Origin: Eunapius fragilis
Lineage: Eukaryota > Porifera > Demospongiae > Spongillida > Spongillidae
NCBI GenBank assembly: GCA_963681505.1
Contig: OY811975.1
Coordinates: 8,856,635-8,920,634, forward strand
Reading direction: 5' to 3'
Length of the DNA stretch: 64,000 nucleotides
Positions 1 to 64,000 of this stretch are shown one piece after another. The number at the start of each line of letters is the position of its first letter. Position 1 is the stretch's first letter. A program made the translations under genes and the position numbers. The notes beneath the pieces were generated by a model that was not told the origin of the DNA, ran no database searches, and was given only the letters and a program-made list of their open reading frames with translations.

Positions 1-1040
1 ATGACCATATGGAAATCTTTAAAAACACACAGGTTTAAGGCAGCGCAGTATTTTTATGCAAAAGAATTAAAAGCTGAAATTATACGTGAAAGTACAGAAC
101 CCTAAACCTCACATTCGTTGAAAGTTAGGGTAAAATCAGAAGTATGGTTTGTACGTTTCATGCCCATCGTTGTATACCTCGTAATGTCGAGGTACCTCGG
201 AACGGAAGAGATTAAAAGCTTTGAAATAGTCCTCTTCTTTCTTATATGCCAGAAGGCCAGTGAATAATATTCTAGATTTCCGTTATTATTTAGGAATGCG
301 AGGGAGTTCCTACATTCCTAGGAGAAATGGCAATGCTAAGGGATGCCTATTTTCCTAAAGGGATGCCGAGTTTCCTAGGAAAATTGGAGTGGGGGTGCCA
401 AAATTCCTAGGACAAATGGCACGGGGGTGCAAATTTTTCAGGGATTTCATTTTTCCTGTGATAATGGAACGCGCAAGCACACAAATCTCAGGCCAACCGC
501 CGAGAGCGTCAACGATGGCTTATAGAAACTGTTTCGTCTATGGCTGTTGTATACGCTCACCCACTGCTGAATCGCTCGTTTTACCTGTGCACCAGCCACA
601 TGATGCCATCGCTAGCATCACAAATAACTTCTATGAATAACTCTAATATATGCAATTAGCGCATACCTCAAATCTGATTGATTTCCCAAACATTACGGGG
701 GACCTGGACAGCAGTTTTTGACACCAGACCCACTATTCGCGTAGCGGGGATGTAATCATTCGGCAGCTACGTATATTGGGTCTGGGGACGAGACTAGTAC
801 CAACATTCCAGTAACGATCCGCGCGTGATCATGTAGAATTGTGTGCCTGTCGGTTCGGTAAAACTCTTTAGGGGCCACTCATTGCGTAGCGCACAACAAA
901 AATACATCAGAGCCATGAGATAAAGTGCACAGTAGGGCCGAGTTAATGCCACAGTACAACTGGTGTGAAGCACAACCCTTCCTTCCTTATTGATGGAATT
1001 AGCATCCTTCAGGCACAGATAGTTTAACAGCCTCCGTTCG
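1..1040. other. no gene recognised
   Basis: I see no supportable coding exon. Between about 300 and 440 a degenerate unit built on a TTCCTAGGA core and 'gggatgcc' recurs three or four times, which looks like a decayed short tandem repeat. The rest looks like ordinary non-coding sequence. Confidence 0.5.
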
Positions 1041-1049
1041 TCATTTCAC

Positions 1050-1410
1050 CCTCCCTGATGTTGCTATGTACCACATGTTGTTATCTACCCCTCGCTCATG
1101 TTGCTGTGTATCCAGGCCCTGCCTTACGTTGCTATGAACCCTCCCTTATGTTGCTACGTATCCCTCCTTTATGTTGCTATGTACCCCTCCAAATGTTTTT
1201 ATACCCCTCCCTTATGTTGCTACGCACCCCGCTATGTATCCCTCCTATGCCCTCCCGTATGTTGCTACGTACCCCGCTATGTATCCCTCCTATATGCCCT
1301 CCCGATGTTGCTATACACCCTTCCATATGTTGCTACCCCTCCCGTTCATTGCTATGCACCCCTCCTTATGTATACCTCCCCTCCCTTTTATTAACATATA
1401 CTCCACTCCC
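1050..1410. repeat. degenerate minisatellite (tatgttgctatgtacccctcc-like unit)
   Basis: A unit of about 24-30 bases containing 'atgttgctatgta' followed by 'cccctccc' recurs more than ten times with substitutions and small indels. The tract is open in three forward frames only because the repeat lacks stop codons. The frames drift from unit to unit, so I do not treat it as protein coding. Confidence 0.75.
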
Positions 1411-1666
1411 CCCATAATCATTAGTTGCCCTCTCCTCCCCATAACTATTGCATACCTAATATACCTACTTTGTCATCTACATATTCATATCTGTCTCACT
1501 GAATCAGAAAGTTGTCCCCGCGTCTCGTGCTCTCAGAATTGACTCACGAGCCATGGATACGTAAGGGATAGGTTATCGGATATTCCTTGTGTGTACCAGT
1601 TTTATACTGAACTAGGTCTCCGCACCCCTACAGGAATATGCTCCCAGCTCTACGAGGCAGCGTTTG

Positions 1667-2430
1667 TTACAACCAGTTGAGTACATATGCAACCTCATCC
1701 CCACCAGCTTGAGGGTATATGACGCAAAATGATTGTCTGCTTTTTACCAACTGACTGCTTGTTTTCCTAATGACGTTGGGTCTAAAACAAACAAGTGGAG
1801 AACAAATAGGAGATTTGTCTATCAGTTTTTGAACCATTATGATTAAAAACTTTTTGCAGCACATCTTGAACTCAAACACCAATCGTTCTGTTACTTTCAC
1901 GTATTCCTCGCGGAATTCTATCTGTAACAAAGCTACCTTTACACTGGATACTTGGTGTGATTATTTGTATGTAAAGTATCACTTTTTCAATTAGTTTTTA
2001 TAATGCTACCATTCAATCAACTGTTTTCATCACATCAGGTTTAATAAACCTTTCCATGAAACCTTTAATTAAAGTGAATATATCCTGTACAAAAAATGAA
2101 AGTAATGGTCGATCAGCTTGATAGTATTTAAAAAGTTGAATCTCCTTTGAAAAAATCTAACTTTGCAACAAACATGTGTTCAACATTTTCATATGCTTTG
2201 TTCCTTGGTTCTTTTATTTTAGCTTTTGCAGCTTTAACATATGCTACCATTTGAGGGAAAATTTCTAATTCCCTCTTATCTACTTGACCCAGCAATGTGA
2301 ACAAAATTTGAAAAATACTTGATCTAGTTACTTCTGTAAAATCTTCACGACGGGCTGGGGAGTGTGAAAAGCAACCAAATACTGCGTAGTGCATGTTCCA
2401 TGTTCCAATCTGTAGCATTAGCACCATCTC
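1667..2430 (-). pseudogene. remnant of a hAT-like (DUF4371-type) transposase
   Basis: Two minus-strand segments resemble the middle of hAT-like transposases of the DUF4371 group. One, at 2128-2427, contains a 'FSHSPARREDF' segment like the conserved FSHS-x-KR stretch that precedes the RW motif in those proteins. The other, at 1667-1930, contains a basic and hydrophobic block ('CCKKFLIIMVQKL') that resembles a later region. They lie in the expected order on the same strand but are separated by stops and lack the rest of the protein. No terminal repeats were found. The assignment rests on remembered family patterns and is tentative. Confidence 0.4.
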
Positions 2431-4340
2431 GGAATGAATTACGTATTACATGCAGCCAACAGCTAACTACATTAAAAAGTTCCTTAAATGTCTAAGTCTT
2501 AACTCTAGCTTGAACCATTTCATAGGCTCTCTAGTTTACACTTAGTCCATCCATTGTAGACCAGAATAGCCAGTTTCAATGCCAATAGATCAAAAGAGAC
2601 ACAAAGTATGGTGCCATTTATATAACTAAATATGCACACATCTTTTCGCCACAGCTGTACTGTTTAGCTATTTCTCTACCTGGAAACATAAGCTGAAATA
2701 CACCTTCGATGTTTTCACTGGATCTGAATGAGAAATGACTGGAAACCACTTTTAAACATCGCCCATACATCGGCAGTCATCTTGCGTTTCATTTCAAATT
2801 GAATTATAAGTGACATTAAAAATGCTAAAATCGATCTCAATGTACGCTGTTATTTCCATTGCCATGAGAGCAAACAATTTTTGCGAAAATGAAGGCAAAA
2901 ATCTAAATACTACCGCATCTAATTATAAAGTTCAGCATTAAATCATCGTTTTATTAAGGAAATTTCTGTAGCACTAAACTTTTTCACATGATCACGTGTT
3001 ATAATTACGAGAGTGGTTGTTCCCCAGATGAAGTTGGATGTGCATCAAAATTATGGTCTCTGCGTAAAAAATATTTAGGTGTGTTGTGTAGTTAAGAAGC
3101 GCACAATGTTATATCAATGGCTTTAGTACTTTATATACCTGCCTGCCTATTTTCCATTTGTTGCCAAATTGGCCTAAGGAAGTATCTAGCTATCCTATTC
3201 TCGACTGCACCTACAAAAGGGGCACGAGTTATTTAAACCAGAAATGAAATGATGAAGCCACTTACCAGAACGGGTGGGTAAATGCATTTTTCAGTGGCAT
3301 AATGCTAAATGGTTCATATTGTAATTTAGCCGCTATACAAGTAGCCCCCTTCCCTGCCCCCGCTATAAAAATAGTACAGCCATTGTATGTCCACACCTGC
3401 TCAATCCCAGTTGATCTTATCCCTTCAGGTGTTTAGATTCATTGCCCACTGCATGCCACATATACATAAACAAAACGCAAATGCAACCAGATTGAATGCG
3501 ATCCCTAAAGCAGTGGCTACAATGATTTAGAGGGTTACCTGAACTTCACTGAAGCTTATGCAAGCATGGCGCATGCATATAAAAAAAGAAGCACAGATTG
3601 ACTGCAACCGTTTGACCGTTGACTCGATTTTCACGACCTTCGGCGGTCAAATATTGACACTGCATGACTGAGATGCTGCGTAAATTATACAGCTGCAGTA
3701 AAGGGTGAAACATGAACATGAGACATCAGTTATGTAGGTAGTGCATAACCATCTGAGGAACCTGTGGGAAGGTCCCAGAAAAAAATCGGATAGTGACCTT
3801 TAGGCCCCGAATCTTATGGAACCACTTGTACTGAAGTTTCATTATGCAACTTACATGTGCAACACAGCATTTAGTCAATTTCACCATACAACCGCTCTAT
3901 CCAGCGGTGTGGGCACGAGGATACGTAAGGTATTTTCCCGTGTTCGCTATGAAAACCTAACTTACAAAAATAAGGTATATCACGCGTGAAATTATACCTC
4001 CAAGGGTACGCGTATTGTTAACATGCACATGAAGATGAAATGTGGAATCATTTCACAGCTTTTGGTGCAAAAAACTGCATCTGATTCATTTTAAATTGCA
4101 TGCTTACAATAATATAAAAAGGGCTCATATAGGACTGGGTACTCGTACGTTTTCGGGGAGTCCGACTAGTGCGATACTATAACCGTAATATACTCTCCAT
4201 AATAATGGTCTTATTATAATAGTATCGATTAACGCATGCACTAATACACAAATACAACGAATATATTGATGCGTAGTGAGTTCATATTAGTTAAAACAAA
4301 CATGTAGTAACTCATACACAGTCACACTACTAGAACAGGC
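2431..4340. other. 3' flank of tyrosinase A, no gene recognised
   Basis: This AT-rich interval lies downstream of the minus-strand tyrosinase A and shows no convincing exon. A stretch near 2760-2870 ('catacatcggcagtcat' and following) is similar to 25875-25980 downstream of tyrosinase B. Both copies are on the plus strand although the genes point in opposite directions, so this is a dispersed repeat rather than shared 3' flank. Confidence 0.4.
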
Positions 4341-5575
4341 TTAGATCGCTTGTCCGTACAAGTATGGAAGACACATTTTTGGCATATTGGACGCGCCCAT
4401 GTTGCTTTCAAAGCTCTGTGGCCGGTATAGGTATCTTTCAAAGTCCACGAACCCGGTAGACGTCTGCGAGGATTTCAGCATATCGTTGGTGTACCCGTTA
4501 TCACTCAGTACAGAGTTTAGCTTCTCGTAGTTGTTCATTAGGTTGGAAAAGCGCTTCGCCATTACTATCTCTTCGTAAGTGGCATGGAATAGTTTGAACG
4601 CCTCCTCCGACATATTCGGGTAGGGTCGATGGATGAGACGAGACAGCTTCAAGGGGGAATAGTGTTTGTCGTTCATGTCACGTGGGCACACGGGAGTATA
4701 TGTGGTGTTGGTGCAGCACGCCTGTGTAGGCTGTTGGATGCAGACCTTGACACACCCAGGCTGGTTCTGAAGGTCATATACTACAGAGGGCGTTGCCCCG
4801 GACGCCCCCGGCATAGGACTAGTGTTCATCGAATAAAAAGCAAGATTTTTATATGCCGCTCCATTGGCCTGCCAATCGGACCACATTCTATCGATAAAAC
4901 CGTGATGGAGGAAGAAGATGGGGTCGTTTGCGGAATCGGCTGTACACATCGTGCCTCCGATGTCACAATGGACGACGTCATGAAGGTTACTTGCAACCGT
5001 ACTGTGCCATGTCTGGAACTGATTAACAGCTATCCTTTGGGCCATAGCCACCGCCGCACAGTCCGGAAGGACATTGTTGAAGCTGCGGGAGAGAGGGGCA
5101 CCGTTCGGCTGTATCCACGTCTGCCACTGGAACGGTCCCGTCGTGACAAGGAGATCATTAGTGCTTTGGTCGCCATTACCGCCAAAGCCACACTGTGCGT
5201 TCCAAATGATGGAATTTTGCCATCCTTGAGACTCCAAGCTCCAGTCCCAGTATGGCATAGTGATTCTGCAGTCGATTTTCCTCAGCAGATTCTCCAGCTG
5301 AAGCAGATACCAACGATGCCATGGTAAGAAGAACGTTATATCATGAATTCCCGAACCGAAGACTTCACTGTGGAGGTTCACAAGGCTATCGTAGCATGGT
5401 TTCCATTGTGGCTGTGTGCTGGCTGTCACGACCGCGTTGATATATCGGCATCGCTCCACCTGTGCCATCGAGCGCCAATCTTTGCGTACTCGACAGCAGT
5501 TGGTCAGATATCCACCCGCACACGTGCATCTCCTTCCGCACGTGTCGTACTGTGTACCCGATCCTGTGCATCTCT
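4341..5575 (-). CDS. tyrosinase A exon 3 (catalytic domain)
   Basis: The exon opens after a TATACAG acceptor with a Cys-rich module (CTGSGTQYDTC, then a CTC motif and CCRVRK). It continues into the tyrosinase domain. The CuA region has a His in LHSEVF, a second in GIHDITF and the third in PWHRWY, followed by PYWDWS. The CuB region has LHDVVHCDIGG and DPIFFLHHGFIDRMW. A C-terminal segment ends in YGQAI before the stop. The exon encodes about 411 residues and is about 85-90% identical by eye to tyrosinase B. No internal stop or frameshift is present, so the catalytic exon looks functional even though exon 2 is interrupted. The proposed role is extracellular phenol oxidation, for example in cross-linking, pigment or defence. 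That role is inferred from the family only. Confidence 0.9.
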
Positions 5576-5628
5576 CTGTATAGAAATGGATATTAGGGGA
5601 CTAGACTTAGTGCAGAATGGCGACTTAC

Positions 5629-5847
5629 GTTTAGACACCGAGCATTCATTTAGCGCCGTACACCCGGGTAGGGGAGGATTTTGTCGCTTCATGAACTGAT
5701 GACCCCCCTCGCGCTTCTTTTCCTTCGGCAGTTCAACACTCCCGCCACCGAGTAGGTCTATATCGCATTTATCAGGAGGCGGAACCTTCGGAAACGGGTT
5801 GCGAGCTGACGCGTCTGAAACGTACTGGTCGAAGGGGCCGAGGTACG
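5629..5847 (-). CDS. tyrosinase A exon 2, 3' part
   Basis: On the minus strand the coding sequence starts immediately after the inserted element (AACAGTG then CGTACCTCGG). It encodes YLGPFDQYV, then NPFPKVPPPD, and a QFMKRQNPPLPGCT segment that matches tyrosinase B. It ends at the GTAAGT donor read from 5628. Its final part differs from gene B by a small indel-rich stretch (DLLGGGSVELPKEKK), consistent with a variable linker. The phase at the donor is 1, as in gene B. Confidence 0.85.
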
Positions 5848-6566
5848 CACTGTTAAAAAAAAAGGCCCGAGGGGTGTTAGGTCTGAGGGGTGTTACAGCC
5901 CATGGGGTGCTATGATAACACACTAGGGTGTTCAGCTTACACCTATGGGTGTTGGCAGACTACGCGAGAGTGTTAGCACCGTATCCCACCAATAATGGAG
6001 TGTTAAGACATTTAAAAGGTGTGTTGTCATAGCACTGATTTACCGCATTACACCCCAGTGAACGCGTTCCCAGCCTTGTTTGTTTGACGGATTGAGGGCG
6101 TGGTTGGCAAGATGCTATGGCAGCTGTGACAGACTTCGTAGTTGGATTGAACTTTAAAGCCGAACGTTATCTTTAAGGTATGTACGCACGCACACGACTT
6201 ACAGTACTAAACGCTGGCCTTGGCGGGCGTTCGTCGGTGTGGGTAGTGCGTTTGTACACGTTAGCGTCGCTTTTACAACGTGCAATAACGGTATACAACA
6301 AAGCTGTGTTTAAGAAGGCTTGCGTGCAGTGGTTCATGTATGCGCACCACGTCACAGTGTTAAAACTCCATCTGGATTCTAGTTAGACCACACCCTAATA
6401 GTAAAATTACATGGGAACATATATATATTGTTGAACACAAGTTTTTCATATGTTATCACATGTAGCTCAAGGAGGAGCATAGTAATCATCTGGTACCAAC
6501 ACAATATAATCATGTCTATCACCTGTTACAGTCAATACAGTTCATACAGGATAGTATATGTACGCT

Positions 6567-7466
6567 TTAACTTTGAACTGTTCCAGATATATGGTGCTTC
6601 ATTACCACCAATCTGTCGCCATTTGGACATCTTCTAGCATGGAGTGGAAAAGGACTGTACAATGTTTTGAGAGATATTACCCTGGTAGAGGCCCATTGAG
6701 AGCGGCACGGAGGCCCGGGGTATTTAAGTTAATAAGGCCCCTCACCCATGCCAAGCATAGCCGCGGATCCAGGTTATAGGGGGGGTGGGGCACGGATGGT
6801 GGGTGTGGCTGGGGAGGGGGGTGCTTTTGGCTTCTGGCCCGATACGAAAAGCGGGGGGGGGGGGGGGGGGTGGTGGGTGCTGCCGGTTTCTAGCCCAATA
6901 TAAAAAGTGGGGGAAGGGGGGTATGATCGCATATCAGGGGGCCCAGGATATAGTACACTAGTAGAGTTAATGCGTACGGGTATCAATAGGTGGCGCAAGC
7001 ATGCGGCTATTATTATAAAATGCAGCCCAAAAAGTTATGAATTTATATTTGGAAGGGGGGGGGGGGGGGGAGACACGTGCACTGAGTTACCCCCCCCCCC
7101 CCCCCCTCCGGATCCGCCGCTGAAGCATCACATTTGATGATGATTCCTTCAACCCCCCAATTGTAGGAATAATATTTTCTGGACCCGGAGGCCCCTTTAC
7201 ACCCTGAGGCCCGGGGTAACATACCCTGCTTACCCCCCCCTCTCTACGGCCCTGCCCTGGTAGAGGTTGAATAACTCAATGTATAGCCATGGTAGTGCTC
7301 GTTGAATGCAAGCGTTGACATTACAGTCACAATTGCCATAGGTTTTGTGGTATCAATCATGTACAGTTCCTTAACTTGCCCAAACATAGGGTAGTCTTCA
7401 TCCACTCCTAGAATAACAATACACATAGTTTGATACTTCTGACCAGCAAAGGTGACCCATTTAGCC
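6567..7466 (-). pseudogene. CACTA-type transposase C-terminal exon, split by an insertion
   Basis: After a TGCAG acceptor (exon start 7466) the minus strand encodes AKWVTFAGQKY, then DYPMFGQVKELYMID, then FNEHYHGYTL. This matches my recollection of the C-terminal region of animal EnSpm transposases (FG-x-V-x-x-I and an F-x-x-H-x-H/Y-A/G-Y stretch). The frame is cut at 7262 by a 567-bp hAT-like element. On its other side (6687) the same frame resumes with PFPLHARRCPNGDRLVVMKH and ends at a stop at 6567, again like that family's end (PFPL, then a VxxKHxI-like close). Upstream exons of the transposase were not recognised, so the gene is truncated as well as interrupted. Confidence 0.6.
6688..7254. 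mobile_element. hAT-like non-autonomous element nested in the CACTA transposase exon
   Basis: An 8-bp direct duplication CCCTGGTA flanks the insert (6680-6687 and 7255-7262). The ends are imperfect inverted repeats: read inward, one end is GAGGCCCATTGAGAGCGG and the other is CAGGGCCGTAGAGAGGGG. Removing the insert and one duplication restores the transposase reading frame. The interior is G-rich, with homopolymer runs of 14-18 G or C near 6850, 7050 and 7090, and has no gene. The 8-bp duplication and CAGGG end point to the hAT superfamily. Confidence 0.75.
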
Positions 7467-7971
7467 CTGCAATTAAAAATATATGTGTTTATATAACGAT
7501 GACATCGTTTTTTTTTTTTCACTCATGAAAAACACGTCTCATTAACTCAATTGGGGTTACCTAGTTTTGTTGTGTAAGCAGGGGGAGGACAAGAGAGCGT
7601 GTACTATAAGGATGATGGAGATGCTTGTGAGGATGATACAGGAAGTGTAAGGGGGAGGAGGCTGGGGGAAGGAGGGTGAGGAGGATGATAGTTTTGATTA
7701 GGGAGGTACAGTGTAGGAGAATTGGATTGGGGAGGTGTAAGAAAATTGGGAGGGGGGGGGTATGGTAATCAAAGGTGGGAGAGGATCCTCCCTTCACAAT
7801 CTGATTAGGAAGATGCGGACCGGGTGATAGTAGTAATGAATTTACAAATATTTTATGTTCATGCACATACATGTATTTGTCATTCAAAACGAGTTCTGAA
7901 CATGCATTAAATATTAATGATGGACAGTCTTTAGCTTCATTTAGTGTTTTGTACCCTTCAGCTTTGGAGGG

Positions 7972-8508
7972 AACTGGTGGCTATAGTTGGCACTGACAAT
8001 GAGGAAGTGGCTAGTGAGAGATGGAAAATGATGATTCCTAAAGTGTACAGACTGTCAAAGAAGGAAGCTGAAAGTCGGGAGAATATTTCTGCTATACTTA
8101 AAGCTCAGCTCGGTGAGATACAGAATTGCACAAATGAGGAAGGTAATTGTAAAGAGGCTATTTTTACATGTTTATACAGATAATCTTTGCTGTGAATAAT
8201 GACTGTGAAAAGGGGTAGTTGTAGTTATGTACAGATACGAAAAGATATTATGGCTTTGACACATTTCATTTTATTAAAGTTAGATAGCTCTGGTATATTG
8301 GCATATAATAAACACCATCTTTAAAATTATATAGGGTCTTGATAAAATGATTTAGAATTTTTCTAAATGCCAGCTAAACTTTTCAGTATAAATAACAATG
8401 CATGCACATAAACACTTGTGATTTACAAGTAGTGACTGTTTCTGTTTGTTTACACATGTTCAAATTTGTGTGTGTGTGCGCACATGTGTGTGTGCATGTG
8501 TGTGTGTA

Positions 8509-8556
<48 letters not shown>

Positions 8557-9068
8557 TTTGGACAGCAAATACACTGAGCGAACTGCACTCTTTGGAGCTA
8601 CTCAATGCCTTACTTACGCCCAAGAAATATGCGAGCAAAAGTATCAACGTTGTGCTCTGAATGTCTGTGAGTTTTCTAAATACTGAGGGGCTTAGAGGTG
8701 GAGGAGGAGGGGAGTGAGCAAACATCTGTAGGTGTTAAAAAACATTTTCCTGACAGATTTGTACCCAACTGGAACAGGCTGTACAAACTGTGGGACAAAA
8801 CTGGCCCTACATACTTATAGTGAATCATGACTCTACTGCCCCACAAATCTTTGTTGTTACCGAACAAGAGATCCTGGTAGAGAAGCCAACTTGCTGGGAG
8901 GCTATCAAGTCTCTGTATGGAGCATACTTTGCCTTTAATATAGAGTATCCAAAATCCAGTCTAGCATTCCTTACATTTGGACAATTCTATATTCTAGACA
9001 TCCAGGATAGTCAGAAAATACCTACCCTAGCTGTTTGTGTCAAGTCAACACTGGATCGACTATTGTAA
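7972..9068 (+). CDS. SAMD3-like protein, C-terminal exons (inside the CACTA element)
   Basis: Two good exons and one weaker exon are visible. Exon 7972-8112 (CTTCAG acceptor, GTGAGA donor) encodes LWRELVAIVG, then SERWKMMIPKVY. It is the counterpart of the exon at 41295-41451 in the other CACTA element (LEFELDLITD, then EKWRKIVPVVL), with the same acceptor phase. A weaker exon near 8563-8656 follows a (GT)n tract. The last exon, 8757-9068, encodes WPYILIVN, QIFVVTEQEILVE, AIKSLYGAYFAFNIEYPKS and ends in KSTLDRLL-stop. That last part resembles the C-terminal domain of the SAMD3-like proteins that are abundant in fish, cnidarian and sponge gene sets. The function is unknown. No SAM exon was found here, so this copy is probably 5' truncated. 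Confidence 0.55.
8469..8551 (+). repeat. (GT)n microsatellite
   Basis: An imperfect then perfect TG/GT dinucleotide tract lies directly upstream of a candidate splice acceptor at about 8562. Confidence 0.95.
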
Positions 9069-10470
9069 CTGATCATTTTTGCTGTATGCCTGGATTGACT
9101 ATAGTAACTAATCATTTTTTTCTGTACTCTGACTAAGTGCTTATTCCTTTTTGTCATTTTGATTCATGTTACTATTGTAACTGCTGAACAAATACATGTG
9201 TATCAAACTTTGAGGTTATACCACACTGCCAAAAGCTTTTTGAGTCGTGGTAATGTGAAAGTATGTACACAGATTGATTGCATATGTTGGTCGTTAGTGC
9301 GTAGTTGCTAGCCACTTCTTTATCTGCTCTTCCTTGTAACTCTTATAAAAGCGCATCTGGGTTGCCCTTAGTTTTCTGTTGCTCCATCTATTGTTTATTT
9401 TTATGGATGAGAATATAATTATTATCGATGTGTAGCACTACATAGCGTGTTGACAAGTAGGGAGAGGCAATTAAGTAACTATAGTGAGAGGCAAGTAGTC
9501 TGAGGTATACATGTAGGATGAACTGAGGGTAAGGAAGACATGTTTGTAAAGGAAGAGACAACTGAGAAGACTCCTGATGCAGACAAGGTTTTAGCGAGTG
9601 AGGAGGAAATGGCTGTGGGGACCATTACCAAAGGTTGCCATAGAGGGGATCATGTGACTTGGACCAGACTGGTTGCCATGAAGATCATGTGATGGGTCAG
9701 TCAATAGCAGGGTAGCATTTTGATTCCACATGTGCCATATTGTATGAATATCTGAAATGGTGCCACATTTGGCATATCATGCATGCTTAAGCATGATGTC
9801 ATAATTGGATCAACTTTTTATCAGTATTAATATGTACCCATGTTTTGTGTTCATGTTGATAAAAACATTGAACTTCTAGTGAGTAAATGGGGTCGTGGCA
9901 GCAAAAAGGGACCTAGAGCATATTATAAAAATTTCCAGGAAGGAGCATCAAAGTCCACATGTGTAATAAAAATGTACGCGTAATTAAAAATTCGGGACCC
10001 TGTAACCCCATGATGGACAGGCTAATTTCCAGTGTGTATGAAAGAAGTTGTAGAGGACATAGGTGTCTCTCTGAATATGAAATATTTTGAAAACTTGAAA
10101 AAATATGCGCTAGGTCCCTTTTCGCTGCCTCGACCCCAGGGTATTTTTCATTGCGCATGCGTGACCCTTAATAGCACGTTCTCCGTGACCTTTAATATAA
10201 AGTGTTCGTGAAAGGTAATAGGCATGGTGATGTTTTGCTTGGTTTAAACCCAGTTGTTTTCTTCAAACATTTAGCGATGCGTCGTTCAATTAACAACAGT
10301 TGGGTGCCTTGAAGAGAGTGCATCGAGTTGTTCTTGGTAGGGATACTAGTACAGCAGTTCGGAATGCCTGTACAAATCCACTTCTCGGCTATATACGCTA
10401 AGGAAAATTCTACTACCGTGCTACCCAGCTACTACAGCGCACGCTACCTCACTATACGCGTGAGGAATCG
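9069..10470. other. internal CACTA sequence without recognised gene
   Basis: No exon could be supported. The interval lies between the stop of the SAMD3-like exons and the duplicated block at 10475. Near 9075-9120 the end of the SAMD3-like exon is partly repeated ('ggattgactatagtaactaatcattttt' echoes 'ggatcgactattgtaactgatcattttt'). Confidence 0.4.
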
Positions 10471-10474
10471 AGGT

Positions 10475-10680
10475 ACATGTAAGTTCCTTTTCACGCGTTC
10501 AAATACGCCCTATTTTATTTTACAAAGTCCGCAAGACTAAAAGGACATGCCTTACCAAGCTATCGGGGTAAGCCATACACGTCAGTTCCCTTTCACGCGT
10601 TCAAATACGCCCTATTTTATTTTACAAAGTTCGCAAGACTAAAAGGACACGCCCTACCAAGCTATCGAGGTAAGCCAGAA
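10475..10680. repeat. direct duplication of a ~95-bp block
   Basis: The block starting 'agttccttttcacgcgttca' at about 10475-10570 is repeated at about 10586-10680 with only a few substitutions. It lies near the right end of the CACTA element, where subterminal direct repeats are expected. Confidence 0.85.
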
Positions 10681-11159
10681 CAATGTATTTCGCTGTCAGT
10701 GCGGTCGACGGCGTTGTTACAGTATACTCCTTCGCGAAGGCCAAGATTTAAGGTCAGACATGTCTTGTACTGTAACCTGACCTTTATGTGTTCTCTTATT
10801 TTGTTTAGTGTCTGAACCAGAGAAATAACCTGCTCGAGCGTCATGGCGTGCAAAGACTTCTAACTTTCGTATATATATGTGTTCTTCATGTTGTATTTAT
10901 TTATCATCATTTTATTAAAATCAATTGGACCTGTTGTATAGTTTATTAATATCAATTTATGTTGGGATCATCAATTTACGGTAAATATACGAGATATTGT
11001 TACCTCTGTCAACACCCAATAGAGTGTACTGGCTACACTTCAGGGGTGTTAGCTGTAACACTCCTAAGCGGTTACCACTACACCCCAGGGGGTGTCATTT
11101 TTAAATATCCATACGAACACCCCGAAGTGTGTTGCGGTAACACCTTTTTTTTAACAGTG

Positions 11160-11373
11160 CGGGCGTCCGAATTCGTCATCGTTGAGATCGCAGAAGTGTT
11201 GAGGGTATCCATTGTTGGAGTCGTGAGGAGCATGAGGATCAAACTGATGGAAATGGGCTACAACAAATGGTAAAGCATTTGAAGTCAATTATATAGCTAA
11301 TCACTATATTACCTTCGGTTGTAAGTAGTTGCACACACAAAAATAAGAGCAGATTCGAAAGTTTGTTCTCCAT
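11160..11373 (-). CDS. tyrosinase A exon 1 and exon 2 5' part
   Basis: ATG at 11373 begins MENKLSNLLLFLCVQLLTTE, a hydrophobic signal peptide of the same length class as in tyrosinase B. Exon 1 ends at GAAG followed by GTAATA (11313). After a 55-base intron ending TTGTAG, exon 2 resumes at 11257 with AHFHQFD, then HDSNNGYPQHFCDLNDDEFGRP, and stops dead at the transposon boundary. Gene B has HDPNNGYPQHFCDLNDDEFGRP at the same place. The start is chosen because it is the first ATG below a TATA box at 11415-11424 and gives the signal peptide. Confidence 0.85.
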
Positions 11374-11414
11374 TTTGGAAATGCTAGTAAATTAAAAGTC
11401 AAATATGCCCCTCG

Positions 11415-11424
11415 CTATATATAG
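11415..11424 (-). promoter_or_regulatory. TATA box of tyrosinase A
   Basis: CTATATATAG lies about 42-52 bases upstream of the minus-strand ATG at 11373. The corresponding TATA box of tyrosinase B (23543) lies about 55-65 bases upstream of its ATG. Transcription would start in the short gap between. Confidence 0.6.
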
Positions 11425-11655
11425 TCTGTAATTGCCAGCTTTGCATGCGTTATTGCACGTGTGCAGTATAGATTATAGGCACAAAAACTTTTATCAAAGA
11501 CAAGAGGGCTTATTGTTAACGCTCAGGTGCGTTCACAAACAAATTAACTGACAAACACATGTTGCATAACCCACAGTATAATTTGACCCATGCATGTTTA
11601 TGTATGGCAACAAACATTGTATGAACAGCTGCAAATGTACAACGATGCCAGTTGA

Positions 11656-11720
11656 CACATACACACAAACACACACACACGCACGCACACACACGCACCC
11701 ACACACACACATGCACACAT
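11656..11720 (+). repeat. (CA)n microsatellite
   Basis: An interrupted CACACA tract with CG and CCC interruptions. Open frames over it are low-complexity artefacts. Confidence 0.9.
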
Positions 11721-11779
11721 AATAACTTATATTGCCTATCCGTATATGTTCTTAGTATTGTAGTTAGTAGTTGAATCAA

Positions 11780-12289
11780 GTTATAGTGTTTTGTATGCGA
11801 AAGGATTCATTGTTTTATACACATCACAAAATCTGCGCTGATTTATAGCTAGCTGGCAGTTATTGCAATTGTGAGTTGAAGGCAGTGTGTACTTTACATT
11901 GTGTGGCAATAATGTATTGGTGCTACGATATAAACTTTGACATGCGAGGTTGAACTAAAATGAAATCAATACTCGCGCAGTGCATGCTTTGAAAATCATC
12001 CTTTCCCCACAACAAAACTACCTGCCCTCCGAGGTGACACGTCCCCTCCAACCCCATGTAACCAAAACAAAAAAACAATGTTTTTAAAAAAAGCTCAATA
12101 CCGATCGAATTTCTATTACTGTGCAATTCAAAGCCTATAACAGCTATTTGGATAGAAATACCCCATACAACCATTGTTGGATAGCGCATTGTTAATGTGC
12201 ATACAACAATTGAGGAATAGCGTTTGTTAAGAAATAATAATAATACATATTCTCGTTAAGTCTATTTCAAAGGATAACGCCTGCTTTAG
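11780..12289. other. no gene recognised
   Basis: This is upstream intergenic sequence between the tyrosinase A promoter and the reverse transcriptase remnant. Nothing in it is supportable. Confidence 0.4.
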
Positions 12290-12890
12290 CATCCTTTTCC
12301 ACGCATGGTACATGGACGATAGCGTCTTGGCTGGCCCAAGGCAGTCACTGTGCCAGACTCTTTATCTTCTCCAAGTTCATGGTCCAGCTCTACGCCTCTA
12401 TGTCAACTTATCTAAATGTGAGGTTTTCACCCGCCACAACCTGGACATGTTCTCTTCTGGGATGAAAGATTATGACAAGCCAAACATTGTAATACTTGGT
12501 GTTGCCATTGGAGACCTGGATTTCCATCTCTGCCAAACAGATGGAGGCTACAGCTCTTTTATCCCAGCTTGAGCAAGTTGGTATGATTGACCCTTAGGTT
12601 GCCTTGGTCCTTCTTCATCTATTTGGTGGGTTTTTTAAACTGGTGCACCTGGCCCAATCAACACCATCATCACTTTCCTCTAAGGCTTTCAGTCTTTTTG
12701 ATGACATCCTTAGAGCTTTCAGCCAGTGCATGGGTGTGAACACCTCAAACATTACATGGGAGCAAGCTAAGCTTAGCTAGAGCAGAGGAGGCCTAGGCCT
12801 GAGGTCATTTTCCCACCACTCATCTGCAGCTTTCATCTCCTCCATTTGTTCATCTGGCTTTGGATCTCAGTCAGTCCACTGTGACATAAT
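12290..12890 (+). pseudogene. reverse transcriptase remnant, likely non-LTR type
   Basis: The segment opens with WYMDDSVLAGPRQSLCQ, carrying the Y-x-D-D box of reverse transcriptase active sites. It continues with LYVNLSKCEVF and VILGVAIGD. After a frame change at about 12545 it reads ALLSQLEQVGMID, an in-frame stop, then LFGGFFKLVHLAQSTPSSLSS. After a further stop it reads SRGGLGLRS and HSSAAFI. This order matches reverse transcriptase proteins common in coral and sponge gene sets. It is 5' truncated just upstream of the YxDD box and broken by stops and a frameshift, so it is dead. Confidence 0.75.
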
Positions 12891-13024
12891 GTAGGCATTT
12901 GATATAACTGTGTGTAATGATATATGATCACGTGATTTGTCTCAATATATTTCTGTGTGTTTGTAACGAGAGAGATTATCATTCTCCATCCGTCAAATAC
13001 TGCATGGTGGCAGCGGTAAAAACC

Positions 13025-15125
13025 ATGGCTCACATACGGTTGGACCCTCCAGAGCCGTTTAACTCCGCAAAACCCGGTGAATGGAGCAGGTGGAAACGAC
13101 GGTTTGACCAATTTCGTGTGGCTTCCGGCCTTGACGAGGAAGGGGATGGGAGACAAGTTTGCACGTTGCTCTACTGCTTAGAGGAACAAGCAGAAGATGT
13201 TTTGACCTCGGCATGCAGGATCTGGAGCGAAGACAGAAAGGAATACCAGAAAGTCGTTGCTACGCTCGACAAGTTTTCAGTGTGCGCAGAAATGTTATCT
13301 TCGAGCGCGCAAGTTCAATCTCCGCTCACAACAAGAGGGCGAGTCGGCGGAAGAATATATCATGGCACTGTACAGTCTAGCAGAGGACTGTGATTATAAA
13401 GAATGGAAAGAAGAAGTGATACGCGACAGACTGGTGGTTGGGATCCGAGACCCTGCTCTCTCTAAACAGCTGCAAATGGATTCAGGTCTTACCTTAGAGA
13501 AAGCAAAGAAGACCGTTAGTCAGAAGGAGGCTGTTCGGAAACAGAATGAGTTCTTAGGAGGTAGCAAAGCTACTAGTAAGGACGTTGTCTAAGTGCAGGG
13601 AAGTAGCAAAGCTATTAAGGATGGGTCCAGTACTGGAAGATTGAAGCAGCAAGGTAAAACAAAGGGTGGACGATGTGGCAGAGGACCACATTCTGATAGA
13701 GTGTCCAGCATTTGAGGCAGTGTGTCACGGGTGTCATAGGAAGGGACACTTTAGGGCATGCTGTCGCTCCAAAGTCGTGTCGGCCATGACAGAATGCAGC
13801 TGTAGAGACTCTGATAAGGCATTTCTGGTACCTGTAGACCAGAATGGAAGTTCAAGTTGGCTGATCGGAGTTATTGTTAACAAAACAGACATTCAAAGTT
13901 GATACAGGAGCAGAAGTGACAACTATATCACAAAGTTCATTGAGGCATTTGGGTAGGATCAGACTACTGAACCCCTCAAGGCACTATATGGACCAGCAGG
14001 AGAACGTCTCAGCATTGAAGAACAGTTTCAGGCCACTTTCCAGCATGGAAATCAGGAATGTATAGAGACAGTGTTTGTGGTGAATGGAGTTAAAACAAAT
14101 CTGCCAGCAATCACTCAACTCAGTTGATGAATACAGAAGAGGGGTTTACGAGCACTTTCCTATGTTATTCCATGGACTGGGCAATTTTGGGGACAAGTAT
14201 CAGATCAAGTTGCGACCAGATGCCAAACCATTTGCACTGCAGTACATGGCAAGACATGTTCCAATCCCGTTATGTGAACAAGTGAAAACCGAGTTGGAAC
14301 TCAAGGAATCAATTGGAGCTATCTTTTGCCTCAACTCAAGAAGACCACGATTAGAGATTGAACACAGTATTGTCAAAATTACAGTTATCAGGAATAACAC
14401 TGAACCCAGATAAATATGTATTCAGTAGGCATCCAGCTTGGGGAATGTTGTGGCTCCTGTAAGCTGGGCTAGGATCTGATCAATTTTTGGCAATGGATGA
14501 ACTTCTCATAGTACACTCTCGCTCAGTGGTCTGAGGTCAACACATATCCTGACTGTGCTGTTTTTCCTTGGTACCACTACCATGCCAGCACACCAATCAG
14601 TTGGTTCTATTACTGGGCGAACTAGTATGTCGTACATGAGGCACAGTACTCCTGGTAGCCCTGCAAGAATCCTGTTCATTTCTCTTTGGAAATGCTTTGG
14701 GGCACTGGATATGTCGAAGGGAAGTTTGTTAAAACAAAACCATCCAACGAAGTTATGAATGTGGTGAGTAGTCGGGAACCTGTTGCAAGTGGTATTTGCC
14801 AGAACACGCAGTAAGAAAGACATCAAATTTCTAGGTCACATGATCAATAAAGATGGTGTTTCAGCCGACCCAGAGAAGATGTCTGCAATATTACATATGG
14901 CACCCACAGCAGACATTTCACAACTGCGACGATTCATGGGGATGGTGAACCAACTCAGGAACTCTCCAGTCAAATAGCTAAGCTGAGCCAACCGTTGTGT
15001 TCTCTATTAAGCACTAAACAGTCATGGACATGGGGACCAGCTCAAGATAATGCATTTGCTCAGCTGAAAGCTGAACTTACCAGGCCTACTGTGCTTGCTC
15101 ACTACTTGATGTTAAGGTCCCAGAC
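13025..15125 (+). pseudogene. Ty3/Gypsy-type retrotransposon remnant with a scrambled pol region
   Basis: A primer-binding-site-like 'tggtggcagcgg' (13005-13016) precedes ATG 13025. Gag begins MAHIRLDPPEPFN. After a frameshift near 13290 it continues to 13592. A CCHC zinc knuckle (CHGCHRKGHFRACC) lies at about 13717-13758, and a protease active site (VDTGAEVTTIS) at about 13895-13927. Pol pieces follow out of order. An RT leader lies at 14140-14330 and the LNPDKYVF motif at about 14400. An inverted block at about 14440-14635 carries the early RT motifs and another inverted block at 14636-14775 carries FNKLPFDISSAPKHF. The plus strand then resumes with KFLGHMINKDGV at 14820. No LTR was recognised on either side. 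The element is inactive. Confidence 0.8.
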
Positions 15126-15800
15126 TCTCAACAAGTGTGCAGAAGCTTTTACGGGTAAAGAAATATAAGAAAGAGGCCTTCGTATAAATATAAAGAATTT
15201 TCTAACGTCTGAATACCAGTCGTGTCTTTTACATTAACATTACATCTGCCTGAGATCCACCCTATTGCTTTTCAAACGGGTGATGGACAGATGTGCAACA
15301 TATTACAGCTGCACAAACGTCTACCAATGGGAGGCACAGGATGTATGGTGTGCAAAAGGCTTACATGTACATGTAAAAACATGTACATGCAAATGTAAAG
15401 TTTTTTAGTTTCTGCAAACCCAACAGAGTTGACAAGCACATACAAGCACATCCAGGAGTTTGCCTAACACCATAACTCCCTGCATTAAACGGATTGTACT
15501 ACTACATCACGCACCGAATCATGATGCATTCCTCACTGGCCAGCAGTAATAATCCAAGGCTAGGAAGAGAGAGAGCCAGACATAAATCGTAGAATTTTTA
15601 GGATAGTTCCCGTCCCTACCCGTTTATCACTGCATGACGTCATTAATAAGCTAGTTGGTTTGAGGTTCCAACATTTAACGCTAAAGCTCGTAATTGATCG
15701 CAAAAGATGCATGGCGGTTGGAAGCTGGTAGAGTGGAAAGAGTAATTTTGCGGTGTATAGCATTAAATATCAATACGGTGGTTATTGATTTGTGCTGTTA
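15126..15800. other. no gene recognised
   Basis: This interval lies between the Gypsy remnant and the next transposon and may include part of a degraded LTR near 15165-15260. No repeat partner was found inside the window to confirm that. Confidence 0.35.
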
Positions 15801-16074
15801 GTTTGGACTAGGGTGTGTAACCTCCCCTGCATAATGAAAATTAATTTTTCTGAATACTTTTAAAACGCTAATCGATTTTTCAGGTTATTGTCGATCTTTT
15901 TCCGAATAGTTTAAAAAAACAAAATGGTTTTTTCGAATAGGTTTGTCAAATTTCCTGCCGAATTACTTTGTTATTCAGGTTATGGTGCTTGTGGAGTGCA
16001 CACATAGAAGATAAATTATAAATTTTATGTCTGCACAGAAATCCACTTGGTCTCACACCCAAACTAAAGCTATG

Positions 16075-16187
16075 TATATCACTTGAAATCACAGAGATAC
16101 AATGGTCTACTGTAGCATGTGTTTGCCAAATGGAGTTTAATAAATTGCTGCAGTAGACCGTTGTGTCTCTGTGTTTTCAAGTGATAT
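16075..16187. repeat. ~110-bp hairpin repeat
   Basis: The arms 'atatcacttgaaatcacaga' and its near complement ending at 16187 pair over about 45 bases, including 'ggtctactg' with 'cagtagacc'. A short loop containing 'tttgccaaatgg' separates them. It looks like a fold-back MITE. Its right arm is the start of the block duplicated at 16741. Confidence 0.75.
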
Positions 16188-17304
16188 GCACAAGTGCATG
16201 GCTCTCGAGCTCCTAATTCCTACACATACTATACTCAAACAGAGCGCGCATACTTATAATTACTTGAAGTGGGTGAGAAGTCTGTCATCAGTGTTGCCGC
16301 GATATATCGCGATTAACGATATATCGCGATTAAATTTTATATCGCGATTACGATTATATCGTGATATTTTTTTAATTATATCGCGATTACAAAGCGGAAA
16401 TTAACGGACATAATTACAGTGTACTAACAATAACACTATAAGAGTACTCATTTTATTTTAGAGTTGTGACGCAGGAAGATACATTTTCCTAGCCGTGCTG
16501 GTAGGAGACGCCATCTTTTCTTTTGCAGTATATTCTTTGCGGTAGAAAAAACCCTTTCTGAGGGAGCCGTGGATGCTGGAACAGCTAGCTAGATATTTTT
16601 TTGCCAATTTGGATACTACACTGACTCATTTTTTCCCACCAAACCAAAGGATCCTCTTTCCTAAAGTTAATCTCCCCTTCTTTTAGATATCTTTGTAGCT
16701 CTTCTTCAACTATATCAACATGTGAGCCTTGTGGGAGTCCCTGTGTTTTCAAGTGATATGCACAAGTGCACGGCTCTCGAGCTCCTAATTCCTACACATA
16801 CTATACTCAAACAGAGCGCGCATACTTATAATTACTTGAAGTGGGTGAGAAGTCTGTCATCAGTGTTGCCGCGATATATCGCGATTAACGATATATCGCG
16901 ATTAAATTTTATATCGCGATTACGATTATATCGTGATATTTTTTTTAATTATATCGCGATTACAAAGCGGAAATTTACGGACATAATTACAGTGTACTAA
17001 CAATAACAATATAAGAGTACTCATTTTATTTTAGAGTTGTGACGCAGGAAGATACATTTTCCTAGCCGTGCTGGTAGGAGACGCCATCTTTTCTTTTGCA
17101 GTATATTCTTTGCGGTAGAAAAAACCCTTTCTGAGGGAGCCGTGGATGCTGGAACAGCTAGCTAGATATTTTTTTGCCAATTTGGATACTACACTGACTC
17201 ATTTTTTCCCACCAAACCAAAGGATCCTCTTTCCTAAAGTTAATCTCCCCTTCTTTTAGATATCTTTGTAGCTCTTCTTCAACTATATCAACATGTGAGC
17301 CTTG
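16169..17304. repeat. tandem duplication of a 563-bp block
   Basis: The block 16169-16731 is repeated at 16741-17304 with very few differences, separated by nine bases. Each copy holds the flank, the target duplication TCTGTCAT and the left end of the hAT element (16289 and 16861). The duplication therefore occurred after the transposon had inserted. Confidence 0.92.
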
Positions 17305-19037
17305 ACACACTTCCCAAGGTAACATACTTCTCTCCTTGCAGAAAGTCAGTTGCTACTTGGAATGGTTTTAGGAATAGGCAGAGTTTCTCTGCTGCCTGCC
17401 ACTGGTCATCAGTAGCAGTTAGATTTGCACACTTGCTCTCAGACAGAACATGGATTATTGATCCCTTAAGCAAGATGCAGCGCTGCAGCATAAATAAAGT
17501 TGAATTCCAGCGTGTGCAAACATCTTTTATTAATTTTAAACTACGAGTAGTCACTGAACGAACTTCATCAGTAACAGTATCAGTATAACTGTCATCCATG
17601 TCTGGCTCTTCTGTTGGCATATCAGGCTCAAATTGGTCAAGAATACACTGTATTAGAGGATCTTTTTGGCTCTTTCTAAGAGCATCAAGTAGCATGGGAC
17701 TGTTGTTGATGCTGCTTGCTATTTTTCTGAAAAGACCAATGAAGCTAGCAGATGGTGTTCTTATTTCCTAATAATGGGCACATTAGAGGGTACACATGCA
17801 TGCAGAAGCCTCAACATTCATTGCATTACCTCCAGTGAATTTTTGAATGAGAGCTGCAACTTATGGCACGCACATCGAACCTGTTCTTCAGTCACACCTT
17901 CCTCAAGTAATAGCTTTACTGCTGCTATAAAATTTGCTCCCTGGTCTGTAGTTATAGCATCAAGCCGATTCTCTAGCATGAATTCAACATTGGTAAGATT
18001 CTTCGCAACTGAAGCAATTTCTTCTGCAGTGTGAAAAATTGGCAGGAAAATAAGATATATATCATACTATGTGCAACAGTAATCAAACAAATACCATTCG
18101 AGATGGAGATTCCAAGGACACATGACATAATATTCCACTGAGTGTCAATCCAATGGGCTGTAACAGTCACATATGAATCTCCAGTGTTCATTATAGCAGC
18201 ATCAGTGGGGATTGATACAGATACTGCCTCAGAGAGCATTTTCTAGATCTAAGACAATAGTCATGAAATTTACAATTCATAGTGCTGGCATAGTGTGCAA
18301 TGCCTTCAACAGAACTTTCTCATACTGCAGATCTATTAATTCAGTGGCTCTTGTTCTATGTGGGGGATGTAGGTACCATTGGAGATAAAGATTAAGAATT
18401 CTCTGAACTCTGGGCTGTCCATTAGACTTGGTGGATTTGCTGTTAGAGCATTAACCAACAGTTGTTCAGCATGAGTTTGCCTCAGGCCTTTTAACACGCC
18501 CTGAGGTAGCACTGGCACATGACTAAATAACTGGTTTTTCTCAGCGTGTTTGCTTGCAGATGCAACTGTTGAAACAGACTTTACAGAGATGCTGCAGCAC
18601 TCGTCGGCCGATCGCATGTCGCTGTGTACATTGTACAGTGAAAAACTAATACTAAAAACCTCAACCAAATCGATCCTGTGCGAGTGCAAGAGGTGGTGGT
18701 GCCTCATATTGGTGGTGTTGTTGCAGGGGCGGATTCAGAGGGGGGGTTGAGATGATATTCACAATCAATTTTAACCATATATGGACTCAACAACACCTTA
18801 TATGGTGAAAATTGATCGTGAATATGATCTCAACCCCCCCTCTGAATCCGCCCCTGTGTTGTCGTGCCTTGAAACCCACGTGCAGCACTTAAGACAGACA
18901 ACCCACGAAGAGGCTGAGTATTCTTTGTGTATCCCAAAATACTCCCACACGCCACTTTTGTGCTTTTTGCGGTCCACTGGAACCAGATCGCTTTTTAGTG
19001 GTAAGATTGCGGGTTTCTTTTCCTTAAGAGTCGCCAT
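17288..19037 (-). pseudogene. hAT transposase (ZBED-type), decayed
   Basis: The minus-strand start at 19037 (MATLKEKKPA) leads into a BED finger: VWEYFGIHKE and the Cys pair CLKCC, then, after a MITE insertion, the His pair in NMRHHHLLHSH. Next come HAEQLLVNALTANPPSLMDS and EFREFLIFISNG (18336-18480). A further block reads SYVTVTAHWIDTQWNIMSCVLG (about 18100-18180), which resembles the central ZBED-hAT region. It is followed by DAITTDQGANFIAAVKLLLE and VRCACHKLQL (17820-17960). The last block, at 17288-17560, has DVCTRWNSTLFMLQRC. The C-terminal dimerisation domain is missing where the left element end begins. Breaks between blocks are partly introns and partly damage. This copy could not make a full transposase. 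Confidence 0.82.
18724..18856. mobile_element. 133-bp palindromic MITE inside the hAT BED finger
   Basis: The ends CAGGGGCGGATTCAGAGGGG and their complement form a nearly full-length palindrome. The flanks TGTTGTTG (18716-18723) and TGTTGTCG (18857-18864) match at 7 of 8 positions, consistent with an aged 8-bp hAT-type duplication. It separates the Cys pair from the His pair of the BED finger. Confidence 0.85.
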
Positions 19038-19426
19038 GATTACTCGAGGTTATTGAAATCATTTAATCGTGATTAAATATCGCGATTAATGCCCTATATC
19101 GCGATATATCGCGATTAGGCGATTACGGCCAAATACGTAATCGCGGCAACACTGTCTGTCATTCTATTTCCCTCCCTCGCGCAATACTCAGATATGTTCA
19201 CTTCGTACCTCTGTACACTAAAACAATGTACATAAATTTATTGCTACTACATATAAAAACACATATACTAATGAATTTAGTTACTTGAAGACGACGATAA
19301 AAGCATTGAGCTAGTACACACTGTATATTTGTTATCCCCAATGCACATTAAAATATTTAGTATTATATTACTAATACATATGAGTGACATCACCTGTAAC
19401 TTGGTGTGATAAAGAAAATAAATTCA

Positions 19427-19494
19427 TACTAGTAGGAATTGAACCCACGGCACCTAGTTTGAAGAAATAGGTTTTACACCTTTAGCCACCAGTT
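19427..19494 (-). other. tRNA-like sequence (pseudo-tRNA or SINE head)
   Basis: On the minus strand there is an A-box-like TGGCTAAAGG and a B-box GGTTCAATTCC. The T arm GTGGG/CCTAC pairs fully, and the acceptor arm AACTGGT pairs with ACTAGTA at six of seven positions, counting one G-U pair. The anticodon arm does not fold into a normal seven-base loop. I read it as a tRNA-derived repeat rather than a working tRNA. Confidence 0.4.
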
Positions 19495-20203
19495 ATTAAT
19501 TGCTTCCGATCTCGTTCCCACATTGAATGTATGTATAAATAGTAAAAATAACTGTGACGTATGTTACATATACATATAACTCAATTATGAAGTACTCAAT
19601 CGAAAATCATATCCGGATATCGGTCTAAAAAGGTATTCGGGTGAATTGTGGATGCTGGCGACGAATCATGTTATCAGGTTATTCGGTTTTTTCGGATATT
19701 CGCAAAAACCTATCCGTTCGAATAGCAACTTAGCATTACTCGAAAAAAATTGATTAGTGAATTTTATCTATTCGAAATAACCGTTTATGTTTCTCCATTT
19801 GTTTGGAATAGATAAAATTCACTAATCGATATTCCTGAGTAATTGTAATGATAGGATTTTGCGAATATTCGAATAACCCTAACCCGAGTAACCTGATAAC
19901 CGGTTACACACCCTAGTTTGGACGGATCTCGACCGGGACCGGGTTCAATCTAGGCCAAACCGCCAACGTGACCGTATATGTAAAATACGGTCGCTGTTCG
20001 TCCGTAAACGTGACCGGGGCGATACGGTACGATTATAGCCGTAAACGTGACCGGATCAATAATAGCGGACCGCGCCAGCACTGCGCACGTGTGTTTCCAA
20101 TACCTTCTCACGGCGCGGTACGCGTTTAGTTTATCCGGCCGGACCAAACACCGCGCAGCCTGAAATGGCCCTGCTGGACTGAAATTGAGCGTGCGATTTG
20201 GAC

Positions 20204-20440
20204 TAGGGTGTGTAACCGGTTATCAGAGTTATTTGGATGTTCGCAAAAACCTATCCATTCGAATACAAAAGTGGTATTATTATTCGGAAAAATCGGTTAT
20301 TAAAATTTTTATATTCGAAAAAAACCGGTTTACGCTTCTCCATTCGGAAGTACTTAGGTATTCATCATTGGAATCGACAATTCGCTTATTATTCGAATAT
20401 CAAATGAGTATCCGGATATCTGGGTAAAACTATAAATTGT
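20204..20440. mobile_element. truncated relative of the TAGGGTGTG element
   Basis: It starts with TAGGGTGTGTAACCGGTTAT and shares the 'tattcg' and 'ggatattcgcaaaaacctat'-type words of the right part of 15809-19915. No CACACCCTA end was found downstream. Confidence 0.65.
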
Positions 20441-20520
20441 TAATTTTCTACGTTCAGTAGAGTCTGGGAACCTAACTGATGAGCAGGCTCCCAAACCGAC
20501 CAGTGGGTGTTCTAAGCAAT

Positions 20521-20868
20521 GGACTATTCCATTATTTAGCTGTACACCCCTACAGATGACAATAAATGGTGTCCACAGGTGGTGTTCGTAAACATGAGGT
20601 TGTCCAGGGGAGTTTTGGAAATATATCCCGGGGGGTGGTGGTATAAATGCCTGTACGGGGGGTGTGTAGGTTAACATACGCTTGTCCAGGGTACTGTAGG
20701 TGCAATCAAATAGACGCTTGTCCAGGGTGTACTTTAAAGCCTGTCCCGGTGGGTGTAGACAAAACGGACGCCTGTCCAGGGGTGATTTTACAAACTGTCC
20801 CGGGGGGTAACGTTCGCAATTATTGCCATCTCTAGGGGTGTATGTCAAGTTTAAATAATGGAATAGCC
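20521..20868. mobile_element. 348-bp MITE with CTGTCCAGGG internal repeats
   Basis: The left end GGACTATTCCATTATTTA and the right end TTTAAATAATGGAATAGCC are inverted repeats flanked by a 4-bp duplication CAAT (20517-20520, 20869-20872). Inside, degenerate units containing 'cttgtccagggt' or 'ctgtcccggggg' recur about six times. There is no coding content. The superfamily is uncertain. Confidence 0.7.
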
Positions 20869-20992
20869 CAATGGCGCTTACCACCGGGCGGTTCTGAGTA
20901 TCACAGGTGGTCCTTGAAAACGAAATAAAAGATGATTCATCGTGGCCATTTCTTTGTTGCGTATGTTGTCGGAAGATTCGCTAGAAAAATAG

Positions 20993-21395
20993 GATATATA
21001 TGACCCCGACTATGAATCTCATTAAAAATACGCGACCCGTCTCTAACAAGACTCCCGACGATCGGATCGTTTAGCTTTTTATAGCAATCGAACTAGAAGT
21101 CAAAAATGAGCAGTTTTGTCTTTGTTTTATGTCACAGAACCGCGTGGTTGTAGAGAAGAAAAGGGTACTGCCCGTCCTCGTACCCAGTCCCGGAACATGG
21201 TCTCCTTCTTCGTCTTTTTCTACTTGGCAAAGCATAACTTGGACACTTTTAAACAATGAAAATTTCATCAATAGCCTCCAAATAGGCTGGAAGAGCGGCT
21301 TTCATATAAAATAGTCGATGTTATATTTTGGTAAACAATCGACTATTCGGTCTATGTAAGACGCATAATTAGAAAACATTTTAGATATCTTAAAG
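20993..21395. repeat. dispersed repeat, inverted relative to 58495-60245
   Basis: The segment is close to the reverse complement of parts of 58495-58680 and 59450-60245, including 'ctcatttttgacttctagtt' and 'tagatatctaaaa'. It lacks the GGA expansion and the 408-bp insertion seen there, so it preserves the simpler arrangement. Confidence 0.85.
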
Positions 21396-21677
21396 TAAAA
21401 AATGGCGGCATCAAGGAGACCCGAGAAGAAACGGTCCGCTAAAAGGCAACGTTATTGGTAGAGTCCTGAATCTGTTCGCTTGGCGGAGAGAGTGCGGTAC
21501 GGGAAGGCTAAGCGTACCCTGCAAAACAAAACAAGGCCGTCGAAAGAGTAAACCGATAAAGGTATTCAAAGGTATGTAAATGTAGCTACCTACTCTTACT
21601 AAGCTTGGTTTACAATATGACATTGGTGGCTGAACATTACGGATCAATGTGCACGAACAAAGAAAAAATGAATGAAA

Positions 21678-21948
21678 CAAGTAAATAAAAAACCTTCTCT
21701 ACGAGAAAGTTGGTGGTATATAGGATTTGAAGGCAATGGTGGTGTAAAAAGCAATGAAACAAGGGTCTGCTATAGTAAGGGAAAATGTCATAGTCCTATA
21801 TTTAGCACACGAACATTGTATATGCTACAAACGGGCTAAATATAGGACTATGACATTTTCCCTTGTTTCCTTGCTTTTTACACCACCATTGCCTTCAAAT
21901 CCTATATCCCACCAACTTTCTCATAGAGAAGGTTTTTTTTTTACTTGT
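21678..21948. repeat. palindromic fold-back repeat (270 bp)
   Basis: Arms of about 120 bases run from 'acaagtaaataaaa' with 'ctctacgagaaagttggtgg' to the complementary 'ccaccaactttctcatagag'. The centre is 'aacattgtatatgctacaaa'. Related palindromes occur at 35184-35405 and 58921-59200, and single arms at 57889-58240. Confidence 0.85.
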
Positions 21949-23540
21949 ATAACTTACTCAGTTTATGTTTATATATATGCTTCTCCGCAAGTTCAGCTTC
22001 TGCACGTGCCTCTGGTGCTATGAGGGGCTTTGCGCTCTTAGCAATATACTGTTCAGCACCGTGAGATATGTCCCATGTGTCACTTTCCGCCCTCTAGCGG
22101 ATCAAATGAGATATGATGGTACTCCCTTTTCTAGCCGCTCCGCTATTATATCGTCTGTTGGTCGATTTCGAAATGTCCTGATTGCCAGTCTTATCGAAAG
22201 CCACCGCATACAAATGTATTTGCTGAAAGCAAAGTTTAATCTTGCGAGAAGCCATTAGAAGTTGCCATCGATTTGTTTTTTTTTTTTTAATAAAACAAAT
22301 CGATGCATGGCAATTAATTCGAAGTGCATCAATTGGAGATACGTGCGCCTATGGCCTCCATCCCACATCAATCGCTGAGGGGCCGTTCATAAGTTAGGGG
22401 GGAGGGGGGCCAGGGTATCATCCAGCTATAGTTAAGTGTGACGATGTATGCATCAGTGTAACGGGGAAGGAGGGGGGGGAGGGGGGGACGGCCGAGTTCG
22501 GCTAAGTATAAGTGTTAACGTATGGAAAATGTTATTATTGTGTGCTACGTGCAGACCCGCAGACATCCAAAGTTCATGTCTATGTATTCCATAAAGGTTA
22601 ATTCAAAGGTCAGTTCAAATACTCAGACAGACGCTGCACGCTGTTAATTTCATTTGTATATCTTCTGTAGCCACACAGCGGGGAATGTTTATTATTGCTG
22701 CAGAGGGCTTCTGCGCACGCCCGCACTTCATATGGCCAGATTTTCCCAGCCTGGCTCCTGAGAGATTGTTAGTACAGCACATTTCACGTGATTTTTACGC
22801 TGTTCATTGAATTTCTCCGGCCATTTTTCTATTGTACTCGAGATGAATAAGCTGGGTCTCACTGCTGCAATCCCCACGGGCATATTATGTCAAAAGATGT
22901 ATTGCCATCTTGAGAAACAAACATAGTGCTGATGCGTCAAATAACTATTGCAAACTTTTAAAACTGCATCTTCCAATTTTAAAAATCAGTGCCATACATC
23001 TTTCCACTGAAGTATTTTTGTTGGATTGCATATTGTTCTTTCCAGCCTCGTATACCCATAAAATTGTACGCACTCACGGAGCACAACTGGCTTGATATGG
23101 TCTACGAATGGGAACCTTGTAAGACATGTATTGCCATGGATATTCCGAAAAGCGCCTGCCTGTCTAAAGCCGGTAATACATGTACATGTAGCTCAGACTA
23201 TGCGGCAGCAAACTCCCGCACTCCAGGCGGACAATAATATAAGTTTTGCGAGTTTCGTGTTAACGACGGCTCATGTGTTCACACTTCCACCCCCGCTATC
23301 CGCCGAATGCTTTACAAGGGTTAGGTAGCCAAGAAAATGCAGGACTGGCCAATACAAACACATGGTCGAACGCTAATTTGTTCGTTGTTTGTGAAGGCGT
23401 AATGCGACCCAAACAAAAGACCCCTTGTCTAGCAGTGAACAAGACGCTTTAATTTCGTCTCATCCGTTTGCGCAAATCTGCCTTGGTATGTGTCGTCAAT
23501 GTAAATAAACGGTGCTCAATATTATCATAACATCGCGCGC
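21949..23540. other. upstream region of tyrosinase B, no gene recognised
   Basis: No coding exon is supported. It contains a short hairpin at about 22262-22313 ('gccatcgatttgtt', a T-rich loop, then 'aacaaatcgatgcatggc') and a G-rich stretch at 22390-22495. Confidence 0.4.
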
Positions 23541-23542
23541 AA

Positions 23543-23552
23543 TATATATAAG
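23543..23552 (+). promoter_or_regulatory. TATA box of tyrosinase B
   Basis: TATATATAAG lies about 55-65 bases upstream of the ATG at 23607 and fits transcription starting near 23575. Confidence 0.65.
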
Positions 23553-23606
23553 CCGCATGAGAGTTAAGCGCAAATGCATCTGGCCCGAACCTTTTATCAG
23601 TTCAAG

Positions 23607-25698
<2,092 letters not shown>

Positions 25699-26648
25699 GA
25701 ATAGAGTTTGAATTTGCTTCTTATGCTATTGATATATAAGTTGATTATGATTTCGAGCTCCATGCAGCGCTAATAATGGTCTCATAAACGCATACTGCCA
25801 TTTATACCTCGGTTCGAAGCGATGAACATGATAATTCCTTAACAGTTGCCACGCAGCATGCACCCTCATTCATATCCCCATACATCGGCGGTCATCCAGC
25901 ATTTTACTTCAAATTGAATTCTAAATGATCTTAGAAAATACTAAAAATAGTCAACACTGCAGTTATCTTCAATAACGTCAAATTAATGTCATTTTAACTT
26001 ATTGCGCTTCGTTAATAAACTCCTCTACATTTCGTATATCAAGCCAATATATAGCATGCAACTCAGCCTAACCCTCCGACAAGAGGTGGATGAGCATCAA
26101 TTAGCACCCATAAATTAAAAATACTAGTCGGATCCTTCAACGACATATAGTACCCGTTTACTAACGCAGTACGGTTAAACTTAAGCGCTATCCGCAATAG
26201 GGACCGAGGAATCCCTATACGCCGCACCAGCCGATCTGCCCTCATTGATCATTCAATTAGCTCCCCATGGCCCCCGGGACCCCAACATACGCTCTTACTA
26301 TCAAGACACTGCCACAATCATCTTATAGACCTGTTATTCATATACTGAAAGCTAGTACATGTACATTCGAATCCATGTGATAAAACATTTCTGTAGGCCT
26401 ATAGGCATGGGAACCCGTGCATTGCCGTAAATACTCTTTCAAGATGCTCATATGGCTACCGTTTTATTTTTATTTATTCTTATTGTACGGCGACTAGTGC
26501 TATGACGTCACGCTAAGACCTGTTCTATTAAAACATCCTTGTTGTGTGCATACTTTTAGTTTAGGAACAATTCATGCTCACAGTGATGTATATTCAGGGG
26601 TCTGGTATGTAAGTATGTGTGTGTGAGGTAATGTGATTCATCCGCTTC
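25699..26648. other. 3' flank of tyrosinase B, no gene recognised
   Basis: AT-rich intergenic sequence. The 25875-25980 stretch is a dispersed repeat shared with 2760-2870. Confidence 0.4.
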
Positions 26649-26660
26649 TGTGGCGAGACT

Positions 26661-26717
<57 letters not shown>

Positions 26718-26816
26718 CGTGTGCTGTGTGTGCATGTGTGTCTGCGTGTGCTGTGTGTGCGTGTGTGTGTGTGCCTGTGTGTGTGTATGTGTGTGTGTGT
26801 TTGGGTGTGTGTGTGT

Positions 26817-26848
<32 letters not shown>
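26649..26848 (+). repeat. (GT)n microsatellite with interruptions
   Basis: A TG dinucleotide tract of about 200 bases with GC, CT and GGG interruptions, ending directly at the fold-back that starts at 26851. Confidence 0.95.
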
Positions 26849-26850
26849 CT

Positions 26851-27155
26851 TGGGTTTTTAGGGTGGTTTTTAATAAAAAGCCATCCTGGAATTGAGCGTC
26901 TAGCATGGGAATATCGCAAAAACCATCCTGGGATTTGGCGTCCAGGGTGGGAATAGCCTAAAAACCCTGCTGGGTTTGTCGAACAAAAACCATGTTGAAG
27001 CAATGGATGAAAATGAGCTCAACATGTTTTTTGTTCAACAAACCCAGCATGGTTTTTAAGCTATACCCACCCTGGACGCCAAATCTCAGGATGGTTTTTA
27101 CGATATTCGCTCAATTCGAGGATGGCTTATTGTTAAAAACCACCGTAAAAACCCA
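26851..27155. repeat. 305-bp fold-back palindrome
   Basis: The left arm begins 'tgggtttttagggtggtttt' and the right arm ends with the imperfect complement 'aaaaaccaccgtaaaaaccca'. Inner matches include 'tttggcgtccagggtggg' with 'cccaccctggacgccaaa', and 'gctgggtttgtcgaacaaaa' with its complement. The centre is near 27003. The arms also contain internal repeats of 'aaccatcctgg'. Confidence 0.9.
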
Positions 27156-27181
27156 AGGCTGGGATTTTGAAACTTTTTTCT

Positions 27182-27345
27182 GTGGTGTGGTGTGGTGTGG
27201 TGTGGTGTGGTGTGGTGTGGTGTGGTGTGGTGTGGTGTGGTGTGGTGTGGTGTGGTGTGGTGTAGTGTGGTGTGGTGTGTGGTGTGGTGTGGTGTGGTGT
27301 GGTGTGGTGTGGTTAGTGTGGTGTGGTGTGTGTGTGTGTGTGTGT
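27182..27345 (+). repeat. (GGTGT)n pentanucleotide repeat with (GT)n tail
   Basis: About 27 units of TGTGG/GGTGT, with one-base variants near 27263, 27278 and 27313, followed by a short GT run. Confidence 0.95.
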
Positions 27346-27744
27346 GTGATGTGTGTAGATGTTGCATGCTCACAAGGTTTCTTGACCACATCACATCAAC
27401 AGTGGTCGTGTGGTGTAAACAGATCCCAAATTGATTTGTCTCGTCTACATGTAGACAATTTTGTAGCCAGGCTAGTTTCATTGGACAATGGGCCATGCCA
27501 TGCCTTACACACACGTGTGAATCATCATGAACGTCCCCTGCTGTGCTGAGCCATTTGATTGATATACTATTCAGAGCCATGGCTACCAACCATATTGGAG
27601 TAAGGTCTGGAAAAGAGAACGGATGCCATTAACATGCATATGTGCATGAATGAAACTTTTTACACGTAGTGGATGTAGAATTTGATTGGTAGTGTAAATC
27701 AGTGCTCTCCACATAAACTGATTTCTGTGGCAATGGGCAAATGC

Positions 27745-27787
<43 letters not shown>

Positions 27788-27802
27788 CGCGAGCAGACTA
27801 TG
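27346..27802. other. no gene recognised, contains (CA)n
   Basis: Non-coding sequence with a CA microsatellite at about 27749-27786. Confidence 0.45.
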
Positions 27803-27982
27803 GTTATATAACTAACGTATAACTTTGGTACAAATGCGCACAACTCTATTACTTTGGTATAAACACAACATAATCCAATTATTTGCGTTTATACTGAAGT
27901 TACAACTTTAGTTAAAATGCACATAATTCATTTAAACCAAAGTTATAGAATTGTGTGCAAAGTTATACGTTAGTTATAGTTT
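27803..27982. repeat. 180-bp palindromic element
   Basis: 'taactaacgtataactttgg' at the left pairs with 'aaagttatacgttagttata' at the right. Internal matches include 'tttggtataaac' with 'gtttatactgaag'-like words and 'gcgcacaactctatta' with 'tatagaattgtgtgc'. It looks like a MITE or fold-back. Confidence 0.75.
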
Positions 27983-28524
27983 GTAGTATGTATAGGTAGT
28001 TCCGCTACACCTAGGAGCATACTGGATTGTAATGACAATCACCCATGTGCACATGAACACATTGGAAATTACATACACAAAGTAAAAAAGATGTCTCTGT
28101 CAAAGAAAATGATTGCTGTTACTGTTGATAGTATTACAAGAATTTGTGTTCATATAGCCATGAAGTATTCTCCAACTGATTACATAATTCTTCATCCAAA
28201 TGAATATGAACACCATTGAACATTGGACCAAAACTGAAATAGAGCAAGATGTTACCTGTATTCGTGTATTTGTGATGTTATCTTTATTCATATATTTGTG
28301 ATGTTCTGTATTCGTGTATTGCGATGTTAATTGTGACAATAGTTCTAAATTACCTGTATTCTATGCATACTTTTATGCAAAGTCAACAGGTCTTTCTGAT
28401 ATATTTCGTATTGAGCAATTGTAATGTAAGACCTCAAGTCAGCGGTACTTTTTTACATACGTTCTTACACCTTATCCCAATCTTAATGTGATCTTTCAAG
28501 ATCAGAATAAGAATTTTTTGCTGG
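27983..28524. other. no gene recognised
   Basis: Intergenic sequence. 'gtattcgtgtatttgtgatgtt' recurs about three times near 28255-28330. Confidence 0.4.
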
Positions 28525-29110
28525 GATCACACAGGTTGCAATTGTTTGAAGCCAAGTGTGCCTTTCTTACAGGACGTCCAACATGTTCCTTCGAGTGCAG
28601 GGTTCTTTTGACGTCTTGTCAGTTAAATGGTGCTGCTTTGTGTATGATGTGCAACATTTAAAAAGTTGTTTGAATCCAAGTGTTGTCTCTCTTTCAGGAT
28701 GCCTACTATAGTGTCCTCCAAGTGGGTGAAATTTGCTTTGTGTATGGTTTGCAACAATTAGAATATCACACAGGTTGAAGCCAAGTGTTGCTTTTCTTAC
28801 ACGATGTCCAACATGGTGTCTGTAGAGTGCATGGTGCTTGTGACATCCTGGCAATGTGTGATAAGTTCATTGGGTGATGCTTTTTGTATGGTGTGCAACG
28901 TTTGGAATATCACACAGGTTGAAGCCAAGTGTTTCAGGATGTCCACCATGGTGGCTTTAGAGTGCATGGTACTTTTGACATCTTGCTGATTCATGGTTAG
29001 TTCAATGGGCACTGCTCTGCTATGTGATGTGCATTAGAATATTAATATTACACAGGTTCTGAGAGGTCAAGTTGCCTCCCTTACAAGTACAGGATGACCA
29101 CCATGGTGTG
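28525..29110 (+). repeat. minisatellite, ~5 degenerate units
   Basis: Units of roughly 105-145 bases share the order 'cacaggttgaagccaagtgt', 'ttacaggatgtccaacatgg', 'agtgcatggtgcttttgaca' and 'tgtgtatggtgtgcaac'. The units differ by indels, so no frame is kept. Confidence 0.8.
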
Positions 29111-29740
29111 TTATAAGACTACTTGGTGCTTTCTGATTTCATCACAACATGCTGTGCTGGTGTGTACATGGCTGCTATTAAGGGATAACAAGTGACACAA
29201 CCCATCATTGAGAAAAACCATTTGGGGGGAGACAAATGTTAAGTAGAAGATTTAGGAGCACTTTATACCACGCATGCCGATTCTATGCATGGGTTGTGGA
29301 ACTTGTTATCCCTTCATTGCCAAAGAGGGGACAAAAATATGGGAGAGGTGGGGCACTCCCGCCCCATCAATGAAACTATTCTGGTGTGTAGGGTCATTTG
29401 GAATGTACACACTGTTGTAGTGTGTACTGGTGTGTGGTTGGTGGAGAGTATGAGTTGGTTGTGTATGCTGATGGGGGTTCATATAGTTAGACCAATTAAA
29501 AAAGTTATTGCTAAGGCAACTCTGAGGGTTGCATCACTTATTGCCAAGGCGTGGCAACAATATCTCACATGGGCAGTAATTAGAATCATCTATATTGCAT
29601 GAAATGTTTAATAAAATCAACATTGTCTTCACTGTTGGTTCCTTTCTCCAGAACCACTACCATTGCTGTTACAGACGGCCGAGGACAAATAGATTCAGGC
29701 AGTTGATGTAGAATCGTGCATCATGGGAGTAAGTACATTA
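29111..29740. other. no gene recognised
   Basis: A plus-strand open stretch at 29285-29602 has no recognisable domain, and its composition follows the local repeats. I do not call it a gene. Confidence 0.35.
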
Positions 29741-29744
29741 CGAT

Positions 29745-29960
29745 CCAGGAGAGTCCCTAGGTGAGGTCAGTGAGATAGATGTTGAGGGGTTAATCAACTC
29801 TGCCACTAATAGGGTCCATGGGTGTGGTTAGGGAGTGAGAAGTTGAAGAGTTAATGAACTCCGTTACTAACAGCTCCATGGGTCTACTCCATGGATGTGG
29901 TCAGTGAGTGGGAATTTGAGGAGTTAATCACTCTGTCGCTAAAGTTACAATTTTACGTTT
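29745..29960 (+). repeat. minisatellite, first block
   Basis: About three units of 60-70 bases contain 'actaatagggtccatgggtg', 'tggtcagtgagtgagaagtt' and 'gaggagttaatcaactctg'. The same unit makes up 30535-30830. Confidence 0.8.
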
Positions 29961-30534
29961 GTCTTTCTCTTTCTAAACAGGTTCATGCCTCTTTTGATAC
30001 CTAAACCTTGGCAGTCATTCACATTTGCTTGAACAACTGGTTGTGCCGGATAGAGTCATAAATCTTTTAAAGTCCTGCAACAAGGCATTGTGTTGCATTA
30101 GCCCACTTGAACCCTTCTGTTTTTCAGATTCCAAATATCCTCTGCACAAGTCATCTGCAGTTATCACTAGTGTCATCATAAGAGAACATGCTCCCGGAAA
30201 TCTCACTGGAGCTTATGGCAGGCATTAGCACATTCAGAACAATTACTGAGACAGTGTGTGTTTTGTCATGGCAACCCAATTTCATATTGAGAAGTTTGTC
30301 ATGTAGGCCTTAATATCTGAAACCACTTTCTATTAAAGCTGCTTTGAAAAGGTGTTTACTGTTACCAAGGTATTTTGGGTGAAGTGACCACAAAATTAGA
30401 CCAATTTAAAGTTCTTCATGAAGATGGCTACAATGGGTGTCTTAGTTTATCCCTTCCTGCCACACAAAATTTTTGTGACCACATTTGAAATCAGTTTATC
30501 ACTGTTACCTATCAAACCATATTTAGGCATTAAT
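29961..30534. other. spacer between two minisatellite blocks
   Basis: No supportable gene. Small opposing reading frames at 30015-30228 have no recognisable features. Confidence 0.4.
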
Positions 30535-30830
30535 TGGTTAATGAACTCTGTTGCTAAGAGGGTCCATGGGTGTGGTCAGTGAGTGAGAAGTTGCTAGGTT
30601 AATGAACTCTGCCACTAATAGGGTCCATTGGCGTGGTTAGGGAGTGATAACTTGAGGGGTTAATGAAATCTGCTGCTAATGGGGTCCATGGGTGTGGTCA
30701 GTGAGTAAGAAGTTGATGAAATCTGCTACTAAGAGGGGCCATGGGTATGGTCTATTAGTGAGATGTGGGGTTACTTCACTCTGCTGCTGAGGGTCCATGG
30801 GTGTGGTCTGTGAGTGAGGAGATGATTGAC
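30535..30830 (+). repeat. minisatellite, second block
   Basis: About five units of the same 'gggtccatgggtgtggtcag' and 'gtgagaagttg' repeat as at 29745-29960. Confidence 0.8.
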
Positions 30831-31206
30831 GAATTTACAGTACTTGCTAAATGATGCCCTTTTTTAACAGAATAGTATGTCAATGCTGCAAAAAAAAAAA
30901 AAACACACACACACACACTGGATCTCTTCACTATGTTTATTTTTGTCCTGCTCACTTTCTTCCCTACCGTGTGTGTATGGTCACAGAAAGCTCTCTGATG
31001 GCGACCCGAGCAAAGTCACAGTCAAAAACAACTCATTTATTGTGGCGAGTGGTAACCTGTACATGTACATGGGTTGTTTATGTATGTGCGTATTGTGGGC
31101 AATTAGACGTTCGAGATGACAAATGGGAAAAAAGGCTCTGAAACAATTCGATCGTACGTAGACTGGCTTTCAAATTCTTTTCGCGTTCACTTCGCGTTCG
31201 TACGTG

Positions 31207-31236
31207 CATAGATATTTTAGTGCTAAAATATCTATG
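31207..31236. repeat. perfect 14-bp-arm hairpin
   Basis: CATAGATATTTTAG, a two-base spacer, then its exact complement CTAAAATATCTATG. Confidence 0.9.
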
Positions 31237-32283
31237 GTACCCACAGCAGCGGGAAAATCCCGCCGTACGCGAGCTCTTCTGTTACATATCAACGTACAGC
31301 GCGCGCTGGAATGAAGCTAATAAAGGATAATAGACAACGCAGTGATGAAGCGGAATCTATTACGAACAATTTGATCGTTAGACGTAGTTGCTAATAGCTT
31401 CGCCATGCTAAATAATCGTAATAAAGTGGCCAAAATGGCGGCGATGAAAGGGCTTTAGTTTTGTTATCTTCCGATTAGAATGGATTTTCAATACGTCTTG
31501 CAGAATGTGTACGCTAGTTGTACTGATCTTAATATTGTTGTAACCGTGAACCATAAATACCTTAGCATCATCACCGCGTTTTTAATTAAAGTTGTAATGG
31601 CGTTTAATATCACTGAGAAGTATCTCGTGAATTAATTGCGTCATAGTTATATCAAAGTGTAGGTTTCAATCGAGGCTATCCAAGGATATAAAGGCTACAT
31701 TTACTAGTCAGTAAATGTACAGGATACCCAGGCCTTAACTGCTCTGAGCCTGCGGTACAAAAAAAAAAATGACGCGGGCGGGGAAATGGAAACAACCTTT
31801 CATATTGGAGAGGCCATATTTCGTCTTGCTCTTCCTTACTATGGGAGAGTTTAACTCACGATCCGATGGCGATAAAACAAACCCTCCTTGCGAAATGGTC
31901 TCTTTATACAGAGAACGCTAAATGAACGTTTGGAGAATCACCCGATTTTTTTTTTTCAAAACAGGTACACAAGCGAGCTCTGAAAACTATTTAACTAATA
32001 ATTCCAACGCATCCAGTGCAAAGCAAAGAAACTGATAGAACCAACACGCTATACATTCCAAAATGAGTATGAGAAATACCTAACAAACGTCAGTGAGACA
32101 ATGTTATGAACACTTTGCCCGGATTTAACCACCGGAGAATTAAGGCGTGATTAGCGCGATCACGGAGCGCGCGTACAGGGTCAATGGCTTACGTGATGCG
32201 CTTCCAATCCCTCTCTAAAGTATCTACATGGAATGGATTACTAGGGTTATGGGGTTCAAATAGTCCTGACGACTGGTCCATGT

Positions 32284-32400
32284 AATGCAGCCAGCTATAG
32301 CTGTGCATTTCATACTTACTAATTATAAGCCTCACTGCTTAAGCTCTAAATGCGGGAGACCCTTCGATCATCTAAAATGGTTACAATGGTTACTAAGACC
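32284..32400 (+). repeat. dispersed repeat, partner at 46858-47000
   Basis: 'gtaatgcagcca', 'ctatagctgt', 'actaattataagcct', 'taagctctaaatgc' and 'atggtttcaatggttactaa'-like words occur in the same order at both places on the plus strand. Confidence 0.75.
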
Positions 32401-33214
32401 TGACTATACGTGTACATATACATATACATTGTGGATGCTGGTCGCTCTTTCTTCCGAGACTGCCATTGTATTAGTAATAGCAGAAAAACATCAAGCTATG
32501 CATCCATTTCCTTTCCATGTATACATCACGTATACGTCTTCAATTAGGCCCTATTCGGGTATTCTTAGTATCTGGTCATCCTAGGTGCATGGTTGTGGCA
32601 GAAACGCCGGACGCTGCAGGTTTTATCTGAGAAATTACAATGCCATGAAGAATACGACGAAAACATTCAATTGTACTAATGCTCAGATAGCAACCGCCGC
32701 TTCTCTACCGCAAACCACCCCTTGTTGGGATGACCGGAAACTCTGAAACACCGAAAATGGGGCCTGACCCTAAATGATCCCCCCATTTATAATTTACCGT
32801 TCCGCATGCGTGAACATGGCATCTATTTGTTCTGTCGGTATTGTAAGACCTTTAAAATTTTTTATTAATTTATTCTACCTGCCAGTAGTTCCTCATTTGA
32901 TCGGTTCCAAGGGCCGTGTGGCCACATTAAGGGCAGGTCATTGATGCAGGTGTCGATGCACACATCGCAGGATATTTATTTATATCAACTGACCACATAC
33001 AATAAGCGACTTATCGGTTTGAACATCTTGGTTTGGTCTTTAAGCCAACGATGGTTTGAAAAAGTTTTGTTTGACGTGTTAACCAACTGATTTGAAGTGG
33101 GCTAATTGTGTTGCTAATAATTAGTGTATGCTATTGAAATGGCATGCAATGAAATTAAACATTATAGTCCCAATAATGATTTATGAGCCCCCCCCCCCCC
33201 CCCCCGTAGAAAAG

Positions 33215-33360
33215 TCCTGGCTGCTAACCGTACTGCAGGCATGACCGTGCTCGTGCATGCAGTATATTAACCCGCGCGTTTCCAACCATCCGTCCGGTTC
33301 GCTCATCTCTTAATTCACCTTTCGTGACATGCAAGCAATTCTCTTCTGAACCAAGAAACC
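33215..33360 (+). pseudogene. decayed duplicate of promoter and first codons of the 33957 gene
   Basis: The stretch 'ctgctaaccgtactgcaggc', 'gtgcatgcagtatattaacc', 'ttcgctcatctctt' and 'gacatgcaagcaattctctt' parallels 33850-33985 element by element. The TATA box has become TATATTAA. The frame after the start reaches a stop within a few codons. It is a dead 5' duplicate of the downstream gene. Confidence 0.8.
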
Positions 33361-33850
33361 ATCCAGGCACTGAATGTAGCTGCATTGGACAATTTGACGT
33401 CACATTGACATACAAATGGATGCAATCACATCAGACAATCTTAATTGTGGCTGAAGACAAACAAACCTGCTAGGCGTACAAGCACTGCGCACACTGAAGC
33501 TACAGTAATAGCAATGGTCGATTCAGTGGAGCAATACGAAGACGCAATTCGTAAGAAATATCCTAAACTGTTTATGCATGATAATATCTGCATGTCATGT
33601 GGTTATTTAGTTACCTCCTCCAATTTCTATGCATCCAATTCCTCTTCGAAGACGCTCTATCCATTCCCACCCTCCCGCTGTTTACGGTAGTCATCAAGGT
33701 TTGGTGGTGGCACCTCTTCCTGCGGGATAATTAGATCTTCATCTGAAATCTGTATCTCGGTGGTGAAATACCCGCAGACGGCATTCTTAACATCATTATT
33801 GGTCGATCCGCTCGCTAACTGATCCCATAGCACTCAGGGCCATGCATCCG
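33361..33850. other. spacer between duplicate promoters
   Basis: A short plus-strand frame at about 33514-33690 (MVDSVEQYEDAIRKKYPKLF onward) is not recognised and has no splice or promoter support. Confidence 0.35.
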
Positions 33851-33892
33851 CTGCTAACCACACTGCATGACCTTGCAGGTGCATGCATGCAG

Positions 33893-33900
33893 TATATAAA
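33893..33900 (+). promoter_or_regulatory. TATA box
   Basis: TATATAAA lies 57-64 bases upstream of the ATG at 33957, within a 'gcatgcatgcag' context also seen in the decayed duplicate at 33255. Confidence 0.65.
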
Positions 33901-33956
33901 CCCGTGTGCTTCTAACCGTGCACACATCCATCAGTTTCGCTCATCTCTTTTGCGAC

Positions 33957-34886
33957 ATGAAAGCAATTCTCTTCATAACCGCGAGCTGTCTTCTGCATAC
34001 GGCTCTAGCGGCTCCTGACCACCAACTGAAGGTTCATAAACACAAGGATTCAGCCGTGACTAAGGTGATGACTGATATGGAAAACTATTTGGAAGCCGAA
34101 GGTTCAACCCCCGAAGCAATGACGGAATCTGCTGCAGCAAAGGAATCAGAGAATGTGGACGCTTTTGGTCTTCCGCTGTCATCCAATACTCCGTTTCCAC
34201 CAGACGTACCCAGTTTTACCAGTAACTGGAAGAAGGTCGGCTACCTGGATATGTCTGATCCAACCCAGCAATGTCCTCCATCGTGGATCAAGATACCGTC
34301 ACCAAGAGCGTCATGCGGCAAGAAAGTTGCCGGAGTATCTTGTGATTCATTGACGATCGGAACTTCTGGAGCAAGCTATCAAACTGTCTGCGGGAGGTTT
34401 CGCGGCTACCAAGTGGCATCAACGGATGCGTTCGGACGATGCAGTGCTGTAACTACTCCGAACACCATCGAAGACCCATACGTTGACGGGATCAGCATCA
34501 CCTATGGTTCGCCTGGGAGCAGGAAGCACATTTTCACATACGCTGCTGGTTATACCGAAGTAAATGCAGGTCATGCCCAGGCATGCAGTTGCCCTTGTAC
34601 AGGAGGGAGAGCGGCCCCTTCTTTCGTCGGGTCTGACTTCTACTGCGAGTCTGGCAATACTGGCACTGCTTTTGTCCCTAACAATCTCTTCTCTGCTGAC
34701 GTTTTATGGGACGGACAGGAGTGCCGTTCTTTAGAGACCACGTGCTGCAATCCACCAAACCTGGCCTGGTTTTGTAAGACATTTCCTACTCCGATCTCCG
34801 GTGACATGGAAGTTCGTATCTGCACTGATGAATCCCTGGACAACGAAAACGTCGCGCTGGAGTTTTTCGAATTGTTCATTAAGTAA
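33957..34886 (+). CDS. secreted cysteine-rich protein of a sponge/cnidarian-type family
   Basis: A single-exon gene of 309 residues. The ATG at 33957 is preferred over the in-frame ATG at 33906 because it follows the TATA box at the usual distance and begins a clean signal peptide (MKAILFITASCLLHTALA). After an acidic, Ala- and Glu-rich propeptide-like stretch (to about residue 70) comes a domain with about 16 Cys. It includes DPTQQCPPSW, SCGKKVAGVSC, YQTVCGRFRGYQ, YVDGISITYGSPGSRKHIF, CSCPCTGG, FVGSDFYCESG, LWDGQEC, CCNPPNLAWFCK and DMEVRICTDESLDNENVALE. I recognise this pattern from uncharacterised, often multicopy secreted proteins of sponges and cnidarians. No enzymatic motif is known to me. 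The function is unknown. An extracellular, disulfide-rich role is inferred. Confidence 0.9.
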   Translation: MKAILFITASCLLHTALAAPDHQLKVHKHKDSAVTKVMTDMENYLEAEGSTPEAMTESAAAKESENVDAFGLPLSSNTPFPPDVPSFTSNWKKVGYLDMSDPTQQCPPSWIKIPSPRASCGKKVAGVSCDSLTIGTSGASYQTVCGRFRGYQVASTDAFGRCSAVTTPNTIEDPYVDGISITYGSPGSRKHIFTYAAGYTEVNAGHAQACSCPCTGGRAAPSFVGSDFYCESGNTGTAFVPNNLFSADVLWDGQECRSLETTCCNPPNLAWFCKTFPTPISGDMEVRICTDESLDNENVALEFFELFIK

Positions 34887-35183
34887 ATTGACAGTATTGT
34901 TTCATGTAGATTATAGCTGAACGTAGTTTAGAAGCTGAGTCATTCCAGACGCTATGTCTTTGCTAAGTCAAATATGAAAGACATGAAATTCAGTGTGATA
35001 CAAGTAACGAGCAACAATCCAATTAAGCGTATATAACAGAAATAAGTTTTACGTTCGCCACAGCCAACTCTCGCCATGCATATAGGCAACTCCCCAGGTC
35101 ACTAGTGATTAAGCTTTTGCACTGGAGGAGGGCATGCGCACCGCGGAGTGCTCTCGAAGGAAGTGATTGTAACCGTAAGTGTA
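34887..35183. other. 3' flank, no gene recognised
   Basis: AT-rich sequence downstream of the secreted-protein gene. No polyadenylation site could be assigned with confidence. Confidence 0.4.
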
Positions 35184-35405
35184 ACAAGTAATAAAAACAT
35201 TCTCTATAAGAAAGTTGGTGGCGTATAGGATTGGAATATGGCAATACTGGTGTAAAAAGGAAGGAAACAAGGGTCTCATAAGAAGGGAAATGTATAATAG
35301 TTCTATATTTCGCCCATTTGTAGGACATTATGTTTGTATGCGAAATATAGGACTATTATACATTTCCCCTTCTTATTAGACCCTTGTTTCCTTCCTTTTT
35401 ACACC
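35184..35405. repeat. palindromic fold-back repeat (222 bp)
   Basis: Same family as 21678-21948: outer 'acaagtaataaaaa', then 'ctctataagaaagttggtgg', inner 'ttctatatttcgccc', centre near 35325, and complementary return to 'ttttacacca' at 35402. The right arm is shorter than the left. Confidence 0.85.
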
Positions 35406-36180
35406 AATCCCTGCGCGGAAGTATGTCGTATACAGAGCTATGCAGACTCTGCATATGCTAGCATATGCTGATGGATATGCAGGAGTGCTCGTATCAGGAT
35501 ACATATCTGGACAAGTATGCTGAATGCTTAGTATGAAGACTAGAATGCAGATTCGTGTGTAGAGTGGCAAAGTGTGGACCAATATCGGGAGGAAATGCAG
35601 ATCTGTGGTGGGTAGAAATGCGGTGTAGTATACTGTATATAACGAGGCATACACATAAACTGCAACTGGTGGTGTTAAGCGAACTGCAATTACAACTTGC
35701 TTGGGCACAAATTAAGTATTGGTAGAGCGGTCGCGATTGAAGAGGTTAAGTTTAGCTGTCACATTTTGTCTCCTAATTACACTCGCGACCGTGCACCTGG
35801 TCATGGCCTATACTATTATCCAACTAGACAGCCAAAAAAAGACCTGTGATCTAGCTTACTAGTACCGATATATATTATGTCCAATAAATGTGTATGTATT
35901 AAGGGGCGGTTTCCAACGTTACATGCAATAGATACCCGTGTGGAAGTGAGTGTATCGCGATATCTGGCGATTCTGACGATTAATCGTTGCCTCGTTAGTA
36001 CATTCTAGTGTCAAGTTGATTGTCATGGCTACCACTTTACACTTTGCATGACAATATTATAACCCACCCCGAAATTGGTCAGAACTTCGGGACTGACTTG
36101 GGAAACATCTGTGTAATGCATTTGTCCCTTGTGTTGAATAGCCGGACAAGATGGCTAACATTATGTCTGAGGGGTCCCCA
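35406..36180. other. no gene recognised
   Basis: Contains a small repeat of 'gcatatgctagcatatgctg' near 35450. No coding support. Confidence 0.4.
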
Positions 36181-36184
36181 GTCT

Positions 36185-36470
36185 GCTGTACCCCACCCTC
36201 CCTCCCTCTTCCCACCCTCCTCCCTCCCTCTCCCCAGTCCTCTTCCTCTCCCACTCCTCCCTACCTCTCCCTCTTTCCCTCATTTTCCTCCAACCTCCTT
36301 TCTCCTCCCTTGTTCCCTCTACTCACTTGTTCCCTCCCTTCTTCCCTTCTTCCCTCCTGCTTTCCTTCCCGCCACCCATCCTCCCTGGTTCCATCCTTGC
36401 CATCCCCTCTCCCTTCGTCTCCTTCCTCCACCCCCCTTCTCACTATTTTTAATATTTCTTCCACTTCTCT
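36185..36470 (+). repeat. long polypyrimidine (CCT-rich) tract
   Basis: Nearly 290 bases are almost purely C and T (ccctccctcccc-like) on the plus strand. Such tracts can adopt triplex structures. Open frames over it reflect low complexity. Confidence 0.9.
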
Positions 36471-36699
36471 TTCCACATAGGCCAGCAGACCTTTTTTGCT
36501 TTCTGCTCTAAATGTGATTTTGTGTATTCTACTGTCACTTTGACCCAACAGCAACTGAAACTAACAGTTTCTTACTTAGAACTTGTTTGACATGTTTTAT
36601 GCATATTGTGATCAATACTGTCCTTTGAAATTTATTTTAATTATCTACACCACCAAACAGTAACTTGCTTGGTCAATATTGATATGTAGATATGAAACA

Positions 36700-36758
<59 letters not shown>

Positions 36759-36763
36759 CACAC
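36700..36763 (+). repeat. (CA)n microsatellite
   Basis: About 30 CA units with a single CG interruption near 36751. Confidence 0.97.
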
Positions 36764-37707
36764 GACTCGGATCTCATGATAAGATAATATCCACAAGCTT
36801 GAGGATTTTCTGCAGCTGCAATATTGGGTACAAACAAACCATTTAAAGCAATAGTGTACACACTAAAACAGATTCATTGAGTATGTGTGACTCATCAGTT
36901 CTGCATGGGAACTGCTTCTGAACTCGATGTGAGCTTCTGGATTCAATACAAGCATGTGAGGACATTTTCTCTTCCTATTTATATCATTCATGAAGTAAAA
37001 TCAATACTAGTAGTATAGCATATAGGTACATGTACACTAGAAAAAATTTTTGTTGAAATAAAAAATGCTAGGTGGAAATAACAAGAACATTGTAGAACAT
37101 TTTGACTTTCAAAAAACATTTAAAAAAACTATCATTGGTTAAAACTACAGTTGCTAGTTGTATCTATTGTATAATGTTATTGTTACATTGAATTTGCTTG
37201 TTTCAACTAGACTTTAGTGACATTGACGTAATTTTTGTACTGTTGAAATGACTAGTTTTCAAATAGATTGGAACTGCTAAAATCTTATATAGTTTTAACA
37301 ATGGTTTGTAGAACCAATGCATTTTGATTAGGAACATCTTAAGGGGTATATATCAAAACAACTACTAGTTACAAGATGTAATTAAAATTCCCTGTTACAG
37401 TTATGTACATGTATTGTATAGTAATATATAGGATCCGCCTGGTGAACAAGTTGAAGACGGCTTATGAGCAACGTGAGAGTACGAGACAAACAGTAGCACA
37501 AAGTACATGCACGCTAAGGAATCCTATTGCACTCATTTTAAAGTTTATTTGTAAAATGTTAATAAGTGTTTCAACAACAAATTATTTTTTAAATAAAGCC
37601 CACCTCACGTGGTAGTGGATCCTGTAGTAGATTGGCATTGTCTCTTTCCTTTGTGTTCTGTCTATTTAAAGCAGTTTTGTAGTGCGATCACTTGTAATGG
37701 ATGCTAG

Positions 37708-40700
37708 CAGCGCCATCACGAAAAAACAGTCCGAGAAAAAAAAACTGTGGAGGAGTTATCTGCCTACCTTGAAGATAATGGCATGGACGGCAGTGTCTGC
37801 ATAAAATTTGAAGGTAGTTAAAGCCACTCTGCTGTACAAATACGCATACATTCATGCTTAGACAGTTACCAAGGGGCTTGTTCGATATGTTTGGTGTGTA
37901 ATTTTAACTTATGAGCTTGCTATAACTATGATTATGCAGACGAGGATATAGATGGGCAATCTTTCCTGGAACTTAATGACCAGGTATTGAGAACACTGGG
38001 ACAAAGGATTGGCGTCATTAAGAAGCTGCACCGGTTGAAGCGCTCGGTAAGCATGTATGTGTTAGATACATGGTACAACTAGTCAATGTCAGTTTAGGCA
38101 AGTATTTACAGGACTAAAGAGTGAGATCCCGCATTTAATAAACGCGTCATTTGCACGCAGCCAGAAACGGCTCGCGATCCGCGTATATAAGTTTGGAAAG
38201 ATGTAATCGGTTGGTTTTGAAATGAGTTATACGCCCAAGCGAAACCAACTAACCTTACTAAGTACCGCTGATTAGTTTACCTTCCAAGTGGTTTTATCAT
38301 AGTGTAGAATCAAGCGTTTACAACGACGTTAAATATTTACGTGGAATTTATGCACAAGTACATAACGAAGTACACTATAGTAAGAGAATGTGAAATTGAA
38401 CTATAGCCCATGTTCTTGATTGCAGCGTACAGAGCACATTACCCACTTGATCAAAGTTAATGTTATTGCACAGTACACATTACTGTTTAGTACATACACA
38501 ACTGTTTACTATGAAGACAATCCCAAAATGCATTCTGTGTGTTTTTTATGATAGTAGACTTCAAAGACCCCACATTTCTGCGTGTTTGCAGGGTAGACCA
38601 TGTTTTATTGCCTGCAAAGGTAGTCAAATCAGCCTATCCACAGTGGTGTAGGTCATTAGCTCCATGTGGGTGACCACAGCAACCAGTGATGAGTTGGTGA
38701 GGTAGTCACAACAGTCATCGGCTCCAAGGTGTCATAACCATGGCATCCACAGTGATGTATATCAGAGAGGTAACTAAACCTGTATAGTAACAATAGCAAC
38801 CCACATGTCACTGCACAATGTGTGGCAACCATGGCAACCCACATTTTGTCAGTCTCTACCCAATAACCGTGCCACACCTGCATTCTTAATATAGTTTAAG
38901 GTACTTAAACTGAGTTAACTAGCTGCCTGCTGCATGTCATTAAGGATGTAATGGTTGGTTATAGTGCGCATGTGCAAGGCTTGGGCATGTGCATTAGTAC
39001 ATTCAGCTGCCAGTGAGATTTTCTTTTTTTAAAACTCCCTTTTCTCTATGGACGATGTGAATTCTGGGCGGGATATGGTACTGTGCAAGTGGGTGGTGCC
39101 ACATCAACACCCCAAACACCATACCGCGCATGCGTGCGCTTACACCTCAAACCTTGGCCAATGGGTTCAGTCCAGACGTGCAATAATAAAGAGGTTAATT
39201 GTTATAATACCACACATTCTGTACCACTCAACACGTCTCTTTGCCACAACTTCAGCCATCACTGCTTTATCTTTATGCACGCAATCTCCCTTAATATGTA
39301 CCTCGCCCTTATTGCATAATAAGGAATACTTCAACCTTCTCAATAGTATTTGCATGGGCATCTCCTTCTCATTATTAGTGACTTCGAGTGTCAGTCTATG
39401 ACTCACGCTTACTATATTTGTGCCAACATATTAATCACAAGTGTGCTTGCTTTATTGTATCTTTAAATAGTTGTAACTATTACTGAAGTTGTTTGTGATT
39501 ATCAGCTTCAAGTCACACTGATGAGCTGCATGCTACTGATTCCTAGTACACATAGAATAGTAAATAAATTGTGTACTCTAATTACAATTTATGCCTAGTA
39601 CACATAGAATAGTAAATAAATTGTGTGCTCTAATAACAATTTATGCTATACAAGTTCGTGGTCAAAGAGATGAGGAAGCTGTGTAAGCAACCATTTCTAA
39701 TAGGAATGTCAGAGTTTGTATAAGAGGAAACAGAGATCATATATTGAGGGATGGAAATGAAGCCAATCAACACCAATTAACGCGGATAAGGCTACCAATG
39801 ACTTGTAAGGCTTCGGGTGCAGCTACTCTAATCTCTGGCTACATGCAAGCCATTATGCTTGAAAGTGCAAACTCTGTCAGCACAATTGACAATGGTCACA
39901 GCCATTCCAAGTGCATGTATATGATTCCGAGGAATGAAGACAATGAGAGAGGTGCCTCCTCTTCCTTCATTCCTGGTTCTTTACTTGCCATAACCGGAAT
40001 CACCTTTTACACATACCTATGAAAAGAAAATCATATAAAAATAGCAGAGATTGCTTAACAAATAAGAGTACCCTCATGAACTAAAACACACAATGCACAG
40101 TCAAAATCATTTTTAAGAGAATTTTTTCGACTTAAGGTGGCTTAGAAACTGTCCCACAAAGTTATGCTTGGTAAGATGATTCGGGCGGTCAAAAATCGAT
40201 ATAGCGGACGCAAAAGCCATGATAGCTTAATAAAAAAACCCCCAGTGTTCTAGAACAGACTATGTACAATCACAATTCACTAAGTTTAAGCAAAATACCC
40301 TCTTCGTTTATGAACAGCAGTCCCATAAGTATGTACACGCGCAAGAAAAGTACCTTACGAGGACTTTTTCGTAAATAAATAACTGTCTGTGCTTAATACA
40401 AGTATTTTTGCGCATTTGCTGATACCGAAACACAGCAAACTCACCGAGGCTGATGCACACAAGCTGATTTTCTATCGTTGCTTCCAGAATCCACCCCTTC
40501 CAACACATGTAGAGGTGCGAATCGCACTATTGAGCATTGCCCGCGCACGCAAGTACAGGAGCCTATGGCACACGTGATTCATTTCCAATCCCTCTATATG
40601 GAGCAAAGTACATATTTGAAGGAACTTCAGGCACCTTTATATTGCTATTCCATTTTCAGGCCCACTAAATTGGCAGTTGAAAGGCTAGAGTCGGAAGGGG

Positions 40701-41451
40701 GGACCTAGATTTCAAGACCAAATGTGTGGCATAGATACTTGTTTATAGCAACAAACCACTAATAATATTCTTGCCTTTGTAATTGTTTAATTGCACCCAT
40801 TGCATTTGATGTTAGATGTACAGATTTTTTCTAGTGTGGAGACCTCAGTGACCTCACCTCCAAGGCCATCCTCCCCTTCAACAAGTCATGCAAATGGTTT
40901 ATTCTCACCAAATTTGTCAGACACAGGTACTCCTGAGCCAAACCGGAACTGCTTCAGATGATGCTGTATCTTTATCACTGCCTTCTTCACTTGTAAAGAA
41001 GCGGTCTATAGTATGTTCCAGATCTATTCCAGACACCTGGAGACCTTCAATTATGCAACGTCTTCGAAAAGAGACAGATGAAGAGCTGCTATTACAAACA
41101 GACACTTCCAGACTAAATAAGATTGTGAGGGATTTAGTAACCCAAATGTTTGCTATATATCCCAAGCCAAATTCAACATTCGCATCTGTTGTTGCAAACA
41201 AAATAGTAAGGAAGTATCCTTTCATGAAAGACATTGGTTCAAAGGTGTCTGGATTCTGTACATAATGTGTGGTCAAATTTCTTCTATTTTGCAGCTTGAG
41301 TTTGAGCTGGATCTGATCACAGACAATAAAGACTTAATTAAGAAGGCTATGGAGAAGTGGAGGAAAATTGTTCCAGTTGTCCTTAAATTCTCTGAATCTT
41401 TGACAGGAAAGTACAGCGATACTTTGAAAGCAATTAGAGATGTTCACAAAG
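37708..41451 (+). CDS. SAM-domain (SAMD3-like) protein, partial exon model
   Basis: The exons seen are as follows. An exon ending at 37813 encodes KKTVEELSAYLEDNGMDG and VCIKFE, the first half of a SAM domain. Exon 37940-38046 (GCAG acceptor, GTAAGC donor) encodes DIDGQSFLELNDQVLRTLGQ and GVIKKLHRLKRS, the second half. A Ser/Pro linker lies near 40835-40926. An open stretch at about 40910-41265 encodes IPDTWRPSIMQRLRKET, LVTQMFAIYPKP and VVANKIVRKYPFMKDIGS. Exon 41295-41451 encodes LEFELDLITD and EKWRKIVPVVLKF. SAM domains mediate protein-protein or RNA contacts, and the remainder matches SAMD3-like proteins whose function is unknown. The linker and the next stretch are in different frames, so either an intron or an indel separates them. 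The true start is unresolved: the ATG at 37697 is out of frame with the SAM domain across a nine-A run. Confidence 0.6.
38047..40834. other. presumed intron or cargo of the CACTA element, no gene recognised
   Basis: No exon is supported between the SAM exons and the downstream SAMD3-like exons. A direct repeat 'cctagtacacatagaatagt' occurs at about 39542 and 39595. Confidence 0.35.
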
Positions 41452-42884
41452 GTACGCAATTTACAATTTTGCATGTCGTTTGATATGTGTTTGCTCACAT
41501 GTATGGACCACTATTTGCCTTTATGGGCCATCAGCATAGTTGCAGTGTGAACGTGTATTTGTGTTTACACACAGAATGACCTCTGCGCCTTCACTCTACT
41601 GGTAAAACATCTTGGAAAAGAAAGACACAAAATTCAAGGAAGATCCTATTGCCTTAAGTAGCATTTGAGAAATGCAAGGTATAGGTATTGCACATGTACA
41701 TAATACCTAATTGTGAAGCGTAATCTAGAATGTTGTATACCTATGCATGATTGTGTTAATAATGCACCGGGTGTCTTCCTGCATGGGGTACATTTGTCTA
41801 CCATGGTGTGCAGAAATAAAGTTTTGCCAGTTTAAATTCCTTGATGGTGCATGCATGCTTGTTGTACAGGTCCTTTGGAGCTTGGTCCAAAATTGCTAAG
41901 CAACAATTATTTTCTCTAGTCCCAATTCAGAGCATCAAAGTGAAGCAATTGAATATGCTCTCCTGCATATCTCAACCGTTGCTTCACTTTGACACTGACT
42001 TGTGACAAGAGAAAAATATGTATAGCTTGTATGGCAATTTCAGGCCAAGGTTTGGAACTGTACAACGAGCATGCACCATCAAATGTAAAAAGGATGTTAA
42101 CTGGCAGAAGTTTATTTTCTGCAGACCACAGTAGATGAGTGTACCACCAGGAGGATGCCATTAGGCATCAATCATCAGTTGGCAACAAAATTACTGTGTA
42201 TGGTAACATGCAATTAGCACATTGCAAAAAAGCAATGCAAGATTACTTGCATTTGTCACATTCATATGAGTTCAGGGATCAAAGGGATTAATTAGTGCAC
42301 AATTAGTTTTAGGAACATATATGACTCCTGACAGGTCATCATTTTTTTGTTGACATACATGGAAATAAATTACCATGTTATGGCAATGTAACAACGTGGC
42401 GGTGAAGGTGTTATGGTTATCTTGATCCTATTGTAGGTAACAGATAACCCTGATGAGCTTGTAGCTCATCGTGCAAAGATAACAGCTCCATGATTTGCAG
42501 CATTTGGATAGTCATCCTTTTACATCATCGTTGAAGGCATCATCTTGTGCAAAACATCAACATTTGTCAAGGGGATGTGCTTGTGGTTTGCTTCTCACTA
42601 TGTATTCAATTTAAAGTATAGCAAGTCACTTTAAGAGGTTTGTCTATTTCTTCAAGAATTTGTGTTCAGGCTTCCTCAAGAAACAAAAAAACTGCAACAT
42701 ATCTGACTACAAGCAGCGAAATGAAATATGTATGTGACTGACTTTACTATATGTACTTTATGCTGCTGCTTTTGTGCTTGATTATTTGATTGGCATACTT
42801 GTCTGATGTACCATTATGCTGTGCATGTAGTTTAAATATAGAAGCTAAAACTAAGTATTAAAAATAATTTACTCGACAGTAAAT
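41452..42884. other. 3' part of the CACTA element, no gene recognised
   Basis: The C-terminal SAMD3-like exon corresponding to 8757-9068 was not found here, so the gene may be truncated. A long inverted repeat is present: 41820-41955 ('gtttaaattccttgatggtg' or 'gagaatatgctctcctgcat' region) partly mirrors 41955-42130. Confidence 0.35.
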
Positions 42885-43300
42885 TTGTCAAAATGGGAAA
42901 TCAAATCTACAATTATACTTATCTTGACCAATGCTTTGTTATTTCAACTATCCAGATGCAAAGCTAAAATGAAACTTATAGTTATCTTAACTAATCCTTT
43001 ATTATATCAACTACCTGTAAAGTTAAATTGCTTATTAAAAAGCCTGAATTACAATAATTGTAGTCATTTTAACTAATCCTTTATTTATTATATCAACTAC
43101 CCATAGAGTTAAAACTACTTATCACATTTACAATAATTGTAGTCATTTTAACTAATCCTTATTTATTACATCAATTACCTGTAAAGTTAAAATTACTTAT
43201 TTAAAAAGCTCAAATGTACAATAATTATAGTCATTTTAACTAATCCTTTATTTTTTATATCAACTATCTCGGTATAAATTTTAAATTATCGTTTAAAAAA
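42885..43300 (+). repeat. subterminal minisatellite of the CACTA element
   Basis: About five units of 80-95 bases contain 'attgtagtcattttaactaa', 'cctttatttattatatcaac', 'tacctgtaaagttaaa' and 'cttatttaaaaagc'. It lies just inside the right terminal repeat. Confidence 0.85.
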
Positions 43301-43438
43301 GCTGTACTTTTAACAACAGGCTAATAATTATTTCCATAACTGTTAATACTGTTAAAACAACATTTTAAACTGTTACCTCAGTTTCAATTGTTTTAACCAT
43401 TTAAGAATACGTTGTTTCAACAAAAAATTTTTCTAGTG

Positions 43439-44830
43439 TAGTGATTGTAGATCACATAGACTGCCTATATGTCTATGACAATGTCATGTCTATATGCATG
43501 CATATGATCGCGATTGACGCGGCAAACGATATTGAAATGCATTCCATCAGAGCAAGTACACGTAGTTTATCAGGCCAGGACATATATAGGAGTGTTTACA
43601 CGCCACGCCTCCTATAGTTGATCATGATATACATGTACATGTACTTGTATAGTATGCATCAACTTACACGTTCGAAGCATAACATACCTATAATATTAAT
43701 TAACTTATGCAGAGTGATCTTTATTAGTCAATCGCTGTTACATTGTGTATGTAAATGTATATGCTGGCGCAGTTGCAACGAGTTTGCCTCTATGCAACAT
43801 GTAAGCAATGACACAAAATCCAATGTTAAATCATAAGCTAGCTCATCCTAAAGGTACACTAGCTTATATTACAGTGCATACCGTCTTGTTGCATTTAGGC
43901 TGCATGTATATCAATCATTTAAAACTGAGGCATAAGGGGTGGGGCACAATACATCTTATCGAACTTCAAACACATTGATATGCAAAGCGTCTTCAAGTCG
44001 TAGGATCTGGGCAAACCTAACTATATATACTATATTAATATTATATCGGAGCGAATTGTATATGGCCATCGGTTCATAATCCAAACCAACCATGTGATAA
44101 GTGAACAATATTACTGACAACAAAATCTAAGGTGTTCTCGAGCTCGGGTGTTCTAAAGGAATCTTATTCAGGAGTTCTTTGATGAGATCTTGAGCTAGAT
44201 CAACCAATATTCAACCCTTGTAATGTGCAGATCCATGTAGTACCAGGGTGACATTTGTTAGCGGGAAAAGAATTACACCTTCACATGTACACTTTACATG
44301 ACATAATTGACTTAATATTTCCGGCCGATCTAAAGGCAGTGTAAGCTCATACATATATAAGCTAATGCGTAGGATAGTTGATGTGCAGAGGGGCGGGGCA
44401 CGTAAATAGTATGTGCCTCATGATCAGGGCCTGCTTAGATCCACTGTTAGAAGAACTTGTGGATGCAAACATAAACAATTGCAGGTCCAGATCGTGCAAC
44501 TGGACTGATGTCTGATGGCTCTGCTGCCTTTACTGTGATCACACTATTAATTTTTGTTAGAAGTGAGATATAATAATAATTAAATAATCCTACCCTTAGA
44601 CCTAGCTTGTAACGATAGACAATGGTCGATGTGCTTAGTAGTACAAATGAACTATAATTGCAGTAGTACTCGTACGCGTATCAAAAGACTGTACAATCAG
44701 ACCAAAACAGGACCTTTAGCTTCATTTTAGTTGAAATCCATCAACTAAATGGCTGAATACATGTAAGTGTAATTCCTTCCGAGAATACTATAAATAAATA
44801 TTTAATATTAATTTAAAAACACCATCACGC
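43439..44830. other. no gene recognised
   Basis: Intergenic and AT-rich. No supportable feature. Confidence 0.4.
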
Positions 44831-45145
44831 ATGCGCGTGTCATATAAAAGCAAGCAGCAGCTGTTATTAGCAGCTGCTGCAAGAAGTGCTGGACCGGTAC
44901 GGATATGTGAAACTAATACAGAAAGACTCGCGGCAATATACATCAGTATAAGGAATGCCGAAATCTTGTATGTACTCTACCACTTACAATGTTGCACCAA
45001 ATGCAAACTGTTCCAGTCGAAGCGCCGAATCCACGAAGCTGACCAAAGCGGTTCACTTCAGGAAGTATTACGCCTCGTTCGTGCACACGAAAAGGAGGTA
45101 CAAGCCTTGTCGAGTATAATGGAGAACCAGAATATCACGTACTGA
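44831..45145 (+). CDS. hypothetical reading frame with coiled-coil-like end
   Basis: A 104-residue open frame. I do not recognise it. The last third (KRRIHEADQSGSLQEVLRLV onward) is charged and leucine-spaced like a coiled coil. Further short frames in the same orientation (45300-45460 and 45530-45700) could be later exons of the same gene or of a transposon. The second overlaps one arm of a long inverted repeat. A TATA-like word ('atataaa') is not clearly placed. Treat as a possible fragment. Confidence 0.25.
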   Translation: MRVSYKSKQQLLLAAAARSAGPVRICETNTERLAAIYISIRNAEILYVLYHLQCCTKCKLFQSKRRIHEADQSGSLQEVLRLVRAHEKEVQALSSIMENQNITY

Positions 45146-45591
45146 TAAGCTAGTAAGGTAATCGAAGATCTACGGTCAGCCGAAAGGACCAGACTAGAGG
45201 CTGTTCATATATACGCCCCAATGTGCATTCCCATAGAGACAATTCTATAGGATCACTGAACTTGAAGGTAAGTACTCTAATTGTATCGCTAATTATTATT
45301 TGCAGAGTTTCGTCGCAATCAGAAAAACGGTTCAACGCTGGCTATAAAGAAAAAACCTCGGAAAAGAAATGCCATACACCGCAGTACGTTCTCGGTGTAC
45401 AGATGACAGTGCATTTGAGATGTCTCTGCTTAATGCACAGGTGTTTTGAAATAGCAGACTGAATCTCGCCAAAGAGTTTCACGTGCAGGGTAAGTCAGTT
45501 TTGAAAGCTTTGACTTTTATCTTCCGTTTTTACTGTGCAGACACTTTGGATAAGCAGCACGAGAGCAGCTCAGCGTCGTGCTGGATTGCAC

Positions 45592-46196
45592 ATGAACGTC
45601 AGCGGAATATTGAAGATCCAAACACGTCGACATACGTATATCAACATCCTTTGATGCTGCACAGAAACGACCCAAAGGTTGAAAGTAATTTGGTTGGAGG
45701 ATAGGGCATGCATGTTGAATCATACATACATGCAGGGCTCATCGTGCAGTATTGGAGGCAACATAAGAACGTTGCCGTATTATTGGCTAATTTGATCATA
45801 TAGTTCATCGTGTTTCTGTTGGGGGAGTTTTATTGTGTATAACATTTAAAGAACTGACGTCGGCATACGTGAGATGTAAAACATTTCAGCCCCTTCACAA
45901 ATATAACTCGTTGGGGTGGGAGGGAGAATGCCTTCATCATACTAGCCCTCTAGTCCTTCCTAGATTAGATGCCCAATGTTCAAATAAGCTAATATCATGG
46001 CAACGCTCTTATATGTTGCCTCCAATACTGCACGATGAGCCCTGCATGTATGTATGATTCAACATGCATGCCCATATCCTCCAATCAAATTATATTCAAC
46101 CTCTTGGTCGTTTCGGTGCAGCATCAAAGGATGTTTATACACGCATATGTCGACGTGTTCGGCTCTTTAATAAGAATATTATTCCGCTGACGTTCA
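45592..46196. repeat. long inverted repeat, ~200-bp arms, ~190-bp spacer
   Basis: The left arm, 45592-45792, begins 'gaacgtcagcggaatatt' and includes 'aacatcctttgatgctgcac' and 'gcatgcatgttgaatcatac'. The right arm, 45985-46196, is its reverse complement with scattered differences and a few indels. The spacer is unrelated sequence. Confidence 0.9.
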
Positions 46197-46857
46197 TTAC
46201 GTAACCAAATAGTGCGCCATCCCATATCGTGCGCTGTACAACCTCAAAAAGTGCGTGGCGTAATTGACTTGGTACAATTTCGAGTAGCGCGTGATGCAAT
46301 CGCGGTTAGTGCGCTGTGCAAATTGCAAATAGTGCGCGGCGCAACTGTCTTGGTGCGCGACCAACGGGGCCACCGTAATATTTAACATTGGACGGGCAAA
46401 TCAATGAATAATTAAATAAGAGTGGACGGGGATAATTAATAGTGGGAGGAACCACCACAATGGAAAAGTTGTTGTCTGACAACCTCTCTCTCTGTCTCAA
46501 CCACAAGGGGCATCCATCCCTCTCGCCCTTCCGAGGCGTACGAAGGAGCGCTGCAAGACCCCTACACCAAGGCCTGGGGTGGAGCCCCAGAAGCTCTGCT
46601 TACGGTGCATTATTAATGTCTAGAAGCATATGAATATTCACTCGCACGTTCACGCGCGTAAGATCAGCTAAAACAAGTTAAGTAATGTATTAACGCACTT
46701 GAGGTTATACACTGTAGAATCATAATATTGTGTGAACAAACGTCTCCATGCACAATATTAAAACATCAGGATACTTCTACTTTTCTATAAATACCGACAA
46801 TGACTTCTGTCGCCGGTCATGATAAGCTTTTTTTAACGCAGCATTAGCGCTGGATGG

Positions 46858-47000
46858 TAATGCAGCCACAAGCTATAGCTGTTCTTTTCGCACTACTAAT
46901 TATAAGCCTTAATGCATGTCTAAGCTCTAAATGCATGAGTGCCTTAATTCGATCCAAATTAGCCTTTTGTAGAATCTTGGATGGTTTCAATGGTTACTAA
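46858..47000 (+). repeat. dispersed repeat, partner at 32284-32400
   Basis: The shared ordered words are listed under the partner. Spacing differs by small insertions. Confidence 0.75.
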
Positions 47001-48073
47001 AGTGGGGGACAGCATCAAGGAAGTATGGTCCATGCACTAGTGGATTAATTTGACTATCTCAGTGCTATTTTGGGATAAAGTTTTATCTGATTTTATCACT
47101 GTTTAGGGCCTCAATTTTTCAAGTAAAAAAATGGTTAATTATTTAATTGAATATTGTAGACTCAATTCGGTATCGGGTTGATTTTACTTTAATCGGTTTC
47201 TATGAGATTTGAGGCGTCAGTGACATTTTTGCATCTTTATTCTCTGTTCCGTTCTCTAACTACAAGTTTCTTAAGTTTTGCCCTTTCTACATGCGGTAGC
47301 AAAAACAACAATGAAAAATGAAATAATTGAAGTAACTCATGTTTCGCTAGCCCCATCATAGTAAATGGCTATCTAAGAGTACTCGAGCCTCGAGTCTCGA
47401 CTTCTCACTGGAAATAATCATTTTCTCCCTAATTAAATGGAGTAGTTACGAAGCAACTTAATGATAGATCGAACAAACGCCTACATGTACGCGAAAAGTG
47501 CTGTTTTAGCCTACGTGTAGGCGTTCTATTGCAACGTATGGTCCTCGCATTCAATGCCGTATAAAACTTTGAACTCGAATAAAGTAACACTTAAGCATAG
47601 GGCTTCGTTTTTAATTCGCTTTGGAGCTCTTTCAACCATCGGCTCTCTTTAGATACACGATCGAAATGGAGGAGCGTACAAAAATTGCCTACGATCTTGA
47701 TGAAAGTGAGTATAAAAGTTGGAAATCGTGTGTATTCGGAAAAAAGAGTTAAAATTATATCTGCCTATAAAACGAAGAATGCATCTAGAAAGTTTTTTTT
47801 GCAAATCAGAACAACTCCAGCTATATGAGGGGCGCGCCCAACAGAGCGTTCGTAGCACTAGCAGCACGCTGGCGTTGTTTTCTGCCGCCAGCTTGCAAGT
47901 AGCCCTCTTTATTATATTGGTCCTTATTATTTCAAGCGTTGGCTGTATGTACATTGTTTGGAATAAAGCGATTTGCAACGCCTACATGTAGGTTAACGCG
48001 CATTCGACGATGTGTCATTAAAGTTAACCGCTTGGAAGTTAGCACCACATTCCTCAGCACCACATTCCAATGT

Positions 48074-48649
48074 AATTCGATTATTCTATAATCAAAAGGT
48101 GCGCGTGCGCTTGCTGACGCGCGCCGCACTCTAATCTTACCGTTAGGGACTTTCTGTGCGGCAACAAGGTGCCTGTCGGAGGGAGGGCTATAACCTGTGC
48201 GCGCGCCGCACGTCGTACCGTTAGGGACTTTTTGTGCCTCAATGCCTGCGTTGCAATGGCACGATAGTAGGTGAACACAAAAAGTAATACGAAATACGAA
48301 CTACGAAATACGAACATATTCATTCTGGAAATGTGTGTGCAAGGTAGTGCGCAATCGCTTTCTTGCGACTGATATTATAGTGTTTCATGATAAGTGATGT
48401 AACAATCTATGAAAGAGTCATGTCATTTGCGTATTATGTATACACTACGTGCCTTACTTCTGGCCATACAATAAGTTTGTTCATGGGTGTCATGGAAACT
48501 GAAGCAGTTTTCTTGCAGTCACTTTCCACTTCCATAAGGTAATGAATTATTTCATCAACCTAAAATGATCCCATTGACTTGTGGTTAAAGTTGACACATG
48601 CAACTTACCATATCTTGACAGTGCTGCAAAGGCCAATATGAGTCATTTT
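48074..48649. other. subterminal region of the MULE-like element
   Basis: A block 'taccgttagggactttctgtgc' or 'taccgttagggacttttt' occurs twice, at about 48137 and 48218, each followed or preceded by 'gcgcgccgcac'. No gene was seen downstream of the protease stop at 48650. Confidence 0.5.
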
Positions 48650-49522
48650 TCACAAGCGTTTTAACAATAGGAATATTCCCATGATATTCACTAAGTAGCT
48701 GTCCATTCTGAAGCTTTCTGATAAAAAAGTATCGCAATCTACTGAATTTGTTTGAGCTGGTGAACCATTGGTCTAAAAATATATTACATCACATGATGGT
48801 AACACTAGAAGTGCATACTTTTGAGTCATTGTATTTCCAATCTGAGATTGACAGCCTTTGCTTCAAGTTATGGTAAACCTCAGTGCAAATGTACAGCCTT
48901 AAATTAGAAAAAATATTTCAATGTACTATACAAATTATCACATTATCTAACCATATCCAATTGAAGGCATCATCATTTGAGTCATGCAATGGGTCAAAGC
49001 AATCAACAGTTTTCTGGTGAGGGTGGACCACCTGTCAGGTTCATGAAATACATGACAACAAATCTGAATCTATTTTAACCAACCATCAAACACCAGTGTT
49101 TGGTCTTGTGTACAGGGAAGAGTAGCACATCATACATCAATATGTTTACTCCCTTGTAGTATTGTATAATTTATGCATGTAACAATGATTGCTTTTCATA
49201 CATACTTTCGAAAGTGTTGATACTGCTTCAAAACCATTTGCTCTTAAGATTGGAATCAGTAAGGGATCAAAGCACATCACTGTTCTCCCCACCTGGTTGT
49301 AACACAATGAAAGTTACTTCAGAACTAGAGCAAAGAAATTTGGATAATTAGATTACACTTGACAAGGATGTTTGCAGAAGTTCCATGTATGCAACAATTA
49401 CCTAAATGAGCACATTCAAGAATGAAACCTTGCTAACCGTTGCCAAATCTTGAGAACTTACTCGAGAATCAATCCAATCTCCTGATACCAGAGCCAATAT
49501 ATCTGTTTCCAGAAGCTGAAAT
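48650..49522 (-). CDS. Ulp1/SENP-like cysteine protease (C48) region
   Basis: Six minus-strand exons splice in consistent phase: 49522-49462, 49292-49206, 49152-49084, 49031-48952, 48897-48819 and 48772-48650. The first encodes LLETDILALVSGDWIDSR, matching the L-x-x-G-x-W-(L/I)-(N/D)-D motif at the start of Ulp1 domains. The third encodes YDVLLFPVHKTKHWCLM, with the catalytic His before Trp. The fourth encodes VVHPHQKTVDCFDPLHDS, with the catalytic Asp. The last encodes PAQTNSVDCDTFL, with the oxyanion Gln and nucleophile Cys, then a stop. Known C48 enzymes cleave SUMO or NEDD8 conjugates. The Gly that usually follows DC is Asp here. It may be the C-terminal part of the upstream gene, since a weak donor could splice 49844-49787 onto 49522, or it may be a separate gene. 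The region is about 166 residues, somewhat short for a complete Ulp1 core. Confidence 0.75.
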
Positions 49523-49766
49523 CTGGAATGTGGCTTTAATGTATTTCCTTGTATCTTTATGTATCAAACAAAACATTGCATGCATATAATTGCACTTAGG
49601 GTCACGTGCAAACCTTGGCTTCCAAGTGGTCTGGCAAGCCAACAAACGGCTGTTGGGAAAGCATATCCTTTAAGCAGAGCATTAAGCCTAGATATGTTCT
49701 TACAAATTGGGTGCCAACACAAATGGGTTGAGTGGAATTAATTTTATCAATAAAGGTCTAAGTGGA

Positions 49767-52700
49767 TTAAGTAACAAAATACCACGTAATATAGTAACTT
49801 GCATCTTTCATGCATGATGCATATATAGCAAGGCAAATGTTTTCCTGCAAAAGAATGATATCAATGCTATTCAAAATAAATATTACATACCTCTACTTCC
49901 GGCATTGTGTTGTAGTGTGAAGTTTGAATTTCAGTAACTTTAGCTTCATTATACAATATCCACTTGTTCTGATTTCTTACTGCACACGTATCTGTATTAG
50001 AACCACAATTTATACCATGAATTAAGCAAATGATTTAGTTACAATGTCCACTTGTAGCACTCTCTCCATGATGGATCTTTAATGTGAAGATAAATAAATC
50101 AATACTAGTACTACTGATAATCAAGATTTATCTGCTCACGACTATTGAACTCAGCTCGTAACATATGCTTCCATCGATACTTGGATGAGATAATTGTTGC
50201 CATCTGTGTACTTAGATATGAAAATAGTGTTTCTTTTTGAATCATAAAGAAATCACCTTGGAACAATTACTTGGCTTTTAAGCTTGACAGATGTATTCTC
50301 ATCTGACACCCGATTGCAGTGAATAATTAATACTGGTGGAAGCAGCATGTGACTTTCTATAATGTCTAAAGAATTATTGCACTTTTCACAACACCTGAAA
50401 GAAACAGTAATCACTTACAGATGTGCCATGGGAAGGTACTTACGTTTGTACTTCCATGTGTGATAATATAGTTGCTTCCAGATAGACCAACATTGACTCA
50501 AACACATTTCTTTTTGATGAATCACCACTTGAAACTACAGTACATGATGAAACCTCATGCACAGGCTATTTAAGATGAGAAGTGTGAAGTCAATACTAAA
50601 CTTTTAAGAACAGCAATTACCAATGAACAGCAATGTGCAACCTTGTTGAACTTTGTTCTAAAAACCTCCTCACACTTGTATGGCATCTGTAAAAAAAAAA
50701 GTGGTTACCAATGTGTGCTGCTCAAAACAAATTAAAATTTACATTAGTTGACATAAGTAACTTTTCTATTATTGCCATAATTCCTTCACAGCAATCATTT
50801 TGAGCTCCATACTGAAGGAATACAGCTTCCCTTGTTAGCAACTTCTATTGGAGTAGAGCTATTATTAACTGTAGCTGTAAAGATACTGAAAAACCCTTAC
50901 TGCAAAGTCAGTAGATATACAATAACGTTTTTCAGTGTTCTTGAGGTTTTGCATTAGGTCCACAAAGCTTGCTTGAAGTGGAGTCAAACCGGTTGAAGGC
51001 AGTGCTATAGTATATAAAAATTACTAGCTGTTCCAACTTGAATGATATGGGTAGTTTACCTTGCAGCATCAGCAGCAATGGAGTGCAACTAAGAGATTGC
51101 AAAACCGAATTCAGCCAGCAAAGATTGGAACTACTTTTAAGTCCTGAATTAAGTTTCTTAATAACTTCAATCATATCTCCCAATGCTGTTTTCTCTTTCG
51201 TTTGTAACTGGTATGATCGTGGTAATAATGATGGTGACTTCGGAGATGGTTGTGCTGGTGATGATGGGTTTGGAAACAATGTGCTGCTAGAATTTTGAAC
51301 GGGAAAAGATGTGGGGAGAGGGTCATTGTCTGGTTGCTGATGTGAGTAGTATGGGGAGAACATAGCCAGGTTACAGGGTGATGTAAAAGTAACATGCTTT
51401 GGAAAGCTTACCATGGCAACTTCTTTGGCTGGAACAATCCCAGTACGGCAACAACAACCAAAAAAAAATCATAAACTACAATGCTGATATACAGCATTGT
51501 CATACCAGTAAACTCATCAATATCAATCAAATGTATTAATTCTTTAGGAGGCTGCTGGAAAAATCCATGGGATCTTTTTGTGTCGATAATTCGTCTTTGC
51601 CACTTCTCTTTAAGTCGCCGAGATGGCTTTCTTAGAAGAGATTTCTAATTAGAAAATAATTATAGCACATTACGTAGCTAGCAGAACAACTCACCTTTAC
51701 TCGTTTTTTAATAGGCTGTGTCATGTCGTCAAAGAATTGCCTTTGTCGTGCAATTATCAAAGGGTAGTGTTCTTTTAAGAATACATCAGGTCGCAATCGC
51801 TTTTGCGAATGATCGACCTTTTTCAGAATATAATTCCAGGCTTCAATTGTTCCAGCTGTTCGTGTCAGTTCATTCTGTTGTACCATAATATCCATCAACT
51901 AAATTGTGTACGGCTTTACAGCCATAAATATATTACCAGAGATGTTGCATCTAAAGCCTTTTCTGCTTTATGACGTTCCAGATCGCCTGTTAAATTAAAA
52001 AAATTGAAATTATGAACACTATATACGACAAGTTAAATTTTACCCAGCATCAGGCATGTCCAAAATGGTGCCATTGGCATCCATTTCTCAATGATCGTTA
52101 AGAAAAAATGTGGTTGGTAATACATATTTTTACACTTTTCCTGTGATGTTAGGCTCACTTTTGCCACTTTAAGTTGGAAATATGCCCCAAAAGGTTGCAC
52201 ATGTAATGAGTCATTATCATAATCTGATAAGTCACTTAATATTTCCTCTGTATTGCAGTAATCGTGTTCATGTGGCAAGGTTAATGTTTCTTTATTAAGT
52301 AAGTTTATAATCCTGACAATACAATTGTATGCTTTTCTGGTATCTACTGATTCCATTTCTGAGCAATACAATACTTTTAAGAGACATAATCTCTTCACCA
52401 ACTCATTTAAAGTTGTACAGTTTACGAGGCTAGAAAAGCTGTACATAGAAAAAGAATACAGCCTTTTCTGAAACCTACGGTAGAAGAAAAATATTGCATT
52501 TTACTATTGAAAACATCTAAATTAATAAAACTCACCACTTTTTGCAATCCTTTTTAGCAGAATTCATCACGTGACTAGTACAGGCATGAGGAGATATCTT
52601 TTTAATATCCTTGTCACTTCCTGCTCCACTACATACACGGAAGGTTCTTTGGAGGTATTCGTGTAATGTTTCCATATTAAATGCCTGCAAAAAGCTCAGC

Positions 52701-55298
52701 AACAAAACCATACTGCGATCAATGAATATGTGTTTGGGGCTAATGAGATTATTAAATCCAAATATTAAACCCTCTGCTCGTCGAAAGCAATTAATAAAGT
52801 AGCAAACAGTTAAAACAGTGTGATCCGTTGATATTAATTCTGCCACTGCAATTGGCGGTTTGCCTCTGATGGGGTGTTTCATCACTAGGCTGTAGTAGTA
52901 CGTTACAAGTTTATTTCCAGCCTCATTACGAACAGACACTATAGTGCCAGTAGCATCACAAAATATAGGGTTTCTCTTTGCTACTTCGTGATACAACCTC
53001 ACTGCTGCATCATTGAAGCATATAACTGCAAATGGAGAGGCCTGAATACACTGTATGTACCCACAAACAGCTGGTTTTTGGTTAAATTCTTCTTTGACAA
53101 GTTTTGCCTCATCTAATTCAAATATTTGTTTAAGTATTAGCAGAGATGATACAAGGTTTTCGTCTTCTTGTAATGCAAGCCTTGCTTCCGATGATATTTT
53201 TCGTAATGCAGAAGGGTTACAGCCTACATTGTCGCGATTTCCTGTTGCAAATTGTCCAGGTGTGAGCTTCATAAGCCTTCCTATATACTCTTTAGATGGA
53301 GGTATACGCGTCTGTTGGAAATATGTCTGTGTATCTTTTCTGACACTTAGACTCAATCTACGAGCATGTCGTTCGCTGGCGATATGGCATATGCTCCCCT
53401 CAAACTTGACATTTATGGTTACATTAGTGTTTGACAATCCTTCATCTTTAATGTCCAGAAATGCTAGCACATTACACGTAGAAAATGTGCAATAAGCATT
53501 AGCTTTAAAGAAGAAATTAGATGATTTAGAAGAAGATTTTTTTTAATCCAATGTTTTCTAAACGCAAAACTGCAGTATGTATTGATTTCAGCCAATCCTT
53601 TAGAAAATAAATGAACCCATGAAGGATTAACTTTCTCATTGCCAAAATGTAAGAGGAATTCATCTTGGCTTATGTCAAATTTTCCAAACTGATCTAGTGA
53701 TTTCCTCATAACAGCATTGTGGCCTTCATAAATTTCCATTGATTTACCAAGACATATAGCAGTTTGCCTTGATAGGCCTGACTGATATGAAAGATACAAA
53801 TAATGTTATACACTCTACCGCCAGAGTTACACACCATAAACTCAAACCCCGCCAGTGGCCGCCGCAGGCCGTGGCTAAGCCCCAAGGCACCTACAGCAGC
53901 CTACAGCTACCGAGGTGGCGGGGGGTCCCAAGTGCAGCATCATAGATGTGAGGCTCTAGAGCCTTATGGGCTCTAGCCTGATAGCAGACTATATCAGCAT
54001 GGAATTTACATGCATCATACTAACAACTTTATTTTATGCGTTCAACACTTTGACTTTGTGTTAGTAATTATTGCCCTAACTGAAAAATATTATACAGATT
54101 AATAACCTGGTGAATTAAAAGATAATCTTAAAATAACATATTCTTAAAATAAAAAGTATTTTTAAAAATACTCATTACATTGCAACTATTTCTTTGTACC
54201 ATGTTCAGTACTCATACGGAATTGCAGCATAACAGCAACATGCACAACATGTAGCATATACCTCATGAATTGATGTAATTTGAGTATCTTCCTTTTGCTG
54301 TGCAGCTAGTAATTAAAAATTAATGCTTTTACTATAGTAACATATATTCAAAGCAACATTAATGAAAACGAACCTTCAGTTGTATAGAAGGGAGTGGGTA
54401 TGCCTTCCATGGTACATGCAGAGCATTTGTATGCAGTGATACATAGAGATTTTTCTAAAGATATCCCGACACAATCGCCATGATACCATTTGCCACAGTA
54501 GTCACATGCTATCATGAACCTTTTAAAATGAAGAACATTACACATCAATTTTTGTAATTGACCAGGTACTGTTTAACCTTGACTCATCGAAAGGTTCCTG
54601 ACAGATGCAGTATAATTTCTCGTCTTCACGAAGCAAGGCTTCGAGGTTTATTGCTTGTTGATGATTCGCGATCGGCGTAACAACTTGCATTCCAATACTC
54701 CATTCAAAATTATATAAACATGTAGTATAGAGCATTATTTATATGGCTATTTTTTTAGTATTTATCAGCAAACCTTGGCTCGACCAAGCTTTCATCTCCA
54801 ACATATAACGGGACAAATTCCTCCTGCACCTCAGCAACATCACCACCACTCACATCATCCATGTCACCATCGTCGTCTACACCTTCTTCTGTGCCTCCAA
54901 TCACTTCTTTGTCCTGATGCTGTAACTCGCCTTCAGTAAATAATAATACAGAAACTATAGTAGCAAATTTGTGAGACACTTATGTACTGATGCCTTACCA
55001 AGAGATGTGCGCAGACCACCTTTGTTGTACTGCCAACATTTATACACAGCAAGAACATAATTATCTGATGGTTTGATACAGTTAGATAAAGCTGCAGCAA
55101 CTAAGAACCAGTATCCATTCGGGCCACATCGGGAGGAATTGAGAGGAGGGAGGCCTTTCTTTCTGATAACAGCAATGAGTCTCGCAAAGTCTATGTTGTA
55201 TTTCTTCTTCCCCTGACAGATTCATCTGGTTATACACACCGCGCAGATATGAATTGAAATCAACATACCATAGCAAACAAATCTTTCACAGACTGCAT
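49767..55298 (-). CDS. PHD finger - MULE transposase - USP-like protease fusion
   Basis: Twenty-one minus-strand exons chain with GT-AG introns: 55298-55269, 55212-54999, 54930-54774, 54697-54578, 54519-54374, 54305-54262, 53781-52536, 52474-52044, 51986-51937, 51898-51695, 51644-51506, 51428-51060, 51004-50901, 50844-50743, 50686-50621, 50565-50444, 50394-50257, 50210-50140, 50076-50043, 49991-49891 and 49844-49767. An acidic linker leads into a C4HC3 PHD finger (KLYCICQEPFDESR, MIACDYCGKWYHGDCVGIS, YKCSACT). The transposase exon has FCDATG (first Asp, near 52955), IFIDRS (candidate second Asp) and HACTSHVMNSAKK (the C-x2-H typical of MULEs). After basic and Ser/Pro linkers comes a C19-like domain: Cys box SSNLCWLNSVLQSL, LLPPVLIIHCNR, His box IHHGESATSGHYTC, and WILYNEAKVTEI. 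Two breaks were seen: exon 7 lacks one base at an A8 run (53537-53544), and the phase of exon 18 does not fit exon 19. Confidence 0.78.
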
Positions 55299-55590
55299 TG
55301 ATGCTGGTGGTACTTATATATATATATAGCCCAAACAATTCTATATATCTATTAATGGTTCGATGACTTCAGCTTCCGTGATCGAGAGAACAATTGCTTT
55401 GAACGCCACTTGAATGGTGTGTTAAAAGGGAGCTTTGTCAAAGGTTAGTAGGTCAAGCCTGCCTCTCCGTCTGAAAAAAGGTTAGTAGGTCAAGCCTGCC
55501 TCTCTGTCTGCCCTCTAAATAACCAATGCTCAAACTAGACTGTCCTTTGAATGGCTCCAGGTAATGTATTGTACTAATACAATTCAAGTA
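55299..55590. promoter_or_regulatory. probable 5' region of the transposase fusion gene
   Basis: A 'tatatatata' run at about 55318-55328 lies 20-30 bases upstream (minus strand) of the proposed start at 55298 and could serve as a TATA element. A 'ggttagtaggtcaagcctgc' unit is duplicated at about 55442 and 55480. Confidence 0.35.
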
Positions 55591-56893
55591 ATGATTGACA
55601 TAGCCACGGTCTTCAAAGGGAGGGGCATAACACACAAAAAGTGCATAACAATTTCAGACAGACATAGTGAGATGTCCCTATGCCTCTGTCATACCAGTCC
55701 ATCGCCCTGTTTTTGTGCATCATGGTTGCGGGTCACCTGTACTATAAAAGGAATGATTGACATAGCCACGGTTCTCAAATGGGAGGGGCATAGCACACAA
55801 AAAGTGCATAGCAGTGTCAGACAGACCTAGTGAGATGTCCCTATGCCTCTGTCATACCAGTCCATCGCCCTGTCTTTGTGCATCATGGTTGCGGGTCACC
55901 TGTACTATAAAAGGAATGATTGACATAGCTACGGTTCTCAAAGGGGAGGGGCATAGCAAACAAAAAGTGCATAGCAGTGTCAGACAGACCTGTTGAGATG
56001 TCCCTATGCCTCTGTCATACCAGTCCATCGCCCTGTTTTTGTGCATCATGGTTGCGGGTCACCTGTACTATAAAAGGAATGATTGACATAGCTACGGTTC
56101 TCAAAGGGGAGGGGCATAGCACACAAAAAGTGCATAGCAGTGTCAGACAGACCTAGTGAGATGTTCCTATGCCTCTGTCATACCAGTCCATCGCCCTGTT
56201 TTTGTGCATCATGGTTGTGGGTCACCTGTACTATAAAAGGAATGATTGACATAGCTACGGTTCTCAAAGGTGAGGGGCATAGCACACAAAAAGTGCATAG
56301 CAGTGTCAGACAGACCTAGTGAGATGTCCCTATGCCTCTGTCATACCAGTCCATCGCCCTGTTTTTGTGCATCATGGTTGCGGGTCACCTGTACTATAAA
56401 AGGAATGATTGACATAGCTACAGTTCTCAAAGGGGAGGGGCATAGCACACAAAAAGTGCATAGCAGTGTCAGACAGACCTAGTGAGATGTCCCTATGCCT
56501 CTGTCATACCAGTCCATCGCCCTGTTTTTGTGCATCATGGTTGCGGGTCACCTGTACTATAAAAGGAATGATTGACATAGCTACGGTTCTCAAAGGGGAG
56601 AGGCATAGCACACAAAAAGTGCATAGCAGTGTCAGACAGACCTAGTGAGATGTCCCTATGCCTCTGTCATACCAGTCCATCGCCCTGTCTTTGTGCATCA
56701 TGGTTGCGGGTCACCTGTACTATAAAAGGAATGATTGACATAGCTACGGTTCTCAAAGTGGAGGGACATTGCACACAAAAAGTGCATAGCAGTGTCAGAC
56801 AGACCTAGTGAGATGTCCCTATGCCTCTGCCATACCATTCCATCGCCCTACATGTGTGCATCATGGTTGCGGGTTCACCTGTACAATAAAAAG
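55591..56893 (+). repeat. tandem array, 8 units of ~163 bp
   Basis: Units start at about 55591, 55753, 55915, 56078, 56241, 56404, 56567 and 56730 with 'atgattgacatagc'. They include 'cacacaaaaagtgcatagca', 'agatgtccctatgcctctg', 'ccagtccatcgccctg' and 'cgggtcacctgtactataaa'. Units differ by only a few bases. The first and last diverge most. The 163-base period is not a multiple of three, so the frames inside are not a protein repeat. The array lies inside the right end of the MULE-like element. Confidence 0.95.
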
Positions 56894-57888
56894 TCTCATT
56901 TCTGTGCAACTTGGTAGGGTTAGCCAGGCGCCTTGGACACAAAAAGTACCGTGATTCCAGTCCATATGTGGAAGCCCGGCTCATATAACAGGCCGTGTCG
57001 TGAACTGGTAAGTAGGCTGTTTTCCTTCTGCGCAAGCAGCTAGCTACATGTACCTGAACGTTCTGGCCGCGATTAATGTTGGCCGCATTAATGATTATCG
57101 TCAGGCCGCATCTTAATCACATTACAAATTAATTGGAATGTGGTGCTGAGGAATGTGGTGCTAACTTCCAAGCGGTTTAAAGTTATTCATTGTTGTTTTT
57201 GCTACCGCATGTTGACGTAAGCTACGCAAAAAGTAAAAACTTAAGAATAAGAACGGAGCACAGGAAAAAGATGCGGAGAATGTTGTGGATGCCTCAAATC
57301 CAATAGATATCGACGAAAAATCAACCCGGTGCCGAATTGAACCAAAATATAGAATGAACCATTTTTTAATTTGAAGATCTAAACAGTGATAAAATCAGAG
57401 ATATGTTTATGAGTTTATTTATACATCTTGCAATTGCATTTACCTGAATAAAGTTTCCTTCTTTCGAGAGCGAGGAATTCTTTAACTCTATATTTCACCC
57501 ACCACTTTATTTCAAATCACACATGTGCAGTTACCTTCACACCTTTACACGTGTTTATGGAGCGAAAAAAAGATCAAGCTCAAGAACTTATACAGCTAAT
57601 GCTCAAAATGACGAAGAAATGGAAGATGAAGTGTACACTCTAAGGTAGAGAGTGATATTACTTGAAGGCCGGGTTCAGGAACAGGAGAAAGAGTTTGAAA
57701 AGTCACAGCAGCATATGCCAGCGAGTAGTAAGTTAAAGCAATACGTATATGTAGGACATATATATACAATTCTTGAATTTAATCTCATGGGATTCTTCAC
57801 CTCCGCTGAGATAAATAATACCTCTTCTACGTTCGGTACCTTATGCAATATGTACAAGTATAACACAAGTAACTAAAAACATGTGTTG

Positions 57889-59200
57889 TTTGTTTGCTAA
57901 ATATAGGACTATTATATTTTCCCTTCTGGTAAGACCTTGTTTCCTTGCTTTTTACGCTACCAATTGCCTTCAAATCCTATAAGAAATTTGCTAAATATAG
58001 GACTATTACATTTTCCCTTCTGATAAGACCTTGTTTCCTTGCTTTTTACACGACCACTTGCCTTCAAATCCTATAAACACCAACTTTCTCGTAGAGAATG
58101 CCCTAGAAATGTGCTAAATATAGGACTATTACATTTTCCCTTCTGATAAGACCTTGTTTCCTTGCTTATTATACCACCGATTGCCTTCAAATCCTACATA
58201 CCACCAACTTTCTCGTAGAGAATGTTTTAGTTACTTGTTTTCCTTGATTTTTGTTCATATCCAAATCACTGAAATCACTGTGAATATTATGCATCGCTGT
58301 ACGATGCCCGTGCCGATTCTACAATATATTCTCGAATTTGAAGGTATTTCGCACGTCGTTTCGCTCATTTTGTTTCCTGACGTGAAGGCGTTTTGAGAAA
58401 AAAAATTTCACTAACAAATGAGGTTACACCAAACGACGATTGAAACACTAAAGCGTTTATTCTAGTTGTTTGCTATTTATGCGAACATTTATTTTTAGAT
58501 ATCTAAAATTACGTCTTACAAGTTATCTAATTATGCGTCTTACATAGACCCTATAGTCGATTGTTTACCAAAATATATCATCGACTATTTTATATGAAGC
58601 GGCTCTTCCAGCCTATTCTGAAGCTATTGGGGAAATTTTCATTGTTTTAAATGTAAAAGTGTTCCTATCCCGAGTTATGCGTTGCCAAGAAGAAGGAGGC
58701 GGAGGAGGAGGAGGAGGAGGAGGAGGAGGAGGAGGAGGAGGAGGAGGAGGAGGAGGAGGAGGTGGAGGAGGAGGAAGGGGAAGTGGAGGGGCAGTGGGAG
58801 GGGAGGGGAGGGGAGGATGAGGAGGAGGAGGAAGAGGAAGGAGGAGGAGGGGAGGAGGAGGAGGAGATATATAATATTCACAGTGATTTCAGTGATTTGG
58901 GTATGAGCAAAATTCAAGGAAACAAGTAACTAAATACATTCTCTACGAGAAAGTTGGTGGTGCATAGAATTTGAAGGCAATTGGTGGTGTAAAAAGCAAG
59001 GAAACAAGATCTTATCAGAAGGTAATAGTCCAATATTTAGCACATTCCTAGGGCATGTGTTGTTTGTGTGCTAAATATAGGACTATTACATTTTCCCTTC
59101 CGATAAGACCTTGTTTCCTTGCGTTTACACCACCAATTGCCTTCCAATCCTATATACCACCAACTTTCTCGTAGAGAATGTTTTTAGTTACTTGTTTCCT
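57889..59200. repeat. cluster of palindrome arms and one full palindrome
   Basis: Single arms 'gctaaatataggactatta' plus 'accttgtttccttgcttttt' repeat at about 57897, 57988 and 58111. A full fold-back, 58921-59200, runs from 'aacaagtaactaaatacatt' to 'tttttagttacttgtt'. These belong to the family at 21678 and 35184. Confidence 0.85.
58686..58866 (+). repeat. (GGA)n expansion
   Basis: About 180 bases of AGG/GGA with interruptions start where the second copy of the host repeat has only 'aagaaggaggagacaatg' (59619). Arginine/glutamate reading frames are artefacts. Confidence 0.95.
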
Positions 59201-59668
59201 TGATTTTTGCTCATACCCAAATCACTGAAATCACTGTGAATATTATGTATCACTGTAGGATGCCCGTGCCGATTCTATAACATCGTCTCGAACTTGAAGG
59301 TATTTCGCACGTCGTTCGCTCGTTTCTTTTCCTGACGTGAAATCATTTTGAGAAAAACAACTTCACTAACAAAAGAGGTTATAGCAAACGACGATTGAAG
59401 CACCAAAGCGTTTACTCGCTATTTCTACAAACATTCATTTGTAGATATCTAAAAGTACGTCTTACAAGTTATCGAATTATGCGTCTTACATAGTCGATTG
59501 CTTACCAAAATAAAACATCGACTATTTTATATGAAAGCGGCTCTTCCAGCCTATTCTGAAGCGATTGGTGAAATTTTCATTGCTTAAAAGTGTTCCTATC
59601 CCGAGTTATGCGTTGCCAAGAAGGAGGAGACAATGTTCGGGGACTGGGTACGAGGACAGGCAGTACCC

Positions 59669-60076
59669 CAGCCCCAATGAGAGGGGGGGGGGGGGGGGGG
59701 CAAAATCCCCGGGCCCGGACCTCAATGGGGCCCGGGCCTTTAGAGCCACGCCCTTTATTAGTCACTAGGCACGCCCCCTCAGGCCTGGTCGATAATGAAT
59801 GGCTTAGTTGCTAACTAGTTTCGGGGCCCAGTCCGTTGTAACCAATCAGCGTCTTGGTTTACACTTTCTATTTAACGAGCGGCAAGAATGAGCTCCATCA
59901 CAAATCAGGCGCCCAGAAAAGAAGGGAAAAGGCAATACGTGCTGAAGGGCAGAATACGCTAAAACAACATGGGTTTGATGTAAGTGATAGCGTTTAAAGA
60001 TTTAATGAGATTCATTAGGCTAGGGGCCCGAGAAAAAAAATTTGCCCCGGGCCCGGGCTGTCTCTTGGCGGCCCTG
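59669..60076. mobile_element. 408-bp hAT-like non-autonomous element
   Basis: An 8-bp duplication CAGTACCC flanks it (59661-59668 and 60077-60084). The element begins CAGCCCCAATGAGAGGGG and ends in the complement of CAGGGCCGCCAAGAGACAG, so the ends are imperfect inverted repeats. The related repeat at 21163-21170 has the target once (GGGTACTG on plus), which is an empty site. It contains an 18-G run and 'ccgggcccgg' words. No gene was seen apart from a short frame of no evident meaning. Confidence 0.85.
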
Positions 60077-60289
60077 CAGTACCCTTTTGTTCTCTTACAA
60101 CAGCGCAGTTCTGTGACATAAAACAAAGACGAAACTGCTCATTTTTGACTTCTAGTTCGATTGCTATAACAAGCTAAACGATCCGATCGTCGGTAGTCTT
60201 GTTAGAGACGGGTCGCGTATTCTTAATGGAATTCATAGTCCAACTCAAATCCTATATGGCGAAACTTCCGATAGCGCATCTCTGTACTC

Positions 60290-60410
60290 ATAGCACCTTA
60301 TGCTCCTCCCCGTCTTACCTTGTGCTCCTCTCCCCTGTCACCTGACTTTATGCTCCTCCCCCTGTCACCTGACCATGTGCTCCTCCCCCTGTCACCTGAC
60401 CTTATGCAGG
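60290..60410 (+). repeat. short tandem repeat, ~27-bp unit
   Basis: 'tgtgctcctccccctgtcacctgacc'-like units occur four times with small changes. Confidence 0.85.
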
Positions 60411-60619
60411 TCCAATGGGCTCACAGGATGAGGCCTTGCAGAGTGCCAATGTCTGGTTGCTGTTACCTCACAGAGGACCGTGTTCCTGGGCAACCACACA
60501 ATAAAGTGGAGGAGGTGAGGTTAAAGAAATGCATGAGAGAAGAATGGAGGGGATAAGGATTGAGCGGAGAGGCCTTTACAGTCTCCTACACTTTACATAA
60601 TCACAATGTCTTTGTGCAG

Positions 60620-61959
60620 GAGTTTGAGTCTAAGCTGTCCCCTGTTGACGACTTTGTGTTCTCAGGAAAGAGGCTGGTAAGCAAGGGAAAGTTTTTGATT
60701 TTCCAAATGTGCATGAATATGAATTATGTTGATGCGTTTGTTTACTCATCTGCACTGTAGCGGCTAAGCTATTTGGGTCACACATCAATCCCTCCCAACT
60801 CATTACTACATGTTTCCCATGGCAAATAGGATCTTTTCTGTGTATGAGCTAGAGCATCGAATAGGGGAAGTTTGTAGTTAGGGCTTTGGAGATTCAACCA
60901 GCCCGCATGGGTGTCAACTTATCATCCCGGTTACAAATCTGAGCTCCAGCTGCACCCATTCCCTTCTCTACAACTTCTAAAATTGCCTCGGCCAGGTGTC
61001 TTTGGCCCCACACTATTTCCCCTCTGCTGTGCTAAGGAAGTGCAAGGTAGTCTCACACGCGGACCCAAATACCGGTAGTATTCGTGATCATTGGCTTTAT
61101 CAAGTACAGAGGGTTGGGGGAAATGCGTCGAGCTATAAGTTTCATGTTGTCATAGCAATGCTACACCATCACGATAAAACGTGTGGCCAGTTGTTTAAGC
61201 CCTGGGGCATATAGAGGAAATCATCACCACCACTAGTGATATTCTGGGCAGAGAGGGGGGAATTATCACCATCACTAGTAATGCTTAACCCCTGGGTATA
61301 GAGGCACCATCACTAATGATGTTTAAGCCTCATAGAGGGGAGATAACTACCACCACCAGTGATGTAAGCTCTCTCCGTAGCTTGGAATCTAATTTTATTT
61401 TAATTGGACCCACCGACGTTCTGGAATACAAAACAACTTTGGTTTAACATATCTCCAGCCCCTCTGTCATACCGTAAACAATGATCATATTGACGCATTT
61501 GTGTCCAGGCAGGTACTAGGCTTAGTGCAAGGCTCATAAGCTGTCTGTATGTGGTGGGAATGCCCTTAAGAATGCTTCAACTAATGTGTTCCTGTTGGTG
61601 GCCATGTTGAGTCTGTTTGCAGATGTGATCATAAACCTGAGGCTTTCTTGGTTGTGCAACTGGTGCCGTCTCTTTGGTTGCTTCAAGGCACCATACCTTT
61701 TTGTGTGTATAGCAATTTTTATTGCTTTCTATCCTCTCTCCAACCATGCCTCTGCCTCCCTCCTCCTCACCCCCCCCCCCACCCCCCACCCCCCATAGGT
61801 TCGGTTTTGTGTCCTCCCCACGTCCTCTTTCAGGCTCTGCTACAATCTGTACCCACTTAACACTGGCTTACTGACTTTGCCCACGCTTGATGTGGCCCAC
61901 GTTGCCCCTGTACCAAACCTCCCAGTCAGTGCTATGCTGTCTCAACCATCTTCATCAAG
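60620..61959 (+). CDS. unrecognised spliced gene, partial
   Basis: Three exons have good borders and share phase 0 where linked. 60620-60676 (GTGCAG to GTAAGC) encodes EFESKLSPVDDFVFSGKRL. 60996-61046 encodes VSLAPHYFPSAVLRKCK. 61799-61959 (CCCATAG to GTAAGG) encodes FRLCYNLYPLNTGLLTLPTL and NLPVSAMLSQPSSS. A further candidate exon lies near 60415-60519. The last exon has the look of the C-terminal end of large trafficking proteins (TRAPP-type subunits), which I offer only as a guess. The protein is not otherwise recognised, and the 5' and middle exons are missing from my model. Confidence 0.4.
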
Positions 61960-63720
61960 GTAAGGGGATGAGATTAACTGCATAAGGGAGGAGTACATTG
62001 CCCTTACAGTGTGCCCCTTATAGTTTATATGAGTGGCCTAATATGCCCAGGTAGTTTAAACTTGGGGGTTCAATGCCCCACCCCCACACCCCCAATGCCC
62101 ATGTAGTTCATCTGATAGTTTAGAGAACTTGCCTCCACTTTACCATTCATTGTTGGCACAAATGATTTTGTAGAATAACGTAATCAAGGTTCTATTAAGG
62201 ACTTAGATAGCGCTGTGGAATACCTGATCACATTAACTAAGGAGGACTTAGCTGTAGAGTAACTGGCTGTTCAATCAGAAGCGATATTGTACACTTAATA
62301 ATAGTTCCAGGTAGTCACCACTACAACAACATCACTGTCTAATTGGAATTTAATGACAAAAGACAGTTGTTGCCAGAAGCATGATGGGGGGGGGGGGGGA
62401 TTTGCAAGGGTGTGTTTTACGATCCCCTATGCTTCCATCAGCCATTGAAGGTGAATAGGGACATACCTGATGCTGTATCATATTCTTTGTATGGAAATCC
62501 AGAGATATCCAATAGTTAACATGGATTGGTTGTCATTGTTTATATGCGTCATTGTAACTGCTTTGTTTGTTTACTTGATACGTTGTATATTGGCACATTC
62601 TCTTTCAATGTACCAAATGTGTACATGTGGAGTTGGTTATTGGGTAACTAATTATGTTTATTCCTCAGTGGTTTGTGACTATCACCCCACCACATTGCTG
62701 CTCATGCAGTCACATCAACCAAGTGTAGTCATCATGGCAGGTTTTAAGGGAATTGTTTATTAAATGATTATTTATGGCATGCTCAAAGAATGATGTGAGA
62801 CTTCGGCCTACGCCCTACCTTTGTTACATTGGGACGGTATAGTGCACAAATCCGTATATCTTCGCCACAGTACAGCGCTCTCCTTTCAAATCTCGTACAC
62901 GTGTTACCACACCGTTCTTCTCGATCAAACCGGTCTTTGTATTGCCCTAATTGTCACTGAGTATAAAGTTCGCCAAACTGTCCGGTTAGAACTCCACTAC
63001 GAGTGTCGTAAGCGCGTCATAGAGGACTCCTGTAGGTATTCAACTGTACGGATAGTTGACTTCAATGTTATCCGCGTACTGTGCAAATTGAATGCATGCA
63101 GCTTTACCGCTCATTGATCATGGGCGCGAATCGTGCGGGAAAATTTAATCCTGGTAACGGATAACATTCGATGCAAAAATCTTGTAGAACGTTCCATGTG
63201 CATGTCGTATCCGAATATAGCAGTTTTAATTTTGTGTTTCACAACGGCTGTGCGCAATGACGCGGTGCTTGGAATTTGCCTGCAACTAAGCATTTCTGTA
63301 ACATGCACGGCAGTTTACAATGGTATATCCAAAGTCGTTAATTTTTACAGCGCCATGCATCTAATTTCAAAATCAAGTAGCGCTTATAAATTTTCCGCAG
63401 GCAAATTGTATAAATATCAACTAAAAGTTTCCAACCCTAAAATAATAATTTAATTCATAAAAACTTTACCACCACCCACCCACACAAGCAAATGACGGTC
63501 TATGACGTGTATAAGCATACAAACTTCGTTCCAATAACATTGCATGACCTATTAGCTAATGCTATAAACACAAAGAAATACTAATTTTTAAAAACGAATG
63601 TGCATGTATGTACTCAAGAGACATATTATGACTGTGGCAACTTCTAATATTAGTCGAATCTAAGTTTAGTCCTCGACCCTACGTAGTCAACAAACATTTT
63701 TTGCAATAATGTCAAAAGCG
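61960..63720. other. no gene recognised
   Basis: Contains C and G homopolymers near 61770-61795 and 62388. Open frames at 62821-63117 and 63133-63453 have no domain, signal peptide or splice support that I can identify. Confidence 0.4.
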
Positions 63721-63726
63721 CTTCGT

Positions 63727-63734
63727 TATATAAA
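63727..63734 (+). promoter_or_regulatory. TATA box of the 63805 gene
   Basis: TATATAAA lies 71-78 bases upstream of the ATG at 63805. A very short upstream frame (ATGATGCAGTAA at about 63757) precedes it. Confidence 0.6.
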
Positions 63735-63804
63735 GACGAACCATTTAAAATCACCATGATGCAGTAACTGCAGGCTCAAACTACTTGGACTGCCGCACGT
63801 TGTT

Positions 63805-64000
63805 ATGGGTCGCTGCCGCATTGTAACGTTGTTTCTACCAATGATTATTTTGCTCGTGGTTGCCACCCAAGTAACCGCTCAGGAACCGGACCGGTCACCA
63901 GATCCGAATCAAGTACAAAAGCAGGAACTGCACCGGTCACCAGATCCGAGTCAAGTACAAGAGCAGGAACAGGACCGGTCACCAGATCTGAATCAAATAC
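63805..64000 (+). CDS. secreted protein with 14-residue tandem repeats, cut by window end
   Basis: Sixty-five codons are visible and the frame is still open at the window edge. Residues 1-25 (MGRCRIVTLFLPMIILLVVA onward) form a signal peptide with likely cleavage after VTA. From residue 29 a 14-residue unit repeats: DRSPDPNQVQKQEL, HRSPDPSQVQEQEQ, DRSPDLNQI and onward. The DNA period is 42 bases. The repeats are hydrophilic, rich in Asp, Pro, Gln and Glu, and lack Cys, so a disordered secreted or matrix-like polypeptide is likely. I do not recognise the family. The function is unknown. The TATA box at 63727 and the clean signal peptide support this start. Confidence 0.7.
   Translation, partial: MGRCRIVTLFLPMIILLVVATQVTAQEPDRSPDPNQVQKQELHRSPDPSQVQEQEQDRSPDLNQI

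Follow-up and report, generated by a model that had tools for sequence, protein, structure and literature searches.

A DNA transposon of the sponge Eunapius fragilis with a predicted transposase fused to a PHD finger, a USP and a SENP-type protease

Rehavkus is an outgroup of the Mutator-like elements (MULEs) (Dupeyron et al., 2019; PMC6446971). As described in the sections of that paper available to us, it combines a 9-bp target-site duplication (TSD), terminal inverted repeats (TIRs) of 26-400 bp, one ORF, a PHD finger and a minisatellite close to one end, all of which have counterparts in the element reported here. It is listed there from arthropods and annelids only, and its table row gives neither a USP nor an Ulp1 domain, unlike our element. 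Mutator transposases of hydra and lancelet do carry Ulp1, as ours does (Bao et al., 2010; PMC2836005). A figure legend in the same paper refers to aligned Ulp1 and PHD domains of Ginger1 and Mutator transposases, and some of the hydra and lancelet elements may carry a PHD finger too.

The window analyzed here is a stretch of 64,000 nucleotides of E. fragilis DNA. It contains a recently mobile cut-and-paste DNA transposon in an animal genome, whose features are collected in Table 1; matches to wnt at three loci agree with the animal origin. The first-pass annotation gave the interval as 48650-55298; the transposon is wider (48027-57176) and our gene model runs on to 48320. The ends of the window element recur in 10 other elements. 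TIRs with a 9-bp TSD were found at all 11 of the family-A sites examined, 10 of them with a perfect duplication and the eleventh with one mismatch. The 45-bp TIR is identical in 21 of 22 ends and the remaining end differs at its last base, while 44 bp are identical in all 22. The 163-bp minisatellite unit is present in each of the three family-A 5' ends with 1.5 kb available (L031, L034 and L035) and is missing from the subfamily-B ends L032 and L033. An outer inverted repeat (47075-47318/57183-57410) was considered as a pair of long TIRs and rejected, being external to the TIRs and only partially matched.

Table 1. Positions of the transposon and its gene in window coordinates.
Feature	Position	Strand	Basis or remark
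Whole DNA transposon, 9,150 bp	48027..57176	gene on minus strand	inverted repeat, TSD
Target-site duplication, left, TTAAAGTTA	48018..48026		9 bp
Target-site duplication, right, TTAAAGTTA	57177..57185		9 bp
TIR, 45 bp, side of gene 3' end	48027..48071	+	perfect inverted repeat
TIR, 45 bp, side of gene 5' end	57132..57176	-	perfect inverted repeat
Subterminal minisatellite, 163-bp unit x 8	55586..56891		between 5' TIR and gene; TRF
Exon 1, putative start codon (tentative)	55269..55298	-	
Exon 2, conserved N-terminal domain, ~71 aa	54999..55212	-	
Exon 3, acidic linker	54774..54930	-	
Exons 4-5, PHD finger (C4HC3)	54374..54697	-	Pfam, PDB
Exon 7, WRKY-like zinc domain (C-x4-C..H..H), then DDE core	52536..53781	-	
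Exons 8-10, post-core; candidate catalytic Glu in GTIEAWN (exon 10)	51695..52474	-	
Exons 12-21, linker and USP (C19) domain	49799..51428	-	Pfam UCH
Exons 22-29, Ulp1/SENP (C48) domain, shortened by deletion	48609..49687	-	Pfam C48
Remainder of exon 29 and exons 30-31, last part of conserved C-terminal domain	48320..48720	-	

A query of 304 bp from the 3' end gave at least 16 full-length matches at 97-100% among 41 matches, a count for which 40 of 89 candidates were scored. With the core as query, 44 of the 90 matches listed span at least 250 of the 336 core residues. The gene is long, has many exons and is well conserved, as might be expected of a host gene derived from a domesticated transposase. 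However, near-identical copies of the element lie at unrelated genomic places, the core has many matches, and the TSDs refute this explanation for the family; we give it almost no weight.

In the 31-exon model the borders were set by hand at GT-AG sites, so that GT-AG holds by construction, and support for the model comes from the reading frames, which join up once the borders are placed. From one spliced minus-strand gene it predicts a protein some 1,750 residues long with, in order, an N-terminal domain, an acidic linker, a PHD finger, a WRKY-like zinc domain, a DDE/CxxH core, a USP domain, a SENP-type protease and a further conserved C-terminal domain. The order read earlier from the minus-strand exons (linker, PHD finger, core motifs, C19 and Ulp1) is present in full. 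The N-terminal domain of exon 2 aligns in L071, L072, L073 and L074, and matched no family in Pfam or NCBIfam.

Two or three adjacent genes (transposase, USP and SENP) might have been misread as one, given that the USP-Ulp1 stretch is poorly conserved and that exon models differ there. However, the junction is read through in all six models, albeit with a single joined aligner query that itself favors one gene. The gap from the USP end to the next exon is also short (5195-5316 in L069), and no start Met common to the copies precedes the Ulp1 part. We therefore regard separate genes as improbable. A single gene most likely encodes both the USP and the Ulp1-like domain, and we infer one transcript covering the whole fused protein.

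Exon 7 carries the motifs FCDATG (D1), IDRS (D2) and HACTSHVMN (C-x2-H), with spacings of 79 residues from D1 to D2 and 232 from D2 to E. By motif reading, the two D residues, C-x2-H and E are kept in all six tabulated copies, the Glu being assigned by motif only; the first D is replaced by Asn in 1 of 12 exon-7 rows. In a fold comparison of exon 7 residues 26-138, WRKY folds ranked first. The MULE profile PF10551 matched neither the pieces of the window protein nor three full proteins, nor any of 12 members even with E values as high as 10 admitted. Comparison by hhalign with the genome's own PF10551 elements, for which the profiles are thin, returned only a chance-like match of 17 columns. 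Two AlphaFold models of the DDE core (mean pLDDT 45 and 38) gave no usable fold, and a BFVD search with the first of them returned nothing at E<=0.001.

For the MULE-type core proposed in the first-pass annotation, TSD, TIRs and CxxH agree, while every member tested was unmatched by PF10551 and the core has no usable fold. MULEs proper resemble the window element in their TSD of 8-11 bp (here 9 bp), their TIRs and their arrangement of DDE residues, in which CxxH follows the second D; the WRKY-like zinc domain ahead of our core is a candidate counterpart of their WRKY-GCM1-type DNA-binding domain. They differ in that our family has no detectable match to PF10551 or to the genome's PF10551 elements. 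The Mutator label fits by structure, and because PF10551 sequence homology is lacking we do not file the family as a proven MULE member.

Pfam searches with pieces of the spliced window protein matched PHD (PF00628, E=4.1e-8), UCH (PF00443, E=1.3e-26) and Peptidase_C48 (PF02902, E=2.6e-14), each above its curated cut-off, in agreement with the earlier domain calls. Scanning three spliced copies gave all three families above their Pfam cut-offs in every copy. Across the three full proteins, E ranged from 5.4e-25 to 5.8e-29 for UCH and from 1.3e-19 to 1.3e-20 for C48, with 1.3e-20 in the undeleted copy L069.

The window PHD finger is closest to those of BPTF, PHF2 and PHF8 (BPTF at E=1.3e-15 in a PDB search), and that of L073 matched the PHF2/BPTF PHD at E=2e-18 to 4e-18. 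The positions that we take to be the methyl-lysine cage hold Y, Y/F, M and W in five of six copies. By its C4HC3 pattern and these aromatic-cage residues, the finger belongs to the H3K4me3-reader class, with binding predicted. Of 30 four-kb loci, 22 showed PHD columns aligned next to the core; in four of the remaining 8, PF00628 matched 1.6-4.5 kb upstream.

In the window copy, the USP Cys box lies in exon 12 and the His box is divided between exons 19 and 20. The USP His is kept in all six copies and the Cys in five; the third residue is Asn or Asp in five and Ser in L072. For the Ulp1 domain, His and Asp are kept in six of six copies, Gln and Cys in five. The USP domain matched USP21 (E=5.8e-12), and for the SENP-type domain a match to SENP1 (E=1.7e-23) brings the His, Asp, Gln and Cys residues into alignment. 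Judged from sequence, the former is a predicted C19 peptidase by profile, Cys box, His box and third residue, and the latter a predicted C48 peptidase by profile and its four residues. Together, the two domains look capable of taking off ubiquitin and SUMO.

We found the same domain order in copies representing five additional subfamilies within this genome, with cores 51-59% identical. It aligned over the full length in L071-L074 and, in L070, which is without the N-terminal domain, to mid-Ulp1, where that model stops; catalytic residues are mostly kept across these copies. The combination of a PHD reader with two protease classes, first suggested for the window alone, is therefore found in one predicted protein and in five further subfamilies, which makes it a lineage trait and not a chance fusion. 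Furthermore, in five subfamily pairs pN fell between 0.22 and 0.40 for the PHD finger, core, post-core, USP, Ulp1 and C-terminal regions and between 0.46 and 0.69 for the linker, synonymous sites being saturated or nearly so in this comparison. Each named domain is under constraint. Chance or artefact is ruled out by the Pfam E-values, the repeated domain order and the TSDs. The more diverged query L072 found no additional families beyond the present clade. Pattern scans for relatives beyond this genome gave 9 stretches in viral contigs and 37 in genome contigs, of which tblastn confirmed none.

The window copy is defective. It has a frame break at ~53544 in exon 7, an Asp in place of the Gly following the Ulp1 Cys, and, relative to another copy, an 812-bp deletion (junction ~48721-48723, with a 3-bp repeat) that removes the end of the SUMO-protease domain; a second apparent frame break is actually this junction. 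Another copy reads openly from residue 82 through to the end. Forced frameshifts in the gene models number one each in L070 and L073, two each in L071 and L072, and three in L074, with one stop besides in L072. These frameshifts may partly be aligner artefacts in poorly conserved linkers and partly real decay.

With middling confidence, we propose a MULE/Rehavkus-like mobile transposon whose transposase, fused to a PHD finger, a USP, a SENP1/2-type protease and a C-terminal domain, counters silencing or turnover. The transposase would bind the element ends via its zinc domain and cut by DDE chemistry, while the PHD finger would dock the complex on active chromatin, either at the element's own promoter or at new target sites. 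Local silencing factors, or the transposase itself, would then be stripped of SUMO and ubiquitin by the two proteases; with SUMO-dependent silencing and protein turnover weakened in this way, transposition could go ahead. In animals, SUMO acts in the silencing of transposons at the chromatin level, and the abstract of PMC8131101 states that it promotes silent chromatin in animals as well as in yeast and plants. More tentatively, the transposase may be a chromatin-targeted double eraser, in which the reader brings both proteases to the element or its targets and so undoes SUMO- and ubiquitin-dependent silencing.

The same fused protein could instead use its proteases to assist the transposase or to help repair the breaks it makes, by keeping the transposase free of SUMO and ubiquitin (for stability or nuclear activity) or by acting on repair factors at excised ends. 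In the part of Bao et al., 2010 (PMC2836005) that concerns them, the Ulp1 and OTU domains of Ginger1 are proposed to act on repair factors, and proteases predicted within the transposase chain would have its own modifiers as their nearest substrates. Alone, however, this account leaves the H3K4me3-class PHD finger unexplained, and we think it rather unlikely. If the double-eraser reading is true, the element carries a self-contained anti-silencing machine fused to a DNA-moving enzyme. A transposase with its own SUMO protease and deubiquitinase, constrained across diverged subfamilies, would make the role of transposon Ulp1 domains directly testable, since a single genome offers intact-reading and defective copies alike, together with well-defined ends and readily recognized catalytic residues.

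Rehavkus is the closest described kind by structure, the comparison being by description only; its minisatellite precedes the 3' TIR in the account available (PMC6446971), whereas ours is found between the 5' TIR and the gene. Kyakuja-Dileera-Zisupton was rejected on the TSD, which is 9 bp here, whereas the accessible text of PMC12730594 gives Zisupton 8 bp and Kyakuja 7 bp. In the openly accessible texts consulted, we found no transposase combining PHD, C19 and C48 domains. The parallel drawn earlier with plant Kaonashi holds loosely: Kaonashi/KIU is likewise a DNA transposon with Ulp1, there tied to silencing relief, but the available description (PMC13317346) has it as non-TIR, with three genes, of which a VANC-type one and not the transposase carries Ulp1. 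Within the available text of PMC2836005, a Trichomonas protein joins a transposase to Peptidase C19, as ours does, but belongs to the Transposase_11 family, with PHD and Ulp1 unmentioned; likewise no USP (C19) is mentioned there for the hydra and lancelet Ulp1 Mutators, in contrast to the window protein. Ginger1 transposases also carry a C-terminal Ulp1, and in one family a PHD finger, but they have a Gypsy-integrase-like core and a 4-bp TSD (PMC2836005); with no integrase family among our Pfam matches and a TSD of 9 bp, membership in Ginger1 was rejected. As described there, Ginger1 has either OTU or Ulp1, not both, whereas the window protein joins a deubiquitinase domain to a SUMO protease domain.

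An inverted-repeat search of the window returned a 46-nt perfect inverted pair, which becomes a TIR of 45 bp starting ACCGCTTGGAAG once the flanks are taken into account. One copy of a 9-bp TSD, TTAAAGTTA, lies on each side of the resulting element, which is 9,150 bp long and carries eight copies of a minisatellite unit between its 5' TIR and its gene. Overlapping plus-strand open frames of ~75 aa, about one per unit, are probably a by-product of this repetition. Outside the element, a diverged inverted repeat flanks the TIRs on both sides, beginning about at the right-hand TSD, and the element therefore lies within or next to an older inverted duplication. Further out is a strong fold-back, MITE-like or a hairpin, with a spacer of ~250 nt enclosed by nested inverted arms: 18 nt (100%), 27 nt (89%), 75 nt (87%) and 62 nt (100%).

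Coordinates of the element, its parts and neighbouring features, with one pair of matches elsewhere in the genome
Feature	Position	Detail
Element	window 48027-57176	
Inverted pair	window 48026-48071 / 57132-57177	46 nt, perfect
Gene	window 55298 to 48320	minus strand
Exon 7	window 52536-53781	DDE/CxxH core and zinc domain
Subterminal minisatellite	window 55586-56891	163-bp unit
Diverged inverted repeat	window 47075-47318 / 57183-57410	outside element
Fold-back	window 45592-46197	
PF10551 and PHD matches	G000 (same genome) C1:8138498-8138782 and C1:8141348-8141488	same strand

Matches to wnt at three loci mark the genome as that of an animal, and a small number of Wnts would be consistent with a sponge. 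Searching 219 Mb in 24 contigs with a 304-bp query from the 3' end, we found at least 41 matching places, a lower bound since 40 of 89 candidates were scored. Sixteen of the 41 covered all 304 bp at 97-100% identity, and five of these, the window copy included, tied for the top score. Both ends could be read in 11 elements, 7.4-13.9 kb long; the 9-bp TSD was perfect in 10 and had a single mismatch in the remaining one, and the TIRs were identical at 21 of 22 ends over 45 bp and at all 22 over 44 bp. The window element thus belongs to a family with recent mobility. With the exon-7 core as query, 90 matches were listed, 44 of them covering at least 250 of 336 residues; the matches split into one near-identical group (family A) and diverged groups at ~59, 57, 55 and 51% identity. 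Family A has its TIR and at least 100 bp in common with a subfamily (L082-L084) whose exon 7 is ~53% identical to its own, and at two loci (L032 and L033) the initial 307-314 bp of the 5' end (window 57176 downwards) are ~99% identical to family A. This suggests that subfamilies swapped ends.

The window gene was modelled with 31 exons, their GT-AG borders set by hand and exon 1 tentative. The first-pass annotation had proposed a PHD finger and C19-like and C48 (Ulp1-like) domains joined to a Mutator-like transposase, and the spliced protein bore out all three accessory domains (Pfam PHD 4.1e-8, UCH 1.3e-26, Peptidase_C48 2.6e-14, each over cut-off); the Pfam scan assigned no family to the transposase part. 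An undeleted copy at C5:1.17 Mb (L069) stays open over 35 exons, from residue 82 at the start of the extracted locus to the stop codon, and shows neither a frameshift nor an internal stop. Measured against L069, the window copy is defective, its reading frame being broken in an A-run of exon 7 and 812 bp missing from within the Ulp1 domain, where a 3-bp repeat marks the junction, while the same genome also has an open copy. We infer that the deletion is a scar of the type left by interrupted gap repair.

Using a purpose-written spliced protein-to-DNA aligner, we examined one copy from each of five other groups (L070-L074). Identity to the query was 51-59% in the core, 49-57% in PHD, 35-42% in USP (C19), 41-52% in Ulp1 and, in four copies, 54-59% in the C-terminal domain. 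The proposed domain order, now N-terminal domain, PHD, core, USP, Ulp1 and C-terminal domain, recurred in L071-L074 of this genome; the L070 model ends mid-Ulp1, close to the edge of the extracted locus, and its N-terminal domain was unaligned. Across 30 four-kb loci around exon 7, PHD was complete (47/47 columns aligned) in 22, among which L056 has Phe in place of the first PHD Cys and L050 a frameshift within PHD. For four of the remaining eight, PF00628 is matched outside the four-kb locus, 1.6-4.5 kb upstream; no PHD match was seen in the locus or among the upstream PF00628 matches for L048, L053, L054 and L055. UCH, C48 and PHD all exceeded the Pfam cut-off in three of three full proteins (L069, L071, L073).

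D1, D2, C-x2-H and the Glu of GTIEAWN are conserved in 6/6 copies, and D1 is replaced by Asn in one of 12 exon-7 rows (L068). The USP His is present in all six copies and the Cys in five (unaligned in L074), while the third USP residue is Asn or Asp in five and Ser in L072. In Ulp1, His and Asp occur in 6/6 and Gln and Cys in 5/6, L070 stopping short of both. In five subfamily pairs, with synonymous sites saturated or nearly so, pN was 0.22-0.40 across PHD, core, post-core, USP, Ulp1 and C-terminal domain, against 0.46-0.69 in the core-USP linker, our internal control. Constraint on Ulp1 (0.27-0.36) is about equal to that on the core (0.29-0.33) and that on USP (0.37-0.40) somewhat weaker; neither protease part looks like a passenger.

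In the simplest reading, a PHD of the H3K4me3 class would hold the protein at active chromatin, where the SUMO protease and deubiquitinase could strip marks from neighbouring silencing factors or from the transposase. SUMO promotes silent chromatin in animals (PMC8131101), and the VANC proteins of plant Vandal MULEs, some with an Ulp1 domain, lift silencing (PMC13317346), a precedent for element self-protection. In the main rival reading, the proteases would clear modifiers only off the transposase itself, or off repair factors, the latter suggested by Bao et al. (PMC2836005).

The Mutator-like identity first proposed stood in part: TSD length, TIRs and the CxxH motif, which is common to MULE and hAT (PMC5225508), fit, as perhaps does the zinc domain, but PF10551 was unmatched in 12/12 members at E up to 10. 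Profile-profile comparison with MULEs of the same genome, using thin profiles, gave no match, and predicted models of the transposase core were weak. The family matches Rehavkus (PMC6446971) in its outward features, a 9-bp TSD, a PHD finger and a minisatellite, but the Rehavkus minisatellite lies at the opposite end. We therefore call the family MULE/Rehavkus-like, without assigning it membership of either. Elsewhere in the genome, a PF10551 and a PHD match ~2.6 kb apart are possibly another MULE+PHD element. Across several contigs, PHD open frames recur at many places (193 aa) and at several (244 aa), their scores being the same or nearly so; six places carry PF10551 open frames of 801-847 aa, and one further frame of 549 aa equals two of these in score. 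Such frames probably represent other multi-copy families.

The claim of a new architecture needs narrowing. Ulp1 is on record in Mutator and Ginger elements, PHD in one Ginger1 family and C19 beside a different transposase (PMC2836005), and PHD also in Rehavkus (PMC6446971). A Mutator carrying both Ulp1 and PHD may already be known, because PMC2836005 has a figure whose legend mentions these two domains as aligned across Ginger1 and Mutator transposases. What stands, on the DNA sequence of one genome, is the joint occurrence: we found no report of PHD, C19 and C48 within one transposase in the literature searched, Repbase lying outside that search. PMC2836005 describes the Ginger1 transposase as carrying OTU or Ulp1 but not both, whereas the window family joins a deubiquitinase and a SUMO protease in one predicted protein.
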